A stretch of DNA of 64,000 nucleotides, taken from positions 2,092,171-2,156,170 of the forward strand of contig CANMZA010000001.1 of NCBI GenBank assembly GCA_947502305.1, written 5' to 3'. The notes under the pieces are model-generated. The model was not told the origin of the DNA, searched no databases, and worked only from the letters and a program-made list of their open reading frames with translations. Positions 1 through 64,000 of this stretch are shown in pieces (position 1 is the stretch's first letter; each line of letters opens with the position of its first letter). Source of the DNA: an uncultured Erythrobacter sp. GTDB lineage: Bacteria > Pseudomonadota > Alphaproteobacteria > Sphingomonadales > Sphingomonadaceae. Made by a program: the position numbers and the translations under genes.

Positions 1-134
1 GTATTCTTGTCTTTCCAATTTTCGGATGTGGCGATGCGCAAATTGGCAACGCGCCCACCATTTTGGAAAGAGCGGATTTCAGGGTCCGCCCCAAGATTGC
101 CGATCAACATGACCTTATTAAGCGAGCCCGCCAT
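1..134 (-). CDS. ssb: Single-stranded DNA-binding protein, N-terminal part (runs off window edge)
   Basis: Reverse complement from the CAT at 132-134 reads [44 protein letters not shown], the classic SSB N-terminus. Not in the ORF track because it is truncated. Confidence 0.93.
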
Positions 135-312
135 GAAACTGTCCTTCTCTTTATCTTTAAAGGCGCAGCATATCGCCGCGCGCGAATCTGTATGAGAGGA
201 GTGATAGGGCAGCACGAAGCGCAGAGCGATACGCCCTGTGCCTTTTTACACCTTTGAGTGAGAATTTGTTTGTTTGGAGCGCGTCGCAGCCCTTGCCGCC
301 CCGCGCTAAAAA

Positions 313-1023
313 TCAACGCGAGGGGTAACGCAGCCGGCCCAAGAACCGGGTCAGGCTCGGCATTTCACGCTCGCCGCTGGTCAATTTGTGTTTGAACTTT
401 TCAAACCGCATCACGCCATCAATTCGGCGGCCAAGGAATTCGTGGCTCTTCGCCTTTCCTTCGCTGTCATCATTGACGAAGAACGCGAGGGTTGCGGAAT
501 AGATGCCGGCCAAAATCGCCCGTTTTGTATAATGGTTGTAATCGGTCGCCGTGTCCCCGGCGAGCCGCCACATGATATCAGCAGAACGCCAACCCAATTG
601 CATGCTGCGCGCGGCATTTTGCGGCATTGCCATGATCGACATTGCGCGGCGAACGGCCTCGTCAATATGCTCCACCGCATCAAGGCGGAACGCGACCAGC
701 ACGCGAATACGCTCCCGGATTTTCAGCTCAGCAAGGCGTTCTTGCGGCCATTCCGCCTCCATCGCCTGATCCACCGATGTGACCCACGCCTCGATCATGT
801 TCATCGCGCGCCCGCTTTCCGGGAAAGCCAATTTGGCAATATCCACATCCGCGCCCGCCATTTCAGCGGCGGCGATCAAGGCCGTTTCATTCCAGCCATC
901 AAAAATCGCAGAGGCGGCAATGTCTGGGGCGAGCGCAATGCGCAGCTCGTCCAAAGTCATGTCAGCCCAATCAGGGCCAGAATTGGGGCCAGCTTCAGAG
1001 GTAGCGTCAGATGCATTCGTCAT
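313..1023 (-). CDS. COQ9 family protein (ubiquinone biosynthesis)
   Basis: 236-aa ORF with COQ9-like C-terminus (MQLGWRSADIMWRLAGDTATDYNHYTKRAILAGIYSATLAFFVND). Confidence 0.88.
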   Translation of the reverse strand: MTNASDATSEAGPNSGPDWADMTLDELRIALAPDIAASAIFDGWNETALIAAAEMAGADVDIAKLAFPESGRAMNMIEAWVTSVDQAMEAEWPQERLAELKIRERIRVLVAFRLDAVEHIDEAVRRAMSIMAMPQNAARSMQLGWRSADIMWRLAGDTATDYNHYTKRAILAGIYSATLAFFVNDDSEGKAKSHEFLGRRIDGVMRFEKFKHKLTSGEREMPSLTRFLGRLRYPSR

Positions 1024-1038
1024 ATTAAAAAGCCAATT

Positions 1039-1647
1039 CTAGAAAGACGGCCCATATTGCCGGGCCTGCGTTTGACCTTCGCGCGCCGCGTCGGCCTCTG
1101 CAAATTCGCGCACCATCAATGTGTTGCCGCTCATCAAATTCATGTAATCGCGCGCCGATCGGCCCGAATTGTCGTTGCGATCAGGGTCCGCACCTTCGCT
1201 CAAAAACTGGCGGATCAGGCTGATATTGCGTTGATGCACCGCCGCAATCAAAGGCGTTTCGCCCTGTTGATCGGCAACATTCACCAAAGCGCCCTTATCA
1301 AGCAATTCTTCCGCCCCTTCGATGAAACCCATCCGGGTGGCGAGTTGCAAGGGGGTGATCCCTTCATTGTTGCGAATGTTCGGATTGGCCCCGCGTTGCA
1401 GCAAGAACCGCACCCACAGCACATCGCGGCGCGCGGTTACCACATGCAAACCGGTATCGCCGGTGGTGATATCGCGCGTGTTGACGACGGTGGTTCCCGG
1501 CTCATTCAACATTTCGGTGGCCACATCGCCTTCGCGATCTTTCACAGCTTCTAGAAATTCGTATCCTTGCGAATACAATTGCGCCGCAGCCGGGCTAAGC
1601 GCGGCAAATGCAAAAACCGCCGCAAAAGCCGCGCTAGTTACATGCAT
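1039..1647 (-). CDS. Ankyrin repeat protein, secreted
   Basis: Ankyrin repeats (GANPNIRNNEGITPLQLATRMGF; QGETPLIAAVHQRNISLIRQFLSEGADPDRND). Signal-peptide start at MHVTSAAFAAVFAFAALSPAAAQ (internal Met of ORF 1039..1761). Confidence 0.85.
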   Translation of the reverse strand: MHVTSAAFAAVFAFAALSPAAAQLYSQGYEFLEAVKDREGDVATEMLNEPGTTVVNTRDITTGDTGLHVVTARRDVLWVRFLLQRGANPNIRNNEGITPLQLATRMGFIEGAEELLDKGALVNVADQQGETPLIAAVHQRNISLIRQFLSEGADPDRNDNSGRSARDYMNLMSGNTLMVREFAEADAAREGQTQARQYGPSF

Positions 1648-1771
1648 TGTTGACCCTAACTTGCGCAAAACACTAAACGCCACGCTTTGAACCTTTCGCT
1701 TTTCCTGCCACAGATATTTCGGATTTCTATCCTCAGATAGGCTTCCTTTGCGAGGACGCAATTAGCAGACC

Positions 1772-2383
1772 ATGAACATATCCGCCAATCCCCACACATT
1801 GCTCGGCTTTTTCGCAGCTTCCGCCGTGTTTTTGCTCGCCTCTTGTGGCCCAAACGAGATCGATCCGGGTGAGCCGCCTCTTACCGGTGCGACCATTGGC
1901 GGAGATTTTGAATTGTCGAACAGCGCGGATGAAACCGTGCGCTGGGCCGACTTTGATGGGAAATACCGGGTGGTCTATTTCGGCTATGCCTATTGCCCCG
2001 ACATCTGCCCCACCGATATGCAGCGGATCACCCAAGGGCTCAATCAATTCGCCGATAATGACCCGGAAATGGCGGAGCAGGTGCAGCCCATCTTCATCAC
2101 CATCGACCCCGAACGTGACACGGGCGAAGTGCTGGAGGAATTTACCGGCGCTTTTTCCGAAGATTTGATCGGCCTGCGCGGGACGCCAGAACAGACCGCC
2201 GCGGTCGCTGACACTTTCAAAGTGTTTTATTCGCGCGGCGAAGACGCACCGGGCGGCGGATATTTGATGAACCATTCAGGCATCGTCTATTTGTTCGGCC
2301 CCGCTGGCGAGCCGCTTGCCACTCTGCCCACCGATGAAGGGGCGGATGCTGTCACCGCAGAACTCGCCAAATGGGTGCGCTAA
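1772..2383 (+). CDS. SCO1/SenC family protein
   Basis: [20 protein letters not shown] CxxxC motif, lipoprotein-like N-terminus, conserved His (MNHSG). Confidence 0.92.
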
Positions 2384-2868
2384 GGAAAGATTTCTGGACC
2401 CTCCCGCTGAGCGAGCTGACCCGCGCCGAGTGGGAGGCTTTGTGCGATGGGTGCGGGCGCTGCTGTCTGCATAAGATTGAGGACGCCGATACGGGCGCGA
2501 TTGCGGATACCAATGTGGCCTGCAAATTGCTCGATTGCGGCACAGCGCAATGTTCCGACTATCGCAATCGCAAGGCCTTTGTGCCCGATTGCCTGCGGCT
2601 GACATTGGCGATTGTTGAGGATGTGCCGTGGCTGCCCTCCACCTGCGCCTATCGCCGGCGGGCTGAGGGGCGCGATTTGCCGGGCTGGCATTATTTGATC
2701 AGCGGCGACCGCGACGCGGTAAAACATGCCGGGATCAGCGTGGCGGGCCGCGTGGTTAGCGAAGTCGATGCCGGGCCGTTGGAACATCATATCGTTGAGT
2801 GGGGCAAAAACCCGCGCATGGGATTTGATGTCGGCGATGATGACGACACTCAAAATCTTGGCGCATGA
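2371..2868 (+). CDS. YcgN family cysteine cluster protein (UPF0260)
   Basis: [18 protein letters not shown]...[11 protein letters not shown] cysteine cluster. Confidence 0.88.
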
Positions 2869-3593
2869 TTGATTGGCTCAAACCCCGCGTGCCGGACCCG
2901 GTGCCCACCATTGATCTGGGCGGAACTATCCTGCCCATCATGCTGCGCCGCCACCGCACCGCAAAACGTCTCACGCTGAGGCTAGCCCCGGATGGCAGCG
3001 AAGTTCGCATCACAATGCCGCAATGGGCCCGCAGCGCAGATGCGGTTGCCTTTGCCCATTCCCGCAGAGAATGGCTGACCAAGCAGCGCGCCAAAATCCC
3101 AGAGAAAACCGTGCCCGCGCCTGGCGGCGAAGTGCTCTACCGGGGCGAAGCCTTGCGGATTGAATGGGATGAAAGTGCCCCACGCCGCCCCGAGCTATTC
3201 GGCACCATGTTGCGGATTGGCGGTCCCAAAGAGGGCTTGGAGAAACGCCTGCAACGCTGGCTGGAGCGGGAGGCGTTGAGCCTGTTTGAAGCCGATATGG
3301 CCGATTACACCGCCGCCGCCGCGCTTGATCCGGTCCCAGTTGGGCTCTCTAGGGCGCAGCGGCGCTGGGGCAGTTGTTCTGAAATGGCGCGTATCCGGGT
3401 CAATTGGCGGCTGATCCAGGCTCCTGATTTCGTCCGCAGGTCGGTCGTCGCGCACGAAGTGGCGCATCTGGTTCACTTCGACCACAGCCCGGCTTTTTAC
3501 GCGCTGCTTAAAGACATTTACGAAGGGGATCTGCCGTCTGCCGATCGCTGGCTGAAGGAACAAGGGCGCTCGCTCTATGCCGCCCTTGGGTGA
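2865..3593 (+). CDS. YgjP/M48-like metallopeptidase
   Basis: QRRWGSCS...[22 protein letters not shown] (HExxH) typical of YgjP-like family; overlaps previous stop. Confidence 0.9.
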
Positions 3594-3679
3594 AGGCGTG
3601 CCCCAGTAAAGCAGGCCCAGTAAAGCGGCCAGTAAAACCGCGTAGGCTTTCGTTAACCCTGTCCGGTTAAATTGCAGTC

Positions 3680-4264
3680 ATGTTTCGGGCGTTCTCGCTG
3701 ATCATGGCCGTCATAAGCCTCTCCTTCCCCGCGCTCATTGGATCGGGGATGGAACTGCGTGCGCAGGGCAATTGCCCCAATTGCGATTTGCCGCCCGGAT
3801 GCAGAGGCAATGGCAATCAAAACGGCAATGGTAATGGCAATGGCAACCGCAATCGCAATTGCCAGCGTTTAGAAATCAGCATCGAAAGCGACATTGATTT
3901 TGGCCGCGTCGTCTTGCTCGGCAATGGCGAGGCGCGGGTTCTGCTTGATCTGGAAACGGGTCAAAAAACACTGATCGGCGATGTCGATGATTTGGGCGGC
4001 ATGCCGATTACGGGCCGCGCGATGATCACCGGCGCGCCGTTTGAACAAATCGTCATCGACCTGCCCAGCGAGGTCGCCATGCGAGACCCAACCGGCGGCA
4101 ATGCGCGGATCCGCGATTTTGTCAGCGACCTTGCCGGTTTCCCCACTTTGGATGCGAATGGGCAATTGACCTTCAATTTCTCCGGCACTTTGGTGATCGA
4201 TGCGGAAACCAATGCCAGCGGAAATTTGCGGGGCCGCGTCCCGATCAGCGTTGAATACCCCTAA
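3680..4264 (+). CDS. DUF4402 domain-containing secreted protein
   Basis: Signal peptide, NGNGN-rich linker, then ISIESDIDFGRVV...FNFSGTLVIDAETNASGNLRGRVPISVEYP. Confidence 0.72.
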   Translation: MFRAFSLIMAVISLSFPALIGSGMELRAQGNCPNCDLPPGCRGNGNQNGNGNGNGNRNRNCQRLEISIESDIDFGRVVLLGNGEARVLLDLETGQKTLIGDVDDLGGMPITGRAMITGAPFEQIVIDLPSEVAMRDPTGGNARIRDFVSDLAGFPTLDANGQLTFNFSGTLVIDAETNASGNLRGRVPISVEYP

Positions 4265-4352
4265 ACCGGCGCGATCCTCATCAGCATCGCGCCACAGTGC
4301 GCTTGCAAAAACCGCTCTGGCATAGCGACCCTTGCCGCCCTATATTGCCCCG

Positions 4353-4865
4353 ATGGCAAGATTTGCGAATTCGCGTTTTAATCCCGCGCCGGGTGTGGTC
4401 GATTTCTGGAATGAGTTCAGAAAGCCGAACCCCTACCGCATTCCGTTGCTGATCGCATCGGCGACGCCCTTTGCTTTGATCTTTTACGCCTTGGGGTCGG
4501 AGACATTTTATGTCGCACCGGAACGGCCTCAGATCACCTATATCACCACCCTCGATCCTGATCGCACCGATGAAGAAATCATCGATTCCAACATCGAAAA
4601 TCAAGAGGTGAAGGACCTGCGAGAGGCGCGGGATGCCGAATTGGCTCAGCGCAAACGTGACCTTTACAAGGCGCTGGGGGCGGCCGCCGGGATGGATGTC
4701 GAAGGGATCGAACGCCGCGCCGAAGAAGAGCGCGCCGCCGAAGAAGCCGCAGCGCAGGCATCGCGCGAAGAACGGCTTGGCGAAACGGAGGGTACGGCCA
4801 GCGCTGCCCCGCCCGCTACGAATTTGCCCGCCGCCAATTTGCCCGCCGAAAGCTCGGCGCAGTAG
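4353..4865 (+). CDS. Hypothetical membrane-anchored protein
   Basis: Single TM (IPLLIASATPFALIFYAL) then charged/Ala-rich region; ATG at 4353 preferred. Confidence 0.65.
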   Translation: MARFANSRFNPAPGVVDFWNEFRKPNPYRIPLLIASATPFALIFYALGSETFYVAPERPQITYITTLDPDRTDEEIIDSNIENQEVKDLREARDAELAQRKRDLYKALGAAAGMDVEGIERRAEEERAAEEAAAQASREERLGETEGTASAAPPATNLPAANLPAESSAQ

Positions 4866-4879
4866 AAACAGCGGCACTC

Positions 4880-5857
4880 TTGGAAACACCCCCATCAGAC
4901 GCAGATTGGATGGCCGCTTGCGCGCGGCTCTCGGCACGCGCTCGCCCCTTATCGCGCCCCAATCCCGGTGTTGCCGCAATGCTGGTAAAAGACGGCCGCG
5001 TCACGGCGCGCGGATGGACGCAGGCGGGCGGACGGCCCCATGCAGAGGCGCTGGCCTTGGCTGGCCTCTCAGACGGCGGAGCGGCAGGCGCAACGCTTTA
5101 CGTGACCCTAGAACCCTGTGCGCATGTATCGGCCCGCGGTCCGGCCTGCACCGACCTCGTGATCGCCGCGCGCCCTGCGCGCCTTGTTATCGGCCAATTG
5201 GACCCCGATCCGCGCACCGCCGGAAACGGCGTGCGCCGCATAAAGCGCGCGGGCGTTAATGTCACAGTTTTGGACGATGCCAATGCGCGCGCCAGCCTTG
5301 CGGGATATTTCGCCCGCGCCGAATACAAACGTCCGCGCGTCACCTTAAAGCTCGCGGCCAGTTTGGACGGCTGTATCGCGCTGGCCGATGGTTCCAGCCA
5401 ATGGATCACCGGGGAAACCGCCCGCGCCCATGTTCATGCGCAGCGCGCCTGCCACGATGCAATTTTGGTCGGCGGCGCGACATGGCGCGCCGATCGCCCG
5501 CGCCTTGATGTGCGATTGCCCGGATTGGAAGATCGCAGCCCGGCCCGTTTCTTATTGACCAGAGGGGTCGTGCCCGATGGTGTGCGGGTCATCAACCGCC
5601 CATCGCAAATCGCCGAAATCGAAGGGGCATTGACCCTTTATCTCGAAGGCGGCGCTGCGGCGGCGGCCAGTTTCCTGCGCGACGATCTGGTCGATGAAAT
5701 ACACCTCTACCGCGCGCCAATTGTCATCGGGGACGGTCTGCGCAGCCTTGGCGATCTGGGGCTGACGGATCTTGCCGACGCGCATGGCCGCTGGGCTCTG
5801 TCACAGCGAAGGCAGCTTGGCAGCGATGAATTCACCGCCTATTTGCGCCTCAGATAA
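4880..5857 (+). CDS. ribD: Bifunctional diaminohydroxyphosphoribosylaminopyrimidine deaminase / uracil reductase
   Basis: HAEALALAG...TLYVTLEPCAHVSARGPACTD deaminase zinc site plus VTLKLAASLDGCIALADGSSQWITG reductase motif; TTG start. Confidence 0.95.
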   Translation: METPPSDADWMAACARLSARARPLSRPNPGVAAMLVKDGRVTARGWTQAGGRPHAEALALAGLSDGGAAGATLYVTLEPCAHVSARGPACTDLVIAARPARLVIGQLDPDPRTAGNGVRRIKRAGVNVTVLDDANARASLAGYFARAEYKRPRVTLKLAASLDGCIALADGSSQWITGETARAHVHAQRACHDAILVGGATWRADRPRLDVRLPGLEDRSPARFLLTRGVVPDGVRVINRPSQIAEIEGALTLYLEGGAAAAASFLRDDLVDEIHLYRAPIVIGDGLRSLGDLGLTDLADAHGRWALSQRRQLGSDEFTAYLRLR

Positions 5858-5881
5858 GTAGGCCTAACCACAGGAAGCGCC

Positions 5882-6508
5882 ATGTTCACCGGCATTGTTA
5901 CCGCAATCGGAACCATCACCTCGGCAGAGCAGCGCGGGGATTTGCGCCTGCGCATTGCCGCGCCGCTTGATCCGGCGCGGATTGATATTGGTGCCTCCAT
6001 CGCCTGTTCGGGCGTGTGCCTGACGGTGGTCGCCAAGGGGACAGATAACGCCGTAGAGGAAGGGGATGCGTGGTTTGACGTTGATGTCTCCGCCGAAAGC
6101 GTCAGCCGCACGCGCCCCAATATGTGGGCCAAAGGTGAGCGTTTAAACATCGAGCCTTCCTTGAGGATGGGCGATGAATTGGGCGGGCACATCGTCACCG
6201 GCCATGTCGATTCCATTGGCGAGGTCGTGCTGGCTGAAACATCCGGCGATAGCTGGCGCGTGGTGATCCGCGCGCGGGCTGAGATGGCGCCCTTCATCGC
6301 GGAAAAAGGCTCGATCACCGTCGATGGCGTATCGCTGACGGTGAATGATGTGCGCGATCGTCCGGACAAGACCTGCGATTTCATGCTCAATATCATCCCG
6401 CATACGGGCGAAGTGACGACGTTGGGCGGCCTCAAAACCGGCAGCCATGTCAATCTAGAGATCGACGTGCTTGCGCGTTACCTGAAGCGGATGCAGGGCT
6501 TGATGTAA
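5882..6508 (+). CDS. ribE: Riboflavin synthase alpha chain
   Basis: MFTGIVTAIGTI...GGHIVTGHVDSIGEV...ARYLKRM two-lobe lumazine-binding signature. Confidence 0.95.
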   Translation: MFTGIVTAIGTITSAEQRGDLRLRIAAPLDPARIDIGASIACSGVCLTVVAKGTDNAVEEGDAWFDVDVSAESVSRTRPNMWAKGERLNIEPSLRMGDELGGHIVTGHVDSIGEVVLAETSGDSWRVVIRARAEMAPFIAEKGSITVDGVSLTVNDVRDRPDKTCDFMLNIIPHTGEVTTLGGLKTGSHVNLEIDVLARYLKRMQGLM

Positions 6509-6540
6509 GCGCTTGATGTAAGCGCTTGATGTAAGCGCTT
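6498..6540. repeat. 13-bp tandem repeat (GCTTGATGTAAGC x3 plus partial)
   Basis: Three exact units 6498-6510, 6511-6523, 6524-6536 then GCTT; spans the ribE stop codon. Confidence 0.95.
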
Positions 6541-6757
6541 AATCGCTTCTGCGATTTGTATCAGAGCGGCGTTCCGTCTGGCGGCGATCTTCCCCTGAAC
6601 GGCGCTCCCCCTTGCGGCGATCCGGCCCTTCATAGGGCTGCTGCGATTTGCGGCGGTCCCCTTTACGGCGATCACCTTGGGGCTGGCTATCGGCGGGTTT
6701 CTGCTCAAGCTGTTTATCGGGCCTTTTCTCAGGACCTGTGTTTTCTTTATCGGACAA
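6539..6757 (-). CDS. Small highly charged DRRK-repeat protein
   Basis: 72 aa, C-terminal half made of (G/P)(D/E)RR(K/S/Q) repeats; convergent with ribE. Confidence 0.6.
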   Translation of the reverse strand: MSDKENTGPEKRPDKQLEQKPADSQPQGDRRKGDRRKSQQPYEGPDRRKGERRSGEDRRQTERRSDTNRRSD

Positions 6758-6887
6758 TGTGCACCTCCAATCAGACGCACATAGGGGACAATCCTTAATT
6801 TCTCTTGGCCAAATGCGACAAAGCTGTTTGTTATCAATCTGTTCTTACAAAAGATTACAGGCCCTAACGCGGCCTTACTTTGTGCAC

Positions 6888-6929
6888 AAAGAAAAGGGCG
6901 GGCCCGTGGTGATCCCCACGGGCCCGCCC
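6888..6929 (-). terminator. Rho-independent terminator of the OmpA gene
   Basis: 14-bp perfect stem GGGCGGGCCCGTGG/CCACGGGCCCGCCC (6896-6909/6916-6929) followed on minus strand by TTTTCTTTG. Confidence 0.9.
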
Positions 6930-6987
6930 AAATCAACCCAAACTGATGTTCGGTTTACCGGCGGCTTACTGGCAGCTTACTAGCGGC

Positions 6988-7920
6988 TCACAAGCCATCG
7001 ACGCTTTTGCTGACCAGCACATTCACCGCAACGCGGCGGTTTTGTGATTTTCCATATTCGGTCGAATTGTCCGCCGCTGGATCGGCCTCTGCCATGCCCG
7101 TCGGCGTCAGCATCCGGTACGGTGCCCAGCCACATTGCTGTTGCAGATAGTTCACAACGCTCGACGCGCGCTGCTCGCTCAGGCGTTGGTTCACTTCCTG
7201 ACTGCCGGTGGAATCGGTGTATCCAACCACCAACAGCAACGCATTATCGGTTGCCTCTGCTTGGGCGGCGGCGCTGCACAATTGGTTGCGCGCGCTGGGC
7301 GAAAGGTTCGCGCGGCCTGTGTCGAAATAGACATTGGTCGTGCCGCGAATATTGTATTGATCAATATCGCCAAAGCGTCCGCGCAGAGCCTCTGTGGCCG
7401 CCGCATTTTCGCCAATCGCCATTTCGTTTTCGGCAAAACGCTGCGATGTGCCGCTGCGGATCATGTTTGCCGTGGCGAGGTTGTCATCTGAGAACCGAAC
7501 CCGGCTGGCCACCAATCCGCCATCCCATTGGCGGGTGCGGACCTGCACTGGCAAACCATTGAGCAACGCGTCTGCGCCCAAAGTGTCGCGGCCAAGCCCA
7601 AGGAAACCGCCGCGTGCGCGGATGCTGGTTTCGTCGGTGATGGTGACAATTGTGTTGGTGCCGTCAGCGGTGGTCACTTGCACCCGGTTGCCATTGCGCG
7701 CGGAGATAAAGCCATCAAGCTCTGGCCCTTCTGACAGGCCATCCAAGGCGGGCGGAGTGGGCGCGTAAACGGTGGTCAAAACTTCTGCTTGTTCGCCGAC
7801 TTGCGCCGGGACCGGCACAGGTTGCGCGAATAAAGCAGCCGGCGCGGCCAAGGTGGCTGCCAAAATGGCGGCGGACATCAGAGCCTTTGGCGCGGACTGC
7901 GTGAGTGGTGCGATTGTCAT
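6988..7920 (-). CDS. OmpA family outer membrane protein
   Basis: OmpA C-terminal domain: VYFDTGRANLSPSARNQLC...VVGYTDSTGSQEVNQRLSEQRASSVVNYL...NRRVAVNVL. Confidence 0.92.
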   Translation of the reverse strand: MTIAPLTQSAPKALMSAAILAATLAAPAALFAQPVPVPAQVGEQAEVLTTVYAPTPPALDGLSEGPELDGFISARNGNRVQVTTADGTNTIVTITDETSIRARGGFLGLGRDTLGADALLNGLPVQVRTRQWDGGLVASRVRFSDDNLATANMIRSGTSQRFAENEMAIGENAAATEALRGRFGDIDQYNIRGTTNVYFDTGRANLSPSARNQLCSAAAQAEATDNALLLVVGYTDSTGSQEVNQRLSEQRASSVVNYLQQQCGWAPYRMLTPTGMAEADPAADNSTEYGKSQNRRVAVNVLVSKSVDGL

Positions 7921-8214
7921 TGTGGTACTCCTTCGACAGTTATCCATCGTCTGTGCAATTCAGCAGCGCTGCTCCCGCTGCCCCTTTTCCCGTATTTGCA
8001 CTTACGACTTGCATAACCCCCTTTGAAATTAGGCTTTGAACTTAGGTTAATCGCCTAGTCTTTTGCGTTCATTGGGTCTTGAACGACCGAACTGTTCGCC
8101 CTTTCCTTGCGTCCAAATGAACAATCAAGAGCGCAAATGGATTTGTGCGGCTGGTTTGCGCGAGGGATGCGGTGAATTGAGGCAAATGTGGCAAAGGCCA
8201 ACATCAATAGGCGC

Positions 8215-8246
8215 AAAAAGGACGGACGAAGTCCAAACTTCGCCCG
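8215..8246 (-). terminator. Probable terminator downstream of the smaller curlin-repeat gene
   Basis: Minus-strand GGCGAAGTttggACTTCGTCCgtccTTTTT stem-loop and T-run. Confidence 0.55.
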
Positions 8247-8271
8247 CCCATACCTGCGCTCCACCGGATCG

Positions 8272-9450
8272 TTACATCGGGGCGTTTTGGTTCACATTCA
8301 CAGAATTAAATTCTCCGCCCACTTGAATACTCGAATTGTTGCTCGCGCTGTCTTGCGTGACATTGATTGAATTTGGGCCGCCCATGGCGAGGATATCAGA
8401 CAAGTTATCGGTGCCGCGTTGAATGACTCTCACGACATTGGTGTCACCCTCTTGCAAAACAGTCGACACCGCGCCTGTGCCTGTCTGGGTTACTATGGTG
8501 TTGTGGCTCGATCCATTTTGCTCGTTTGTGCTCGAATTATCAGACCCGCTTTGGTTTAGAGCGGACGAGTTGCCAGCTCCTTCCTGTGTGACCTCAGCAT
8601 ATCCATTGAAGCCACTTTGACGGATACTTGTTTCTTGAAACGAAGAATCAGCAATCTGAGTGACGATGGCGCGATTTGAACCCACCAATTGAGTGAGAAA
8701 CGCTCTTGCGGCGACACCTGATTGTGAAACTGTCGCGGTGTTATCGTCAGCGAACTGTTTAACAGTCGCGACAGCGGCTCTAAGGTTGTTTTCGCCGCCT
8801 TGGTTTACGGCCGCTGTGTTGAAGTTCCCGCTTTGCCTCACGAGCACTAGCGGGCTTGCTCTACTGCTGCCGTTCTGAGCCGACTGGGAAATATTGGCGA
8901 GGTTGTCCCCGCCCAATTGTGTGATTAGCGCCCGCGCCTCGTCACCGGTCACCAGACCAAACGCCATATTGCGATCACCGATCTGCTCAATCGTGGCCGT
9001 CGATGCCCTGGTCATTGTCAAATCAGAGGTGTTTAGATCGCCGTCTTGATCCACCAAAGCAACCTGAGATCCGGATCCGACACTCGATGGAAAAGTGGTC
9101 AAGACGAATGGGCCGGATTGATCGACTGCGGACGTGTTGTTTGACCCGCGCTGATCCACAAGCACAATGCCGCCTTTTTCACCGCCGAACTCATCGACCA
9201 CTCCCGGCGTTGCCTGAATGATCGTCGATGTCTGATTGACGCCCGATTGTTCCACATCTGTGCGGTTAAACTCGCCGCCTTGCACGATGGTTGAACTGCT
9301 GTCTGATCCGTCTTGCGTAACGTTGATCTGGCCCCTGTCGCCGGTCACATCGATCGTGTTCTCATTCGACTGCGCATAGGCCGGCACAGCTGCGACCATG
9401 GCAAAAGACAGCGTCACGATAGACGCGCTGGCAACAAATAGATTTTTCAA
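8272..9450 (-). CDS. Curlin-repeat (CsgA/B-like) secreted protein, 392 aa
   Basis: Signal peptide MKNLFVASASIVTLSFAMVAAVPAYAQS, then repeated N-x-(S/A)-x-(V/I)-x-Q-x-G units. Confidence 0.82.
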   Translation of the reverse strand: MKNLFVASASIVTLSFAMVAAVPAYAQSNENTIDVTGDRGQINVTQDGSDSSSTIVQGGEFNRTDVEQSGVNQTSTIIQATPGVVDEFGGEKGGIVLVDQRGSNNTSAVDQSGPFVLTTFPSSVGSGSQVALVDQDGDLNTSDLTMTRASTATIEQIGDRNMAFGLVTGDEARALITQLGGDNLANISQSAQNGSSRASPLVLVRQSGNFNTAAVNQGGENNLRAAVATVKQFADDNTATVSQSGVAARAFLTQLVGSNRAIVTQIADSSFQETSIRQSGFNGYAEVTQEGAGNSSALNQSGSDNSSTNEQNGSSHNTIVTQTGTGAVSTVLQEGDTNVVRVIQRGTDNLSDILAMGGPNSINVTQDSASNNSSIQVGGEFNSVNVNQNAPM

Positions 9451-9504
9451 GATAATTTCCTTAGATTCGGCGGCTCAGCACCGCGAAGCGTTTTATGTTT
9501 TCGG

Positions 9505-9540
9505 CAAAAAACAGGGCTGAGAATCACTCCCCAGCCCTGT
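9505..9540 (-). terminator. Rho-independent terminator of the larger curlin-repeat gene
   Basis: Minus strand ACAGGGCTGgggagtgattctCAGCCCTGT followed by TTTTTT; lies between the two curlin-repeat genes. Confidence 0.85.
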
Positions 9541-9630
9541 CTCGATTGATTTTTGCAGTGCGCCCTTAGTCACTGCCGCGATGGACGCGGCGGGACCGAG
9601 TATTGTTCCCCAGCCCCATACCGCATTCGC

Positions 9631-11970
9631 TTATGGGTTTTGATTGACCGTGATCGTGTTGCCTGTCCCGACTTGATTGGCGGTCGAGACATCCATCACG
9701 CCGCCCTGATTGACGGTCGCCATGTTGGAGGTGCCGTCTTGGGTGATGAAACTTTCGTTCATCATGCCATCCTGAGTGAGCGTCGCTGCGTTGCTGGTGC
9801 CGGATTGTGTCAGTTCCGAAATACCATCATCGCCGTTTTGGTTGATGTCGCCATTGTTGCTCACTCCACCGACATTCTGAGTAACCGTGGATGTGTTTCT
9901 GTTACCAATCTGGTCGATGAAGGCCATGTCACCGGTTCCAGATTGGATCACATCTGATTGGTTGTCATCACCGATCTGAACCGTGGCTACATCCAGGGTT
10001 TGTCCATTATCAAAGCCGTTTTGCAAGACGGTCGAGCGGTTGCTCACACCGTTCTGCGTAATGTTGATCGCGCCTTCTTCGTTTGGCCCATTAGCGACGC
10101 TGGACGATTGGACGATCTCGGCGAGGTTGGACGTGCCCGTCTGATCCAGGTTCGAACTTGTGCGGAACCCTGTTTGCAAAACGGTCGCCGTGTTGGTCGT
10201 GCCATTTTGGGTAAAGATACCAAAGTTAGAAAAGCCCGTTTGATCAATATCGATGGTGTTGCCGGTCCCGTCTTGAGTAACGACCGCTCCTGGAATGGTT
10301 AGGACTCCTTGGATAATCGTCCCTCTGCCACTGCTGAAGCCCGGCGCAGTGATGTCGCCCGATTGGAAAATATCGGACACGTTGTCCGCACCGCTTTGCG
10401 TAACCTGCGCACCTGCAGGAAGAGCGAAGGTAGCGCGCGGGGAAGTCGTGACAATGGTTGATGATTGATTCACGCCTGACTGGGATACAAACGCAACGCC
10501 AATACCGCCCGTCTGCGTTACAATCGACGTACTGTCATCGCTGTTTTGATCAACGTCGATGAACCCTTCAGTGCCGCTCTGCACCGCAATCGACGTGTTG
10601 CCATCGCCGTCTTGGAACACATCAGCAGTGTTATCAGCGTTCGATTGCGTGATCGCAGATGAGTTGCCTGCACCGCCCGATACCAGAGTGGCATCGCCGT
10701 TCGTGCCGTTCTGCACAATGGTCGAACCGTTATCATCGCCAACCTGTGTTGAGGTGGCAGTGTTGTCGCTACCGTTTTGAGAGACGGTGCTGGTGTTCGT
10801 CACCAGATTGCCGTTCAGATCGAAGCCGGTCTGCGTGACAGTCGCCTCATTCAGCGCGCCGCCCTGATTGACCGTCGATGCGCTAAAATCGCCGTCTTGC
10901 GTGACAGTGGCCAGTGCATCGTTGCCGCTTTGGGTTACGAAGGATGTGTTGTCGTCGGCGCTTTGAACGATCTGCGCCTCGTTACCAGAGCCGATCTGGG
11001 TGGCCTCCGAACGGTTATCGCTGCCCGATTGATTGACATTGGCGATATCGTTGCTGCCAAATTGCGCGGCGATTGACGAATTGCCGTCGCCCGATTGCAA
11101 AATCGTAGCCTCAGAGCCGATAGCGGTCTGGATCACGTTGGAGAAGTTGGTCGATCCGGTTTGATCAACATCGGCCATGCCGGTCTGGCCGTTTTGCGTG
11201 ACAAAAGAGACATTGTCGCTGCTGGATTGCAAAACATTGGCCACGTTGAGGTCGTTGTTTTGCGTGATCTCAGAACGGTTGTTCGTGCCGCTTTGATCGA
11301 GGAATGCGTCTTGATCGGCCCCGTTTTGCGCCACGATCGAAGAGCCTTGGTCACCGGTTTGATTGGCAGTGATGAAGCCGTCGGATCCGAGCTGCGTGGT
11401 GGTCGAGGAATTGTCATCGCCATCTTGCAAGACGTCGGCGATATTTTCCGTGCCCGATTGCGTGACCCCGGAAGAATTTCCGATACCGCCTGACACGACA
11501 GTGGCAGTGCCCGACCCCGCGTTTTGCGCGACAAATGACGAGTTTTCATCACCAACCTGCGTGACATCGGCGATATTGTTGGAGCCTGTTTGCAAAATGG
11601 TGCTGGTGTTGGCCGTTTCGCTACCGTCGAGGTCGAAGCCTTCTTGCGTGACGTTCGTTATGTTGTTGGCGTTTGATTGAACAACCGTTGATTCGTCGAA
11701 ATCGCCCAGTTGATTGATGTCGGCAAAATTGGTGGTGCTGAAAGCATTTTGGGTAACGGTGGACGTGTTCCCGCCGTCCAGCTGATCGACATTGACGGCG
11801 CCGTCATCGCCGTCCTGTGTAACGGTCGAAGCGTTATCGGCCCCGGTTTGAACCACGGCTGCACCATTGCCGCTGCCATTTTGGGTCACGGTGCTGTTGC
11901 TTTGCGCCACAGCAGGTGCAGAAACGGCAAGCGCCAAAACGGACGCGCCAGCATAAATCAAATTTTTCAC
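9631..11970 (-). CDS. Curlin-repeat (CsgA/B-like) secreted protein, 779 aa
   Basis: MKNLIYAGASVLALAVSAPAVAQS signal peptide; tens of N-T-S-T-V-T-Q-x-G repeat units over the full length. Confidence 0.82.
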   Translation of the reverse strand: MKNLIYAGASVLALAVSAPAVAQSNSTVTQNGSGNGAAVVQTGADNASTVTQDGDDGAVNVDQLDGGNTSTVTQNAFSTTNFADINQLGDFDESTVVQSNANNITNVTQEGFDLDGSETANTSTILQTGSNNIADVTQVGDENSSFVAQNAGSGTATVVSGGIGNSSGVTQSGTENIADVLQDGDDNSSTTTQLGSDGFITANQTGDQGSSIVAQNGADQDAFLDQSGTNNRSEITQNNDLNVANVLQSSSDNVSFVTQNGQTGMADVDQTGSTNFSNVIQTAIGSEATILQSGDGNSSIAAQFGSNDIANVNQSGSDNRSEATQIGSGNEAQIVQSADDNTSFVTQSGNDALATVTQDGDFSASTVNQGGALNEATVTQTGFDLNGNLVTNTSTVSQNGSDNTATSTQVGDDNGSTIVQNGTNGDATLVSGGAGNSSAITQSNADNTADVFQDGDGNTSIAVQSGTEGFIDVDQNSDDSTSIVTQTGGIGVAFVSQSGVNQSSTIVTTSPRATFALPAGAQVTQSGADNVSDIFQSGDITAPGFSSGRGTIIQGVLTIPGAVVTQDGTGNTIDIDQTGFSNFGIFTQNGTTNTATVLQTGFRTSSNLDQTGTSNLAEIVQSSSVANGPNEEGAINITQNGVSNRSTVLQNGFDNGQTLDVATVQIGDDNQSDVIQSGTGDMAFIDQIGNRNTSTVTQNVGGVSNNGDINQNGDDGISELTQSGTSNAATLTQDGMMNESFITQDGTSNMATVNQGGVMDVSTANQVGTGNTITVNQNP

Positions 11971-12222
11971 GTAGATTTCCCCCCGGGTGCGGCATGCCGC
12001 AATAAAATTTCAATTCTGACCCGGTGCCGAAGTGCCCCTCGATTTTGCACGAATCGCGCGGGCCTTCAGATTCTGCCATCTGACTAACAGGTTAGCTGAA
12101 CTACGCAATTGTACTAATACGACTGTCAGTAAAATGAGTAGGGATCGAGGTTCGCTGCGCAGGCCGTGTCGCCAGCATTTAGCATTTTCCTACACTGGCC
12201 AAAATGTGCCTAGCTGATCGGC

Positions 12223-12530
12223 ATGTCCGAAACGCGCCCGCGCCAGCCCAGAAACTTGCATCCCCGCCGCTCTCCTCCGCCCGCCTTCACGCCGGTCAAT
12301 CTGCGCATGCGCAAGGATGGGTGGAGCTCGGAGGCGCAATGCGTGTTTTTGGCCGGGCTGTATCTGACCGGCTCGGTCGCGGGGGCGGCCAAGGCGGCAG
12401 GCAAGAGCCGAGCGTCGGCCTATGCGCTGAGAGCGCGCGGCGGGGCGAAACGTTTTGGAAATACGAGTTTTGCGGCTGCTGAGGCGGCTGGACGTGGTCC
12501 ATGACCGAGCCGAGGGGAGCGCGCCATGAT
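12223..12530 (+). pseudogene. Probable frameshifted/internally deleted HTH-like small protein gene
   Basis: Frame 1 gives MSETRPRQPRNLHPRRSPPPAFTPVNLRMRKDGWSSEAQCVFLAGLYLTGSVAGAAKAAGKSRASAYALRARGGAKRF and ends at 12504. Another frame over the 3' end gives IRVLRLLRRLDVVHDRAEGSAP*, which resembles the expected C-terminus of this family (from memory). Confidence 0.4.
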
Positions 12531-12666
12531 AGCGCGCGCCAATTTTGCGAAAGCGCCCGCTTCTGTGTGTCAGGTTGCCCAGTTTCGGACAGAGGTGTTT
12601 CAGGCAGAGGTGCTTCGGACGGACGCGCGTCAGATAGCGGCGCGTCTGGAACGCAAGGCGCGCCGA

Positions 12667-13854
12667 TCAGCCAGTGACGTCGGCAATCGCCGCGATGAAC
12701 TTGTCGATATTGTCCATCGTCAGCCCAGCAATGTTGATCCGGCCCGATCCCGCCATGTAGATGCCATGATCCTCGCGCAGCTGCACGACCTGCTCCTTGC
12801 TCACCGGCAAGGTCGAAAACAGACCGTTCTGTGTGCCAAGCGGCGTCAGATCGACCCCGCCGGTCATGCCCGCCTCTGCCAAACGCTCGCGGACCTGCCG
12901 CATGCGGGTGCGCATTTGGTCAAGCTCGTCGAGCCACTGCGCGGTCATATCGCTATCGCGCAGGATCAACCGCACCGCCGCCGCGCCGTGATCGGGCGGC
13001 ATGGACCAGCTGGCACGGGCCAGGGCGTTGGCGTTGGTGAAGGCCTTGTCGAGCGTCTCGGCCCCCTGAGCGCCCTTATCAGCCATGATGTAGAACGCGC
13101 CCACACGGTCGCGGTACATGCCGAAGTTCTTGTCACAGCTATAGGCGATGAACGCCTCTGGCACTTTGGCCAGAACGCTGCGGAAACCGGCGGCGTCTTC
13201 TTCCAGACCTGCGCCCAGCCCCTGATACGCGACGTCGATAATCGGGAACACGCCGGTTTCGGCCAACGCATCGCCGATCGCCGCCCAATCATCGGCGCTG
13301 TAGTCGATGCCGGTCGGGTTATGGCAACAACCGTGCAGCAACACGCCCTCATCCGGGCCAGCGCCGCGGATCGCGGACAAGACCGCATCGAGGTTCGCCG
13401 TACCATCGGCATTGGCGTGATCGAACGGCGTCCAATCCAAATCGATATCGCCAAGGATCTGCGCATGGTTGGGCCAGCTGGGCGTGCCCATATGCAGGCG
13501 CGTCATCCCGGCCTTCTGCGCCAGCGCCACCGCCAGCCGCACCGCGCCGGTGCCGCCCGGTGTCTGCATGCCCGCAATGCGTCCGCCCATCGTCGCATCG
13601 CTGCCGAAGATATACGGCATCAATGCATTGACGAAGCCCATGTCGCCTTCCGGCCCAAGGTAGCTCTTGGAGTCTTGCGTATCGACCAGCCGCTGTTCCG
13701 CCGCCTTGATCGCGCCAAAGACCGGCGTTGCGCCCTGCCCCGTGCGGTAAACGCCAACGCCCAGATCGACCTTATCAGGGCGATCATCGGCAGCGTGAAG
13801 CTTGATCAAAGCAAGCAGGGCATCGGGCGATTGGGGTTCGAGTCGGTTAAGCAT
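12667..13854 (-). CDS. Aromatic amino acid / aspartate aminotransferase (class I PLP-dependent)
   Basis: VDLGVGVYRTGQGATPVFGAIKAAE...GCCHNPTGIDYSADDW...YSCDKNFGMYRDRVGA (PLP lysine). Confidence 0.94.
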   Translation of the reverse strand: MLNRLEPQSPDALLALIKLHAADDRPDKVDLGVGVYRTGQGATPVFGAIKAAEQRLVDTQDSKSYLGPEGDMGFVNALMPYIFGSDATMGGRIAGMQTPGGTGAVRLAVALAQKAGMTRLHMGTPSWPNHAQILGDIDLDWTPFDHANADGTANLDAVLSAIRGAGPDEGVLLHGCCHNPTGIDYSADDWAAIGDALAETGVFPIIDVAYQGLGAGLEEDAAGFRSVLAKVPEAFIAYSCDKNFGMYRDRVGAFYIMADKGAQGAETLDKAFTNANALARASWSMPPDHGAAAVRLILRDSDMTAQWLDELDQMRTRMRQVRERLAEAGMTGGVDLTPLGTQNGLFSTLPVSKEQVVQLREDHGIYMAGSGRINIAGLTMDNIDKFIAAIADVTG

Positions 13855-14001
13855 GCCGCAACCTCTGCCGCGAGAGCGCGCGCGCCGCAACCGCCTTTCG
13901 ATCCTGTTTGCCGGATGCCGCGTCTTTGCGCAGTCATTCTGGCGGGTTGTGCGACGCCCAAAGGGCGGGGTTCAGCCGAGCTGCGCCTAGGAGGCCTGGG
14001 C

Positions 14002-14961
14002 TCAGAAGGGCAACCAGCGATGCTTCTTAGAAAATCTCATATAACCAGCATTGATGCCCAGCCGCAGACCAGCGCCGACCCGGATCGGGATCAGCACAAC
14101 ATCGCCGCGCCGCATATAGCTAGCGTGCAATCCGCCCACGAAATAGGCCTGTCCCTCGCCCGCCGGATAACGGCGAAAGATGTCCTCGCTGTCATACAAA
14201 TTGTAGACGAGCACAAAGGTGTTGCCCGCATTCGCGCCCGCATCAATGCCCAGCGACGGCCCGGTCCAATAGACCTTGCGTTCGCCTTCGATCTTGTGAT
14301 GCAAAGTGCCCGATCCATATCGCGCGCCAAAGATGAAGGCGCCGCCCGCTTCGCGCCCAACAATATAGCCATTGGGTTCGCCCTGCTCGCGCAGCAGGTT
14401 CTCGATCATCCCCGCAAGTCCTTGCGCGCCTTTGCCAAACACACCTTCGGCTGCGCCAATGAGGTCATCTTCGCCGTAAGTGCCAGGGTCGGCGGCGGCA
14501 GTTTGCCCCGCTTGATCAGCGGGAACAGGGTCCGACCATTCTGGTACAGGATCACCCGTTTGCGTCTGCGCATACTCAGAAAACTCATCATCAAAACCGG
14601 GCGCCGCCGGGACGGAACCTTGGGGATTGACTGGGACCGGCGCGTCGGGAAGCGAAGGAGGCGCGGTTGGAAGGGCATCGCGTGCATCACGCAAACTCGG
14701 ATCAACCAGATCAGCATCAATCGCACCGCTCGCGCCATCCTGCGCAGCTTGGGATGCGTTCTCAAATGCCTCATCGGGATCAAAGCTCTGCACATCCTGA
14801 GCGCCCGCAGGCGTCACCGCCGGGGCCATTGCCAGCATCGCCGCCGCCATTGCCGCGAAAGCCAGCCGTGTGTTGGCACCCAAGGCGCGCGGCAAGCGCG
14901 CGATCAGCCGCCGCCATGCATTCGCATCATCATGAGCTTTATCCTTGCGCATTCTACACAC
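14002..14961 (-). CDS. DUF1134 / EipA family protein
   Basis: C-terminal IVGREAGGAFIFGARYGSGTLHHKIEGERKVYWTGPSLGIDAGANAGNTFVLVYNLYDSEDIFRRYPAGEGQAYFVGG. Confidence 0.88.
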   Translation of the reverse strand: MCRMRKDKAHDDANAWRRLIARLPRALGANTRLAFAAMAAAMLAMAPAVTPAGAQDVQSFDPDEAFENASQAAQDGASGAIDADLVDPSLRDARDALPTAPPSLPDAPVPVNPQGSVPAAPGFDDEFSEYAQTQTGDPVPEWSDPVPADQAGQTAAADPGTYGEDDLIGAAEGVFGKGAQGLAGMIENLLREQGEPNGYIVGREAGGAFIFGARYGSGTLHHKIEGERKVYWTGPSLGIDAGANAGNTFVLVYNLYDSEDIFRRYPAGEGQAYFVGGLHASYMRRGDVVLIPIRVGAGLRLGINAGYMRFSKKHRWLPF

Positions 14962-15263
14962 CTTTCAATTCGTATCAGCCGTGCCCCTGCGGCAATCAGC
15001 AGAGTCCTTCATCCGCACCCGGGCAACGCATCGGCGGCGAAGCGAATCGAAAACGCGGTGAGGCGTTGCCGCGCGCGCCCTAGTGGTCGAAGCGCTAGCT
15101 GGGCGGACCTTAAGCAGGACTGCACAGCGCGATGAATAGGGCAGTGGTTAGACACTTTGGGCGAGAAAACCGCAATTTGAGGGCCAATCCCCTCTTGCCG
15201 GTCCGCAGAACCCCGCCTATAGCGCGCGGCTCGCAGACGGCGTGTCTTCACGTGCGATCATGC

Positions 15264-15354
15264 GGAGACGTGGGTGAGTGGCTGAAACCAGTTCCCTGCT
15301 AAGGAACCATACCTACTACGGGTATCGAGGGTTCGAATCCCTCCGTCTCCGCCA
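15264..15354 (+). tRNA. tRNA-Ser (anticodon GCT), CCA encoded
   Basis: GGAGACG...CGTCTCC acceptor stem, anticodon loop CTGCTAA, long variable arm, GTTCGAATCC T-arm, GCCA end. Confidence 0.93.
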
Positions 15355-15355
15355 C
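15341..15355 (+). repeat. attL core (tRNA 3' end)
   Basis: CTCCGTCTCCGCCAC, identical to 51223-51237. Confidence 0.85.
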
Positions 15356-15397
15356 ACACTGCCTTAAATGCGAGGTTTTCTGATAGATTAGAGTGCG

Positions 15398-15422
15398 GTT
15401 GTCCTAAAGGGTGTGCCGATAG
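15398..15422 (+). repeat. Left arm-type repeat
   Basis: GTTGTCCTAAAGGGTGTGCCGATAG; 24/25 identical to 51071-51095. Confidence 0.85.
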
Positions 15423-15439
15423 GTTGCTGGTAGTGACGT

Positions 15440-15673
15440 TTAACCGCCTTGCTCAAGGGTGGTGGCCATATCCCGCATAATCCGAGCATGCTCGCGCACA
15501 ACGCTTTCACCGCCAATGTTGGCAACACGCAGGCTTGCGGCAACTAGGCCGAACGCACCTTGCAAATAGTCCGCCTGCTCAATTGGCCTTCCCTCGCGGC
15601 TGGCCGTTACAGCGACTAACTGCGCTAGAAACTCGGCGTATTCGGGTGATTGCTTGTAATCATGGTCACTCAT
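15440..15673 (-). CDS. Hypothetical protein
   Basis: MSDHDYKQSPEYAEFLAQLVAVTASREGRPIEQADYLQGAFGLVAASLRVAN...; start preferred at internal Met of ORF 15440..15736. Confidence 0.6.
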   Translation of the reverse strand: MSDHDYKQSPEYAEFLAQLVAVTASREGRPIEQADYLQGAFGLVAASLRVANIGGESVVREHARIMRDMATTLEQGG

Positions 15674-15864
15674 AGCGATGGCCTCCCACTTCTGCGGAAT
15701 GTTTCGCGGGCGGTTGGAGCTGGATGGCCAGGCCAATCTCAGGTTTTCTCAACCGCTCGTGGGGATCACATACGAACCTTGCCACTTGGGGCATTCCTAG
15801 GTCGCTCACGGGGTTTGCAAACCATTTAACCTAGGTGGTGCTTTGAGTTTCAATCAGGCGAAGA

Positions 15865-16395
15865 TCATTCAACTAGAGGCGGTAGCCTGCTCTTCTCGAG
15901 TTCTTTCGCGCACCCGTAAGCGACGTTTGCAATCCAGCGATCTGTTATCCCAAAAATTTCATCGCGAGGCCGGCCAACATTGGCTGGCCTTAGGTGGAAG
16001 GCGCCCGGGCTCCCATCAGCCGCCAGCCTGTCGGCAACGGATTCGACCAAATTTACGCAAAGATAGTTGTGGCGCTCCTCATTAAGGGGCGCTTCGTCTG
16101 CTGCGTTGATGACCGACTGGCAAGATGTGAACTCCCCTGAACGATAGCATTCTCGTATCGCATCCAAATTTTCTTGCGTGAACTTCGTTCGCTGTTTCAA
16201 CCGGTTGGCCGTTTCATTGTACAGAAATTCGCCATCAGCACTTTCCAGCCAATCGTCTTCAGTTTCCCCATCGGCAAGCATTGGTTCGATCGGTGCTGGC
16301 TCATAGATGGCATCTCCGCCCTCGCTGTCCGAACACCCAGTTATCATAAGAGCCGCGACCAGCAGCAACACAACTTTTGCTTCGCCAATATTCAT
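15865..16395 (-). CDS. Hypothetical lipoprotein
   Basis: MNIGEAKVVLLLVAALMITGCSDSEGG lipobox. Confidence 0.65.
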   Translation of the reverse strand: MNIGEAKVVLLLVAALMITGCSDSEGGDAIYEPAPIEPMLADGETEDDWLESADGEFLYNETANRLKQRTKFTQENLDAIRECYRSGEFTSCQSVINAADEAPLNEERHNYLCVNLVESVADRLAADGSPGAFHLRPANVGRPRDEIFGITDRWIANVAYGCAKELEKSRLPPLVE

Positions 16396-16510
16396 TTCAG
16401 CATCAATCCCAGACTCAACATGTAGCCATAACCACTAGCAAACTAGGGCGTGAAGTTGATGCAAAAAAGGTCTCCGTATTCTGATCAATCTTCCGGCGGT
16501 GGCTTCTCAG

Positions 16511-16774
16511 TCAACCAGCCGAATGCAGCATTCGATTGCCCCTTGCCTTCACAACGGCGGCGCGATCGGCAATCAATTGCCCTGCTCCGCTTTCGTCAAT
16601 CCATCGGCAGATAACGCGCCAATTCGTTCTAAAGTGGTCCTCAATACCATCCCAGCCGATGTCTAAATAGACCTCTCGGAAGTCTCGCGGCAAAGGGCGG
16701 CACGCATGGGGCCGCTTGAGCCCCTCATAGAAAGTGCGCTCCTTAACCCGGTTGCCTTTGCCTCTGCCTGCCAT
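16511..16774 (-). CDS. Hypothetical phage/element-type protein
   Basis: 87 aa ORF in minus-strand gene series of the element backbone. Confidence 0.55.
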   Translation of the reverse strand: MAGRGKGNRVKERTFYEGLKRPHACRPLPRDFREVYLDIGWDGIEDHFRTNWRVICRWIDESGAGQLIADRAAVVKARGNRMLHSAG

Positions 16775-16942
16775 GTGACGGCACTAAGCGGGCGGTTGGA
16801 GTGTTTATCCCGCCCGCCCGTCTTGGCTTTCAAATGTCAGGTTTTGTGAGGCTCACATAGGGTTTGGTTAGGGTTTCCTTAGGGTTCGACCTTGCCGCAA
16901 CCACCCCGCTTTCATGGGGTCCGCATTCGGTGCGGCTGGGCC

Positions 16943-17185
16943 TTACGGCTCTTTGAAACTACTTCTGCCGTTAAGGGCGCTGATCGCCTTGCCAGATGCT
17001 GTGCGCGGGCCTGTGCTCAATCCACCATGCAGCTTGCACCGTCCGCTGCGGTAAATGTCTTTGCGCTTGCATGGCGTCCCGGCGCGGGTCTTTGCCCCGC
17101 ATCGCATATCGCTACATTCTGGCGGCAAGGGCGCGCCTGTATCGCAAAACCGCTGCCATAGCTTTAGCTTGTCTGCATCAGTCAT
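16943..17185 (-). CDS. Small Cys-containing phage-type protein (HGGxSTGP motif)
   Basis: CGAKTRAGTPCKRKDIYRSGRCKLHGGLSTGPRTASGKAIS, a motif common in prophage-encoded small proteins. Confidence 0.7.
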   Translation of the reverse strand: MTDADKLKLWQRFCDTGAPLPPECSDMRCGAKTRAGTPCKRKDIYRSGRCKLHGGLSTGPRTASGKAISALNGRSSFKEP

Positions 17186-17231
17186 TTAGGATGAACTCCT
17201 CGCGCGCGCGATTTGTGCGGACTGTGCGGCC

Positions 17232-17462
17232 TGACTACTGACTACAGCGGCTTTGAAACTTTTGTAAAACCCCAGCATTATAGCCCCTTTTCTCTATTTT
17301 ACTTTTCTTGGATAAGAGGTGTAGTCAGTAGTCAATGGACCGTAAGATATTGGTTTATTGATATTATTTACTGACTACAGACTGACTACAAAAACCTTTA
17401 AGTGCTGGCTCTGTAGTCAGAATTTGACTACAATCTCATGGGTGCCTCGGTTTTTGTAGTCA
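17232..17462. repeat. Iteron cluster: nine TGACTAC / GTAGTCA heptamers
   Basis: Copies start at 17232, 17239, 17372, 17383, 17425 (TGACTAC) and 17321, 17328, 17413, 17456 (GTAGTCA); AT-rich spacers. Confidence 0.9.
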
Positions 17463-17480
17463 GTGTTGCATTGGTTGTGG

Positions 17481-18680
17481 TCATTCCGCCCGCACGTAAA
17501 CTCTGTATGATTCACGCCCGCCATCCTCCGTCGTTCGCTTACGAGGTTGGCTCTTCCAACCAAGGCGGCGTAGGCAAGCCGTGACGCGTTTCTGAGCCTT
17601 GGTGTCCATCCGATCTGCAAGAACGCCGATCAGGTGCAATGCATCCGTTCCCGTTAGAGATTTGGTGCCATCACGATCTATCGCTACGGCCAATACTTCA
17701 TCCCAAGGGTCGGCTTCCTCACGCTGTGCGGCCTCACTGCGTGCCAGCAAGGCCTGCTCTTCGCCTTCAAGCCACCACGCCTCGCTCGCCTCGTATCTTT
17801 GCGAAGCCTCCGCCCATAACTGATCCCGTTGTTCGCGTATTTGATCTATGTTGGCCTCACGGACCGCCACTGGCCAAAAGCGCCGGTTGCCCGTTACATC
17901 GGTCAGATAACCCGCATCGCCGGGATTGATTGTGCCGATGAACACACATTGCCTTGGGTGTTCTGATGCGCTCCTTGCATATGGTAAGACCACCCTGTCC
18001 TCGCTGGCTGATAGCAGGCCTTTCACGGTGTTAGCGTCTCGTTTCGCAACCGCCGTAAACTCCGCAAGCTCGACCACCCAACTCCCCGTCATGGACAGGA
18101 CCATTTTGTTGTGCGCGTCAAACAGGTTGACCGATTCCGTGCTCCAACCCTCAGAGAACAAAGCAGCGATGGCGCTGGACTTTTTGATTCCCTGCGCGCC
18201 CTCAAGGATCAGCATGGTGTCCACCTTGCAGCCGGGCTCGCGCACTCGCGCAACCGCGGCAATGAGGGTCTTGGCCCCTACTAGGCTGACATACTTGCTG
18301 TCAGGCGCCCCAAGGTGATCATGGAGCCATGTATCCAACCTTGGCACACCATCCCACTCAAGCGCATCCAAATAACTTCGGATTGGGTGATACGCGTTGC
18401 TGCGGGCGTGACGCAGAACGGCCCCGTAAACATCCCTCACGGCCGGCTCAAAACCACTCGATTCGATCGCTAAGCGAATGTCGAGCAGGTGATGGTCTGC
18501 GATTGCCTCTCCATTCCACTCAGCTTCTTGGGTAAGCTCATTCCAACGGATCTTATTGCCAAGGGTGGCGACGTTCTTGAGGTGGATCATCAGGTTGGTT
18601 AGGTTTTTCTTGGGGCCGCCATTGTGGCTTGTCTCAAGCGTGCCTTTCCATGCCTGTAGGTCAATTATGTTCTCGCTCAT
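17481..18680 (-). CDS. VapE-like (virulence-associated E family) P-loop protein, putative replication helicase/primase component
   Basis: DALEWDGVPRLDTWL...MLILEGAQGIKKSSAIAALF...GSWVVELAEFTAVAKRDANTVKGLLSASEDRVVLPY...FIGTINPGDAGYLTDVTGNRRFWPV. Confidence 0.92.
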   Translation of the reverse strand: MSENIIDLQAWKGTLETSHNGGPKKNLTNLMIHLKNVATLGNKIRWNELTQEAEWNGEAIADHHLLDIRLAIESSGFEPAVRDVYGAVLRHARSNAYHPIRSYLDALEWDGVPRLDTWLHDHLGAPDSKYVSLVGAKTLIAAVARVREPGCKVDTMLILEGAQGIKKSSAIAALFSEGWSTESVNLFDAHNKMVLSMTGSWVVELAEFTAVAKRDANTVKGLLSASEDRVVLPYARSASEHPRQCVFIGTINPGDAGYLTDVTGNRRFWPVAVREANIDQIREQRDQLWAEASQRYEASEAWWLEGEEQALLARSEAAQREEADPWDEVLAVAIDRDGTKSLTGTDALHLIGVLADRMDTKAQKRVTACLRRLGWKSQPRKRTTEDGGRESYRVYVRAE

Positions 18681-18913
18681 GCTGCGCCCCCGATCGGCTC
18701 GGACTGCGCATAATTATAGGCGCTCATCCCATCACCGATAACGGTCAGAGTGAGCACCGCGCCTTGCGCGCTTGCCAATCTCGCACACCGCAAGAGATCG
18801 TCTTGATCAATCTCTTCTCCCATTTCAGGCCAGCCGGTGCCAGCATCGAGCAAGCTGGTTGTGACTTTCAGGCCGTCAGTGTGGGCCAAGACAACTAGGT
18901 TGAGTGATCTCAT
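18677..18913 (-). CDS. Hypothetical protein in vapE operon
   Basis: ORF overlaps vapE start and upstream gene stop by 4 bp (translational coupling). Confidence 0.65.
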   Translation of the reverse strand: MRSLNLVVLAHTDGLKVTTSLLDAGTGWPEMGEEIDQDDLLRCARLASAQGAVLTLTVIGDGMSAYNYAQSEPIGGAA

Positions 18914-19218
18914 TTCAGCACCTCCCAGCCAAGCGCGGTAATGCGTTGCACCGCCCCGCTTTTGCCAGATGGTTTGCGGCGGCGTTCGCCTGTGCTTTCG
19001 ACAAGGCCCAGGGCCCGAAGTTCGCTAATTCGCGGCTGGATTGACCATCGGGATTCCTCCATCCGGTCAATCAATTCGAGTGCGGTTAATTCGCCATGCT
19101 TTGCAAACGCTTTCAGCACTCGGCGCCGTAGATGGCTTGTGTGCCCTGCGATTGATGCGGCTGCTGCCTGTGAGGTGCCCTCAGTGCCTTTGCTGCCGGG
19201 GTGTTCGGGGTATCTCAT
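18910..19218 (-). CDS. Winged-helix DNA-binding protein
   Basis: SHLRRRVLKAFAKHGELTALELIDRMEESRWSIQPRISELRALGLVESTGERRR; 4-bp overlap with 18677 gene. Confidence 0.72.
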   Translation of the reverse strand: MRYPEHPGSKGTEGTSQAAAASIAGHTSHLRRRVLKAFAKHGELTALELIDRMEESRWSIQPRISELRALGLVESTGERRRKPSGKSGAVQRITALGWEVLK

Positions 19219-19366
19219 AGCCGTGCCTCCCCGATTGCGGTTGGCGACGTAAGGGCTTGCAATTGAGCCTTTATAGGTGTATCTGCGAAGCAGGATTTAT
19301 GCGGCGTCGTAATTGCGTTTTTCCTAGCCCCGGCCTGCCAGCCGGGGTTTCGCATTTTTTGGGGCC

Positions 19367-19570
19367 TCATTGTGCTGGTGCCTCTTCGATCAGCCGGCGC
19401 AATGAAGCTGCGGTGATGAGCGAGCGCGAATAGACCTTCCGCCGCTCAAGACGCCCTTCATTTACTAGGCGATATATGGACGTTAAGCCCAATCCAGAGA
19501 CGCGCGCGGCGTCTTTGGGCGAATATGCGATGGCTTCGTTTAGCGGTGTTGCGGGGTCAAAGTGTGACAA
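19367..19570 (-). CDS. AlpA/excisionase-type helix-turn-helix protein
   Basis: AIAYSPKDAARVSGLGLTSIYRLVNEGRLERRKVYSRSLITAASLRRLI. Confidence 0.8.
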   Translation of the reverse strand: MSHFDPATPLNEAIAYSPKDAARVSGLGLTSIYRLVNEGRLERRKVYSRSLITAASLRRLIEEAPAQ

Positions 19571-19639
19571 TAGTTTTGCTCCGTTAGTCTGTGAACAGCT
19601 ACGGAATTAGTGCGGGCTTTAAGCTGCCGCATTCTAAAC

Positions 19640-20206
19640 CTATCGGGTAGCTTTACCCCTCTTTTGACGGCCTGCCTTTTTGCGCGCTTTTTCCATCTCG
19701 TGGGAATGAAACATGTTCTCAAGGCCCTCAACGGACAGAGACTTTAGTAGCTCTGTTTTTTGCGCTTCTTGAACCCACTTACTGCACTTACGGCTGTAGG
19801 TTCTTGCGTCCCGACAGGTTTCATATGACTTGCCAATTTCGCCGCTTACGATTGTGGTGGCCTTCACCACGGTCATTGTTTTGGGCTGGCCACCCTTTGC
19901 CGCACCAGCCGCAACCAAAGCCTCAATCTCTGCGGCAATTTCCATATCGCGCCGGCGCTTTTCCAGACCCTTAAACCTATCCAGATTTGCGCCGCCGCCT
20001 TCAAGCACCAATCTAGTGCCGTCAACTGTGCCTTGCTCAAATGCTTCGGCCATAACCTCTCGGACCACTGGGTGAATTGGATCATCCGAGCGCAGCAAAG
20101 CGGCAATGGTTTTCCGGGCATCTGCACTGTAGTTTTTGAGTGCAAAGAACGCAGCCCGGTTTAACGGGGTTTCTTGCTCGTAAGGATCGCCTGCCATAAT
20201 CCGCAC
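19640..20206 (-). CDS. Hypothetical backbone protein
   Basis: 188-aa ORF (MRIMAGDPYEQETPLNRAAFFALKNYSADARKTI...) consistent with backbone orientation. Confidence 0.55.
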   Translation of the reverse strand: MRIMAGDPYEQETPLNRAAFFALKNYSADARKTIAALLRSDDPIHPVVREVMAEAFEQGTVDGTRLVLEGGGANLDRFKGLEKRRRDMEIAAEIEALVAAGAAKGGQPKTMTVVKATTIVSGEIGKSYETCRDARTYSRKCSKWVQEAQKTELLKSLSVEGLENMFHSHEMEKARKKAGRQKRGKATR

Positions 20207-20715
20207 CCATGCGGCCCGCTAAAGGGACCGGGGAAACGCAAGCGGGTAGTTTGCGCGTTCGGGCCGTCACCCTATCCCCGGCTTGATAAAATGGAACGTG
20301 CCACTTTGCTGAATCCATAGGGAGTATCCAAATTACGCACAACGCGGCAACAATGTCTGCTAAGTATCGTTTCAAATTCTGTGCGAATGTCCGGAACTGG
20401 GCCGGATGCTGACCGTCGGCTTTCCGAAGGGCAGATACATCAACCAGACATTCCGCTCCCAGCCCACTTTTAGCCATGGCCCAACGCCTGAATGTGGGGG
20501 TGAAAGCGGACCTTCCTTTCGCTGGATATAGTCTTGGAGGCTACGGGCATTCATGCCAACTTCAAGCGCAAAAGAAAAAGATCATTGCTTGTTGTATCGC
20601 TGACCGAGAACCTATTCATGTCCAGTAAGGCAATATGGATGCTGGTAAAGCTGCAGTTCGCCAGAAACCTCGAGGTGAGAGCCAGCATAAAGCTCACGGG
20701 TAATTGGCTCTAGTT

Positions 20716-21333
20716 CTAACTGTGGGTCGTGCCGGCTTCGTCATGCTTATCCTTGTGCGCATCGCGCAGGATATCGATCCCGCCATAGATCGCGATCCCG
20801 GCAACAGCGATGCCGACCAATAGATCTGGCCAATTCGCGCCAGTAAGCATGACGACCAGCCCTGCGACAATAATCCCGCCATTTGCTACAAAATCGTTGA
20901 AGCTAAAAGTCGTTGCGGCACGCAGACTGACGTCTTTCTGCTGGAGGTTTTGAAGCAGGCGGAGGCAAATGAGGTTCACTACGGCTGCGATCGCAGCCAT
21001 GGCCATCATTTCGATGCCGCCAGGGTCGGAGCCCTCCAGAACGCGACGTATTGCATCGGCAATAACGCCAGCGGCAAACAGCAGGAGCAAGCCACCTGAA
21101 AGGCGAGCCGCGTTGCGCTTCCACACTCGAGAACGGCTAAGTGCGAAAAGGCTCAGGATATAAACAAGAGCATCAGATGCATTGTCGAGACCGTTGGCGA
21201 GAAGCGCGTTAGAATCGGCAAGATATCCGACGAACAAGAAACCGACAGCCAACGCGATGTTGAGCCACAGGACAATCCACAGAGTTCGCCGCTTTTCAGC
21301 ACTATCAAGCTCGAATTTATGATCGCCGCTCAT
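20716..21333 (-). CDS. Cation diffusion facilitator family transporter (CzcD-like)
   Basis: Multi-TM protein with NALLANGLDNASDALVYILSLFAL and NDFVANGGIIVAG metal-site motifs. Confidence 0.9.
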   Translation of the reverse strand: MSGDHKFELDSAEKRRTLWIVLWLNIALAVGFLFVGYLADSNALLANGLDNASDALVYILSLFALSRSRVWKRNAARLSGGLLLLFAAGVIADAIRRVLEGSDPGGIEMMAMAAIAAVVNLICLRLLQNLQQKDVSLRAATTFSFNDFVANGGIIVAGLVVMLTGANWPDLLVGIAVAGIAIYGGIDILRDAHKDKHDEAGTTHS

Positions 21334-24300
21334 GGCATTTCTCCGTGACCCTTTGCCTGCTCGGATTTCTCCGCGAAAATCAGGCTCACAATGGCAGGCA
21401 GCACGAACAGTGTGAGCGCTGTTGCCGTTATCAGTCCGCCGATCACAACCGTGGCGAGCGGGCGCTGCACCTCGGCCCCGGTTCCTGTCGCAAGCGCCAT
21501 CGGAACGAAGCCGAGCGAGGCGACGAGCGCCGTCATCAAAACCGGGCGCAGGCGTGCAATTGCGCCTTCGACTATCGCTTCACCAAGCTCCAAACCCTTT
21601 TCGAGCCGCTGCTTGATCGCGGTTATCATGACGAGACCATTCAAAGTGGCCACGCCAGATAGAGCAATGAAGCCCACGGCTGCCGAGATCGAGAATGGCA
21701 TGCCTCTCAGGGCCAGGAAGAAGACACCGCCAGCCAGTGCCATCGGAATCGCGCTGAACACCGCGAGTGCAGATACCCATCCGCCAACGGCCATGTAGAG
21801 CAGTAGCAGGATGACCGCGAAGGCGAGCGGAACCACGATCAGCAGACGTTGCTGCGCTTGCTGCAGGTTCTGATACTGCCCGCCCCATTCGATAAACGAC
21901 GCGGAAGGCAGATCGACGTTTGCGGCCACTTCGGACTGGGCCTGCTCGACAAATGAACCAAGATCACGCTCCCGCACATTGGCGGATACGATGACCAGTC
22001 GTCGTCCCTGTTCGCGGCGGACCTCGGCCAGCCCATCGATGACCTGAAACTCGGCCACCGCGCGCAGCGGAATACTCCCGCCATTCGGGAGGACAATCGG
22101 CAAGGTACCGAGCTGGTCGAAATCGTTGCGATTGGCATCTGACAATCTGACGACGACATCGAACCGGCGGTCGCCTTCGAACACCAGGCCGGCGTTGCGA
22201 CCGCCAAGCGCGATGGCAACGGACTGGGTCACATCCTCGACGCTTAGCCCGTAGCGCGCGATCGTTGGCCGATCGAAGGCGATATCGAGTGTCGGGAAGC
22301 CAGAAACCTGCTGCACCTTTACGTCGGCCGCGCCTTCGACGCCGCGCAGCACGGCGGCGACTTCGTTTGCAGCGGAAGTCATGGCGGTCAGATCATCTCC
22401 GTACAGCTTGACCGCCACATCGCCGCGAACGCCTGCGATGAGCTCGTTGAAGCGCAACTCGATGGGCTGGCTGAACTCATACAGATTGCCGACAAGGCCG
22501 CCCAGCGCCTCTTCCATCTCGCTTACGAGTTCGTCCTTGGAAAGCGAGGGATCGGGCCATTCTGCTCGCGGTTTGAGGATCACATAGGCATCCGAGATGT
22601 TTGGCGGCATCGGATCGGTTGCGACCTCTGCCGTCCCGGTGCGCGAAAACACCAGCTCGACCTGTGGGAATTGTGTGAGGCGCGTCTCGACCTGTCGCTG
22701 CATTGTGAGCGACTGCTCCAGCGGGGTAGAGGGGATGCGCAATGACTGCACTGCTAGATCACGCTCATCCAGTTGCGGCGTGAATTCGCTGCCAATGAAG
22801 CTGAAGACCAGCGCTGCAAGTGCAAATACGCCGACACCGGTGCCGATGACCGGCCATGGACGGGCCAGGGCCTTACGCAGCAGTGGACCATAGCGTTCTT
22901 TTGCCACGCGAATTGGCTTCACTTCTTTCTCGTTGATTTTTTTGTTCAGCAAGAGAGCGATCATCGCAGGGACAAAAGTCAGTGACAGGATGAAAGCCGA
23001 AGCCAGGGCAAGCATGACGGTGATGGCCATGGGCGTGAAGGTTTTGCCCTCAACACCGGTGAAGGTGAGAAGAGGCGCAAAGACCAGAAAGATGATCGCC
23101 TGACCGTAGACGGTCGGCTTGATCATCTCATGCGCCGCTGCGCGGGTTTCTGCGAGGCGTTCACGCAGCGTTAGCAAGCGTCCTTCGTGCTCCTGCCTAT
23201 GGGCAAGGCGTGCGATACTGTTCTCGACAATGATAACAGCACCATCGACGATCAGGCCGAAATCGAGCGCACCAAGGCTCATCAGATTGCCCGATACGCC
23301 GAGCCGGTTCATTCCGATGGCTGCCATCAGCATCGAGAGAGGAATGACCAATGCGGCAATGATTGCGGCGCGTATGTTTCCAAGTAGCAGGAACAGCACG
23401 ACGATAACGAGCAAGGCGCCTTCGACCAGGTTGTTGCGGACCGTCGCGATGGTCGCATCGACCAAAGTGGATCGGTTGTAGACAATCTCAGCCACCACTC
23501 CGGCAGGCAGCGATGCGCGAACTTCCTCAAGTCTTTCTGCAGCGCCAGCGGCAACCGTCCGGCTGTTCTCGCCCGCCCGCATCAGAACCGTTCCGACGAC
23601 CGCTTCATCGCCGTTCAGCGAGGCAGCCCCTGTGCGAAGGTCACCGCCAATTTCGACCGTGGCAATATCGCCAACGCGGATCGGCACGCCTTCGCGTGTC
23701 GTCACCACTGCCTGTTCGATGTCCTGAACGGAAGTCAGCCGGGAATCGACACGTGCCAGAAGCGCTTCGCCAGCACGTTCGACAAAATTGGCGCCTTCCG
23801 CCTGGTTTGCCGCTTCAAGCGCAACAATCAGTTGATCGAGCGAGAGGCCGTAGCCCGTGAGACGATCGGGGTCTGGTTGTACTAGATATTGCTTTGCAAA
23901 GCCGCCGATGGAGTCCACGCCTGCGACGCCGTCGGCAGACCGCATCAATGGCGCAACCACCCAATCCTGCACCGTGCGCAGATAGGCAGCTCTGGCAAGC
24001 TCGGTGTCGAGCTTTTCGCCTCGGTCGGTGACGAAGCTGCCGTCGTTCTGCCAGCCAACCGAGCCGCCTGTTGGCGCATCTGTCCCGTCCGGATGCTCGA
24101 ACTCGATTGTATACATCAAAACTTCGCCAAGGCCGGTCGCAATCGGGCCCATGGACGGTTCCGCACCTGCGGGAAGCGAAGAGGCCAGATTGGCAAGCCG
24201 TTCTTCAACCTGCGAGCGCGCAAAGTAGATGTCGGTGCCTTCCTCGAAAATCGCGGAGACCTGACTGAAGCCGTTGCGCGAGATCGAGCGGGTCATTTCA

Positions 24301-24593
24301 AGCCCGTCGATACCGGCAAGGCCTGTCTCAACCGGGAATGTGACCTGCGTTTCAATTTGTGAAGGGGAAAGCGCCGGGGCTTCGGTGTTGATCTGCACCT
24401 GAACATTGGTGATGTCCGGCACCGCATCAATCGGCAGTTTCGCAAGATTGAAGGCGCCCCAGATGGCTACACCTAGGGCAAGGGCCACGACCGCCCAGCG
24501 ATTGCGCACCGACCAGTCAAGGACGCCGCCAATCAACCCGCCATTGCCATTCGCTTCGGTTTCGAAGCTGTCTTCCATACGATCAATGTCCAT
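21330..24593 (-). CDS. czcA: Heavy-metal RND efflux permease (CzcA family)
   Basis: 1087 aa; DAVPDITNVQVQINTEAPALSPSQIETQVTFPVE and GALDFGLIVDGAVIIVEN typical of HME-RND. Confidence 0.95.
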   Translation of the reverse strand: MDIDRMEDSFETEANGNGGLIGGVLDWSVRNRWAVVALALGVAIWGAFNLAKLPIDAVPDITNVQVQINTEAPALSPSQIETQVTFPVETGLAGIDGLEMTRSISRNGFSQVSAIFEEGTDIYFARSQVEERLANLASSLPAGAEPSMGPIATGLGEVLMYTIEFEHPDGTDAPTGGSVGWQNDGSFVTDRGEKLDTELARAAYLRTVQDWVVAPLMRSADGVAGVDSIGGFAKQYLVQPDPDRLTGYGLSLDQLIVALEAANQAEGANFVERAGEALLARVDSRLTSVQDIEQAVVTTREGVPIRVGDIATVEIGGDLRTGAASLNGDEAVVGTVLMRAGENSRTVAAGAAERLEEVRASLPAGVVAEIVYNRSTLVDATIATVRNNLVEGALLVIVVLFLLLGNIRAAIIAALVIPLSMLMAAIGMNRLGVSGNLMSLGALDFGLIVDGAVIIVENSIARLAHRQEHEGRLLTLRERLAETRAAAHEMIKPTVYGQAIIFLVFAPLLTFTGVEGKTFTPMAITVMLALASAFILSLTFVPAMIALLLNKKINEKEVKPIRVAKERYGPLLRKALARPWPVIGTGVGVFALAALVFSFIGSEFTPQLDERDLAVQSLRIPSTPLEQSLTMQRQVETRLTQFPQVELVFSRTGTAEVATDPMPPNISDAYVILKPRAEWPDPSLSKDELVSEMEEALGGLVGNLYEFSQPIELRFNELIAGVRGDVAVKLYGDDLTAMTSAANEVAAVLRGVEGAADVKVQQVSGFPTLDIAFDRPTIARYGLSVEDVTQSVAIALGGRNAGLVFEGDRRFDVVVRLSDANRNDFDQLGTLPIVLPNGGSIPLRAVAEFQVIDGLAEVRREQGRRLVIVSANVRERDLGSFVEQAQSEVAANVDLPSASFIEWGGQYQNLQQAQQRLLIVVPLAFAVILLLLYMAVGGWVSALAVFSAIPMALAGGVFFLALRGMPFSISAAVGFIALSGVATLNGLVMITAIKQRLEKGLELGEAIVEGAIARLRPVLMTALVASLGFVPMALATGTGAEVQRPLATVVIGGLITATALTLFVLPAIVSLIFAEKSEQAKGHGEMP

Positions 24594-25776
24594 GTTCGGC
24601 CTCCTCCTTCCCGAGTTCGGCTTTTAGGAGAAACGCATTCTCCGTCGCGATCCGCTGGCCTTCTTGCAGGCCGGACACGATCGTGATGCGTCCGCCCGAG
24701 CGTGAACCCGTCACAACAGGCGTTGCCTGAAAACCAGTCTGGGTGCGGACGAACACGACTTCGCGCCCTTCGACCATCTGAACGGCTGCCTCAGGCACCG
24801 AGATGGCAGTCGCATCGGTCTCTCCGGAAGGCCGAATACGCGCCTGAAGAAACGCTCCCGGCTGCAATCCTTGGACCGCTCCGGCTAGGGTGATGATGGC
24901 GGTTGCGGTTCGGCTCTCTGGGTCGAGCGCCGGAGTAACCGAACGCACCCGCCCACCGATTTCGCGGTCTTCGCCAAGCTCCAGCGTTGCCTCGTCTCCG
25001 GGTTTTATCCTTGCCGCATCGCTTGCTGGCAGGGCGACTTGCACCTGCAAGCCGCTGGCATTGACGATCTGAAACATTTCCTCGCCAGCGGAGACATACG
25101 AACCCAATACGATGGGAGCGGCCGTGATCTGCCCGGAAATCGGGCTGGTTACGGCAAGCGACCGACCATCACCACTGACTCCGGCAGCAGAAGCTGCCGC
25201 TTGTGCACGCGACAATTCTGACCTTGCAACTTGCAAATTGGCCTGCGCAGCTTCCAGGTCCTGCCGAGCCGTTACATTGGCTTCGAACAACCGCCTTTCG
25301 CGGTCGTAGAGCGCGGACAGTTCATTTACCCGCGCTCGCGCAGTTGCGACCTGTGACGCCAGACCGGCGGCATCGGCGCTTTCGATCCGAGCAATCGCCT
25401 CACCCCGCCGGACATAGTCGCCAAGCGTCCTATTCACGCTCCGCACGACCCCCGAGGCACGCGCATCGATCCGCGCGCTGGCATTCGGTGCCGCTGCGAC
25501 CGTAGCGGGGAATACGAGCTCTGTAGCAGCGCCAAATTGAACAGCTTCGATTTCGATGGAGGAAGCCTCGATCTGCTCTTCGCTAATCTGCAAAGCGCCT
25601 TCGGAAGCTTCGGTTTCTTTACCGCCTTCCTCTTCGCTATGCCCTTCTTCGCCATGTTCTTCATTCGAATGACCGTCCGCCCCTCCCGGCCAGAAAGCCC
25701 AGGCGGCCACTGCTAAAAGAACAAGAATGCCGATAATTGCGATAAGCTGGTTACGTTTCATGGGAATACGCCTCAC
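24583..25776 (-). CDS. czcB: RND periplasmic adaptor (CzcB family)
   Basis: His-rich N-terminus, barrel-sandwich domain ASARIDARASGVVRSVNRTLGDYVRRGEAIARIES. Confidence 0.93.
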   Translation of the reverse strand: MRRIPMKRNQLIAIIGILVLLAVAAWAFWPGGADGHSNEEHGEEGHSEEEGGKETEASEGALQISEEQIEASSIEIEAVQFGAATELVFPATVAAAPNASARIDARASGVVRSVNRTLGDYVRRGEAIARIESADAAGLASQVATARARVNELSALYDRERRLFEANVTARQDLEAAQANLQVARSELSRAQAAASAAGVSGDGRSLAVTSPISGQITAAPIVLGSYVSAGEEMFQIVNASGLQVQVALPASDAARIKPGDEATLELGEDREIGGRVRSVTPALDPESRTATAIITLAGAVQGLQPGAFLQARIRPSGETDATAISVPEAAVQMVEGREVVFVRTQTGFQATPVVTGSRSGGRITIVSGLQEGQRIATENAFLLKAELGKEEAEHGH

Positions 25777-27011
25777 TGTGCGGTGAGCCAGATGAGCCGT
25801 GCCGCGAGCAGGCCGCGGGACTCTTCTGCCTGAATTAGGTTTTCACGAATGGCGTCGCGCGCTTCGGCAACTGCCAGGACTTCGATCAGCGGAAACCGGC
25901 CATTGCGGTATCCGATCTCGACAAGTCGGAGTGCTTCTTCTGCCTGTGGCAAGGATGCGCTCGAAAGGGTTTCCACCCGCGTTTCGGCAGCCAGATACAA
26001 TGTCCGGGCGCGCTCGAACTCTAGGCGGTAATCCGCCTCGGCAATCGCCTCGTTCGCACTCGTTGCACGGTATTGCGCTTCTGCGGCGGCAATATTGCCT
26101 TGGTTGCGATTGCGGAAGGGAAGCGGAATCGAGATCCCGACGACAAAGGCCTGGTCGTTGCTTTCTTCAAAGCGACGCACGCCCGCTGACAGCGTAGGGT
26201 CGGGTACGCCGAGAGAACGCTCCCGGGCGATTTCTGCCTGCGCAAAGGCAGTCCTCGCACCTGCAATTCGCAGCGGCAAAGCATCATCCGAAACGGGCGG
26301 TGCAAGGGGTGGTGACAGGTTGGGAAATGCGCCAGCGACAGATGGGGTGTTTTCACCAGAAACCCATAGTGCCGCGAGCGCCTGACGAGCCGCCCGATCA
26401 TCGGCTGCGGCGGCCTGCAATTCGGCCTCCGCTTCGGCAAGCGTAGCTTCAGCGCGCATCGCGCGAAGCGGCGGCTCTCGCCCCACTTCGACGAGAACAT
26501 TAGCAATGCGGGCGAGTTCACGGTTACGCTCGACAATTTCTTGCGCAAGGGCAAGGCGCTGACCAGCTGCGACAGCTGCGACATACCGTTCCCGGACATT
26601 GAGGGCGAGCTGAGAGAGGGCAAACTCGCTCTGCAAACCGGCGAAATCAGCCGATCTACGCGCGCTCTCGATCCGTGCGCTGCGTTTGCCACCGAGTTCG
26701 AGCTGTTGCCCGATTGCCAAAGTGTATTCAGTCGCCCGCAAGCCGGAGAAAGCCCCGGAGCCCGCAATATTCTCGGCCTCAAATGATAACTCCGGGTTGG
26801 GCCGCAGACGTGCTTGATCGACTGCCGCGCGTGCGGCCTCCGCTTCTGCCTGAGGGCCATAAACCCGTGGGTTTTCGGCTGAATCTGTATTTTCCACACC
26901 GCCGACACCCGCTCTTGCGAGCGCCTCGTCGAGGGTAACTATATCCTGTGCCGATATGGGCGTGGCTGTGGACGCAGCAATCAGCGCCGCAGCCAGTGCA
27001 ATGCACCGCAT
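25773..27011 (-). CDS. czcC: TolC family outer membrane protein (CzcC family)
   Basis: RLRPNPELSFEAENIAGSGAFSG...VGISIPLPFRNRNQGNIAAAEAQ. Confidence 0.92.
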   Translation of the reverse strand: MRCIALAAALIAASTATPISAQDIVTLDEALARAGVGGVENTDSAENPRVYGPQAEAEAARAAVDQARLRPNPELSFEAENIAGSGAFSGLRATEYTLAIGQQLELGGKRSARIESARRSADFAGLQSEFALSQLALNVRERYVAAVAAGQRLALAQEIVERNRELARIANVLVEVGREPPLRAMRAEATLAEAEAELQAAAADDRAARQALAALWVSGENTPSVAGAFPNLSPPLAPPVSDDALPLRIAGARTAFAQAEIARERSLGVPDPTLSAGVRRFEESNDQAFVVGISIPLPFRNRNQGNIAAAEAQYRATSANEAIAEADYRLEFERARTLYLAAETRVETLSSASLPQAEEALRLVEIGYRNGRFPLIEVLAVAEARDAIRENLIQAEESRGLLAARLIWLTAQ

Positions 27012-27074
27012 TTTTCATCTCCTGACTGAAACCAATCGAGCGCGCGCGAAGCGGCGCTCGCAACTGATCTGCGG

Positions 27075-27431
27075 TCAGGCTTTGGGGGGCTGTATCAGCA
27101 CCGGGGGAGCACGGGATGCCAGCGACGTGGTCGCAAGCGGCCCTTTCAGCCTATCCGAATAACTGACGGCTGGTTGCAGAAGCAGACCGCTATCGGCCAA
27201 GCTGAAACTGCAATTGTGGTGGTGCGTTGCCGAATGAGCCTGTCCATCATGGTCTGGCGTCGTATCATTTGCATCAAAATGGTCCGCGCCATGCGCGTAG
27301 ATATGATCTGCTGCATGAGCGAAGCCTTCACCTTCCCCGGCATGCACGTCCGGGAGAGACAGAACGCTGCTGAACAAGATCGCTAATACCGCGAGAAAAG
27401 GCAAAATCTTACGTGTCACTTCAGCGAGCAT
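27075..27431 (-). CDS. Small His-rich periplasmic protein, CzcI-like
   Basis: Signal-like N-terminus MLAEVTRKILPFLAVLAILFSSVLSLPDVHAG, His cluster HSATHHHNC, Pro-rich C-terminus APPVLIQPPKA; directly upstream of czcC. Confidence 0.65.
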   Translation of the reverse strand: MLAEVTRKILPFLAVLAILFSSVLSLPDVHAGEGEGFAHAADHIYAHGADHFDANDTTPDHDGQAHSATHHHNCSFSLADSGLLLQPAVSYSDRLKGPLATTSLASRAPPVLIQPPKA

Positions 27432-27496
27432 CTTAGAAACACGTGAAGATTTATACAAGTTTATATCAATGATGGAACTTGGATGGTTGAAAATGC

Positions 27497-27904
27497 TCAT
27501 AGCTGATCGTTTTCCAATCCACGCGCCGCCCATAGCCCTATGCCGCCAAGCAATATCTCGATGAGAGCTTCACGCAGCGGTTGGAAGGCGAGTAGCTCTG
27601 CGCCTTCAATTGAAACAGCGGCAACTCTGCTAAATCCCACGCAGATAAAGATTGCTGCAGCGATCAGGCTTCGTTGGCTCGGAGAGAGGTTGATGCGACC
27701 TCCGAGAATTAAAACGCAGCCTATTCCTATCTCACCGCCTCCGATCATGGCGCGCATGGCCACGCGCGCAGATGGCTGGTCGAGCCCAATCGCATAATAG
27801 CTCATAATTTCCGGCTGAATGAGCGTTGCTATTCCGAGCGCGAGAAAAATGCAGCCCGCAAAAGAAGGGTAAACACGGCCCAGGATTCGATGAAGATGGC
27901 TCAT
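27497..27904 (-). CDS. DUF4345-like small membrane protein
   Basis: MSHLHRILGRVYPSFAGCIFLALGIATLIQPEIMSYYAIGLDQ...; start internal to ORF 27497..28459, coupled to the upstream gene. Confidence 0.65.
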   Translation of the reverse strand: MSHLHRILGRVYPSFAGCIFLALGIATLIQPEIMSYYAIGLDQPSARVAMRAMIGGGEIGIGCVLILGGRINLSPSQRSLIAAAIFICVGFSRVAAVSIEGAELLAFQPLREALIEILLGGIGLWAARGLENDQL

Positions 27905-28485
27905 CACAGAAACCGCCTGGTTTGGCGTTTGTAGTCCAGATAGTCCTGACCGTATTGCTGCTCCAACCATGGTTCCTCGAATACAGGGGCAAGCAAATAC
28001 ATGGCCGCCCAGAGCGCCAACAATATCAAGACAAGCAACGTGTTGGCGAGCAGGCCCCAACCAATCATGCCGACCCATGTTGCGACGTAAACAGGGTTCC
28101 TGCTTATCCTGAACCAACCTTCTGTTTTCAGGCCGTGCTTTTCGCCAAAGGCATTGCGCCAGCCCATCTGGAACGTGATCCAGAATGCGAGTGCAAAGCC
28201 GACAACCAACAGCACTAGGCCCACAGTATATTGGAGCACAGCATAAGCGGGAGCCACAGATGCAAAGTCGAGAAGGGAAAGCGCCAGCAATGGGTAAAGG
28301 AAAAGGCGAAACAGCGCCATGAAGGTGCGGTGCTGCCAACTGTCCCCTGAAGGGGGCGGGAAGAACTGAAACTTTCCGCTCAAGACTGCAAAAATGGAAA
28401 GCCCGATTATCGTGCAAATCGAGCTGGCCGCTAATCCGAACAAACTCCAAGACACCCATGAAGGCAGGTCAATCATGTGCAGCAC
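27904..28485 (-). CDS. Isoprenylcysteine carboxyl methyltransferase (ICMT)-like membrane protein 1
   Basis: WFRISRNPVYVATWVGMIGWGLL...EEPWLEQQYGQDYLDYKRQTRRFL. Confidence 0.88.
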   Translation of the reverse strand: MLHMIDLPSWVSWSLFGLAASSICTIIGLSIFAVLSGKFQFFPPPSGDSWQHRTFMALFRLFLYPLLALSLLDFASVAPAYAVLQYTVGLVLLVVGFALAFWITFQMGWRNAFGEKHGLKTEGWFRISRNPVYVATWVGMIGWGLLANTLLVLILLALWAAMYLLAPVFEEPWLEQQYGQDYLDYKRQTRRFL

Positions 28486-28487
28486 TC

Positions 28488-28979
28488 CTACAACCAGCGC
28501 CGCGTCTGTTTGCGATAGGCTGTAAATGCGCTTCCGAAATTCTGCTCCAGAACTCGCTCTTCAGGGATGATCTGGAGGAGCGTGATAGAGAGGGCGTAGA
28601 GAATTGGTCCGCTGAATGCTGCGAGGTTTTGGAGGGCCAAGGCTCCACCCACAAGCACGAGCAGCATACCTAGATACATCGGGTTTCTGGTAAAGCGATA
28701 GAGGCCTGTTGTGACCAGTTGCTCGGTTTGCTCAGGCGTAATCGGATTTACCGTTGTGTTCGCCTTCCCGAACGATCGAACTGCGAAGAAAAGCACTAGC
28801 GCTCCAGCCGCAATGACCGGAACTGATACCCAAACAAGAGGCACTGATTCGTAAGCAAGCGCGGGCAGGTTTGCCGCTAGAATGTAGCCGGCAAAGCCAT
28901 AGAACGCGAACTGCATCAGGGGCGGGAAATACAGCTTTTTCTGTTTCTTGGATCGCTCTGAAATCTGGGTTTGAGGCAT
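28488..28979 (-). CDS. Isoprenylcysteine carboxyl methyltransferase (ICMT)-like membrane protein 2
   Basis: LYRFTRNPMYLGMLLVLVGGAL...PEERVLEQNFGSAFTAYRKQTRRWL. Confidence 0.9.
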   Translation of the reverse strand: MPQTQISERSKKQKKLYFPPLMQFAFYGFAGYILAANLPALAYESVPLVWVSVPVIAAGALVLFFAVRSFGKANTTVNPITPEQTEQLVTTGLYRFTRNPMYLGMLLVLVGGALALQNLAAFSGPILYALSITLLQIIPEERVLEQNFGSAFTAYRKQTRRWL

Positions 28980-29011
28980 TTTTCGACTCGCTTGATTATG
29001 ATTCGAATCAA

Positions 29012-29042
29012 GTGATACAGTCTACAGCGACTGTAGAGGCAA
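29012..29042 (-). promoter_or_regulatory. MerR-type operator/promoter for the ICMT operon
   Basis: Minus strand TTGCCT-CTACAGTCGCTGTAGACTG-TATCAC: 19-nt spacer containing dyad CTACAG-TCG-CTGTAG. Confidence 0.75.
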
Positions 29043-29061
29043 GCGGGAAAAGCACATTCTT

Positions 29062-29502
29062 ATGAAACCGATGACAATTGGCCGTCTTTCAAGTGCGGCA
29101 AAGGTCAAAGTGACCACCATTCGATATTACGAAAGTATCGGCTTGATGGGCACGCCAGACCGTAGCGCAAGTGGGCAAAGGCTCTATAGCAGCGTCGATG
29201 TGGAACGCCTCTCATTTGTGAGGCATGCCCGCGAACTCGGCTTTTCAATGGACGCAATCAAAGACTTGATTGGATTGCAGACTGAACCAGACCAAGACTG
29301 CTCGGCAGTTGACACAATCGCTCAGAAGCAACTTGCCGAAGTTCAAAAGCGGCTGGCACAGCTAGAGGCTCTGGAACGCGAGCTGAAACGCATGATCGAA
29401 AATTGCCGGGGTGGTAAAGTTGGCGGGTGCCAAGTCATGGCGGCGATCAACGACCACTCTGAATGCGAGTCCGACAAGCATGAGCGTTTGAAACCGCTCT
29501 GA
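29062..29502 (+). CDS. MerR family transcriptional regulator (CadR/PbrR-like)
   Basis: TIGRLSSAAKVKVTTIRYYESIGLMGTPDRSASGQRLYSSVDVERLSFVRHARELGFSMDAIKDLI; Cys residues at DCSAVD, NCRGGKVGGC. Confidence 0.93.
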   Translation: MKPMTIGRLSSAAKVKVTTIRYYESIGLMGTPDRSASGQRLYSSVDVERLSFVRHARELGFSMDAIKDLIGLQTEPDQDCSAVDTIAQKQLAEVQKRLAQLEALERELKRMIENCRGGKVGGCQVMAAINDHSECESDKHERLKPL

Positions 29503-29788
29503 AGTAAAGCTGTTCTCGCACCTGAAAAGGAGCGATAGCTGCCATCCAGTCTCGCTCTCAGCCAATGTCCGCAATTGGGTCGTTGGCCGAACAACCGCTC
29601 TCAGCGCCAAAACCAAACTAGCTGCCAGTCGGCTACTGGTGCAGGCCGCTTTGCCTCAAAGCGGCAGGTCTTGGGGTGGGAAGCGGACGTTCGAGGAATG
29701 TGGCCGAACGCAGACAGGCTGACAACGACCAACCAACCCTAAATCTACTGTCATCGTTCGATCAGTGCCGATGATGATCGCTGTCACG

Positions 29789-30346
29789 CTATGGGTTGCG
29801 CGGAGCTCGTGAGGAGGAGTGATATTGCACAATCTTCCAGCCGCCAGCATCGTGCCTCAATACCGACGTGGCGACACCTTCGCGTTCAATCACTCTGCCA
29901 TCGGTAAGTTCAATGCGGTAATTATAGGTCTCGTGGCCAAAGGCCATGTGCCCCATCCGCTTCACGCTCACTGTTGGCTCGCTGAATGTGAAGCTGGTGA
30001 TCGCGTCTAGTTCGGGAGCGAGGTGGTGCTCCATGTAATGACTAAAGCTGCCCTCATCTTTCCCATTCTCGAAGACAGCTGAATCTTCGGCAAACAATGC
30101 GATCATCGCGTCGGCATCGCGCGCAGTCAGGGATTCGCGATAGTCGACCAGCACAGCTTCGGCACCGGCCACATCATCCGCCATAGAGGCCGCATGTTCT
30201 GCGTGTTCTGAATGATTTGCCGCCTGTCCAGTGTGCCCAGCGTGCGCTTCGGCTTGTGCAGCTTCGGACTGTGCAATCGCAGCGGCCGGCATGATGGCCA
30301 ACGCCAGAGCGGACGAGAATAATGTGGGTGTTAGACGAAGCATCAA
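29789..30346 (-). CDS. DUF4440/SnoaL-like (NTF2 fold) secreted protein
   Basis: His-rich N-terminus, VLVDYRESLTARDADAMIALFAEDSAVFENG...VATSVLRHDAGGWKIVQYHSSSR. Confidence 0.82.
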   Translation of the reverse strand: MMLRLTPTLFSSALALAIMPAAAIAQSEAAQAEAHAGHTGQAANHSEHAEHAASMADDVAGAEAVLVDYRESLTARDADAMIALFAEDSAVFENGKDEGSFSHYMEHHLAPELDAITSFTFSEPTVSVKRMGHMAFGHETYNYRIELTDGRVIEREGVATSVLRHDAGGWKIVQYHSSSRAPRNP

Positions 30347-30366
30347 TAAGTCTCCTTGGATTTAAA

Positions 30367-31467
30367 TTAAAACCAGAACCGGATGCCGATGACGTAATTC
30401 GTCACACTGGCGTCTTCGCCTGCTGCTCGCGCGTAGTCGGCGCTGTTGCCTATTTTCCATTCCTGATCGATCCCGATATAGGGTGCAAATTCGCGGGTGA
30501 TTTCATATCGCAGACGCACGCCCGCCTCGACCGCATCAATCCCGGCGCCAATGCCGAGTTCGGGAATATCCTGCGCCGATAGCGCTATCTCAGCGCGAGG
30601 CTGCACGATCAGACGCTGCGTGATCCGTTGATCAAGCTCACCTTCGATGCGTGCGGTCAAATCACCCTTGTTCGAAAGAAACGCCGCTGCGTCCACTTCG
30701 AAGAGATAGGGCATTAGTCCCTGGACACCGACCACGGCATGGGTTCGATTGGGGCCTGCCAAATCTTGGCGGACACCCGCCTGAAAGTCGAAAAATGGCG
30801 CGATGGCGCGGCTCCATAGGGCCTGAACTTCGGCAGATTCAATAGGCTCGCCGAAGCTGCCCTCGCCCTCGGATTTAAACCAGAATTTGTTTAGGTCTCC
30901 GCCGTAACTGCCTTGGATGTCCCACAGGTAACCGTCGCTACCTCGCCGGACGCGGTATTCCATCCGGTCACCTTGGAACCAGAAAGTTTTCTGGCTGCCT
31001 GTTTCGTTGATCAAAGCCTCACGGGAGACACGCATTTCTTCCACGCCCCAGATCGTCTCAGCAGCGCGCGCTGGCCCCGATCCCGCAGATGCTGGCGGAG
31101 GGGCGTTTGGTATCGGCATCGCCATCTCGCCATGCCCCATCGCGGAATGGTCGACCGGCTGCTGCGGCATTGCAGCATGATCCATTTGCGAATGATCTAC
31201 TGTGCCAGCGTCCGTCGCGGTCATCGACCCATGGTCCATTTGGGAATGGTCCATTTCGCTTGCCGCTTCAGGACCGTCCTCATCTGGAGAGCGGTTTGTC
31301 GCCGCGTGGCTCGCGGTATGTCCCTCCTCGACGGGAGCAACCGGCTCTTCATCCGTGTCAGAGGCTGCCGTTGTCGTTGGTTCCGACATTGGCATCGTAT
31401 GGTCGGCATGCTGCGCAATTGCAGGGCTAGCGGCTCCAAGCATCAAACAGACGATCAACGCCCTCAT
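30367..31467 (-). CDS. copB: Copper resistance protein B (outer membrane)
   Basis: MDHSQMDHGSM repeats then WGVEEMRVSREALINE...QGSYGGDLNKFWFKSEGEG...LRYEITREFAPYIGIDQEWKIGNSADYARAAGEDASVTNYVIGIRFWF. Confidence 0.94.
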   Translation of the reverse strand: MRALIVCLMLGAASPAIAQHADHTMPMSEPTTTAASDTDEEPVAPVEEGHTASHAATNRSPDEDGPEAASEMDHSQMDHGSMTATDAGTVDHSQMDHAAMPQQPVDHSAMGHGEMAMPIPNAPPPASAGSGPARAAETIWGVEEMRVSREALINETGSQKTFWFQGDRMEYRVRRGSDGYLWDIQGSYGGDLNKFWFKSEGEGSFGEPIESAEVQALWSRAIAPFFDFQAGVRQDLAGPNRTHAVVGVQGLMPYLFEVDAAAFLSNKGDLTARIEGELDQRITQRLIVQPRAEIALSAQDIPELGIGAGIDAVEAGVRLRYEITREFAPYIGIDQEWKIGNSADYARAAGEDASVTNYVIGIRFWF

Positions 31468-33272
31468 GCTCCTTCCTCCGGACCGGCAACGGTGACGATC
31501 TGGAACATGCCCGAATGCATGTGATACAAGAGGTGGCAGTGGAACGCCCAATCGCCGACTTCATCTGCCGTCAAATCGAAGGAGGCACTGCCGCCGGGCT
31601 GAACGATGACAGTGTGCTTCAAAGGCTGATTGCCATCATGGCCATTGACCAGTTCAAAGAAATGGCCGTGCAGGTGGATCGGGTGCGCCATCATCGTGTC
31701 GTTAACTAGCTTCACCCGGACGCGCTCATTATACGCAAAGCGGATAGGCTCGTCGCTGACTGCGGCAAATTTTTTGCCGTCAAACGACCACATATAGCGC
31801 TCCATGTTACCTGTGAGATGGATTTCCATCTGACGCGAAGGCATGCGCTCGTCGTTGTTCGGTGTGAGTGAGGCCAAATCTCTGTAATTTAGAACCTTGT
31901 GCGGCACTGTATCGAGGCCGATTCCAGGGTCACCCATCCGGTCAACTGGATTCATCGATACCATATCAACACCGGGGCCAACTTGTACGTCCGGCGGCAA
32001 TAACGATGTGTCGCGCATATTCATGCCGCCCATGGCCATTCCAGTTATGGCGTCATCGCTACCGGCATCCATATTTGAATGGTCAGTCGCGCCGGGCTGT
32101 GGCGGATTGCCGTGCCCCATTGCGCTGTGGTCCATGCTGCTGGTGTCGCTGCCGCCCCCATGATCCATGCCCATATCAGCCATCGCCAACAGCGGCGGAT
32201 CGCGCAGAGCCGGAACTGCTGCGCGTGCGCCGGGCCGGCTTGCCAATGTTGCCACGGCCATTCCGGACCGGTCCATAGATTCGGCCACAATCGTGTGCGC
32301 CTCGCCCGTTGGCTCGACGATTATGTCGTAGGTTTCTGCGGTGCCGATCTGGAACTCTTCAACTTCAACCGGTCGGACATTCTGGCCATCGGCACCAACC
32401 ACCCAGAACTTTACGCCCGGAATGCGGACATTGAAAAACGTCATCGCACTTCCGTTTATAACACGAATGCGAACGCGCTCGCCGCGATTAAACAGATATT
32501 CGAGGCCCTCCAATGGGCCGCGACCATTGGCAAGGTAGGTGTAGGTCGAGCCGGTAACGTCCAAAATATCGGTCGGCATCATCCGCATATTGGCCCACAT
32601 CCGTCGCTGCTCTCCTGTCAAAGGATAGTCATCGGTCAACGTGCGCTGCTGATAATTGAAGTAGCCTTCGCCGTTCTTCAGCTTCTCCATGATCGTATGC
32701 GGATGCATTGGCGTAAATTCAGACAATAGCAGGACGTAGTCGCGATCAGCCTGAACGGGATTGGGGCCTGCCGGTTCGACCACAATCGGACCGTAATGCC
32801 CGGCTTGTTCCTGAAGTCCTGAGTGGCTGTGCCACCAGTACGTTCCGGACTGACGCAGCGCAGGCATATCGTAGGTGAAGGTCTGGCCCGGTTTGATGCC
32901 GGGAAAGCTGACGCCCGGAACGCCGTCATACTGGAACGGCACCAGCAGGCCGTGCCAGTGAATCGAGCTGTCTTCGTCAAGGGTGTTGGTCACGTTGAGT
33001 TTGACCGCCTGCCCCTCTTTTAGGCGCACTAGCGGACCTGGCACGCTGCCATTGACTACCACGGTGTGACCGCTCCTGCCCTGAACCACTCGCATACCCT
33101 GACCGATAGTCAGGTCGATATTGGCACCGGAGACCTCGTCGAACCCTTGGCGTATCATTTCGCCATCCATGCTCGCACCTCGGGCCCACGCGGGCATTGC
33201 TGCGGCGAAACTGAAGATTCCGGCTGTGCAGGCACCTGCTGCAAGAAAATTTCGTCGGTCGAAAACGGGCAT
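31464..33272 (-). CDS. copA: Copper resistance multicopper oxidase (CopA/PcoA type)
   Basis: Tat signal FDRRNFLAAGA; SIHWHGLLVPFQYDGVPGVSFPGI, TYWWHSHSGLQEQAGHYGP, HPIHLHGHFFELVNG, AFHCHLLYHMHSGMFQ copper sites. Confidence 0.96.
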   Translation of the reverse strand: MPVFDRRNFLAAGACTAGIFSFAAAMPAWARGASMDGEMIRQGFDEVSGANIDLTIGQGMRVVQGRSGHTVVVNGSVPGPLVRLKEGQAVKLNVTNTLDEDSSIHWHGLLVPFQYDGVPGVSFPGIKPGQTFTYDMPALRQSGTYWWHSHSGLQEQAGHYGPIVVEPAGPNPVQADRDYVLLLSEFTPMHPHTIMEKLKNGEGYFNYQQRTLTDDYPLTGEQRRMWANMRMMPTDILDVTGSTYTYLANGRGPLEGLEYLFNRGERVRIRVINGSAMTFFNVRIPGVKFWVVGADGQNVRPVEVEEFQIGTAETYDIIVEPTGEAHTIVAESMDRSGMAVATLASRPGARAAVPALRDPPLLAMADMGMDHGGGSDTSSMDHSAMGHGNPPQPGATDHSNMDAGSDDAITGMAMGGMNMRDTSLLPPDVQVGPGVDMVSMNPVDRMGDPGIGLDTVPHKVLNYRDLASLTPNNDERMPSRQMEIHLTGNMERYMWSFDGKKFAAVSDEPIRFAYNERVRVKLVNDTMMAHPIHLHGHFFELVNGHDGNQPLKHTVIVQPGGSASFDLTADEVGDWAFHCHLLYHMHSGMFQIVTVAGPEEGA

Positions 33273-33303
33273 GGGGGTCTTTCGCAATTGGGCTATACCC
33301 TCA

Positions 33304-33331
33304 ATTACGCAGGTGGCTGGCCGTCCCCTCA
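33304..33331 (-). promoter_or_regulatory. Candidate ECF promoter of copAB
   Basis: TGAGGGGACGGCCAGCCACCTGCGTAAT on minus strand; the -35-like TGA overlaps the sigma-factor stop codon. Confidence 0.7.
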
Positions 33332-33889
33332 AAAATCTGGGATTTTTTCTCGTAACCGCTTGCGGGCGCGGTAGACGCGGGTTTCGATAGCCTTCTCCGT
33401 CACACCGAGCAGATCGGCAGCCTCGACTTGGCTGCGCCCATCAATGGCAACCAGCACCAGCGCCTCTCGCAATCTGACCGGAAGTCGTTCGATCTCTTTT
33501 TGCAGCGCCGCAAGCGTATTGCGGGTGACAGCGCTCGCCTCGGGGTCTGGGCGATCGTCAGCGATCACTATTTCGTCGAGCGAAGGAGCAATCCCGATCA
33601 GGCCCGCAGCCTTGCGTCGCCGCAGATTATCCCGGCATTTGTTGAGCACGCTGGTGGTGAGAAACGGGCCGACCGGACGTTCGGGATCAATCCTGTGCCG
33701 CGCCACCCAGACCGATGCCAGCGCATCTTGAACGGCGTCCTCCGCCTGCGAAGTGGAGCTCAGCATTCGGCGCGCCAGCATCAGCAAACGACCGGTGTGC
33801 TGTTTGGCAAGATGCCCGAAAGCAGTTTTGTCGCCAGCGACCACCCGCTCGATCAGTTGACGTTCTAAATGTGGATCAGCCCCTAGCAC
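33329..33889 (-). CDS. ECF RNA polymerase sigma factor (CnrH-like)
   Basis: AEDAVQDALASVWVARHRIDPERPVGPFLTTSVLNKCRDNLRRRK...LPVRLREALVLVAIDGRSQVEAADLLGVTEKAIETRVYRARKRLREK. Confidence 0.93.
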   Translation of the reverse strand: MLGADPHLERQLIERVVAGDKTAFGHLAKQHTGRLLMLARRMLSSTSQAEDAVQDALASVWVARHRIDPERPVGPFLTTSVLNKCRDNLRRRKAAGLIGIAPSLDEIVIADDRPDPEASAVTRNTLAALQKEIERLPVRLREALVLVAIDGRSQVEAADLLGVTEKAIETRVYRARKRLREKIPDF

Positions 33890-33895
33890 GTATGC

Positions 33896-34336
33896 TCATT
33901 CGCGCGGGTCGCGTGTGAGTGCGCCAGACACCTGTTGATCGAACTTTACCTGCTGCGCCGGGCTAAGGATGCTGCGCATTGCGAAAACATGCCGAATTGT
34001 CGCCTTCTGTAAGTCTCCCATCGCTGCATGCACCGCGTCAATGGCTGCGGCGACCTCGGGGCCGTATTGCTGCTCTTGCTCCATTGCCCGCGCCAACCGG
34101 GCATTAGCCGATCGTGACGCCAGTTCTAGCTGTTGCTGTTCCGCTGAAAACCTATTCTCTATCGCCTCTAGTTGCGCCTCTTGATCAGCGGTCAGGGTGA
34201 GCTCATTATGGACAAAGCTATGTAGTCCGCTCTCTTGCGGAGCGGTATTCCAATGGTCGGCAACGAGCGCACCAAGACAGCCTGCGAGGGCGGCCAGAAG
34301 TAATGCCAATACGATTTGAAAACGGGTCAACTTCAT
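33896..34336 (-). CDS. Periplasmic heavy-metal sensor (CnrX/NccX-like)
   Basis: N-terminal anchor, LTLTADQEAQLEAIENRFSAEQQQLELASRSANARLARAM...HAAMGDLQKATIRHVFAMRSILSPAQQVKFDQQV. Confidence 0.85.
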   Translation of the reverse strand: MKLTRFQIVLALLLAALAGCLGALVADHWNTAPQESGLHSFVHNELTLTADQEAQLEAIENRFSAEQQQLELASRSANARLARAMEQEQQYGPEVAAAIDAVHAAMGDLQKATIRHVFAMRSILSPAQQVKFDQQVSGALTRDPRE

Positions 34337-34617
34337 GGCTCGACGTGCAGCAATGTAGCAGGTGAAAGCTGATCGGTCATTCCCAGTTGATAGGTGCTGG
34401 CTTGTGCCGCGTCGCCCGGCAAAACGGTGCTGAAACCGGCACCCAAGCCGACGACAAACAACCCGAAAAACAGCATCAACCGATTCTTTTGATCGGCTCG
34501 TTCTTGGAGCTGCCCTGCCCGTTGCCAGACCTCATCGAAGAAACCGTCGGACACAGCCGCACCCGCTTGCCCACCAAGAGAGGCGAGTGATTTATCGAGC
34601 GAGGGTTCATTATGCAT
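34333..34617 (-). CDS. Single-TM protein, CnrY-like putative anti-sigma factor
   Basis: Cytoplasmic N-terminus, one TM (LMLFFGLFVVGLGAGFSTVL), position before X and sigma genes with 4-bp overlap. Confidence 0.65.
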   Translation of the reverse strand: MHNEPSLDKSLASLGGQAGAAVSDGFFDEVWQRAGQLQERADQKNRLMLFFGLFVVGLGAGFSTVLPGDAAQASTYQLGMTDQLSPATLLHVEP

Positions 34618-34644
34618 AATAGGTCTTCTTCATTTCTGACTGCT

Positions 34645-34672
34645 TATACGCAACCCAGCAGCTAAGCCCTCA
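34645..34672 (-). promoter_or_regulatory. Candidate ECF autoregulatory promoter of the cnrYXH-like operon
   Basis: TGAGGGCTTAGCTGCTGGGTTGCGTATA on minus strand. Confidence 0.65.
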
Positions 34673-34679
34673 ATTTTTT

Positions 34680-34707
34680 TGAGGGGGGACGGTTTCCTGT
34701 GCGTAAT
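34680..34707 (+). promoter_or_regulatory. Candidate ECF promoter of the DUF2231/methyltransferase/P-type ATPase operon
   Basis: TGAGGGGGGACGGTTTCCTGTGCGTAAT on plus strand. Confidence 0.65.
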
Positions 34708-34713
34708 GACACC

Positions 34714-35451
34714 ATGAACCACATTTTAAGACCCGTCCTTGCAGGCCTACTCGCCGCCCTTGTTCTAGCATCGCCATCGTTGGCGCACGAAGGGCACAAA
34801 CAGGACATGACCGACGCAGAAATGGTCCAGATGGAAGCCGAGATGGCTCAAATGGGCACTCACGAAGCGATCGACCAATCTCAATTGCCTGCCGAAACAG
34901 CGCAATCAGATGCCAAGACAGTGGTGACAATGCCGCACGGGGGCAATGGTCACGCTGGCGGCTCCGCGCTTGAGGCAGCGGCCACTCTATCCGCTGAACA
35001 AACGCTCGCAGCGCAAGTTGTTAAAAACCGGCTGACTTCTTCCAATGATTTACTTGGCCGCCTTCACCCTGTGGCAGCGCACTTTCCGATTGCGCTTTTG
35101 CTGGTGGCAGCTTTGGCTGAACTGGCGTTGATGATACGCCCCACCCTCGGGTTGCCCACGACGATCCGCTTTCTTGTCGCGAGTGGCGCAATCGGCGCAG
35201 TCGCCGCAGCCTTACTCGGCTGGTTTGCTGCTGGTTGGCGCCTGACCGACCGTTCTGAAACACTCGGCCTGCACCGCTGGAACGGCACAGCGATCGCTGT
35301 GATCAGCCTGATCGCATGGTGGTTTGCCATTCGTGGGGATAGCCGCCGAGGGCTGCGTGTCACGCTTGCCCTGCTCGCGGCTGCATTGCTTTTGCAGGGT
35401 TATCTCGGCGGCGAGATGGTGTTTGGCCCGAACCATATGGGCATTCGCTGA
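34714..35451 (+). CDS. DUF2231-like membrane protein
   Basis: Signal peptide, Met/His-rich segment, LGRLHPVAAHFPIALLLVAALAEL and GYLGGEMVFGPNHMGIR. ATG 34714 preferred over the GTG at 34699. Confidence 0.82.
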   Translation: MNHILRPVLAGLLAALVLASPSLAHEGHKQDMTDAEMVQMEAEMAQMGTHEAIDQSQLPAETAQSDAKTVVTMPHGGNGHAGGSALEAAATLSAEQTLAAQVVKNRLTSSNDLLGRLHPVAAHFPIALLLVAALAELALMIRPTLGLPTTIRFLVASGAIGAVAAALLGWFAAGWRLTDRSETLGLHRWNGTAIAVISLIAWWFAIRGDSRRGLRVTLALLAAALLLQGYLGGEMVFGPNHMGIR

Positions 35452-36137
35452 TGGGCCAAGCTTCTAACCTCGATGGCACGTCCAGCTTCACCCCGGCGCT
35501 TGGCAAGGCATGGCTCACGCCGCTTTACGACATCGCGATCCGTTTGCTTACGTCGGAAAGGGCTTGGCGCAATGCGTTGATCGACCACGCGGACGTGCAA
35601 CCTGGAGACCGCTTGATCGATGTTGGAAGCGGCACCGGAAGCCTTTTACTGGGGCTGAGGGATGCTTGCAGCGACGCAGAGCTTCTTGGCGTCGATCCCG
35701 ACGCACAGGTGCTTGAGATTGCTCGCCGCAAAGCGGACAGCGTGGCAAAACCGATCACTTGGCACAACGGGTTCCTAGACAGTCTAAAGGTCGACGCGGA
35801 TCGGCGACCGAACAAAATTGTTAGCAGCTTGGTGTTCCATCAAGTCCCGGTCGAGCAGAAGAAGGCCATGATCGACCAGATTTGGTCCCTTCTCGAACCG
35901 GGCGGGATGGTTCTGATCGCGGATTACATGCGGCAAGAAAAGCCGCTCATGCGTCGCTTATTCCGCGCGACAGTGCAGACACTTGATGGGGTCCCTGATA
36001 CCCAACCCAATGCGGATGGCTTGATGGAACGGCTCATTTCAGAGCGTTTCGAGCGCAGCGAACGCCTCGCAATTTTTGAAGCAGCGACCGGGGCTATTTC
36101 GCTCTGGCGCGGGTTCAAATCCGGTGCGCCGACATGA
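35451..36137 (+). CDS. Class I SAM-dependent methyltransferase
   Basis: LIDVGSGTGSLLLGLRDACSDAELLGVDPDAQVLEIAR. Confidence 0.9.
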   Translation: MGQASNLDGTSSFTPALGKAWLTPLYDIAIRLLTSERAWRNALIDHADVQPGDRLIDVGSGTGSLLLGLRDACSDAELLGVDPDAQVLEIARRKADSVAKPITWHNGFLDSLKVDADRRPNKIVSSLVFHQVPVEQKKAMIDQIWSLLEPGGMVLIADYMRQEKPLMRRLFRATVQTLDGVPDTQPNADGLMERLISERFERSERLAIFEAATGAISLWRGFKSGAPT

Positions 36138-36283
36138 ACTCTGGAGGCATCATTGTGTTCATGCCGATCACAGCAATGGCGGCCGAGCCGCCTGCCGAAG
36201 ATATGGAAATGGAAGACAGAGCCAGAGACTACCAAGCTGGCGCACCTTCCAGCGCGGAACATAGCGAGCATGAGACGCATTGA
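36134..36283 (+). CDS. Possible small Met/His-containing secreted peptide (49 aa)
   Basis: MNSGGIIVFMPITAMAAEPPAEDMEMEDRARDYQAGAPSSAEHSEHETH; ATG overlaps end of the methyltransferase. Below the ORF-track size cut-off. Confidence 0.35.
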   Translation: MNSGGIIVFMPITAMAAEPPAEDMEMEDRARDYQAGAPSSAEHSEHETH

Positions 36284-36318
36284 ATCAGTGAAACAAACCA
36301 CGTGACAAGGAGGCCAAA

Positions 36319-36594
36319 ATGACGACGCAATCGATAGGCAAGAATATCACCCACTGGGGATGGACACTCAGTGTCTTTTTCTTCGTGAGCTATCTAATCT
36401 GCATCGGTTTTGGCCTGCTGGCACCGGGGCGGTTCCATATGCATGAAGCATGGGCCCCGCTGATGCCCGGTTTCGAATGGCTGACGGTGACCGGATTCGT
36501 GGCCGGCGCGGCGTGGAGCTTCGCCTATGGCTGGTACATCGCCGTGTTGGTGGTGCCGATCCATCGATTTTTTGGCCGAGGGGCGCGCAGTTGA
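36319..36594 (+). CDS. DUF5676-like small membrane protein
   Basis: [75 protein letters not shown]. Confidence 0.78.
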
Positions 36595-38918
36595 GCATTT
36601 ACGCATGTCCGATGCACCCGGAAATCCAGCAAGATAATCCGGGCGATTGCCCGAAGTGCGGAATGCACCTCGTTCTCCAAACCGATGCCAATGATAATGC
36701 GACAGACTCGGCGCATTCGTGTCACAGCCATTCCGACCATGGCGGAGAACCAGCCTCTGACGATGGGCGTTATGACAATGTGCCCGCGGGCTACGATGGC
36801 ACGGTCTATACCTGCCCTATGCACCCTCAGGTGCGCGAGACAAGCATGGCATCATGCCCGATTTGCGGCATGGGTCTAGAGCTTGAATCCGCGACTATGG
36901 TGGAGGAAGGACCGAACCCAGAATTGGTCGATTTTACCCGGCGGTTCTGGATCGGGGCAATTCTGACCATTCCACTGCTGGTCCTGACCATGGGACCATT
37001 TGTGGGCCTTGGCGGTATTCGAGAAGCGATTGGCGAACGCACTACGCTATGGATCGAGTTTGCACTCGGCACGCCGGTGGTGTTGTGGTGCGGCTGGCCA
37101 TTCCTCGTGCGGGGCTGGAACTCGTTTCGCACCAGAAACCTCAATATGTTCTCGCTGATCGCGATGGGTGTGATGGCGGCTTGGCTATTCAGTATAGTTG
37201 CGGTCCTTGCGCCGGGTATTTTCCCGTCCGGATTCCGCGATCCAGAAGGCCATGTTGCGGTCTATTTTGAGGCTGCAGCGGTCATCGTGACTTTAGTACT
37301 GCTCGGCCAAGTCATGGAGCTGCGCGCGCGCGAAGGCACAGGCAAAGCCATCCGCGCCTTGCTTGACCTTGCTGCGAAGACGGCACGTGTCATCCGCCCG
37401 GATGGCAGCGAAGAGGAAATTGAGCTGGAGAACGTCGAGGTTGGTGACAAACTGCGCGTTCGCCCCGGCGAGAAAGTTCCGGTTGATGGCATCGTGATGG
37501 ATGGACGGTCATCCATCGATGAAAGCATGATCAGCGGTGAGCCTGTTCCGGTTGAGAAGGTACCGGGCGATCATGTAACAGGCGCGACAATTAACGGCAC
37601 CGGCAGCTTGGTAATCGAAGCAACCCGCGTCGGTTCGGACACGATGCTGGCACAAATAGTGGAAATGGTGGCGGCTGCTCAACGGTCGCGGGCACCGATA
37701 CAAAAATACGCCGACAAGGTCGCAGGCTATTTCGTTCCAGCCGTCATCGGGATCGCGGTGCTTGCCTTCATTGCGTGGGCGATATGGGGCCCGGCCCCGG
37801 CGCTCGCCTATGCGCTGATCGCTGCGGTTTCGGTGCTGATCATCGCCTGCCCTTGCTCGCTGGGTCTTGCCACGCCGATGTCGATCATGACGGCCACGGG
37901 TCGCGGCGCGCAGGCGGGCGTGCTGATCAAAAATGCCGAGGCACTCGAACGCTTCGAGACGATTGATACGCTGATCGTCGATAAGACCGGCACGCTGACA
38001 GAGGGCAAACCCCGCCTCGTCGCTGTCATGCCCGAGGATGGTCATGACGAGGCCGAAGTGCTGCGCCTCGCGGCATCGCTCGAACGCGGTTCCGAACACC
38101 CATTGGCAGATGCCATCGTGCGGGGGGCAGAAGAACGCGGAATTGCAATGGCCCGCGCAGACGACTTCGAGGCGATTACCGGCAAAGGCGTGCGAGGCAC
38201 GGTCGATGGCAAGCCGGTCGCTCTCGGCAACCGGGCGCTCATTACCGATATGGGCCTCGACGCATCATCTTTTGCGGCAAAGGCGAATGCTCGGCGCGAT
38301 GGGGGCGAGACGGTGATGTTCGTCGTATTGGATGGCGCAATTGCCGGTCTGGTCAGCGTGGCCGACCCGGTAAAGGAAACCACCCCAGCGGCGCTGAAGG
38401 AACTGCACGCGCTCGGCCTGCGTATCATCATGGCCACCGGCGACAATGAGCGGACTGCCAAGGCCGTTGCGGCACGGCTTGGCATCGATGAGATCCGTGC
38501 CGACGTCTTGCCCGAAGACAAGGCGCGCATTGTCCGAGAGCTGCAGGCAAGCGGAGCAAAAGTCGCCATGGCCGGCGACGGGGTCAACGATGCGCCAGCG
38601 CTCGCACAGGCCGATGTCGGCATCGCTATGGGCACCGGCGCAGATGTCGCGATCGAAAGCGCAGGTATTACCCTAGTTGGCGGCAACTTGGACGGCATCG
38701 TCCGGGCACGCCGTCTCGCACGAGCGACCATGAGCAATATCCGTCAAAACCTGTTCTTCGCCTTGATCTACAATTCAGCAGGAGTGCCGGTCGCAGCAGG
38801 GTTGCTCTATCCCTTCTTCGGTATCCTGATCAGCCCCATGTTTGCTGCGTTCGCGATGAGTGCATCCTCCATCTCCGTAGTGCTCAATTCACTGCGCCTG
38901 CGGACAGCCAAGCTATGA
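36591..38918 (+). CDS. Heavy-metal (copper/silver) translocating P-type ATPase
   Basis: Two YxCPMHP...CPxCGM metal-binding motifs, CPC ([13 protein letters not shown]), [32 protein letters not shown] start overlapping the upstream TGA is preferred to ORF start 36450. Confidence 0.95.
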
Positions 38919-40294
38919 GCGATTTAGGGCACGAGAGCCATAGCTCGCATGGAGATGATGAAGGCAGCGACAAAGAGAGGATAAGCCTCGCCGGGGCCGT
39001 TGCGATGGGCACCGGGGTTATGATCGGTGCAGGCATATTCGCGCTCACCGGCCAGATCGCCGAGTTGGCTGGTCCGCTGTTTCCGCTATCTTTCGTCGTT
39101 GGCGCGATGGTCACGGCGTTGGCTGCCTATAGCTACATCAAGGTATCAAATGCCTGGCCGTCATCCGGCGGGATCGCGATGATCCTGCAAAAAGCATACG
39201 GGCCGGGTGTGGTGGCGGCATCTGCATCGCTGCTCATGGCGTTATCGATGGTCATCAACGAAAGTCTCGTCGCAAGAACCTTTGCCACCTATGCGCTCCG
39301 TCCGTTCGGGTTGGAGGAGAATGCCCTCCTGCTGTCGATCCTTGCGCTCGCATTGATTGTGTTTGCCTATTTCGTGAATGCGTCGGGCAACCGGTCTGTC
39401 AGCGGATTTTCGTTGGTCATGTCGGTTATCAAGGTTGGCGGGATTGCTGTGTTCGCGGTGGCCGCCATTTGGGCTAGCGGCTTTTTCTCCGGGGCATTTT
39501 CTGAAGGGACCTCGCTCACCAGCGGCGAGGCTTTCCTTGCATCAGTTGCCTTCTCGATATTGGCCTTCAAGGGCTTCACAACCATTACCAATAGCGGCGG
39601 CGACATAGTCGATCCGCACCGCAATGTCGGACGCACGATCATAATTTCGATCGGAATATGCGTTGTCACATATCTGCTGGTCGCACTCGCTGTTGGATCG
39701 AGCCTGAGCATCGGTGAGATTGCTGCGGCGAAAGACTATTCGCTGGCAGCAGCGGCACGGCCTGCGCTTGGCGAAATTGGCTTCTATTTCACGATCGTCA
39801 TTGCATTGGCGGCGACCACTTCGGGCGTGATTGCTAGCGTCTTCGCCGTTTCTCGCATGTTGGCGATGCTGACTAAGATGAAGATGATACCGCACAGCCA
39901 CTTTGGGATGAGCGGCAGCATCCGAAGCCACATGCTGATCTATACCGTGGTAGTGGCTGGCGCTCTTGCCGTATTGTTCGACCTTTCAAGGATCGCTGCG
40001 CTAGGCGCGTTTTTCTATCTCGTTATGGACATGTTGGTGCATTGGGGCGTGTATCGAAGCCTGCGCCACGAGGTTGGCGCCAAGGCTTCCGTTTTGCTCA
40101 CCGCCTTGGCGGCGGACGGCGTAATTCTGACAGCATTTACTTTGGCCAAGCTACGCACTGACCCAATAATCGTTCTTTACGCAGCGACCGGAATTGCATT
40201 TGTGTTCGCCGCAGAATGGTTTTTTCTTTCGAGAAGGGAACCGGAAGCCGGGACGGACCACGAAACGGAAAATCAAGATACCGGGTTGTGGTAG
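38915..40294 (+). CDS. APC family amino acid permease-like transporter
   Basis: [52 protein letters not shown]; start overlaps ATPase stop. Confidence 0.9.
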
Positions 40295-40479
40295 CGGAAC
40301 AAGGCACCGCCGCAGTAGATGCACTGACTAGTGGAACTTGCGTGATCAGGTGGCTATCCAAGCAATGGTTGTAGCCATGTCTTCTATCCTAATTTTGGAG
40401 GCTCTGAACCAAATTTTTTAAGTAGAAGCCGAGGTTAGTTCAACGGCAAAACGGGCGTTAGCCCTGATCGACGATCAGC

Positions 40480-40695
40480 GTGCTGAGACTGGGCGGAGCC
40501 GATACGCTCGCTATCCAACGACGGAACGGCACGACTATCGCTTTGCTAAGCCGAGCTACTTGTTGGCTTGCAGCGCGTGAGACGGGGCGGGTCCGCTTTC
40601 GCCTGTTGCTTGCCATTCTCGCGTATAGCATCATAGATCATGGCTATTTTGGTCGTGAGATGGCTCGTGACCCCAACCAGATGGGCATGATGTGA
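40480..40695 (+). pseudogene. Degenerate C-terminal fragment of a DUF2231-like gene
   Basis: LAIQRRNGTTIALLSRATCWLAARETGRVRFRLLLAILAYSIIDHGYFGREMARDPNQMGMM aligns ungapped to the C-terminus of the 34714..35451 product (26/62 identities by hand). Confidence 0.75.
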
Positions 40696-40820
40696 TTGGC
40701 TGGGACATATGTCCCAGCGAGCTCGTAAAATTGCAACCTTTGTGCTGACGACATCATTCATTTCGCCGGCATTCAATTTGTTGAGGCTTCGCGCGCTGAA
40801 ACCCTAGACCTAGCTATACA

Positions 40821-41507
40821 TCAAACCTTTGCACGCGCCTTGCGTCTGCGGAACATGAGAATACACCCAAGAATGCTTCCGACAACACCTAACGCTGCGA
40901 ACGCTATCAATATCGGATGACTCGTCTTCTCGCGGGTCTGCAGATCCATGATGTGGAGCCCCCACATGAAATCAAATGTGCGCCACCATTGGGTGCGGAT
41001 GGCTTCGATTTGGCCTGTTTCCCGGCCGACATAGACATAGGTTCCCTCGTCAAGAATGATTTGCCAAACGGGAATCGGTCGGCGAAAATCAAATGGCACA
41101 GAGTCCGCTTCAAACAAGCGAACGGAAGTGATTTCATTGCCGCCTAAGATTTGCTTCGCCACAATTGACCTTGCTGCTGCTTCGTCGAGTGGCGCGATGG
41201 GATTTCCGCTTTCCAGATCGATCCGCCTGACGCTCCCATCCATGGCGGTGAGGGTAGCGACTGGTCGCCCGTCTTGTACGAACGCTTGTATTTCCTTCAC
41301 AGGGTAATCCACATCAGTAGATATTTGCCTCGGCAAGGAATGCGACTGTTCGCCGGCGGGCAAGCGCAAGTGATTTCCCCGCACCTCATCGATAGGGCGG
41401 GCGGACATAAACAAGCCAGTGACCATCCACATCAAAATCGGAATGCCGATCAACCAGCCAAGCCATATGTGCCACTTGGCAAAGCGCAACATTAGAGGTT
41501 TCGCCAA
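40821..41507 (-). CDS. PepSY domain-containing membrane protein
   Basis: KWHIWLGWLIGIPILMWMVTGLFMS...VWQIILDEGTYVYVGRETGQIEAIRTQWWRTFDFMWGLHIMD. Confidence 0.87.
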   Translation of the reverse strand: MAKPLMLRFAKWHIWLGWLIGIPILMWMVTGLFMSARPIDEVRGNHLRLPAGEQSHSLPRQISTDVDYPVKEIQAFVQDGRPVATLTAMDGSVRRIDLESGNPIAPLDEAAARSIVAKQILGGNEITSVRLFEADSVPFDFRRPIPVWQIILDEGTYVYVGRETGQIEAIRTQWWRTFDFMWGLHIMDLQTREKTSHPILIAFAALGVVGSILGCILMFRRRKARAKV

Positions 41508-41577
41508 ATCTCAATCTCCCATCATTTGATCCGTATGCCTTCGCTTAGCTGCGTCACTAGGCGAAGGCATGTTTGGA

Positions 41578-41940
41578 TCACTGGCTCGCGACCGATGTAA
41601 CGACGTTTCCTTCGCTGCCGCTGGCAAATTCGAACGAAATCTCGTCTCCGACTGCGACTTCTCCAAGAATCTGCTCATTTGCGTCGAACGCCATGACCAT
41701 CTCCGGCCATTCCAAAGCAGGAACAGGCCCATGATCAATAGTGATGGTGCCCGCTTCCGCGTCAATCGCGGTCACCGTCCCTTGCGCGCTGGCGTTTGTT
41801 CCAGGAGCATCAGTTTCCATCATCGACATATCATGGTCGTCAGCTGACATGCCCTCCATAGATTCGCTGTCCGCGCCGCTGTCGCAGGCGGCGAGCAGCA
41901 AGGGGGCTGACAACACAGTTAAGAGGTTTGGGGTACGCAA
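41578..41940 (-). CDS. CusF-like copper-binding lipoprotein
   Basis: Lipobox [40 protein letters not shown] (CusF fold motif W-M-M). Confidence 0.88.
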
Positions 41941-44900
41941 TTTTCTTCTCCTTCGGATTGTAGTGGCGGAATTGGCTTTGGACGCCGCATCAACAGATAT
42001 GCGGCGGGAAGTACGAACATGGACAAAAGCGGTGCAGTGATCATACCGCCAATCATCGGAGCGGCGATCCGGCTCATAACCTCCGAACCCGCACCCGTGC
42101 CGATCAAGATTGGGAACAGCCCCGCCAGAATGACAGCGACCGTCATCGCTTTAGGTCGCACGCGCAGTAATGCGCCTTCTCTGATTGCTTCGGTAACTGC
42201 CTCCGGAGTGAAGTCGCCGGAACGCTTTTCTAATGCGGACTTCAGATAGATCAGCATAATAACGCCAAACTCCGCAGACACACCTGCCAGAGCAATAAAG
42301 CCCACTGCGGTCGCGACTGATTGGTTGTAGCCCATCAAGTAGAGCAGCCAGAAGCCTCCCGTCAGAGCGAAGGGCAACGTGCCCATCACCAGAAGCGCTT
42401 CGTCAAACCTCCGGAAAATCAGGTACAGAAGCAGGAAAATGATGCCCAGCGTGGCTGGTACGACTATCTGCAACCGCTCATAGGCCCGCGTTAGATATTC
42501 GAACTGTCCTGCATAGGAGAGGCTGACTCCCGGCGGCAGATCAACACCATCAGCCACGGCGCGCTGGAGGTCACCTACAACAGACGCAAGGTCGCGGTCG
42601 CGGACATCCACATAGACTGCGCTCACCAGACGTCCCTGTTCATTTTTGAGCATGGGCGGTCCGTCGCTGATGCTCACGTCTGCAACGGTGCCTAGCGTGA
42701 TTTGTTGACCTGATGGCGTCAGTAATGGAAGCGCTCTCAGCTCGCCAATACTGTCGCGAATTTCACGCGGATAGCGCACATTGATTGGATAGCGGGCTGG
42801 CCCTTCGATCGTGCGGCCAACGTTCGCACCTCCGACTGCACCTGAAATGATCTGCTGCACGTCGGCGATGTTCATCCCATAACGCGCCGCAGCAGTTCGG
42901 TTGATGTCCACATCGACATATCGGCCGCCAGAAAGCCTTTCTGCGAGCGCCGAGCTTACGCCAGGCACTTGTTTAGCAATACTTTCGACTTGCAGGGCGA
43001 CACGTTCGATTTCAGCGAGATTTTCGCCTGAGACTTTCACGCCGATCGGGCTTTTGATCCCAGTTGCCAGCATATCGATCCTGTTGCGGATCGGAGGTAC
43101 CCAGACATTTGCAAGGCCGGGCACCTGTACCACCCGGTCAAGCTCTTCGACCAACTTCTCAGGCGTCATTCCAGCTCGCCATTCCTCGCGTGGTTTGAAC
43201 CGGATTGTTGTTTCGAACATGGTCAGCGGTGCTGGATCGGTCGCTGTGTCTGCGCGGCCTGCTTTACCGAACACAGTGTCAACCTCTGGCACCGATTTGA
43301 TCAGCCTGTCAGTCCGCTGCAACAGTGCGGATGCTTCACCGGGCGACAAGCCAGGCAGCGCGCTGGGCATATAAAGCAGATCACCTTCATCAAGCGGTGG
43401 CAGAAACTCGCCGCCCAACCGGGTGAGCGGGATCGCTGCAGTGAGAAAGATCAGCCCAGCGAGCAATAGGGTCGTCTTGGGACGGTGCATGACCCAATCG
43501 AGGCCGGGGCGATAAGCCCTTGTCAGCCAGCGGTTCAGAACATTGGAATCCTCAGACGGGATTTTGCCCCTGATGAGCCAGCCCATTAGCACTGGTACCA
43601 GAGTGACAGACAAAATCGCCGCCGCTGCCATCGCATATGTCTTCGTGAACGCCAGCGGCGCAAACAGACGCCCTTCCTGCGCCTGCAACGTAAACACCGG
43701 CAAGAACGAAAGCGTGATAATCAGCAAGCTGTAAAAGAGCGCTGGCCCGACCTCTTTCGAGGCATCCGCGATCAAATGCCAACGTTCCTCGTTTGGCAGG
43801 TCCGCATCGGGATTTTCATCTTGCCAGCGTTCAAGATGCTTGTGCGCGTTTTCAACCATTACGATTGCGGCATCAACCATTGCTCCGATGGCAATCGCTA
43901 TCCCGCCAAGCGACATTATGTTCGCATCAACCCCTTGAAACCGCATAACAATAAAGGCAGCGAGCACGCCCAAAGGCAAGGTGACAATGGCCACAAACGC
44001 AGAACGGACATGCCAGAGGAACAGCCCGCAAACGAGCGCGACGATAATAAATTCTGCGATCAGTTTCCCGGTTAGATTGTCGATCGACGCATCAATGAGC
44101 TGCGACCGGTCGTAGGTTGTGACGATCTCGACACCTTCGGGCAGACTAGCTTTCAGCGTTTCAAGCTTCTGTTCGACGGCCGCAATTGTGGCGCGTGCAT
44201 CTTCGCCCTGACGCAGCACGATGATGCCACCTGCGACTTCGCCTTCGCCGTTCAGTTCTGCGATCCCGCGCCGCATTTCAGGGCCAATCTGAATGTTGGC
44301 TACATCCGAAAGAGTGACAGGAATGCCGCTGCCAACTGTCTTGAGCGGGATCTGACGAAAATCGTCGAGAGTGCTCAGATAGCCAGAGGCGCGGAGCATG
44401 TATTCAGCCTCACCCAATTCAAGGATGGAACCGCCTGCTTCCTGATTGGCACCCTGTATCGCGCTGACGATTTCGGCATGTGTTACACCGAACGAAGCCA
44501 TTCGGTAGGGGTCTAAAACAACTTGGTACTGCTTCACCATCCCGCCAACGCTCGCCACTTCGGCGATGCCCGGGATGGTCTGTAGCTCGTAGCGCAGGAA
44601 CCAGTCCTGCAGGCTTCGGAGACCCGCCAGATCATTACTACCAGTTCGGTCGACCAGCGCGTATTCGTAAATCCAGCCCACGCCAGTTGCATCAGGTCCG
44701 AGCGAACTTGTGACCCCTTCGGGCAGCTCGTTCTGCACCTGATTAAGGTATTCGAGCACCCTTGACCGGGCCCAATAAAGATCGGTCCCGTCCTCGAATA
44801 TGATGTAGACATAGCTGTCGCCGAACATTGAATAGCCGCGCACCGTCTCCGCTCCGGGTACTGACAACATTGTGGTGGCGAGCGGGTAAGTCACCTGATC

Positions 44901-45086
44901 TTCAACAATTTGCGGCGCCTGCCCCGCATAGTTCGCGCGAACCACCACTTGAACGTCTGACAGATCAGGAATGGCATCGACTGGTGTTGCGCGTACGGCC
45001 CAAAAGCCTGCGATCGTCACCGCAATAGCTGCCAAAACAACCAAGAACCGATTGGCTATCGACAGGTCGATGATGCGCGCGATCAT
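41919..45086 (-). CDS. cusA: Heavy-metal RND efflux permease (CusA/CzcA family)
   Basis: 1055 aa; [61 protein letters not shown]. Confidence 0.95.
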
Positions 45087-46585
45087 CGGCCAGTTTTCCT
45101 GATGGATTCAAGCCTCGGCCCAGTACCGTGTTGGGTGAATGTAAACACCACATTGTCGCCGGGCGCCAAACCTTGCGCCAAAGATGGTCGTGCAAGCGCG
45201 AACGGCATGACCATCGTAGGCCAGCTCAGCTCTGGAACAGGCGCATGGTCCAGTGTGATCGAATTTGCAGTGATCTTGGTTACGCGCCCTGTGGCCCGAT
45301 AGGTTTGTGCCTGCGCTGCCGAATCATCGGTTTCGCCGTGCACGGCTCCGCCTACAGGCCTTACGTTGAGGCCAGACAAGCTCGCTTCGGAATCGAGCAG
45401 GAATTGACCTGAAATCACGACTTTTTCGCCTTGTGCGAGACCAGCCAGAACTTCAGTCTGTCCGTTCGCTTCCCGTCCAATCTCGACCTCGGCTGGAATG
45501 AAACCACCTTCGTCCTGATCGAGCATAACGATTGCCCGCCGCCCGGTCCGAATAATCGCCTCCGACGGAACCAGCAAAGCACGCCGAGTATCGGGCGAAA
45601 GCGAAACCTGAGCGAACATGCCCGGTTTCAGTCTGCCACTCGAATTACCAAGTTCTGCGCGCACAGTGATCGTGCCGCTCTGAGCGTCGGCGCTGGGGAG
45701 TATCGCTGTGATACGGCCTGCGAAGCGCTCCTCTGGAAATGCAGCGAGGGCCGCATTGACCGTCTGACCTATGCGGATGTTGGCGGCCTGCGTTTCAGGT
45801 ACTGATGCCTCTAGCCATATCGGAGAGAATCCTGTGATTTCCGCCAAGGTTTGGCCTTCCATCACGGTCATGCCAGGACGCACGCCGAGCATCGTGATGG
45901 CTCCGCCAATGGGGGCTGCGACGGTGATCGTGGTCTGAGCGCGGCCTGTGCGGCTAACTGCGTCGATCATGCCGTCAGACATTCCAAGCAAGAGCATACG
46001 TTGACGCATGGCACTTGCCAGCGCCTCGTCTCCGGTGCCCAGCACTGCCAGGTACTCGCGCTGTGCTCCGCCCCATTCGGGTACCAGAATATCAACAAGT
46101 GGCGCCCCCGGGCTCACCACATCGTCTTGTGCCCGGCCATAAGTGCGCTGAACATAACCGCCAGCTCGCGGCTGGACGATCGCCACGTCTCGTCCATTAT
46201 AGGCCAGCACGCCGGTAACAGTGATCTCCGGTTCCAGGATGCCGAATTCGGCTGGTGCGGTGCGAATACCGAAATTCTGGATCAAACTCGGATCGATTTG
46301 CACCCCGGCTGTAGCAGCCTCTCCTGCGCATTTGGCCACCAGCTGCATATCCATAAATGGAGACTTTCCCGGCTGGTCGAAGCGCTGCGCTGGTACCATG
46401 GGGTCGTACCAGTAGAGGACCTCTTCGCAGTCGCCTTCAGCCGCGCCAGACATGCCCCCTTCATCGCTACCATTACTGATGAGCATCGATAGCCCGAATC
46501 CTGCAGCAAGGCTTACGAGTGCGATTGCTGCCATCGCACCATAAGTGCGCTGTGCCAGTGTGAAACGTTCGGATATCTTGGTCAT
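45083..46585 (-). CDS. cusB: CusB-type adaptor with N-terminal metal-binding segment and C-terminal CusF domain
   Basis: [27 protein letters not shown], adaptor core, C-terminal [33 protein letters not shown]. Confidence 0.94.
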
Positions 46586-47817
46586 GGCCGCGCCTCTGCA
46601 TAGGTAAGTCGAAGTGTCACAGCCTGCTCGGCTGCAACCGCTTCGCGTTCCAGAATTTCGAGTTCGAGCAGTACAAGAGCTGACTTGGCCGCAATCACAT
46701 CGACGAGGTCCGCCCGTCCTGCCGCAAAGCTGGCGGTTTCCAATTCTGCGCGGTCACGCGCTAGCGGCAGCAATTCATCGCGGGCCCTTTCCCATTGTCG
46801 AAAGGCGCTGCGCCATGCGGCAAGGTCCGTTTCAAGCTGGACTCGCAGAGCGCGCAAGCGTTCGTCACGCTCAGCAAAAGCTGCTCCCGCTTCGGCTTCC
46901 GCAGCTCGAATACGCGGTTCCTGGCGGCGGCCTGCGAAGATTGGCAAAGTCATTGATCCCATCACCGAAACAGCGTCGCCAAACCCTGTGTCGCGGCGAC
47001 CGTAATTAACACTCACACCGAAATCTGGTCGAAGACTGGAACGGGCCAGATTGGCACCTGCCTCAGCCATCTCGCTTGCTGCATCGGCGAACAAGATTTC
47101 AGGGTTCTGTTCGAGAACGCTGCGCAAATCCGCAGCGTCAATCTCTGACATCGGCGGGCTGCCCTGTGCGACGGGGTCTACAATATTTGTATAGCTAGCG
47201 AGCATCGCCTTGGCCGTGTCGCGCTCTGCTTCTATCCGCGTTATCGCATCTTCAATTCCAAGCAATTCGCGGCGGATCGCAAGACTTTCAGCGGGGCGGG
47301 CCGATCCCGAGGCAACGGCACTGGTGGCAACGGGCACAAGCGCGCGAAGTTCGATCAGTGCAGTTTCTGCAACCGCTATCCGTTCCTGCGCAAAATACAG
47401 CTGCATCCATGCCATGCTGGTCGAAACATCAACACTGCGCTGCGCCATGCCAAGACGGGTCTCTGCAAGACGAACATCGGAAAGCGCCACGCCTTGCCGC
47501 GCTCTGCGTCTGGCCAGATTGGGTATCTGTTGTTCGATCCCGATACTGATCTGTGTGGGGAGTTGCCGATCCAGTTCAAACGCGACTGGCCCTGTTACCG
47601 GTAGGTTCGCAACTCCACCTCGCAGGATTGGGTCGGGGAGTTCATCCGCTGCTTCCGAAGCTTCGCGCGCTCCGCTGATACGCATTTCGCCCGCTCGCAG
47701 TAGCGGCTGATCACCGCGTGCTGCACGCAGGGCTTCTGCATAGCCAACCGGCTCCGCCACGACGCTTTGCGCTGGCACAAAAGCCGCAATTAGGGCTCCG
47801 CCTATCAACCATTTCAT
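46582..47817 (-). CDS. cusC: TolC family outer membrane protein (CusC/CzcC-like)
   Basis: DELPDPILRGGVANLPVTGPVAFELDRQLPTQISIGIEQQIPNLARR; 4-bp overlap with cusB. Confidence 0.9.
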   Translation of the reverse strand: MKWLIGGALIAAFVPAQSVVAEPVGYAEALRAARGDQPLLRAGEMRISGAREASEAADELPDPILRGGVANLPVTGPVAFELDRQLPTQISIGIEQQIPNLARRRARQGVALSDVRLAETRLGMAQRSVDVSTSMAWMQLYFAQERIAVAETALIELRALVPVATSAVASGSARPAESLAIRRELLGIEDAITRIEAERDTAKAMLASYTNIVDPVAQGSPPMSEIDAADLRSVLEQNPEILFADAASEMAEAGANLARSSLRPDFGVSVNYGRRDTGFGDAVSVMGSMTLPIFAGRRQEPRIRAAEAEAGAAFAERDERLRALRVQLETDLAAWRSAFRQWERARDELLPLARDRAELETASFAAGRADLVDVIAAKSALVLLELEILEREAVAAEQAVTLRLTYAEARP

Positions 47818-47939
47818 GTGCAATTCTCACTCGATTTCTGGGCCACCGACACTCCGCCAGACTGCTCGAAAACAGGGCGTACATCGTGTTGTGGCCTCTT
47901 GGAGACAGACGCTGCGCGTCCGAGTTACTCACATTCGAG

Positions 47940-48305
47940 TTAGATTCGGGGGGGCGGATAATCCGGGGCAGAAATCTGGCTGGAGAGCTGCTGTTCGTAT
48001 CCCGTCATATAAAGAGCAGGCTCGATAAATTGTTTTGCAAGGCGGGGTGCCGGGTCGCTCCCCAGCCAAACAGGTGCAACCGCATTCATTGCCTGCATGC
48101 AAGCGAGCGACATGTCTTTGCATGCCCCGTCGCTATCATCTGTGTGATTGTGCTTTGCAGATTGCTCTTCGGAGTGGTGCAACTTCTTTGCGCAATCCGC
48201 CATTTGCATAGGCTCAGCCTGCGGTACGGCCGACGCTTGCGCTGAAACCTGGAAGATCAGCCCTGCACAAAGTGTCATGAGGAAAATGGCGCGAAGGTAT
48301 TGCAC
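47940..48305 (-). CDS. Small secreted Cys/His-containing protein, CzcI-like
   Basis: Signal peptide, CAKKLHHSEEQSAKHNHTDDSDGACKDMSLACMQAM, C-terminal SAPDYPPPRI; upstream of cusC. Confidence 0.65.
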   Translation of the reverse strand: MQYLRAIFLMTLCAGLIFQVSAQASAVPQAEPMQMADCAKKLHHSEEQSAKHNHTDDSDGACKDMSLACMQAMNAVAPVWLGSDPAPRLAKQFIEPALYMTGYEQQLSSQISAPDYPPPRI

Positions 48306-48525
48306 CTTCGAACTCTAGACCTAAGAAACCAGTCCAGCAAGAACGTTGTTCATACCCGCGCTTACCCTTTGTGACACATAAATTGAGACTACCGCGATGG
48401 GGCATGCTACTCTGTCTGTCTGCAATTGGGTCGTTAGCGGAATGTCAGCTTTGCGATCCTGATTCACAGGCCGAAACCCCTCGAAATCTGACTTTGTCCA
48501 GCGCGATCACCGGTTTTTGCAAATA

Positions 48526-49566
48526 TCAAAGCGGGCAACGCGCCAGTTTCGCATCAAACACGCCGCCAACAAGCAATGTGCCGTTCCAATAGGCGCCGGT
48601 TGCAGAGCCATTGAGCTCGCCCTTTTCGGACATATAAACCGTCTCAAATTCGTCACTCGAGGGATCAAACTTCACCACCTGCGAAGGAGAGATCACCTCA
48701 GGATCGCCAGAATGCGCGCTGAACGCCAAAAGGTCTGGATGTGCGCCGATATAGACAGAGCCATTGGGCGCCACATCGATATTGTCCGCGCCGGTGCCCA
48801 TATCGTATTCCACTCTTGCGCTCAGCTTTCCCGAAGCCTGGTTGCGATCAAATACGGTCAGTTTCGCGCCAATCGTTTCCGCTACGTAGATATTTCTGCC
48901 ATCGAGCGAGACATTCACGCCGTTGGCATATGCAAATCCGCTTGCTGCTGTTTGCACCCGCCTCCCGTTGAAATAGATGAGCTCACCCAAAGGTAAGCCC
49001 AGGAACACCTCAGCCGCTCCGCCTATTCCACCATCATAGCGTTGGTCATTGGTAGCGTAGAATTGGCGCGGACCAACCGCGACTACGTCATTCAAAGAAC
49101 GCATAGCCTCAGAAGTAATGGTCTCAAGGTGCTGAAGCTGCCCGTCCTGTGCGACCTCAAAAATCTCGACCGCTTCGCCAGATTTGGAATGGTTTACTGC
49201 GAACAGGCGCAAGGCGCCGTTTGAATCGCGCCACAGGCTGATGCCGTGAGCATAGAAATCTGCAATCTCATTCCCAAGCACCTCGACCGGTTGCGAAGCG
49301 GTGTCATTAAGATCGAGCATGTAGATCGAGCCGCGCGGTCGAGGATCTGTTTGCCTGCGATCAACGGTTGCAAAATAGGCGAAGCCGGTCTGGTGATCGA
49401 TGGCAAGATCTTCAGGCCCGGGCATCGTTACAATGGTTTCACATTGATCAGCCAGCACGGTCTCAGTGTCGACAAAAAGACCGGAGGCTTGGGTGACCAT
49501 ATAGACGACCCTCGCAGCGATAACCGCTACGATAATCGCCACAGCCAGAAAAAGCTTCTTCGCCAT
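48526..49566 (-). CDS. Paraoxonase/SMP-30-like six-bladed beta-propeller protein
   Basis: PGPEDLAIDHQTGFAYFATVDRR...YAHGISLWRDSNGALRLFAVNHSKSGEAVEIFEV...FAYANGVNVSLDGRNIYVAETIGAKLTVFDR. Confidence 0.8.
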   Translation of the reverse strand: MAKKLFLAVAIIVAVIAARVVYMVTQASGLFVDTETVLADQCETIVTMPGPEDLAIDHQTGFAYFATVDRRQTDPRPRGSIYMLDLNDTASQPVEVLGNEIADFYAHGISLWRDSNGALRLFAVNHSKSGEAVEIFEVAQDGQLQHLETITSEAMRSLNDVVAVGPRQFYATNDQRYDGGIGGAAEVFLGLPLGELIYFNGRRVQTAASGFAYANGVNVSLDGRNIYVAETIGAKLTVFDRNQASGKLSARVEYDMGTGADNIDVAPNGSVYIGAHPDLLAFSAHSGDPEVISPSQVVKFDPSSDEFETVYMSEKGELNGSATGAYWNGTLLVGGVFDAKLARCPL

Positions 49567-49709
49567 ACTGTTTCCCCATTCCCCAGCTTCGGATTGCCAT
49601 AACGTCTAAATTCCAAGAATGCAGCGGTTCATTCAATACGCTGCGAGGAAGTCTCGACAGATCGTCAGAAAATGGGTCGTTTGCAGACCTTCCGCTTTTG
49701 TTCGGAAAA

Positions 49710-51059
49710 TCAGCTAGCGACCCGAATAGGCGTCACGTTCTCAACCTCATCAGTTGCTGCGCCTTTCCCCGCGCAGTATTCTGCCCACGCATCCATGAGC
49801 TTGCGGCGTTTCGGCAAAAGTGCGCCCCGCCTATAGGCGGCCTCCGCTTTGTTTCCGATCGTGTGGGCAAGCGCCATTTCGCAAACTTCATGTGAGAAGC
49901 CGGTGGACTCTGCCGCCCAATCCCGAAAGCTGGACCGGAAGCCGTGAACGGTAAGGTTCGGCTGGCCCTTGGGTGCGGGCGAAAGGCGGCGCAACTGCAT
50001 CAGCATTGCCATGTTTGAAAGCGCCCCGCCGTGATGCGAAGGAAACAGCGGACGCTCTGCAATGTCGCCTTTGGCCTGCGCTAGTGGCTTGACGGTTTTC
50101 AGTATCTCCAGCACGCGATCTGAAAGGGGCACCGAATGCTCCGCCTCTGCTTTCATTCTCTCAGCCGGGATAGTCCAAACGGCTGCCTCTAGGTCTATCT
50201 CTCGCCACTTTGCGCCGATCGCCTCCCCGGTTCGTGCCGCAGTCAGAATGGTAAATTCAAGCGCCATTGCCGCGATGCCGTCCACGGCGCGCAATTTGAC
50301 CACGAATGCAGGCACCTGAGCATAGGCCAAGGCTTTGTGGTGACCTTGCCTGCCTAGGCGCTCATTTCGCCGCTTCTTGGCCTTTGAGGGCGCTGATAGG
50401 ACGTTCTCTAGGTGGCCGCGCCATCGCGCCGGGTTTTCGCCCTCTCGCAGCCCTTCTACCTTGGCGGCGTCCAATACACGCTCAATCCGGCCTCTCACAC
50501 GGCTGGCGGTTTCCGGCTTGTCTCGCCAGATTGGCTTGAGCGCGGCAAGCACGTGTTCGGTCGCAACTTCGCCAACTGGCAAGTCGCCAAAATGCGGGTA
50601 GGCGTATGTCTTGAGAGTGGAGCGCCATTGGTTGCGGTGCTTATCGTTTTTCCAACCATCCTCATTCATGGCCAGAAAGCTCTCGGCTGCATCGCTGAAA
50701 GTCGTTCCAGCAATCCGGCCCGCTTGAGCCGCCGCCTTTGCATCGCGCTGCACCTTCTTGCGATCGGACATTGGCACAACGCCAGCCGCCGCCTGAGCCG
50801 CCTTAATCCGAGCAAGCTCTCGTGCATCGGCCAATGTCACTGCATCTGGCCCATATGCGCTGCCAAGACCAACCAGCCGGACTGTGCCTGCAACCGTGCC
50901 ACGCCAAACCCAACTGCGCGCACCGCCCGGCTTCACTTGCAGATAAAGTCCGCCGCCATCGGCGTAACGCTTGGCGTATTCTTTGCCGTCTTTGCCGATG
51001 CCGGGCTTTGCGCTGCGCACCGTTACTGCGGTTAGGGCATTGTGTAGCTTGCGCGGCAT
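49710..51059 (-). CDS. Tyrosine-type site-specific integrase (P4-like, DUF4102 N-terminus)
   Basis: LTAVTVRSAKPGIGKDGKEYAKRYADGGGLYLQVKPGGARSWVWRG; catalytic LTAARTGEAIGAKWREID, HGFRSSFRDWA, ALAHTIGNKAEAAYRRG. Confidence 0.96.
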   Translation of the reverse strand: MPRKLHNALTAVTVRSAKPGIGKDGKEYAKRYADGGGLYLQVKPGGARSWVWRGTVAGTVRLVGLGSAYGPDAVTLADARELARIKAAQAAAGVVPMSDRKKVQRDAKAAAQAGRIAGTTFSDAAESFLAMNEDGWKNDKHRNQWRSTLKTYAYPHFGDLPVGEVATEHVLAALKPIWRDKPETASRVRGRIERVLDAAKVEGLREGENPARWRGHLENVLSAPSKAKKRRNERLGRQGHHKALAYAQVPAFVVKLRAVDGIAAMALEFTILTAARTGEAIGAKWREIDLEAAVWTIPAERMKAEAEHSVPLSDRVLEILKTVKPLAQAKGDIAERPLFPSHHGGALSNMAMLMQLRRLSPAPKGQPNLTVHGFRSSFRDWAAESTGFSHEVCEMALAHTIGNKAEAAYRRGALLPKRRKLMDAWAEYCAGKGAATDEVENVTPIRVAS

Positions 51060-51070
51060 GATCGGCTCCA

Positions 51071-51095
51071 GTTGTCCTAAAAGGTGTGCCGATAG
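51071..51095 (+). repeat. Right arm-type repeat
   Basis: GTTGTCCTAAAAGGTGTGCCGATAG; a further inverted copy TTTAGGACAACCGC at 51104-51117 matches GCGGTTGTCCTAAA at 15395-15408. Confidence 0.85.
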
Positions 51096-51222
51096 TAGCG
51101 TGGTTTAGGACAACCGCAAGTGAAAGCGGGCGAAGGCGGACGAAAAGTGTCTAGCCTTAAGCGTTGATAATTAAATGTAAAAATGCAAGCCAGCGAATGA
51201 TGATGAAGGCTTGTTAGGCGGA

Positions 51223-51237
51223 CTCCGTCTCCGCCAC
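51223..51237 (+). repeat. attR core
   Basis: CTCCGTCTCCGCCAC, identical to the tRNA-Ser 3' end. Confidence 0.85.
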
Positions 51238-51265
51238 CTTTCTACCCGATTGCAATTCGCGGCGT

Positions 51266-53146
51266 TCAGCCGCCGACCGCTTCCAATTGTTCGCTCAGGC
51301 TCAGCCATTCAGCCTCTGCCTCGTCCAATTGATCGGAAAATGTCGCGCGCTCTGACAGCAATTCACTCATGGATTTATTGGCGTATTTCGATCCCGGCTT
51401 GCCCGGCTCGAACATGGCTTGGTCGATTTCGCTGCAGATCGCCTGAAATTTCGCCATTGTCTTTTCCACCCGGCGAATCTCGGCGCTTACATATTTTGCG
51501 CGGGCCTTTTCCTTCGCGGATTGGCCCTTAGTGTTCTGAGCGTTTTTCGCCGAACCCTTCGCCGCATTCTCTTTCTTCGGCTGGTTCACACCCAGCACAA
51601 AATCGATGTAATCGTCCATGCTTCCGCTATATTCCTTGGCCGTGCCGCTATCGACCAGAACCAAGCGGTCTGCTGCCAATTCGACCATGTGCCGGTCGTG
51701 GCTGATCAGGATCACCGCACCGGAATAATCATTCAGCGCCTGCACCAAGGCTTCTCGTGCATCAACATCGAGGTGGTTGGTTGGCTCATCCAAAATCAGC
51801 AGATGCGGCGCATCGCGCGTGATCAGAGCGAGCGCCAGACGCGCGCGTTCACCGCCCGATAATTTGCCGATCTTTTGCGTTGCCCGGTTACCCGAAAATC
51901 CAAACCGCCCGAGCTGCGCGCGCACTGCGCCGGGCGTCTGGCCCTCCATCGCGCGGGTCATATGCTCCAGCGGCGTGGCGTCGCCTTCTAATTCTTCGAC
52001 CTGATATTGCGTAAAGTAACCGACCGTCATTTTGCCCGGCGAATTGACCTCCCCTTCCATCAGGGGCAGCTGGGCCGCGAGCAGCCGCGCCAGCGTCGTC
52101 TTACCATTGCCGTTGCGCCCAAGCAGCGCGATCCGATCATCGGGATCAATCCGCAGGCTAACCCGGCGCAGCACGGGATCATCCTGCGCGTAACCCACCG
52201 CTGCCATATCCATCGTAATCATGGGCGGTTTCATTTCGCTGGGATTGGGAAATTCAAAACTGAGGCTCGGATCTTCCATCAAGGCCGCGATCGGCTGCAT
52301 CCGGGCCAGCATCTTGGCCCGCGATTGCGCCTGTTTCGCGGTGGATGCGCGGGCAGAATTGCGCGCAACGTAATCTTGCAGCCGGGCGCGCTGCGCATCT
52401 TGCGATGCTTTGGCCGAGGCTAGCTGGGCCGCGCGTTCGGCGCGCTGTTTCTCAAAATCATCATAGCCGCCGGGATAAAGCGTCAGCCGCCCGCCTTGCA
52501 GGTGAAGGATGTGATCCACGACTTTGTTGAGCAAATCACGTTCGTGACTGATGACGAGCAAGGTCGCCGGGTAGCTTTTGAGGAAATTTTCCAGCCACAA
52601 GGTCGCCTCTAAATCCAAGTGGTTTGACGGCTCATCCAGCAGCAGGACATCGGGCGCAGAAAACAGCAAAGCGCCCAAGGCCACACGCATTTTCCACCCG
52701 CCAGAAAAACTGTCGAGCGGCTGCGCCTGCATCGCCTCATCAAAGCCTAGGCCGGTTAGAATACGCGCCGCACGCGAAGGAGCGCTATACGCGTCAATCG
52801 CCAGCAGCCGTTCATGAACCTCGCCCAGCCGATCCGGGTCGGTGCACGTTTCCGCCTCTTCGAGCAAAGCGGCACGTTCCGTATCAGCGGCCAAGACCGC
52901 TTCTTCTGGCGTCGTTTGCCCGCTGGGTGCATCCTGCGCGATATAGCCAATGCGGACCCGCGATGGTTTGGTGATTTCGCCGTCATCCGGGTCAATTTCC
53001 CCGATCAATGCCTTCATCAGGGTCGATTTGCCCGCGCCATTGCGGCCAATCAGGCCGACCCTCGCGCCATGCGGGATCGCCGCGCTCGCGCCTTCGAGGA
53101 TCGGCCGGCCGCCAAGCCGCACGGTGATGTTGTTGATGGAGAGCAT
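51266..53146 (-). CDS. ABC-F family ATP-binding protein
   Basis: Two ABC domains (GRNGAGKSTLMKAL...SGGWKMRVALGALLFSAPDVLLLDEPSNHLD; GRNGNGKTTLARLL...SGGERARLALALITRDAPHLLILDEPTNHLD). Confidence 0.95.
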   Translation of the reverse strand: MLSINNITVRLGGRPILEGASAAIPHGARVGLIGRNGAGKSTLMKALIGEIDPDDGEITKPSRVRIGYIAQDAPSGQTTPEEAVLAADTERAALLEEAETCTDPDRLGEVHERLLAIDAYSAPSRAARILTGLGFDEAMQAQPLDSFSGGWKMRVALGALLFSAPDVLLLDEPSNHLDLEATLWLENFLKSYPATLLVISHERDLLNKVVDHILHLQGGRLTLYPGGYDDFEKQRAERAAQLASAKASQDAQRARLQDYVARNSARASTAKQAQSRAKMLARMQPIAALMEDPSLSFEFPNPSEMKPPMITMDMAAVGYAQDDPVLRRVSLRIDPDDRIALLGRNGNGKTTLARLLAAQLPLMEGEVNSPGKMTVGYFTQYQVEELEGDATPLEHMTRAMEGQTPGAVRAQLGRFGFSGNRATQKIGKLSGGERARLALALITRDAPHLLILDEPTNHLDVDAREALVQALNDYSGAVILISHDRHMVELAADRLVLVDSGTAKEYSGSMDDYIDFVLGVNQPKKENAAKGSAKNAQNTKGQSAKEKARAKYVSAEIRRVEKTMAKFQAICSEIDQAMFEPGKPGSKYANKSMSELLSERATFSDQLDEAEAEWLSLSEQLEAVGG

Positions 53147-53222
53147 GCGCGCGCCCCTAGCAACACTCAGCGCCGATACCAACGCCTTTGCTTATGAGCC
53201 GCGCAGGTCTAAGCGATCGCGC

Positions 53223-53504
53223 ATGGATATGGACACATTGCTTCAGCGTTATTTTGGCACCCGCGATCTGGCTGAGGTCAAGGTCGATGCGATCCCCGCA
53301 GCGCGGGAACGGATGCGCGTCGATTTGGGGTTGGAGAAGGACCGCGGCAAACGGTTCGCGCTGTGGAGCCTGTTGCATATGCTCGGCGATGCGCCGGATT
53401 TGGATGTCGCTTTCAAAGATGAAGATGACCGCGAGGCCGCGCGCAATTTCATGGATCTGATGGCCGGGGCTGTTTCTGGCGCTGACGCTGGGCAAGGCGA
53501 GTGA
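53223..53504 (+). CDS. Hypothetical protein
   Basis: MDMDTLLQRYFGTRDLAEVKVDAIPAARERMRVDLGLEKDRGKRFALWSLLHMLGDAPDLDVAF; overlaps next gene by 4 bp. Confidence 0.72.
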   Translation: MDMDTLLQRYFGTRDLAEVKVDAIPAARERMRVDLGLEKDRGKRFALWSLLHMLGDAPDLDVAFKDEDDREAARNFMDLMAGAVSGADAGQGE

Positions 53505-54697
53505 GCACGTCTCGGCCGTTTGCAAATATGCGCCTTGCCGATTTCGATGTGGATGCATTTCTGCGCGATTATTGGCAGAAGAAACCGCTGCTGATCCGCA
53601 ATCCTTGGGCGGAATGGGGCAACCCTCTGGAGCCGGATGAACTGGCGGGGTTGGCCTGCGAAGATCACGTAGAATCGCGATTGATCACGGATCAAGCGGG
53701 TCATTTTGCTCTTGAGCATGGCCCCCTACCTGCCGACCGGTTTGATAGTCTCGCCCCTGGAAGCGATGCGGCATCATGGACGTTGCTGGTGCAGGCGGTG
53801 GATCACCATGTGCCAGAGGTTGCGGATTTGCTGGATGCGTTTCGCTTCATCCCCAATTGGCGCGTCGATGATGTCATGGTCAGCTATGCCGTTAGAGGCG
53901 GCGGCGTGGGCGCCCATTTCGATCAATATGACGTGTTTCTGGTGCAAGGGTTAGGCACGCGGCGCTGGCAGATTGGCGGGATGTGCGATGCGAGCAGCCC
54001 AAGGGTGGCAAATGAGGATTTGCACTTGCTCGCAGATTTTCAGCCGAGCGAGGAATGGGTGCTGGAGCCGGGCGATATGCTCTATGTGCCGCCCGGTTTT
54101 TCGCATAATGGCACCGCGCAAAGCGATGATTGCATGACCTATTCCATCGGCTTTCGCGCGCCATCGCGTGAGGAATTGTTGGAAGGCTACGCTGCTCATG
54201 TGCTGGATCGGTTGAAAGAGGATGATCGTTACACCGATTCCAATTTGCGAGCTGATGGGAAAGCCGCTTTGAACCCCGGCGAGATCAGCGAAGCGGCGCT
54301 GTCGCACCTGCACGAAATGGTTGCCGGTGAGCTCAGCAACCGCGATGATTTTGCGCGCTGGTTTGCGGGATTTGCGACGCAGCCCAAAAATGCGGCGATC
54401 GATTGGCAACCAGAAACGCCCAAGACTGCCCAGCAATTGGCGCAGGATTTGCGCAGTGGCCGGGCAATTCTGCGCAATCCTGCCAGCCGCTTTGCCTTTA
54501 TCCGCGCGGCAAATGATGCCGTGGTCCTATCAGTGGATGGCGATTGCTTTGACGTTGACGCAGAATGCAGCGCCTTTGCCGAAGCGCTCTGCGCCGCGCC
54601 GCGTATTGAGGATGCCGCAGGTTTTGCCGATGAGCCCGGCATAGTGTCGCTGATGGAGGAATTGCACGCGCGCGGCAGCATCGCGGTTGAACATTGA
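53501..54697 (+). CDS. JmjC/cupin ribosomal oxygenase (YcfD/RoxA-like)
   Basis: RDYWQKKPLLIRNPW...VGAHFDQYDVFLVQGLGTRRWQIGG...LEPGDMLYVPPGFSHNGTA. Confidence 0.92.
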   Translation: MSTSRPFANMRLADFDVDAFLRDYWQKKPLLIRNPWAEWGNPLEPDELAGLACEDHVESRLITDQAGHFALEHGPLPADRFDSLAPGSDAASWTLLVQAVDHHVPEVADLLDAFRFIPNWRVDDVMVSYAVRGGGVGAHFDQYDVFLVQGLGTRRWQIGGMCDASSPRVANEDLHLLADFQPSEEWVLEPGDMLYVPPGFSHNGTAQSDDCMTYSIGFRAPSREELLEGYAAHVLDRLKEDDRYTDSNLRADGKAALNPGEISEAALSHLHEMVAGELSNRDDFARWFAGFATQPKNAAIDWQPETPKTAQQLAQDLRSGRAILRNPASRFAFIRAANDAVVLSVDGDCFDVDAECSAFAEALCAAPRIEDAAGFADEPGIVSLMEELHARGSIAVEH

Positions 54698-54713
54698 TGG
54701 GCCCCGGCGAATC

Positions 54714-55256
54714 CTAGCCGTCTTTGTGCTGGCCGAGCGCCAAGCCTTCCGCGCTCCAATCGCCAATCGACCACCGCACCAGCCTTAGCGTCGGATGCCC
54801 CACTGCTGCGGTCATACGGCGAACTTGGCGGTTTTTGCCCTCGCGTATGGTCAGCTTGATCCAGCAATCCGCCACTGTCTGACGAACGCGGATCGGCGGA
54901 TCGCGCGGCCAGATATCTGGCGCATCAATCCGCTGTGCCTGCGCCGGGCGGGTCATCCCGTCTTTTAACCGGACGCCTTCGCCAAGCGCGGCAATCGCCG
55001 CTGCGTCGGGTTCTCCCTCGACTTGGGCAAAATACGTCTTGGGCAATTTAAATCGCGGATCGGCAATGCGGGCCTGCAATTTTCCATCATCGGTCAGGAT
55101 CAACAAACCTTCGCTATCCCGATCCAACCGCCCCGCTGGATAGACGCCGGGCACGTCGATAAAATCAGACAAGGTCTGCCGCTCGGTCGGGCTGCCTTTG
55201 TCGGTGAATTGCGACAAGACGCCATACGGTTTGTTGAACAGGATCAGGCGCGACAT
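54714..55256 (-). CDS. Ribosomal large subunit pseudouridine synthase (RluE/RsuA type)
   Basis: LILFNKPYGVLSQFTD...GVYPAGRLDRDSEGLLILTDDGKLQARIADP...REGKNRQVRRMTAAVGHPTLRLVR. Confidence 0.94.
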   Translation of the reverse strand: MSRLILFNKPYGVLSQFTDKGSPTERQTLSDFIDVPGVYPAGRLDRDSEGLLILTDDGKLQARIADPRFKLPKTYFAQVEGEPDAAAIAALGEGVRLKDGMTRPAQAQRIDAPDIWPRDPPIRVRQTVADCWIKLTIREGKNRQVRRMTAAVGHPTLRLVRWSIGDWSAEGLALGQHKDG

Positions 55257-55273
55257 ATGTTCTACCCGGCGCT

Positions 55274-57448
55274 CTACTCGGCGCTCTCGCCGCGTTCCGG
55301 CTCCCACCCTTGCGAATATCGTTCAAACCAAGCGAGGATCGCCGATGCTTTCGCCGCGCTTTGCGATGGGCGCGCCGCGATGCTGTGGCTGGCGCCGGGC
55401 ACCCGGATGAGAGCCGTCGGAACACCCGCCAGTTGCAGCGCCGAATAATATTGCACCGCCTCGCTAACAGGCGTGCGGTAATCTTGCGCGCCGACCACAA
55501 CCAATGTCGGCGTTTCGACCTGCCCGATCAGCGACAGGGGCGAATGCTCCCAGAAATTCTCAGGATTCTCCCAAGGGCGCGAACCCAGCCAATATAGCCC
55601 GAAATACCCGGTGCCATCTGCGGTCAGTGCCTGCGTTATCCAATTGATCACGGGCTTTTGTGTTGCCGCCGCGCGGAAACGATTGGTTCGTCCCACAATC
55701 CAGGACGTCAGCACGCCGCCGCCTGATCCGCCGGTCACAAACAAACGATCGGGATCGGCAATGCCCAATGCGATGGCGTGATCAACGATGCTGATCAAAT
55801 CGTCATAGTCACGGCCCGGATAATCCTTGTCGATCTCCTGTGCGAAACTCTCTCCATAACTCGTCGATCCGCGCGGATTGGCTGACAAGACAGCGTATCC
55901 CGCCGCCGCGTAAAGTTGGTTATCGGTCGAAAAGTGCGGGCCATAGGCCGCGAATGGTCCGCCGTGAATTTCCAAAATGAGAGGCACCTGTGTCCCCTCC
56001 TCATAACCGGGCGGGAGCGTGAGCCACCCTTGGACCTCTTGCTGATCGAAAGAAGACGACGCGCTGATCTCGCGCACTTCGCCCATCACCTTTGTCACAC
56101 GCAAAGCCGGGTTGAGATCGGTCAGCACCCGCGCATCCCCTCCGCGCGTGATCCTCAGATCGGCAGGCGCGGCCGAGGTGCCGCCGGTAAAGGCGATGGC
56201 ATCATTGCCCGCCACCGAAAAACTGCCGCCAGTATAGGGGCGATCAAACCCGCCTCCGCCGACCCCGGTGGCGACCACGCGCACCGATCCATTCAACCCG
56301 ATCCGCGCGACATTGGTTTCGCCCCGGTCGTCATATTGCACATAGACACCGCGCGAATCCGCATCCCAGACCATACCGTCAACGCTGTAATCCCAATCCG
56401 TGGTCAGCACCCGTTTGTTGCCGCCATCGGCGTCCATCACCGACAATTCGGCGTTTTCATAAGCGCGGCCGACATCGTCAAACCCGGTATAGGCGATCAT
56501 GCTGCCATCGGGTGAGATGAGCCCGCCTGCATCCGGGCCATCGCGGTCGGTCAATTGCGTCAACGCCAAAGTCGCGGTGTCGAGCGACCAGATATCAGCC
56601 TCAACCGGGTCAATTTGCCAATTGGCGTTGCGATTGGCGGTGAAAATAAGCCTGCCGCCATCCGGCGACCAGCTAAGCGGCCCGCCATCGTGATTGGGGC
56701 CGAAGGTCATTTGCCGGGGCGCGCCGCCAGTTGCGGAAATAACGAAGATTTTTGAAAAGCCCGGCGTGATTTCCCCTGCCCCATCGGCACGGAAATTGAC
56801 CAGATCAGTGACTTCCAATGGCGCGGCCCATTGCGCGCCTTCTGGGCGGCCTGTTGGCGCGGAGCCGAAGGATGGCGCGGCGTCATTCACCATCATTGTG
56901 TAAGCAAGCGTGCGCCCGTCTGGCGCCCATGCGATGGCAGAGGGGCTGTTGGCCAATCCGGTCAAACGCACCGTTTCGCCGCTGCTAATCCATTTCACCC
57001 ATAATTGCGGCGAACCACTGTCCGTGGAGATATAGGCGACCCGTGTGCCATCCGGCGACCAGCGCGGGGCGAAGGCGCCGCCTGTGGGCGTTACGAACGG
57101 TGTTTCTTCGCCGCTGGCGACATCCACCATCCAGATCGAGCTGATCGCGCGGTCTGCCATAATATCGTTCTGGCGGCGGACATAGGCGATGCGGCTGCCG
57201 TCTGGGCTGATCTGGGGATCGGATGCAGCCGCCAGATTAAACAGGTCTTCGCCGGAGAAAGTTTGGTTCGGGCCGGTACGCCCTGATCCTTGGGCAGATC
57301 CTTGGGGCGATCCTTGCGCTGACCCTTGGGCCGGCCCTTGAGCAGTTGCCCCGTTCGTCTCCGCTTGCGCTTGTGCAGCCACCGGACCGCTTGCAGCAAG
57401 AATGATGGAAGACAGCGCAATCCCTGCGAGGCTCAATTTACCGGACAT
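55274..57448 (-). CDS. S9 family peptidase (prolyl oligopeptidase-type)
   Basis: WD40-like TolB propeller and GGSGGGVLTSWIVGRTNRF nucleophile region, GAQDYRTPVSEAVQYYSAL. Confidence 0.93.
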   Translation of the reverse strand: MSGKLSLAGIALSSIILAASGPVAAQAQAETNGATAQGPAQGSAQGSPQGSAQGSGRTGPNQTFSGEDLFNLAAASDPQISPDGSRIAYVRRQNDIMADRAISSIWMVDVASGEETPFVTPTGGAFAPRWSPDGTRVAYISTDSGSPQLWVKWISSGETVRLTGLANSPSAIAWAPDGRTLAYTMMVNDAAPSFGSAPTGRPEGAQWAAPLEVTDLVNFRADGAGEITPGFSKIFVISATGGAPRQMTFGPNHDGGPLSWSPDGGRLIFTANRNANWQIDPVEADIWSLDTATLALTQLTDRDGPDAGGLISPDGSMIAYTGFDDVGRAYENAELSVMDADGGNKRVLTTDWDYSVDGMVWDADSRGVYVQYDDRGETNVARIGLNGSVRVVATGVGGGGFDRPYTGGSFSVAGNDAIAFTGGTSAAPADLRITRGGDARVLTDLNPALRVTKVMGEVREISASSSFDQQEVQGWLTLPPGYEEGTQVPLILEIHGGPFAAYGPHFSTDNQLYAAAGYAVLSANPRGSTSYGESFAQEIDKDYPGRDYDDLISIVDHAIALGIADPDRLFVTGGSGGGVLTSWIVGRTNRFRAAATQKPVINWITQALTADGTGYFGLYWLGSRPWENPENFWEHSPLSLIGQVETPTLVVVGAQDYRTPVSEAVQYYSALQLAGVPTALIRVPGASHSIAARPSQSAAKASAILAWFERYSQGWEPERGESAE

Positions 57449-57521
57449 GATTTTCCCCTGAAGTGTAGCGCCGTGTTTGAACACTCGGCGTGACCGGGTC
57501 AATCTGTGTCACGGCGCGCGG

Positions 57522-60500
57522 CTAGCTAAAGGCTTTCCCCGCCGCATCACCAGACACATCTTCCGACAGATCGTCAGATTGCCGAAACTGCCGGGCAATC
57601 ATCTGCTTCGTGCGCATATGGACCACCGCCAAAGCCGGGATCACTAGGATCAACAAAATCGTCCCGATCAACACGCCAAACCCAAGGCTGGCCGACATCG
57701 GAATCAGGAATTGCGCCTGAATGCTCGATTCAAAAGTAATCGGCGCAACGCCCAAAAATGTGGTCACAGCGGTGAGCATGATCGGGCGGAACCGCGATTT
57801 CGCCGCATCAATAATTGCTTCATCCACGGACATGCCCGCGGCCAGATTTTCATTGAAGAAATCGATCAAAACCAGCGACCCGTTGATGATCACCCCGGAC
57901 AGGGCCACAATCCCAAACACAGACAAAATGCCCAGCGGTATGCCCAACAATAAATGCCCGAGCAGCGCACCAACCAGCCCGAACGGTATGGCCGCCATGA
58001 TAATCAATGGCTGCGTATAGGATTTAAATGGGATCGCCAGCAGCGCATAAATCACCACCAGCGCCAGTCCAAAAGCTGATCCGAGCGATCCAAAACTATC
58101 GCGCTGTTCTTCTTGCTGGCCGCCAAAATCATAGGTCAGGTTGGGATAATCCGCCGTCACCGCAGGCATGATCTCGTCCGTCAGCAAGGTGCTAACCTCT
58201 TGCCCGGTCACGATTTCTTCATCGACATCGGCGATAATCGTGACGACGCGCCGCCCCGCCTCTCTCCGAATTTGGGATGGGGACGCGGTGAAGGACGCAT
58301 CCGCAATCGCCCCCAGCGACGTAAAACCATCCGCGACCCTGACGCGGAACCGCTGAATATCGGCGATCGAATTGCGCTCATCCTCGGGCAATCGGACATA
58401 GACACGAATGTCTTCGCTGCCGCGTTGAACCCGCACCGCCTCGCTGCCGAAGAAAGCTGCGCGGACTTGGCCTGCAACATCCTGCAAAGTCACGCCCAAC
58501 GTTCGCGCGGAGGGTTTGAGGCGCAATTCCACCTCGCGCATGCCCGCATCGGCATCGCTTTCCACATCAAACACGCCGCCAACCTGGCTCAACTCATCCA
58601 TGATGCGCGATTTAACCGCGTCCAGCGTTGCCTCATCTGGGTGCGACACCCGCAGATTTACGGCATCACCCAGCGATAGGAGCGAGGATGAAATGACGAA
58701 GGAGCGCGCCTCTGGCACCGGGCCCAATTCTTCGCGCCACGCATCTTCCAATTCTACCGCAGAGATTGTGCGATCATCCGATTTTGACAAAGCGATCTGA
58801 ACACTGGCGAGGCTGGGGCTGAAATTGTCTCTGGTGCCATCCGGGCCGCCGCCAACCTGTTGCAATCCGATCGTGGTGTAGGTCGATTCGACCAAATCAT
58901 CCCGCTCGCCGCCCTCGCCCACCAATCGCAGAACGGCGCGTTCCCCAGCGGCTTCGATCCGGTTGGTCAGGACTGTGGTCCGATCAATCGTCGTACCCGC
59001 CGGCATTTCGAGGCTAGCGCTGACCTGATCCGCCTCGATATCCGGGAAAAACGCAAATTTGATAATGCCCGCAGGCAACATCGCGATAAACAGGATCAGA
59101 CAGGCAAGCGCGCCCGCCAAAATGATCGCAGGCGCGCGCACTGTGAATTGCAAAGCGCGATCAAGCGGCCCCTCAACAAAGGCCTGAAACCGCATGTCCA
59201 CCGCCATTTGCACCCGTTCAAAGAAGCGCGTGACCATATTGCCCGCTTTCGTCCCGGCGGGCGGCAAATGCGACAGGTGATAGGGCAAGACCAACATCGC
59301 TTCGACCAGTGACAAGGACAGCACCGCCAGAACCACCAGCGGCACATCAGCCAAGATTTTACCAATCACCCCGCCGACGGCGAGCAGCGGCGAAAACGCC
59401 GTGATCGTTGTCAGTACGGCAAAGATGACCGCAACCGTGACCCGCTGAGTACCGGCAATCGCCGCACCGGTCCCGCTGCGCCCGCGTTCGCGTTCGGCAT
59501 AGATATTCTCGCCCACAACGACCGCGTCATCGACCACCAATCCCAGCGCGAGAATAAATCCAAATAGCGAGAACATATTGATGCTGGACCCGGCCAATTC
59601 CAGCAGGAAAATCGCGCCTGTAAAGGTCGCTCCAATCCCAATCGCCGTCCAAAACGCCAACCGCAAATCAAGAAACAGCGTCAGCGCGACCAGCACCAAG
59701 ACCAATCCAATCGCCGCATTCTTCAGAAGCAGACTGAGCCGGTCTTCCAAAATCTCACTGTCATCATCCCAGATCGCATATTCAATCCCCGGCGGCAGAA
59801 CGAAGGTGCTGGTCGCCTCGCGCGCAGCGGCGGCGACGTCCAAAACACGCTCATCGCTGGTGCGGTACACGTCAACAAACGCAACCGGCTTATCCTCAAA
59901 GCGCGCGATCAGGTCTTTGTCTTCAAACCCGTCTTCGATTGTGGCCACATCGCCCAATCTCAAAATCGCGCCTTCGGAGCTGCTCAGAAGCACAATGTCT
60001 TCAAAATCTGCGGCGTTGTAATTCTGGCCAACCGTGCGCACGCGCACTTCTTCGGTGGCGGTGTCGACCGATCCGGCTGGGCTATCCAGGCTGCTTTGCG
60101 CAATAATCGCGGACACATCCGTCAGCGACAGGTTCAGCGCGCGCAGCTCATCTTGCGAGATATCGGCGTAAATCTGATAGTCCCGCACCGCGCTGGTTTG
60201 GACATAGCTGACATCATCAAGGCCTGAGATCGCTTCTTCTAGCGAATAAGCGGTTTCTTTCAGTGTCCGCTCAGGAACATCGCCAAACAGAGCGATTTTC
60301 ATCACCACCTGCCGCGTGGTCAATTCGCGGACATTGGGTTCTTCGGCATCGGCAGGGAACGTGTCGATCTGGTCAACTTCGGATTTTACTTCATCCAGCG
60401 CCACCGCAATATCGACGCCCAGTTCCAGCTCGACATTGACTGTCCCCGACCCTTCTGAGGCGGTGCTGGTGATTTTCTTGACGCCTTCGATCGCTTCGAC

Positions 60501-60800
60501 CGCTTCTTCGATGCGCTGGATGATCGATTCTTCGACCTCTTTCGGCGTCGCACCGGGATAGGCGACAGTGACGCTGACCGTGTCGAGGCTGGTTTCCGGA
60601 AAGACCTCTTGGCCAATGCTGGAGAAAGAAAAGAGGCCCGCAATGATCATAAAGATCATGATGATATTCGCCGCAACGCCGTTGCGCGCCATAAAGGCGA
60701 TCACCCCGGTGCGGTCGCGCGCACGGTCCTCTGCCGTATGGCCGAAACGGTCCGTCGGCTGCTGCTCTTGCGGATTGAGGATGTCGGCGGGGTCGCTCAC
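57522..60800 (-). CDS. RND efflux permease (HAE1 type)
   Basis: 1092 aa; VTVAYPGATPKEVEESIIQRIEEAVEAIEGVKKITS; ALGLVVDDAVVVGENIYAE; ALSGVIINGSLVLIDFFNE. Confidence 0.95.
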   Translation of the reverse strand: MSDPADILNPQEQQPTDRFGHTAEDRARDRTGVIAFMARNGVAANIIMIFMIIAGLFSFSSIGQEVFPETSLDTVSVTVAYPGATPKEVEESIIQRIEEAVEAIEGVKKITSTASEGSGTVNVELELGVDIAVALDEVKSEVDQIDTFPADAEEPNVRELTTRQVVMKIALFGDVPERTLKETAYSLEEAISGLDDVSYVQTSAVRDYQIYADISQDELRALNLSLTDVSAIIAQSSLDSPAGSVDTATEEVRVRTVGQNYNAADFEDIVLLSSSEGAILRLGDVATIEDGFEDKDLIARFEDKPVAFVDVYRTSDERVLDVAAAAREATSTFVLPPGIEYAIWDDDSEILEDRLSLLLKNAAIGLVLVLVALTLFLDLRLAFWTAIGIGATFTGAIFLLELAGSSINMFSLFGFILALGLVVDDAVVVGENIYAERERGRSGTGAAIAGTQRVTVAVIFAVLTTITAFSPLLAVGGVIGKILADVPLVVLAVLSLSLVEAMLVLPYHLSHLPPAGTKAGNMVTRFFERVQMAVDMRFQAFVEGPLDRALQFTVRAPAIILAGALACLILFIAMLPAGIIKFAFFPDIEADQVSASLEMPAGTTIDRTTVLTNRIEAAGERAVLRLVGEGGERDDLVESTYTTIGLQQVGGGPDGTRDNFSPSLASVQIALSKSDDRTISAVELEDAWREELGPVPEARSFVISSSLLSLGDAVNLRVSHPDEATLDAVKSRIMDELSQVGGVFDVESDADAGMREVELRLKPSARTLGVTLQDVAGQVRAAFFGSEAVRVQRGSEDIRVYVRLPEDERNSIADIQRFRVRVADGFTSLGAIADASFTASPSQIRREAGRRVVTIIADVDEEIVTGQEVSTLLTDEIMPAVTADYPNLTYDFGGQQEEQRDSFGSLGSAFGLALVVIYALLAIPFKSYTQPLIIMAAIPFGLVGALLGHLLLGIPLGILSVFGIVALSGVIINGSLVLIDFFNENLAAGMSVDEAIIDAAKSRFRPIMLTAVTTFLGVAPITFESSIQAQFLIPMSASLGFGVLIGTILLILVIPALAVVHMRTKQMIARQFRQSDDLSEDVSGDAAGKAFS

Positions 60801-62113
60801 TGCGTCCCGACTCCGGCGCTTTCGGCGCTGTTAGAAAGACGAACAGGCATGCCGTCTGTGGGTGAGGCTAGGCTGCTTGTGACCAATTGCCCCCCTTCGC
60901 CAATGCTGGCGGTGGTGACATAGGCACTGGTATCGGTCCGTTGAATCACGCGGACTTGCAAGACCCGCAATTTCCCCTCGCGCACGACCCAGATCGTGTT
61001 GCCAGGGCGCAAGGCCGATGACGGGATCACGGCGTAATCTTCAAGGCTGGCTCCGTCGATCTGCGCTGTCACAAAAGCGCCCAGCAGCAAAGGCGGCGCG
61101 GCGTTTGCAGAGCTGCCCGGCTCCCCTTCCAGAAGCAACCCACCGCGCAGCGGGTTCGGCACGCGCAAGAACACTTCCACATTGCGGGTCGTTGCATCGA
61201 GGCTGGCATCCGCCCGGTCGACCACTGCGGGCCAGCGATAGGTAAGGCCGCCATAATCATAAAAGACTTCGGCATTGATGGTCCCGCCCGTGCCCCGCAA
61301 CAGACCGGGGATCAGCGCCGCTTCGTCTTCGGTGAGGAACAGGCGCACTTCATAAGCGTCAGTCGATGCAACCGAGCCAAGCGATTGCCCGACCTGCACC
61401 AAAGTACCGACAGCGGCGCTTTCTTCGCGGACCAAGCCGGAAAACGGCACAGAAATACGAGTACGGCCCAACGTCGTCCGCGCATCGGCAAGCGTGGCAG
61501 AGGCCCGCGCCCTTGCCGCCTCTGCGGAGCGCAATTGCGGCTCGCGCGTGGCAAGGCCTGCTTCGGCCGCTTCATTTGCATCCGGTGCGCCGTCTGCGCT
61601 GGCGCTTGCCCCCTCGCCATTCAAGCTTTCTGGCGGCAAGAATTGCGCAGCGCTGCTATCCGCGTCTGCGCTGCGCCGGGCGCGTTCACGCTGGGCAAAT
61701 TGCTCCAAATCCGCCCGCGCAATCGCAACTTCTTCGCGCGCCTCCAAAACGGCGACATCTTGCGCCGCGACATCGGCTTGAGCGATGCGCACTTGGTTGA
61801 GGTAATCCGCCGGATCAATCCGCACCAAAACCGCGCCAGCAGAGACAAATTGCCCCTCTCGAAACGCGGGGCTGACATAGGTTAGACGGCCCGAGACTTC
61901 GGCTCCGATCACCACTTCGTCGCGCGGTTGTACGGTGCCGGATACTTCGACCGGGATCGCGCCGCTCGCCGCCTCAAACGCAGTGGTCTCGACCAATGGC
62001 GATTGCTGCTGCGCTGCTTCTTTTTGAGGTTCCGGCCGCAGATAGATCATTAGCGCCGCAATCGCGACCGCCCCGATCAGAATGCCCAATGCCCATGTGA
62101 TTTGCTTACTCAT
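60797..62113 (-). CDS. RND periplasmic adaptor (HlyD family)
   Basis: VQPRDEVVIGAEVSGRLTYVSPAFREGQFVSAGAVLVRIDPADY; start preferred at MSKQITWALG. Confidence 0.92.
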   Translation of the reverse strand: MSKQITWALGILIGAVAIAALMIYLRPEPQKEAAQQQSPLVETTAFEAASGAIPVEVSGTVQPRDEVVIGAEVSGRLTYVSPAFREGQFVSAGAVLVRIDPADYLNQVRIAQADVAAQDVAVLEAREEVAIARADLEQFAQRERARRSADADSSAAQFLPPESLNGEGASASADGAPDANEAAEAGLATREPQLRSAEAARARASATLADARTTLGRTRISVPFSGLVREESAAVGTLVQVGQSLGSVASTDAYEVRLFLTEDEAALIPGLLRGTGGTINAEVFYDYGGLTYRWPAVVDRADASLDATTRNVEVFLRVPNPLRGGLLLEGEPGSSANAAPPLLLGAFVTAQIDGASLEDYAVIPSSALRPGNTIWVVREGKLRVLQVRVIQRTDTSAYVTTASIGEGGQLVTSSLASPTDGMPVRLSNSAESAGVGTQ

Positions 62114-63638
62114 CGGGTGTCTCTGCATTTTCAATTGAGGAATTATCTGGTGCCCAATCGCCAGCAAGCGCGCGGTGAATGGTGAGGCGGGCAAGCGCGG
62201 TTGACTGCGCCGCAGTGGCAAGATCGGCGCGCACTTGAATAACCGTCGTCAGCGCATCGAGGAAGGTGACATATTCGCCCACACCAGCGGAATATCGCCG
62301 CCGCTGCAGGTCCAGCGAAGCCTCCGCCTCGCGCAGCTGCGCAGTGATCAGCAAATAACGCTGCCGCTGCTTTTCATAATCGGCAAAGGCGCTATCGACC
62401 TCTCTAAACGCGCCCAAAACCGCCGAGCTATAGGCTGCGGCATTTTCATCATATTGCGCCCGCGCGGCGCGGATATTCGCAGTGATCTGGCTGGCATTGA
62501 ATATCGGCGCAACAATGCTGGCCGCGAGCGACCGGGTCCAATTGTCGGCAAAGTTAAACCCGCTTGAAAGCGTATCGCCCTGCGCCCCAAAAGACGCGCT
62601 CAGACTGATCTGAGGGAAGCGTTCCGCACGCCTTGCCCCAATCCGCAGCCGGGCAGCATCTAACCGCGCCCATGCCGCCGCCACATCGGGCCGCCGCCGA
62701 AGCAATTGAGCAGGCAATCCGGCGGGCACAGGTTCAAACACCAGACGCGGGGTCAATGGCTGTGCCAGCATGTCATCCAGCGCACCGGGATAGGCTCCGA
62801 CCAGCACGCCTAGCCGGTTTTCCGCATCGACCAAGGCGCTTTCCAATTGCGGCAAGCTCGCCTGAGTGGAGCGCAATTGTTGGCGGATTTGATACAATTC
62901 AAAACTGCCGGTCAGCCCGCGCCGGAACTCAGCCTCGGTCCGCTCCGCTCTTTCGCTCAGCACGTCCGAAATTTGCCGAGTCAGATCGATTTGACGCCGT
63001 GCATTCACGACCTCAAAATAGGTGGAAATCGTGTCCCCTGCGGCGACCAAACGAACGGTTTGCAAATCATAGGCGGATGCAATGGCATCCTGCCGCGCAG
63101 CCCCAGCATTGTTGCGATTGCGCGCAAACAAATCGAGTTCATACGCGGCAGAAAGACTGGGGGAATATGTCTCATTCTCGATCCGCGTGATCGCCCCGCC
63201 GCCCAAATCGCCAAACGCGCTTCCGGCAAGCGGGCTGCTGGATTCGCTGGCAGCGAAAGACGCGCTGAGACTGGGAAACAGTGCGGACCGGGAGATGCGG
63301 GCCTGCGCGCGGACCTGATCAAGGCGGGCGACCGATTGCGCAATATCGAGATTTTCGGCCAATGCCGCCTCAACCAAACCGTCCAGCACCGGGTCTTCAT
63401 ACGCGGTCCACCACGCCTCCGGCTCATAATCTTGCGCGCCGTCAATTGGCGCGCCTTCCGGCCCAAAATCGAACGTATCGGGCATGGCTGCTACGCGAGC
63501 AGGTGTCTCTTGATCCGGCGCAAGCGACACACAAGCAGGCAAGGTGGCAGCGGCCGCGAAGAGCAGGAGCGCGGCACGAAATTGAGCGGGCAGCCGGACA
63601 CCTGAACAGATCGCGGTGGGGATCAGTGTTTCGCGCAT
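62106..63638 (-). CDS. Efflux outer membrane lipoprotein (NodT/OprM family)
   Basis: QVRAQARISRSALFPSLSASFAAS...RRRPDVAAAWARLDAARLRIGARRAERFPQISLSASFG. Confidence 0.93.
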   Translation of the reverse strand: MRETLIPTAICSGVRLPAQFRAALLLFAAAATLPACVSLAPDQETPARVAAMPDTFDFGPEGAPIDGAQDYEPEAWWTAYEDPVLDGLVEAALAENLDIAQSVARLDQVRAQARISRSALFPSLSASFAASESSSPLAGSAFGDLGGGAITRIENETYSPSLSAAYELDLFARNRNNAGAARQDAIASAYDLQTVRLVAAGDTISTYFEVVNARRQIDLTRQISDVLSERAERTEAEFRRGLTGSFELYQIRQQLRSTQASLPQLESALVDAENRLGVLVGAYPGALDDMLAQPLTPRLVFEPVPAGLPAQLLRRRPDVAAAWARLDAARLRIGARRAERFPQISLSASFGAQGDTLSSGFNFADNWTRSLAASIVAPIFNASQITANIRAARAQYDENAAAYSSAVLGAFREVDSAFADYEKQRQRYLLITAQLREAEASLDLQRRRYSAGVGEYVTFLDALTTVIQVRADLATAAQSTALARLTIHRALAGDWAPDNSSIENAETPDE

Positions 63639-63736
63639 ACCATCCCGCTAGCCTCCGTTTGAACGAACGAAAAGCGAATTATATGCAAGATTAGAATGTT
63701 GCGCGATACAGAGCGAAAAAACCCTCAGGCCCTACC

Positions 63737-64000
63737 CTATCCAAAGAACTCGGCTTGGGCTTGCTGCAAGACTTGCTCAAATTCGCCCGGTTGCCAGGCG
63801 AGCTGGGGGTCGAAGTCTTCGTGAATGCGCGGCGGCGGGTTTCTGTTGGCGCCGCCTTCGCTCTCTTCACTGGCCTCGCGTGTATCGGGCGCTGCGGCGC
63901 TTTGCGTGTTTTGCATGTTTTGTGCGGTGCTGAACCAATCGCCGAACGTGCTTTCGTCATAGCCATTGGCCGTGAGGTAATCGATCACCTCTTGCTCGCT
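63737..64000 (-). CDS. Hypothetical protein, C-terminal part (runs off window edge)
   Basis: Reading frame stays open to the window end: SEQEVIDYLTANGYDESTFGDWFSTAQNMQNT...; ORF-track Met at 63988 is probably internal. Confidence 0.55.
   Translation of the reverse strand, partial: SEQEVIDYLTANGYDESTFGDWFSTAQNMQNTQSAAAPDTREASEESEGGANRNPPPRIHEDFDPQLAWQPGEFEQVLQQAQAEFFG

Follow-up and report, generated by a model that had tools for sequence, protein, structure and literature searches.

Results

Genes and motif sites of the locus

The genes and motif sites of the locus are compiled in Table 1. The window, to which these coordinates refer, is the whole stretch of 64 kb that was analysed. In the PDB, the sigma factor found its best match in CnrH (4cxf, E 1e-23), followed by SigW (1e-14), while the sensor matched NccX (2e-20) and CnrX (1e-17). 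In a tree, the sigma factor of the window was placed inside a supported clade of copper-locus orthologues, with support that does not reach the deeper link to CnrH. Searches of Pfam and NCBIfam gave no match for the 94-aa CnrY-like protein and no family for the 91-aa membrane protein. A counterpart of the APC-type permease is annotated as 'APC family permease' on a Novosphingobium plasmid harboring a like cluster. The neighboring genes in related loci are consistently of copper type, and relatives additionally possess CopC/CopD, CueR and DUF411. This gene content supports the original prediction of a regulon for copper genes.

Table 1. Genes and predicted promoter sites of the locus (positions in the window)
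Feature	Position	Strand	Basis and remarks
Presumably SnoaL-like protein with signal peptide, after copB	29789..30346	-	Homologue behind copB in many related loci
CopB	30367..31479	-	Pfam CopB, 3e-85 with the longer ORF 30367-31551
CopA, copper-resistance multicopper oxidase	31464..33272	-	TIGR01480, 761 bits (cut-off 479)
Putative promoter (a), TGAGGG-N15-GCGTAA	33305..33331	-	Exact match; same site in almost every orthologous locus that has copA
Predicted target of (a): copA-copB		-	Predicted start 33297, leader ~25 nt; analogy with cnrYp and cnrCp
ECF sigma factor of CnrH type, 186 aa	33329..33889	-	Sigma70 regions 2 and 4
CnrX-like periplasmic metal sensor, 146 aa	33896..34336	-	Pfam Metal_resist; PDB matches
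Putative CnrY-like anti-sigma factor, 94 aa	34333..34617	-	Position; 30-49% identical to its counterparts in related loci
Putative promoter (b), TGAGGG-N15-GCGTAT	34646..34672	-	Exact match; conserved upstream of the cnrY-like gene
Predicted target of (b): cnrY-cnrX-sigma (autoregulation)		-	Predicted start 34638, leader ~21 nt
Putative promoter (c), TGAGGG-N15-GCGTAA	34680..34706	+	Exact match
Predicted target of (c): divergent DUF2231 operon		+	Predicted start 34714 (A of the ATG)
DUF2231 membrane protein, His/Met-rich N-terminal part	34714..35451	+	Pfam DUF2231
SAM-dependent methyltransferase	35451..36137	+	Pfam Methyltransf_25
Small membrane protein, 91 aa	36319..36594	+	Conserved in the cluster
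Copper-type P1B ATPase, HMBD motifs	36612..38918	+	TIGR01511, 592 bits (cut-off 397); HMBD
APC-type permease, final gene of the divergent operon	38915..40294	+	Synteny in related loci

The original prediction had described three copies of a motif in which TGAGGG and GCGTA are separated by exactly 15 nt, each copy being correctly oriented to its downstream gene and an ECF sigma gene lying among them. A motif scan of the window confirmed this arrangement. The genome-wide scan that had been proposed as a check disclosed the same three exact sites and none else on the 3.25 Mb genome, on which the pattern read backwards matched once. By calculation from the 11 fixed bases and W, approximately 0.8 exact matches per genome and 0.015 per window are expected by chance. 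Site (a), on the copA side, shares bases with the sigma stop codon, and sites (b) and (c) occupy the interval between the cnrY-like and DUF2231 genes in a head-to-head arrangement. The two copies said to follow T-runs are (a) and (c); (b) is preceded by an A-run. As had been noted before, the window scan revealed no further exact copies at the cus, czc and ICMT operons. The region downstream of the copper operon (27904-29502) contains two isoprenylcysteine carboxylmethyltransferase-like genes beside a gene for a MerR-type regulator, and is devoid of an exact motif copy. Relaxed matching (one or two mismatches) in the window and genome was discarded as uninformative, its yield being at chance level. 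The genome harbors 22 matches with one mismatch, which are scattered as by chance, and thus the exact sites alone are informative.

Conservation of the motif among relatives

Altogether, 72 orthologous loci were compared, whose sigma factors showed identities of 36-65% and in which the gene order was largely kept. In approximately 70 of them, the motif occurred at the same three places, i.e., before cnrY, where the sigma gene adjoins copA, and ahead of the divergent operon. When sites with up to three mismatches were scored, exact copies made up 42 of 70 sites at cnrY, 45 of 66 at copA and 29 of 69 at the divergent operon. The consensus of 153 unique sites consists of an A/T-rich stretch (T at -1 in 69% and at -2 in 62%, counted from TGAGGG), TGAGGG, 15 nt and GCGTA(T/A) with a nearly invariant CGTA; because this set was confined to sites with at most two mismatches, the logo is biased in favor of the query. 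With the first two bases of the -35 block relaxed, the spacing to CGTA was 16 nt in 65, 61 and 63 loci for the three site classes, the shuffled expectation for any one spacing being less than 0.1. The pairwise identity of the spacers was 0.30-0.35 versus 0.87-0.91 for the motif, indicating that the motif and not the surrounding DNA is conserved.

Some loci harbor additional copies. A fourth one was detected before a gene for a Met/His-rich periplasmic protein, approximately 5.9-6.1 kb downstream of the sigma start (L053, L102-L104, L106, L108-L112, L114 and L115). Loci L088-L099 contain a further copy at approximately 5.2 kb, which in several of them precedes a second DUF2231 gene.

Co-occurrence of the motif and the sigma gene

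To relate the motif to the sigma gene at the level of genomes, 301 genomes of the family were surveyed and divided into 134 sigma-positive (E up to 1e-20) and 167 sigma-negative ones. The former contained 370 exact sites (mean 2.76 per genome) versus 47 in the latter (mean 0.28). Reversed-pattern controls gave 36 and 29 matches, respectively, corresponding to 0.17-0.27 per genome, and the sigma-negative mean is close to these values. Nine sigma-positive genomes had no exact copy, several of them possessing copies with one or two mismatches. Seven sigma-negative genomes containing at least two copies were examined singly. The sigma reading is fragmented in one of them (G008) and cut short beside the motif in another (G099). 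In G042 (locus L284, contig C31, 5587-5672), the motif pair, the CnrY-like gene and copA are kept, and neither sigma nor sensor was found between them; it is possible that sigma was lost there and the promoters retained. The remaining four genomes contain isolated copies.

We also used the head-to-head motif pair as the sole query in a scan of GTDB contigs, by which at least 119 stretches representing at least 80 loci (L123-L202) were found. Among the matches listed, 53 loci had a flank of at least 1.1 kb on each side; sigma and sensor were located within 1.2 kb in 52 of these and copA within 2.8 kb in 45. On its own, the head-to-head pair can serve as a search tag for the system. The records among the matches listed were mostly titled Sphingomonadales, some belonged to Caulobacterales and Hyphomonadaceae, and two were Verrucomicrobiota MAGs, whose taxonomic assignment needs caution as these records are MAG contigs. 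In both MAGs, the pair is located between a methyltransferase-like gene and the gene of a Met-rich protein, a third copy of the motif lies ahead of a pair of CusC/CusB-like genes, and the cnrYXH-type operon of each genome carries a motif copy with one mismatch. Treating the two loci (L163 and L158) as chance matches was rejected, since both are metal loci, and their genomes possess a cnrYXH-type operon as well. Across the Verrucomicrobiota MAG loci L158, L163, L270, L272 and L273, the motif was observed at the methyltransferase-like gene, the Cus-type efflux pair and the cnrYXH-type operon.

Predicted transcription start sites

On pMOL28, CAAGGG-N17-CGTAT is situated before cnrY and CGAGGG-N17-CGTAT before cnrC. 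The transcripts of cnrYp and cnrCp of Cupriavidus metallidurans start 24 nt ahead of cnrY and 25 nt ahead of cnrC (PMC9045368), which is 8 nt after CGTAT. Transfer of this distance to the window gave the predicted starts listed in Table 1. As the one at site (c) coincides with the A of the DUF2231 start codon, this mRNA is predicted to be leaderless. Of 23 loci in which DUF2231 comes first, 11 have the ATG at a distance of 7-8 nt downstream of the -10 block (three of these loci being nearly identical), and in 13 loci the first ATG opening the copA frame lies 8-9 nt after this block. Leaderless or nearly leaderless mRNAs may thus be common in this system. A plasmid of Caulobacter sp. FWC26 (L279, 6189-6216) contains TGCGGG-N17-CGTAT before an operon of the CnrYXH type, with the same spacing as in C. 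metallidurans.

Metal ligands of the sensor

An alignment of 148 sensors revealed that the ligand positions H39, H43, E60 and H116 are kept in all sequences and M120 in 146 of them. These residues of the window sensor align with H42, H46, E63, H119 and M123 of CnrX, the first four of which we take to be metal ligands. M123 is a ligand as well (PMC7689651). H103 is shared by all sensors with two exceptions, CnrX and a sensor protein from a Ralstonia RND locus, which have E at this position. M106 occurs in 143 sensors, and CnrX and the Ralstonia protein have A instead. According to the PDB match, NccX also has E and A at the two positions. H103 and M106 are candidate residues for the discrimination of copper and nickel, a link to copper being hypothetical because the alignment contains only two nickel-type sequences.

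Discussion

A probable membrane signalling module with copper-resistance genes as targets

Taken together, the locus very likely encodes a membrane signalling module of the CnrYXH type that controls copper-resistance genes through sigma acting at three promoters. What the sequences establish are the sites with their conservation and their co-occurrence with sigma, as well as homology for sigma, the sensor and the metal ligands of the latter. Regarding the three promoters, the data support recognition by the local CnrH-type sigma factor, as had been proposed when the motif was designated its cognate promoter. This assumption was corroborated by the positional conservation in approximately 70 loci, the fixed spacing along with unconserved spacers, the co-occurrence of motif and sigma gene in genomes, the pair-only scan, which found the adjoining sigma, and the mapped CnrH promoters of C. 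metallidurans, which carry this motif with a spacer longer by one base. Since other ECF sigma factors occur in such genomes, one of these could also recognize the motif. We judge the promoter set to be real, and the ECF sigma factor probably autoregulates its own operon.

In the proposed mechanism, the CnrX-like sensor would bind metal, most likely copper, in the periplasm, whereupon the putative CnrY-like anti-sigma factor would let go of the CnrH-type ECF sigma factor. The freed sigma would guide RNA polymerase to TGAGGG-N16-CGTA(A/T) promoters. In this genome, it would thereby activate three outputs, namely copAB, the divergent operon for DUF2231, methyltransferase and copper ATPase and, by positive autoregulation, the operon encoding sigma itself. 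Copper is probably the activating signal; because CnrX and NccX sense nickel and cobalt, this part of the model is drawn from the gene context.

The same sigma regulon might respond to another signal (nickel, cobalt or zinc) or to general envelope metal stress, the copper genes being part of a broad response. We regard this as unlikely, albeit worth consideration: CnrX and NccX, which are the closest characterized sensors, come from nickel/cobalt systems, all five CnrX ligands are kept, and copper induces the cnr cluster of C. metallidurans itself, so that cross-response does occur (PMC7563307). However, the neighbors are consistently copper genes, from CopA, CopB and the copper ATPase to the CopC/CopD, CueR and DUF411 of relatives, and the sensors of copper-type loci have H103 in place of the E found in CnrX and the Ralstonia RND-locus sensor. 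Much less probable is that the motif is an operator for a repressor or activator, the head-to-head pair being a single palindromic operator. Sites (b) and (c) do form an inverted repeat and MerR/CueR-type genes are situated near several clusters, but site (a) stands alone, pointing towards copA, and the distance between the head-to-head copies varies among loci, unlike in a fixed operator. Moreover, the fixed 15-nt spacing, the CGTA-type -10 block, the constant distance to the start codon and the match to CnrH promoters fit a promoter. A chance resemblance or local duplication without regulatory role, conceivable in principle for three short sites within 1.4 kb, is hardly credible in view of unrelated spacers with a kept motif, the conservation in approximately 70 loci and the pair-only scan.

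The preferred reading, a sigma-driven copper module, is that of a new, copper-linked CnrYXH branch having a promoter spacing and a sensor signature (H103/M106) of its own. We see an even chance that this copper-dedicated branch, in which the promoters are spaced by 16 nt and H103/M106 retune the sensor, is a main copper switch in many Sphingomonadaceae and Caulobacterales and reaches into Verrucomicrobiota. Bacterial copper control is usually credited to CueR, CsoR, CusRS/CopRS or CorE. The present sequences suggest that environmental Alphaproteobacteria widely use another route, in which a periplasmic sensor would free an ECF sigma factor. The regulon is tiny and can be fully enumerated, and it offers exact predicted starts and one mRNA predicted to be leaderless.

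Comparison with known systems

Our literature search yielded no paper in which a CnrH-type sigma factor controls copAB. Motifs have been published for ECF sigma factors at the group level (PMC3817407), possibly including one for this group. CorE of Myxococcus xanthus, named as the copper ECF sigma factor in a paper of 2023, controls a multicopper oxidase and a copper ATPase (PMC10141476) and resembles the sigma factor of the window in these targets. However, CorE senses copper itself by a Cys-rich C-terminal extension and without control by an anti-sigma factor, whereas the 186-aa protein of the window ends with RKRLREKIPDF, lacks such an extension and is encoded beside genes for an anti-sigma-like protein and a sensor. 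We know of no CnrX-type sensor for SigF of Caulobacter crescentus. SigF is similar in being an alphaproteobacterial ECF sigma factor with a role in the heavy-metal response (PMC3511200). The gene for the copper-linked ECF sigma factor SigAb of Acinetobacter baumannii shares its operon with two genes that have anti-sigma activity (PMC12153292). These partner genes are located downstream of the sigma gene, whereas those in the window lie upstream, and metal-resistance genes belong to the indirect regulon of SigAb.

The closest likeness is to CnrYXH, encoded on pMOL28 of C. metallidurans, and to NccYXH, for which release of sigma driven by metal has been described in the case of CnrX/CnrH (PMC7689651). 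Shared features are the gene order, with a putative anti-sigma gene in the window placed before those for sensor and sigma, the best match of the sigma factor to CnrH, a sensor keeping all five metal ligands of CnrX, an apparently autoregulated operon with a promoter at the junction of sigma and target gene, and a single motif family with CGTA(T) at -10. The systems differ in their targets, which in the window are copAB and the divergent copper operon and in cnr the nickel/cobalt RND efflux pump CnrCBA; this pump is what defines cnr as a determinant rather than its mode of signalling. Further differences are the anti-sigma-like protein of the window, which fits no Pfam or NCBIfam model, the sensor residues H103/M106 instead of the E/A of CnrX, the -35 sequence TGAGGG instead of C(A/G)AGGG, and a spacing to CGTA of 16 instead of 17 nt. 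Being only one spacer base apart from CnrH, this sigma/promoter pair could show how spacing specificity evolves.
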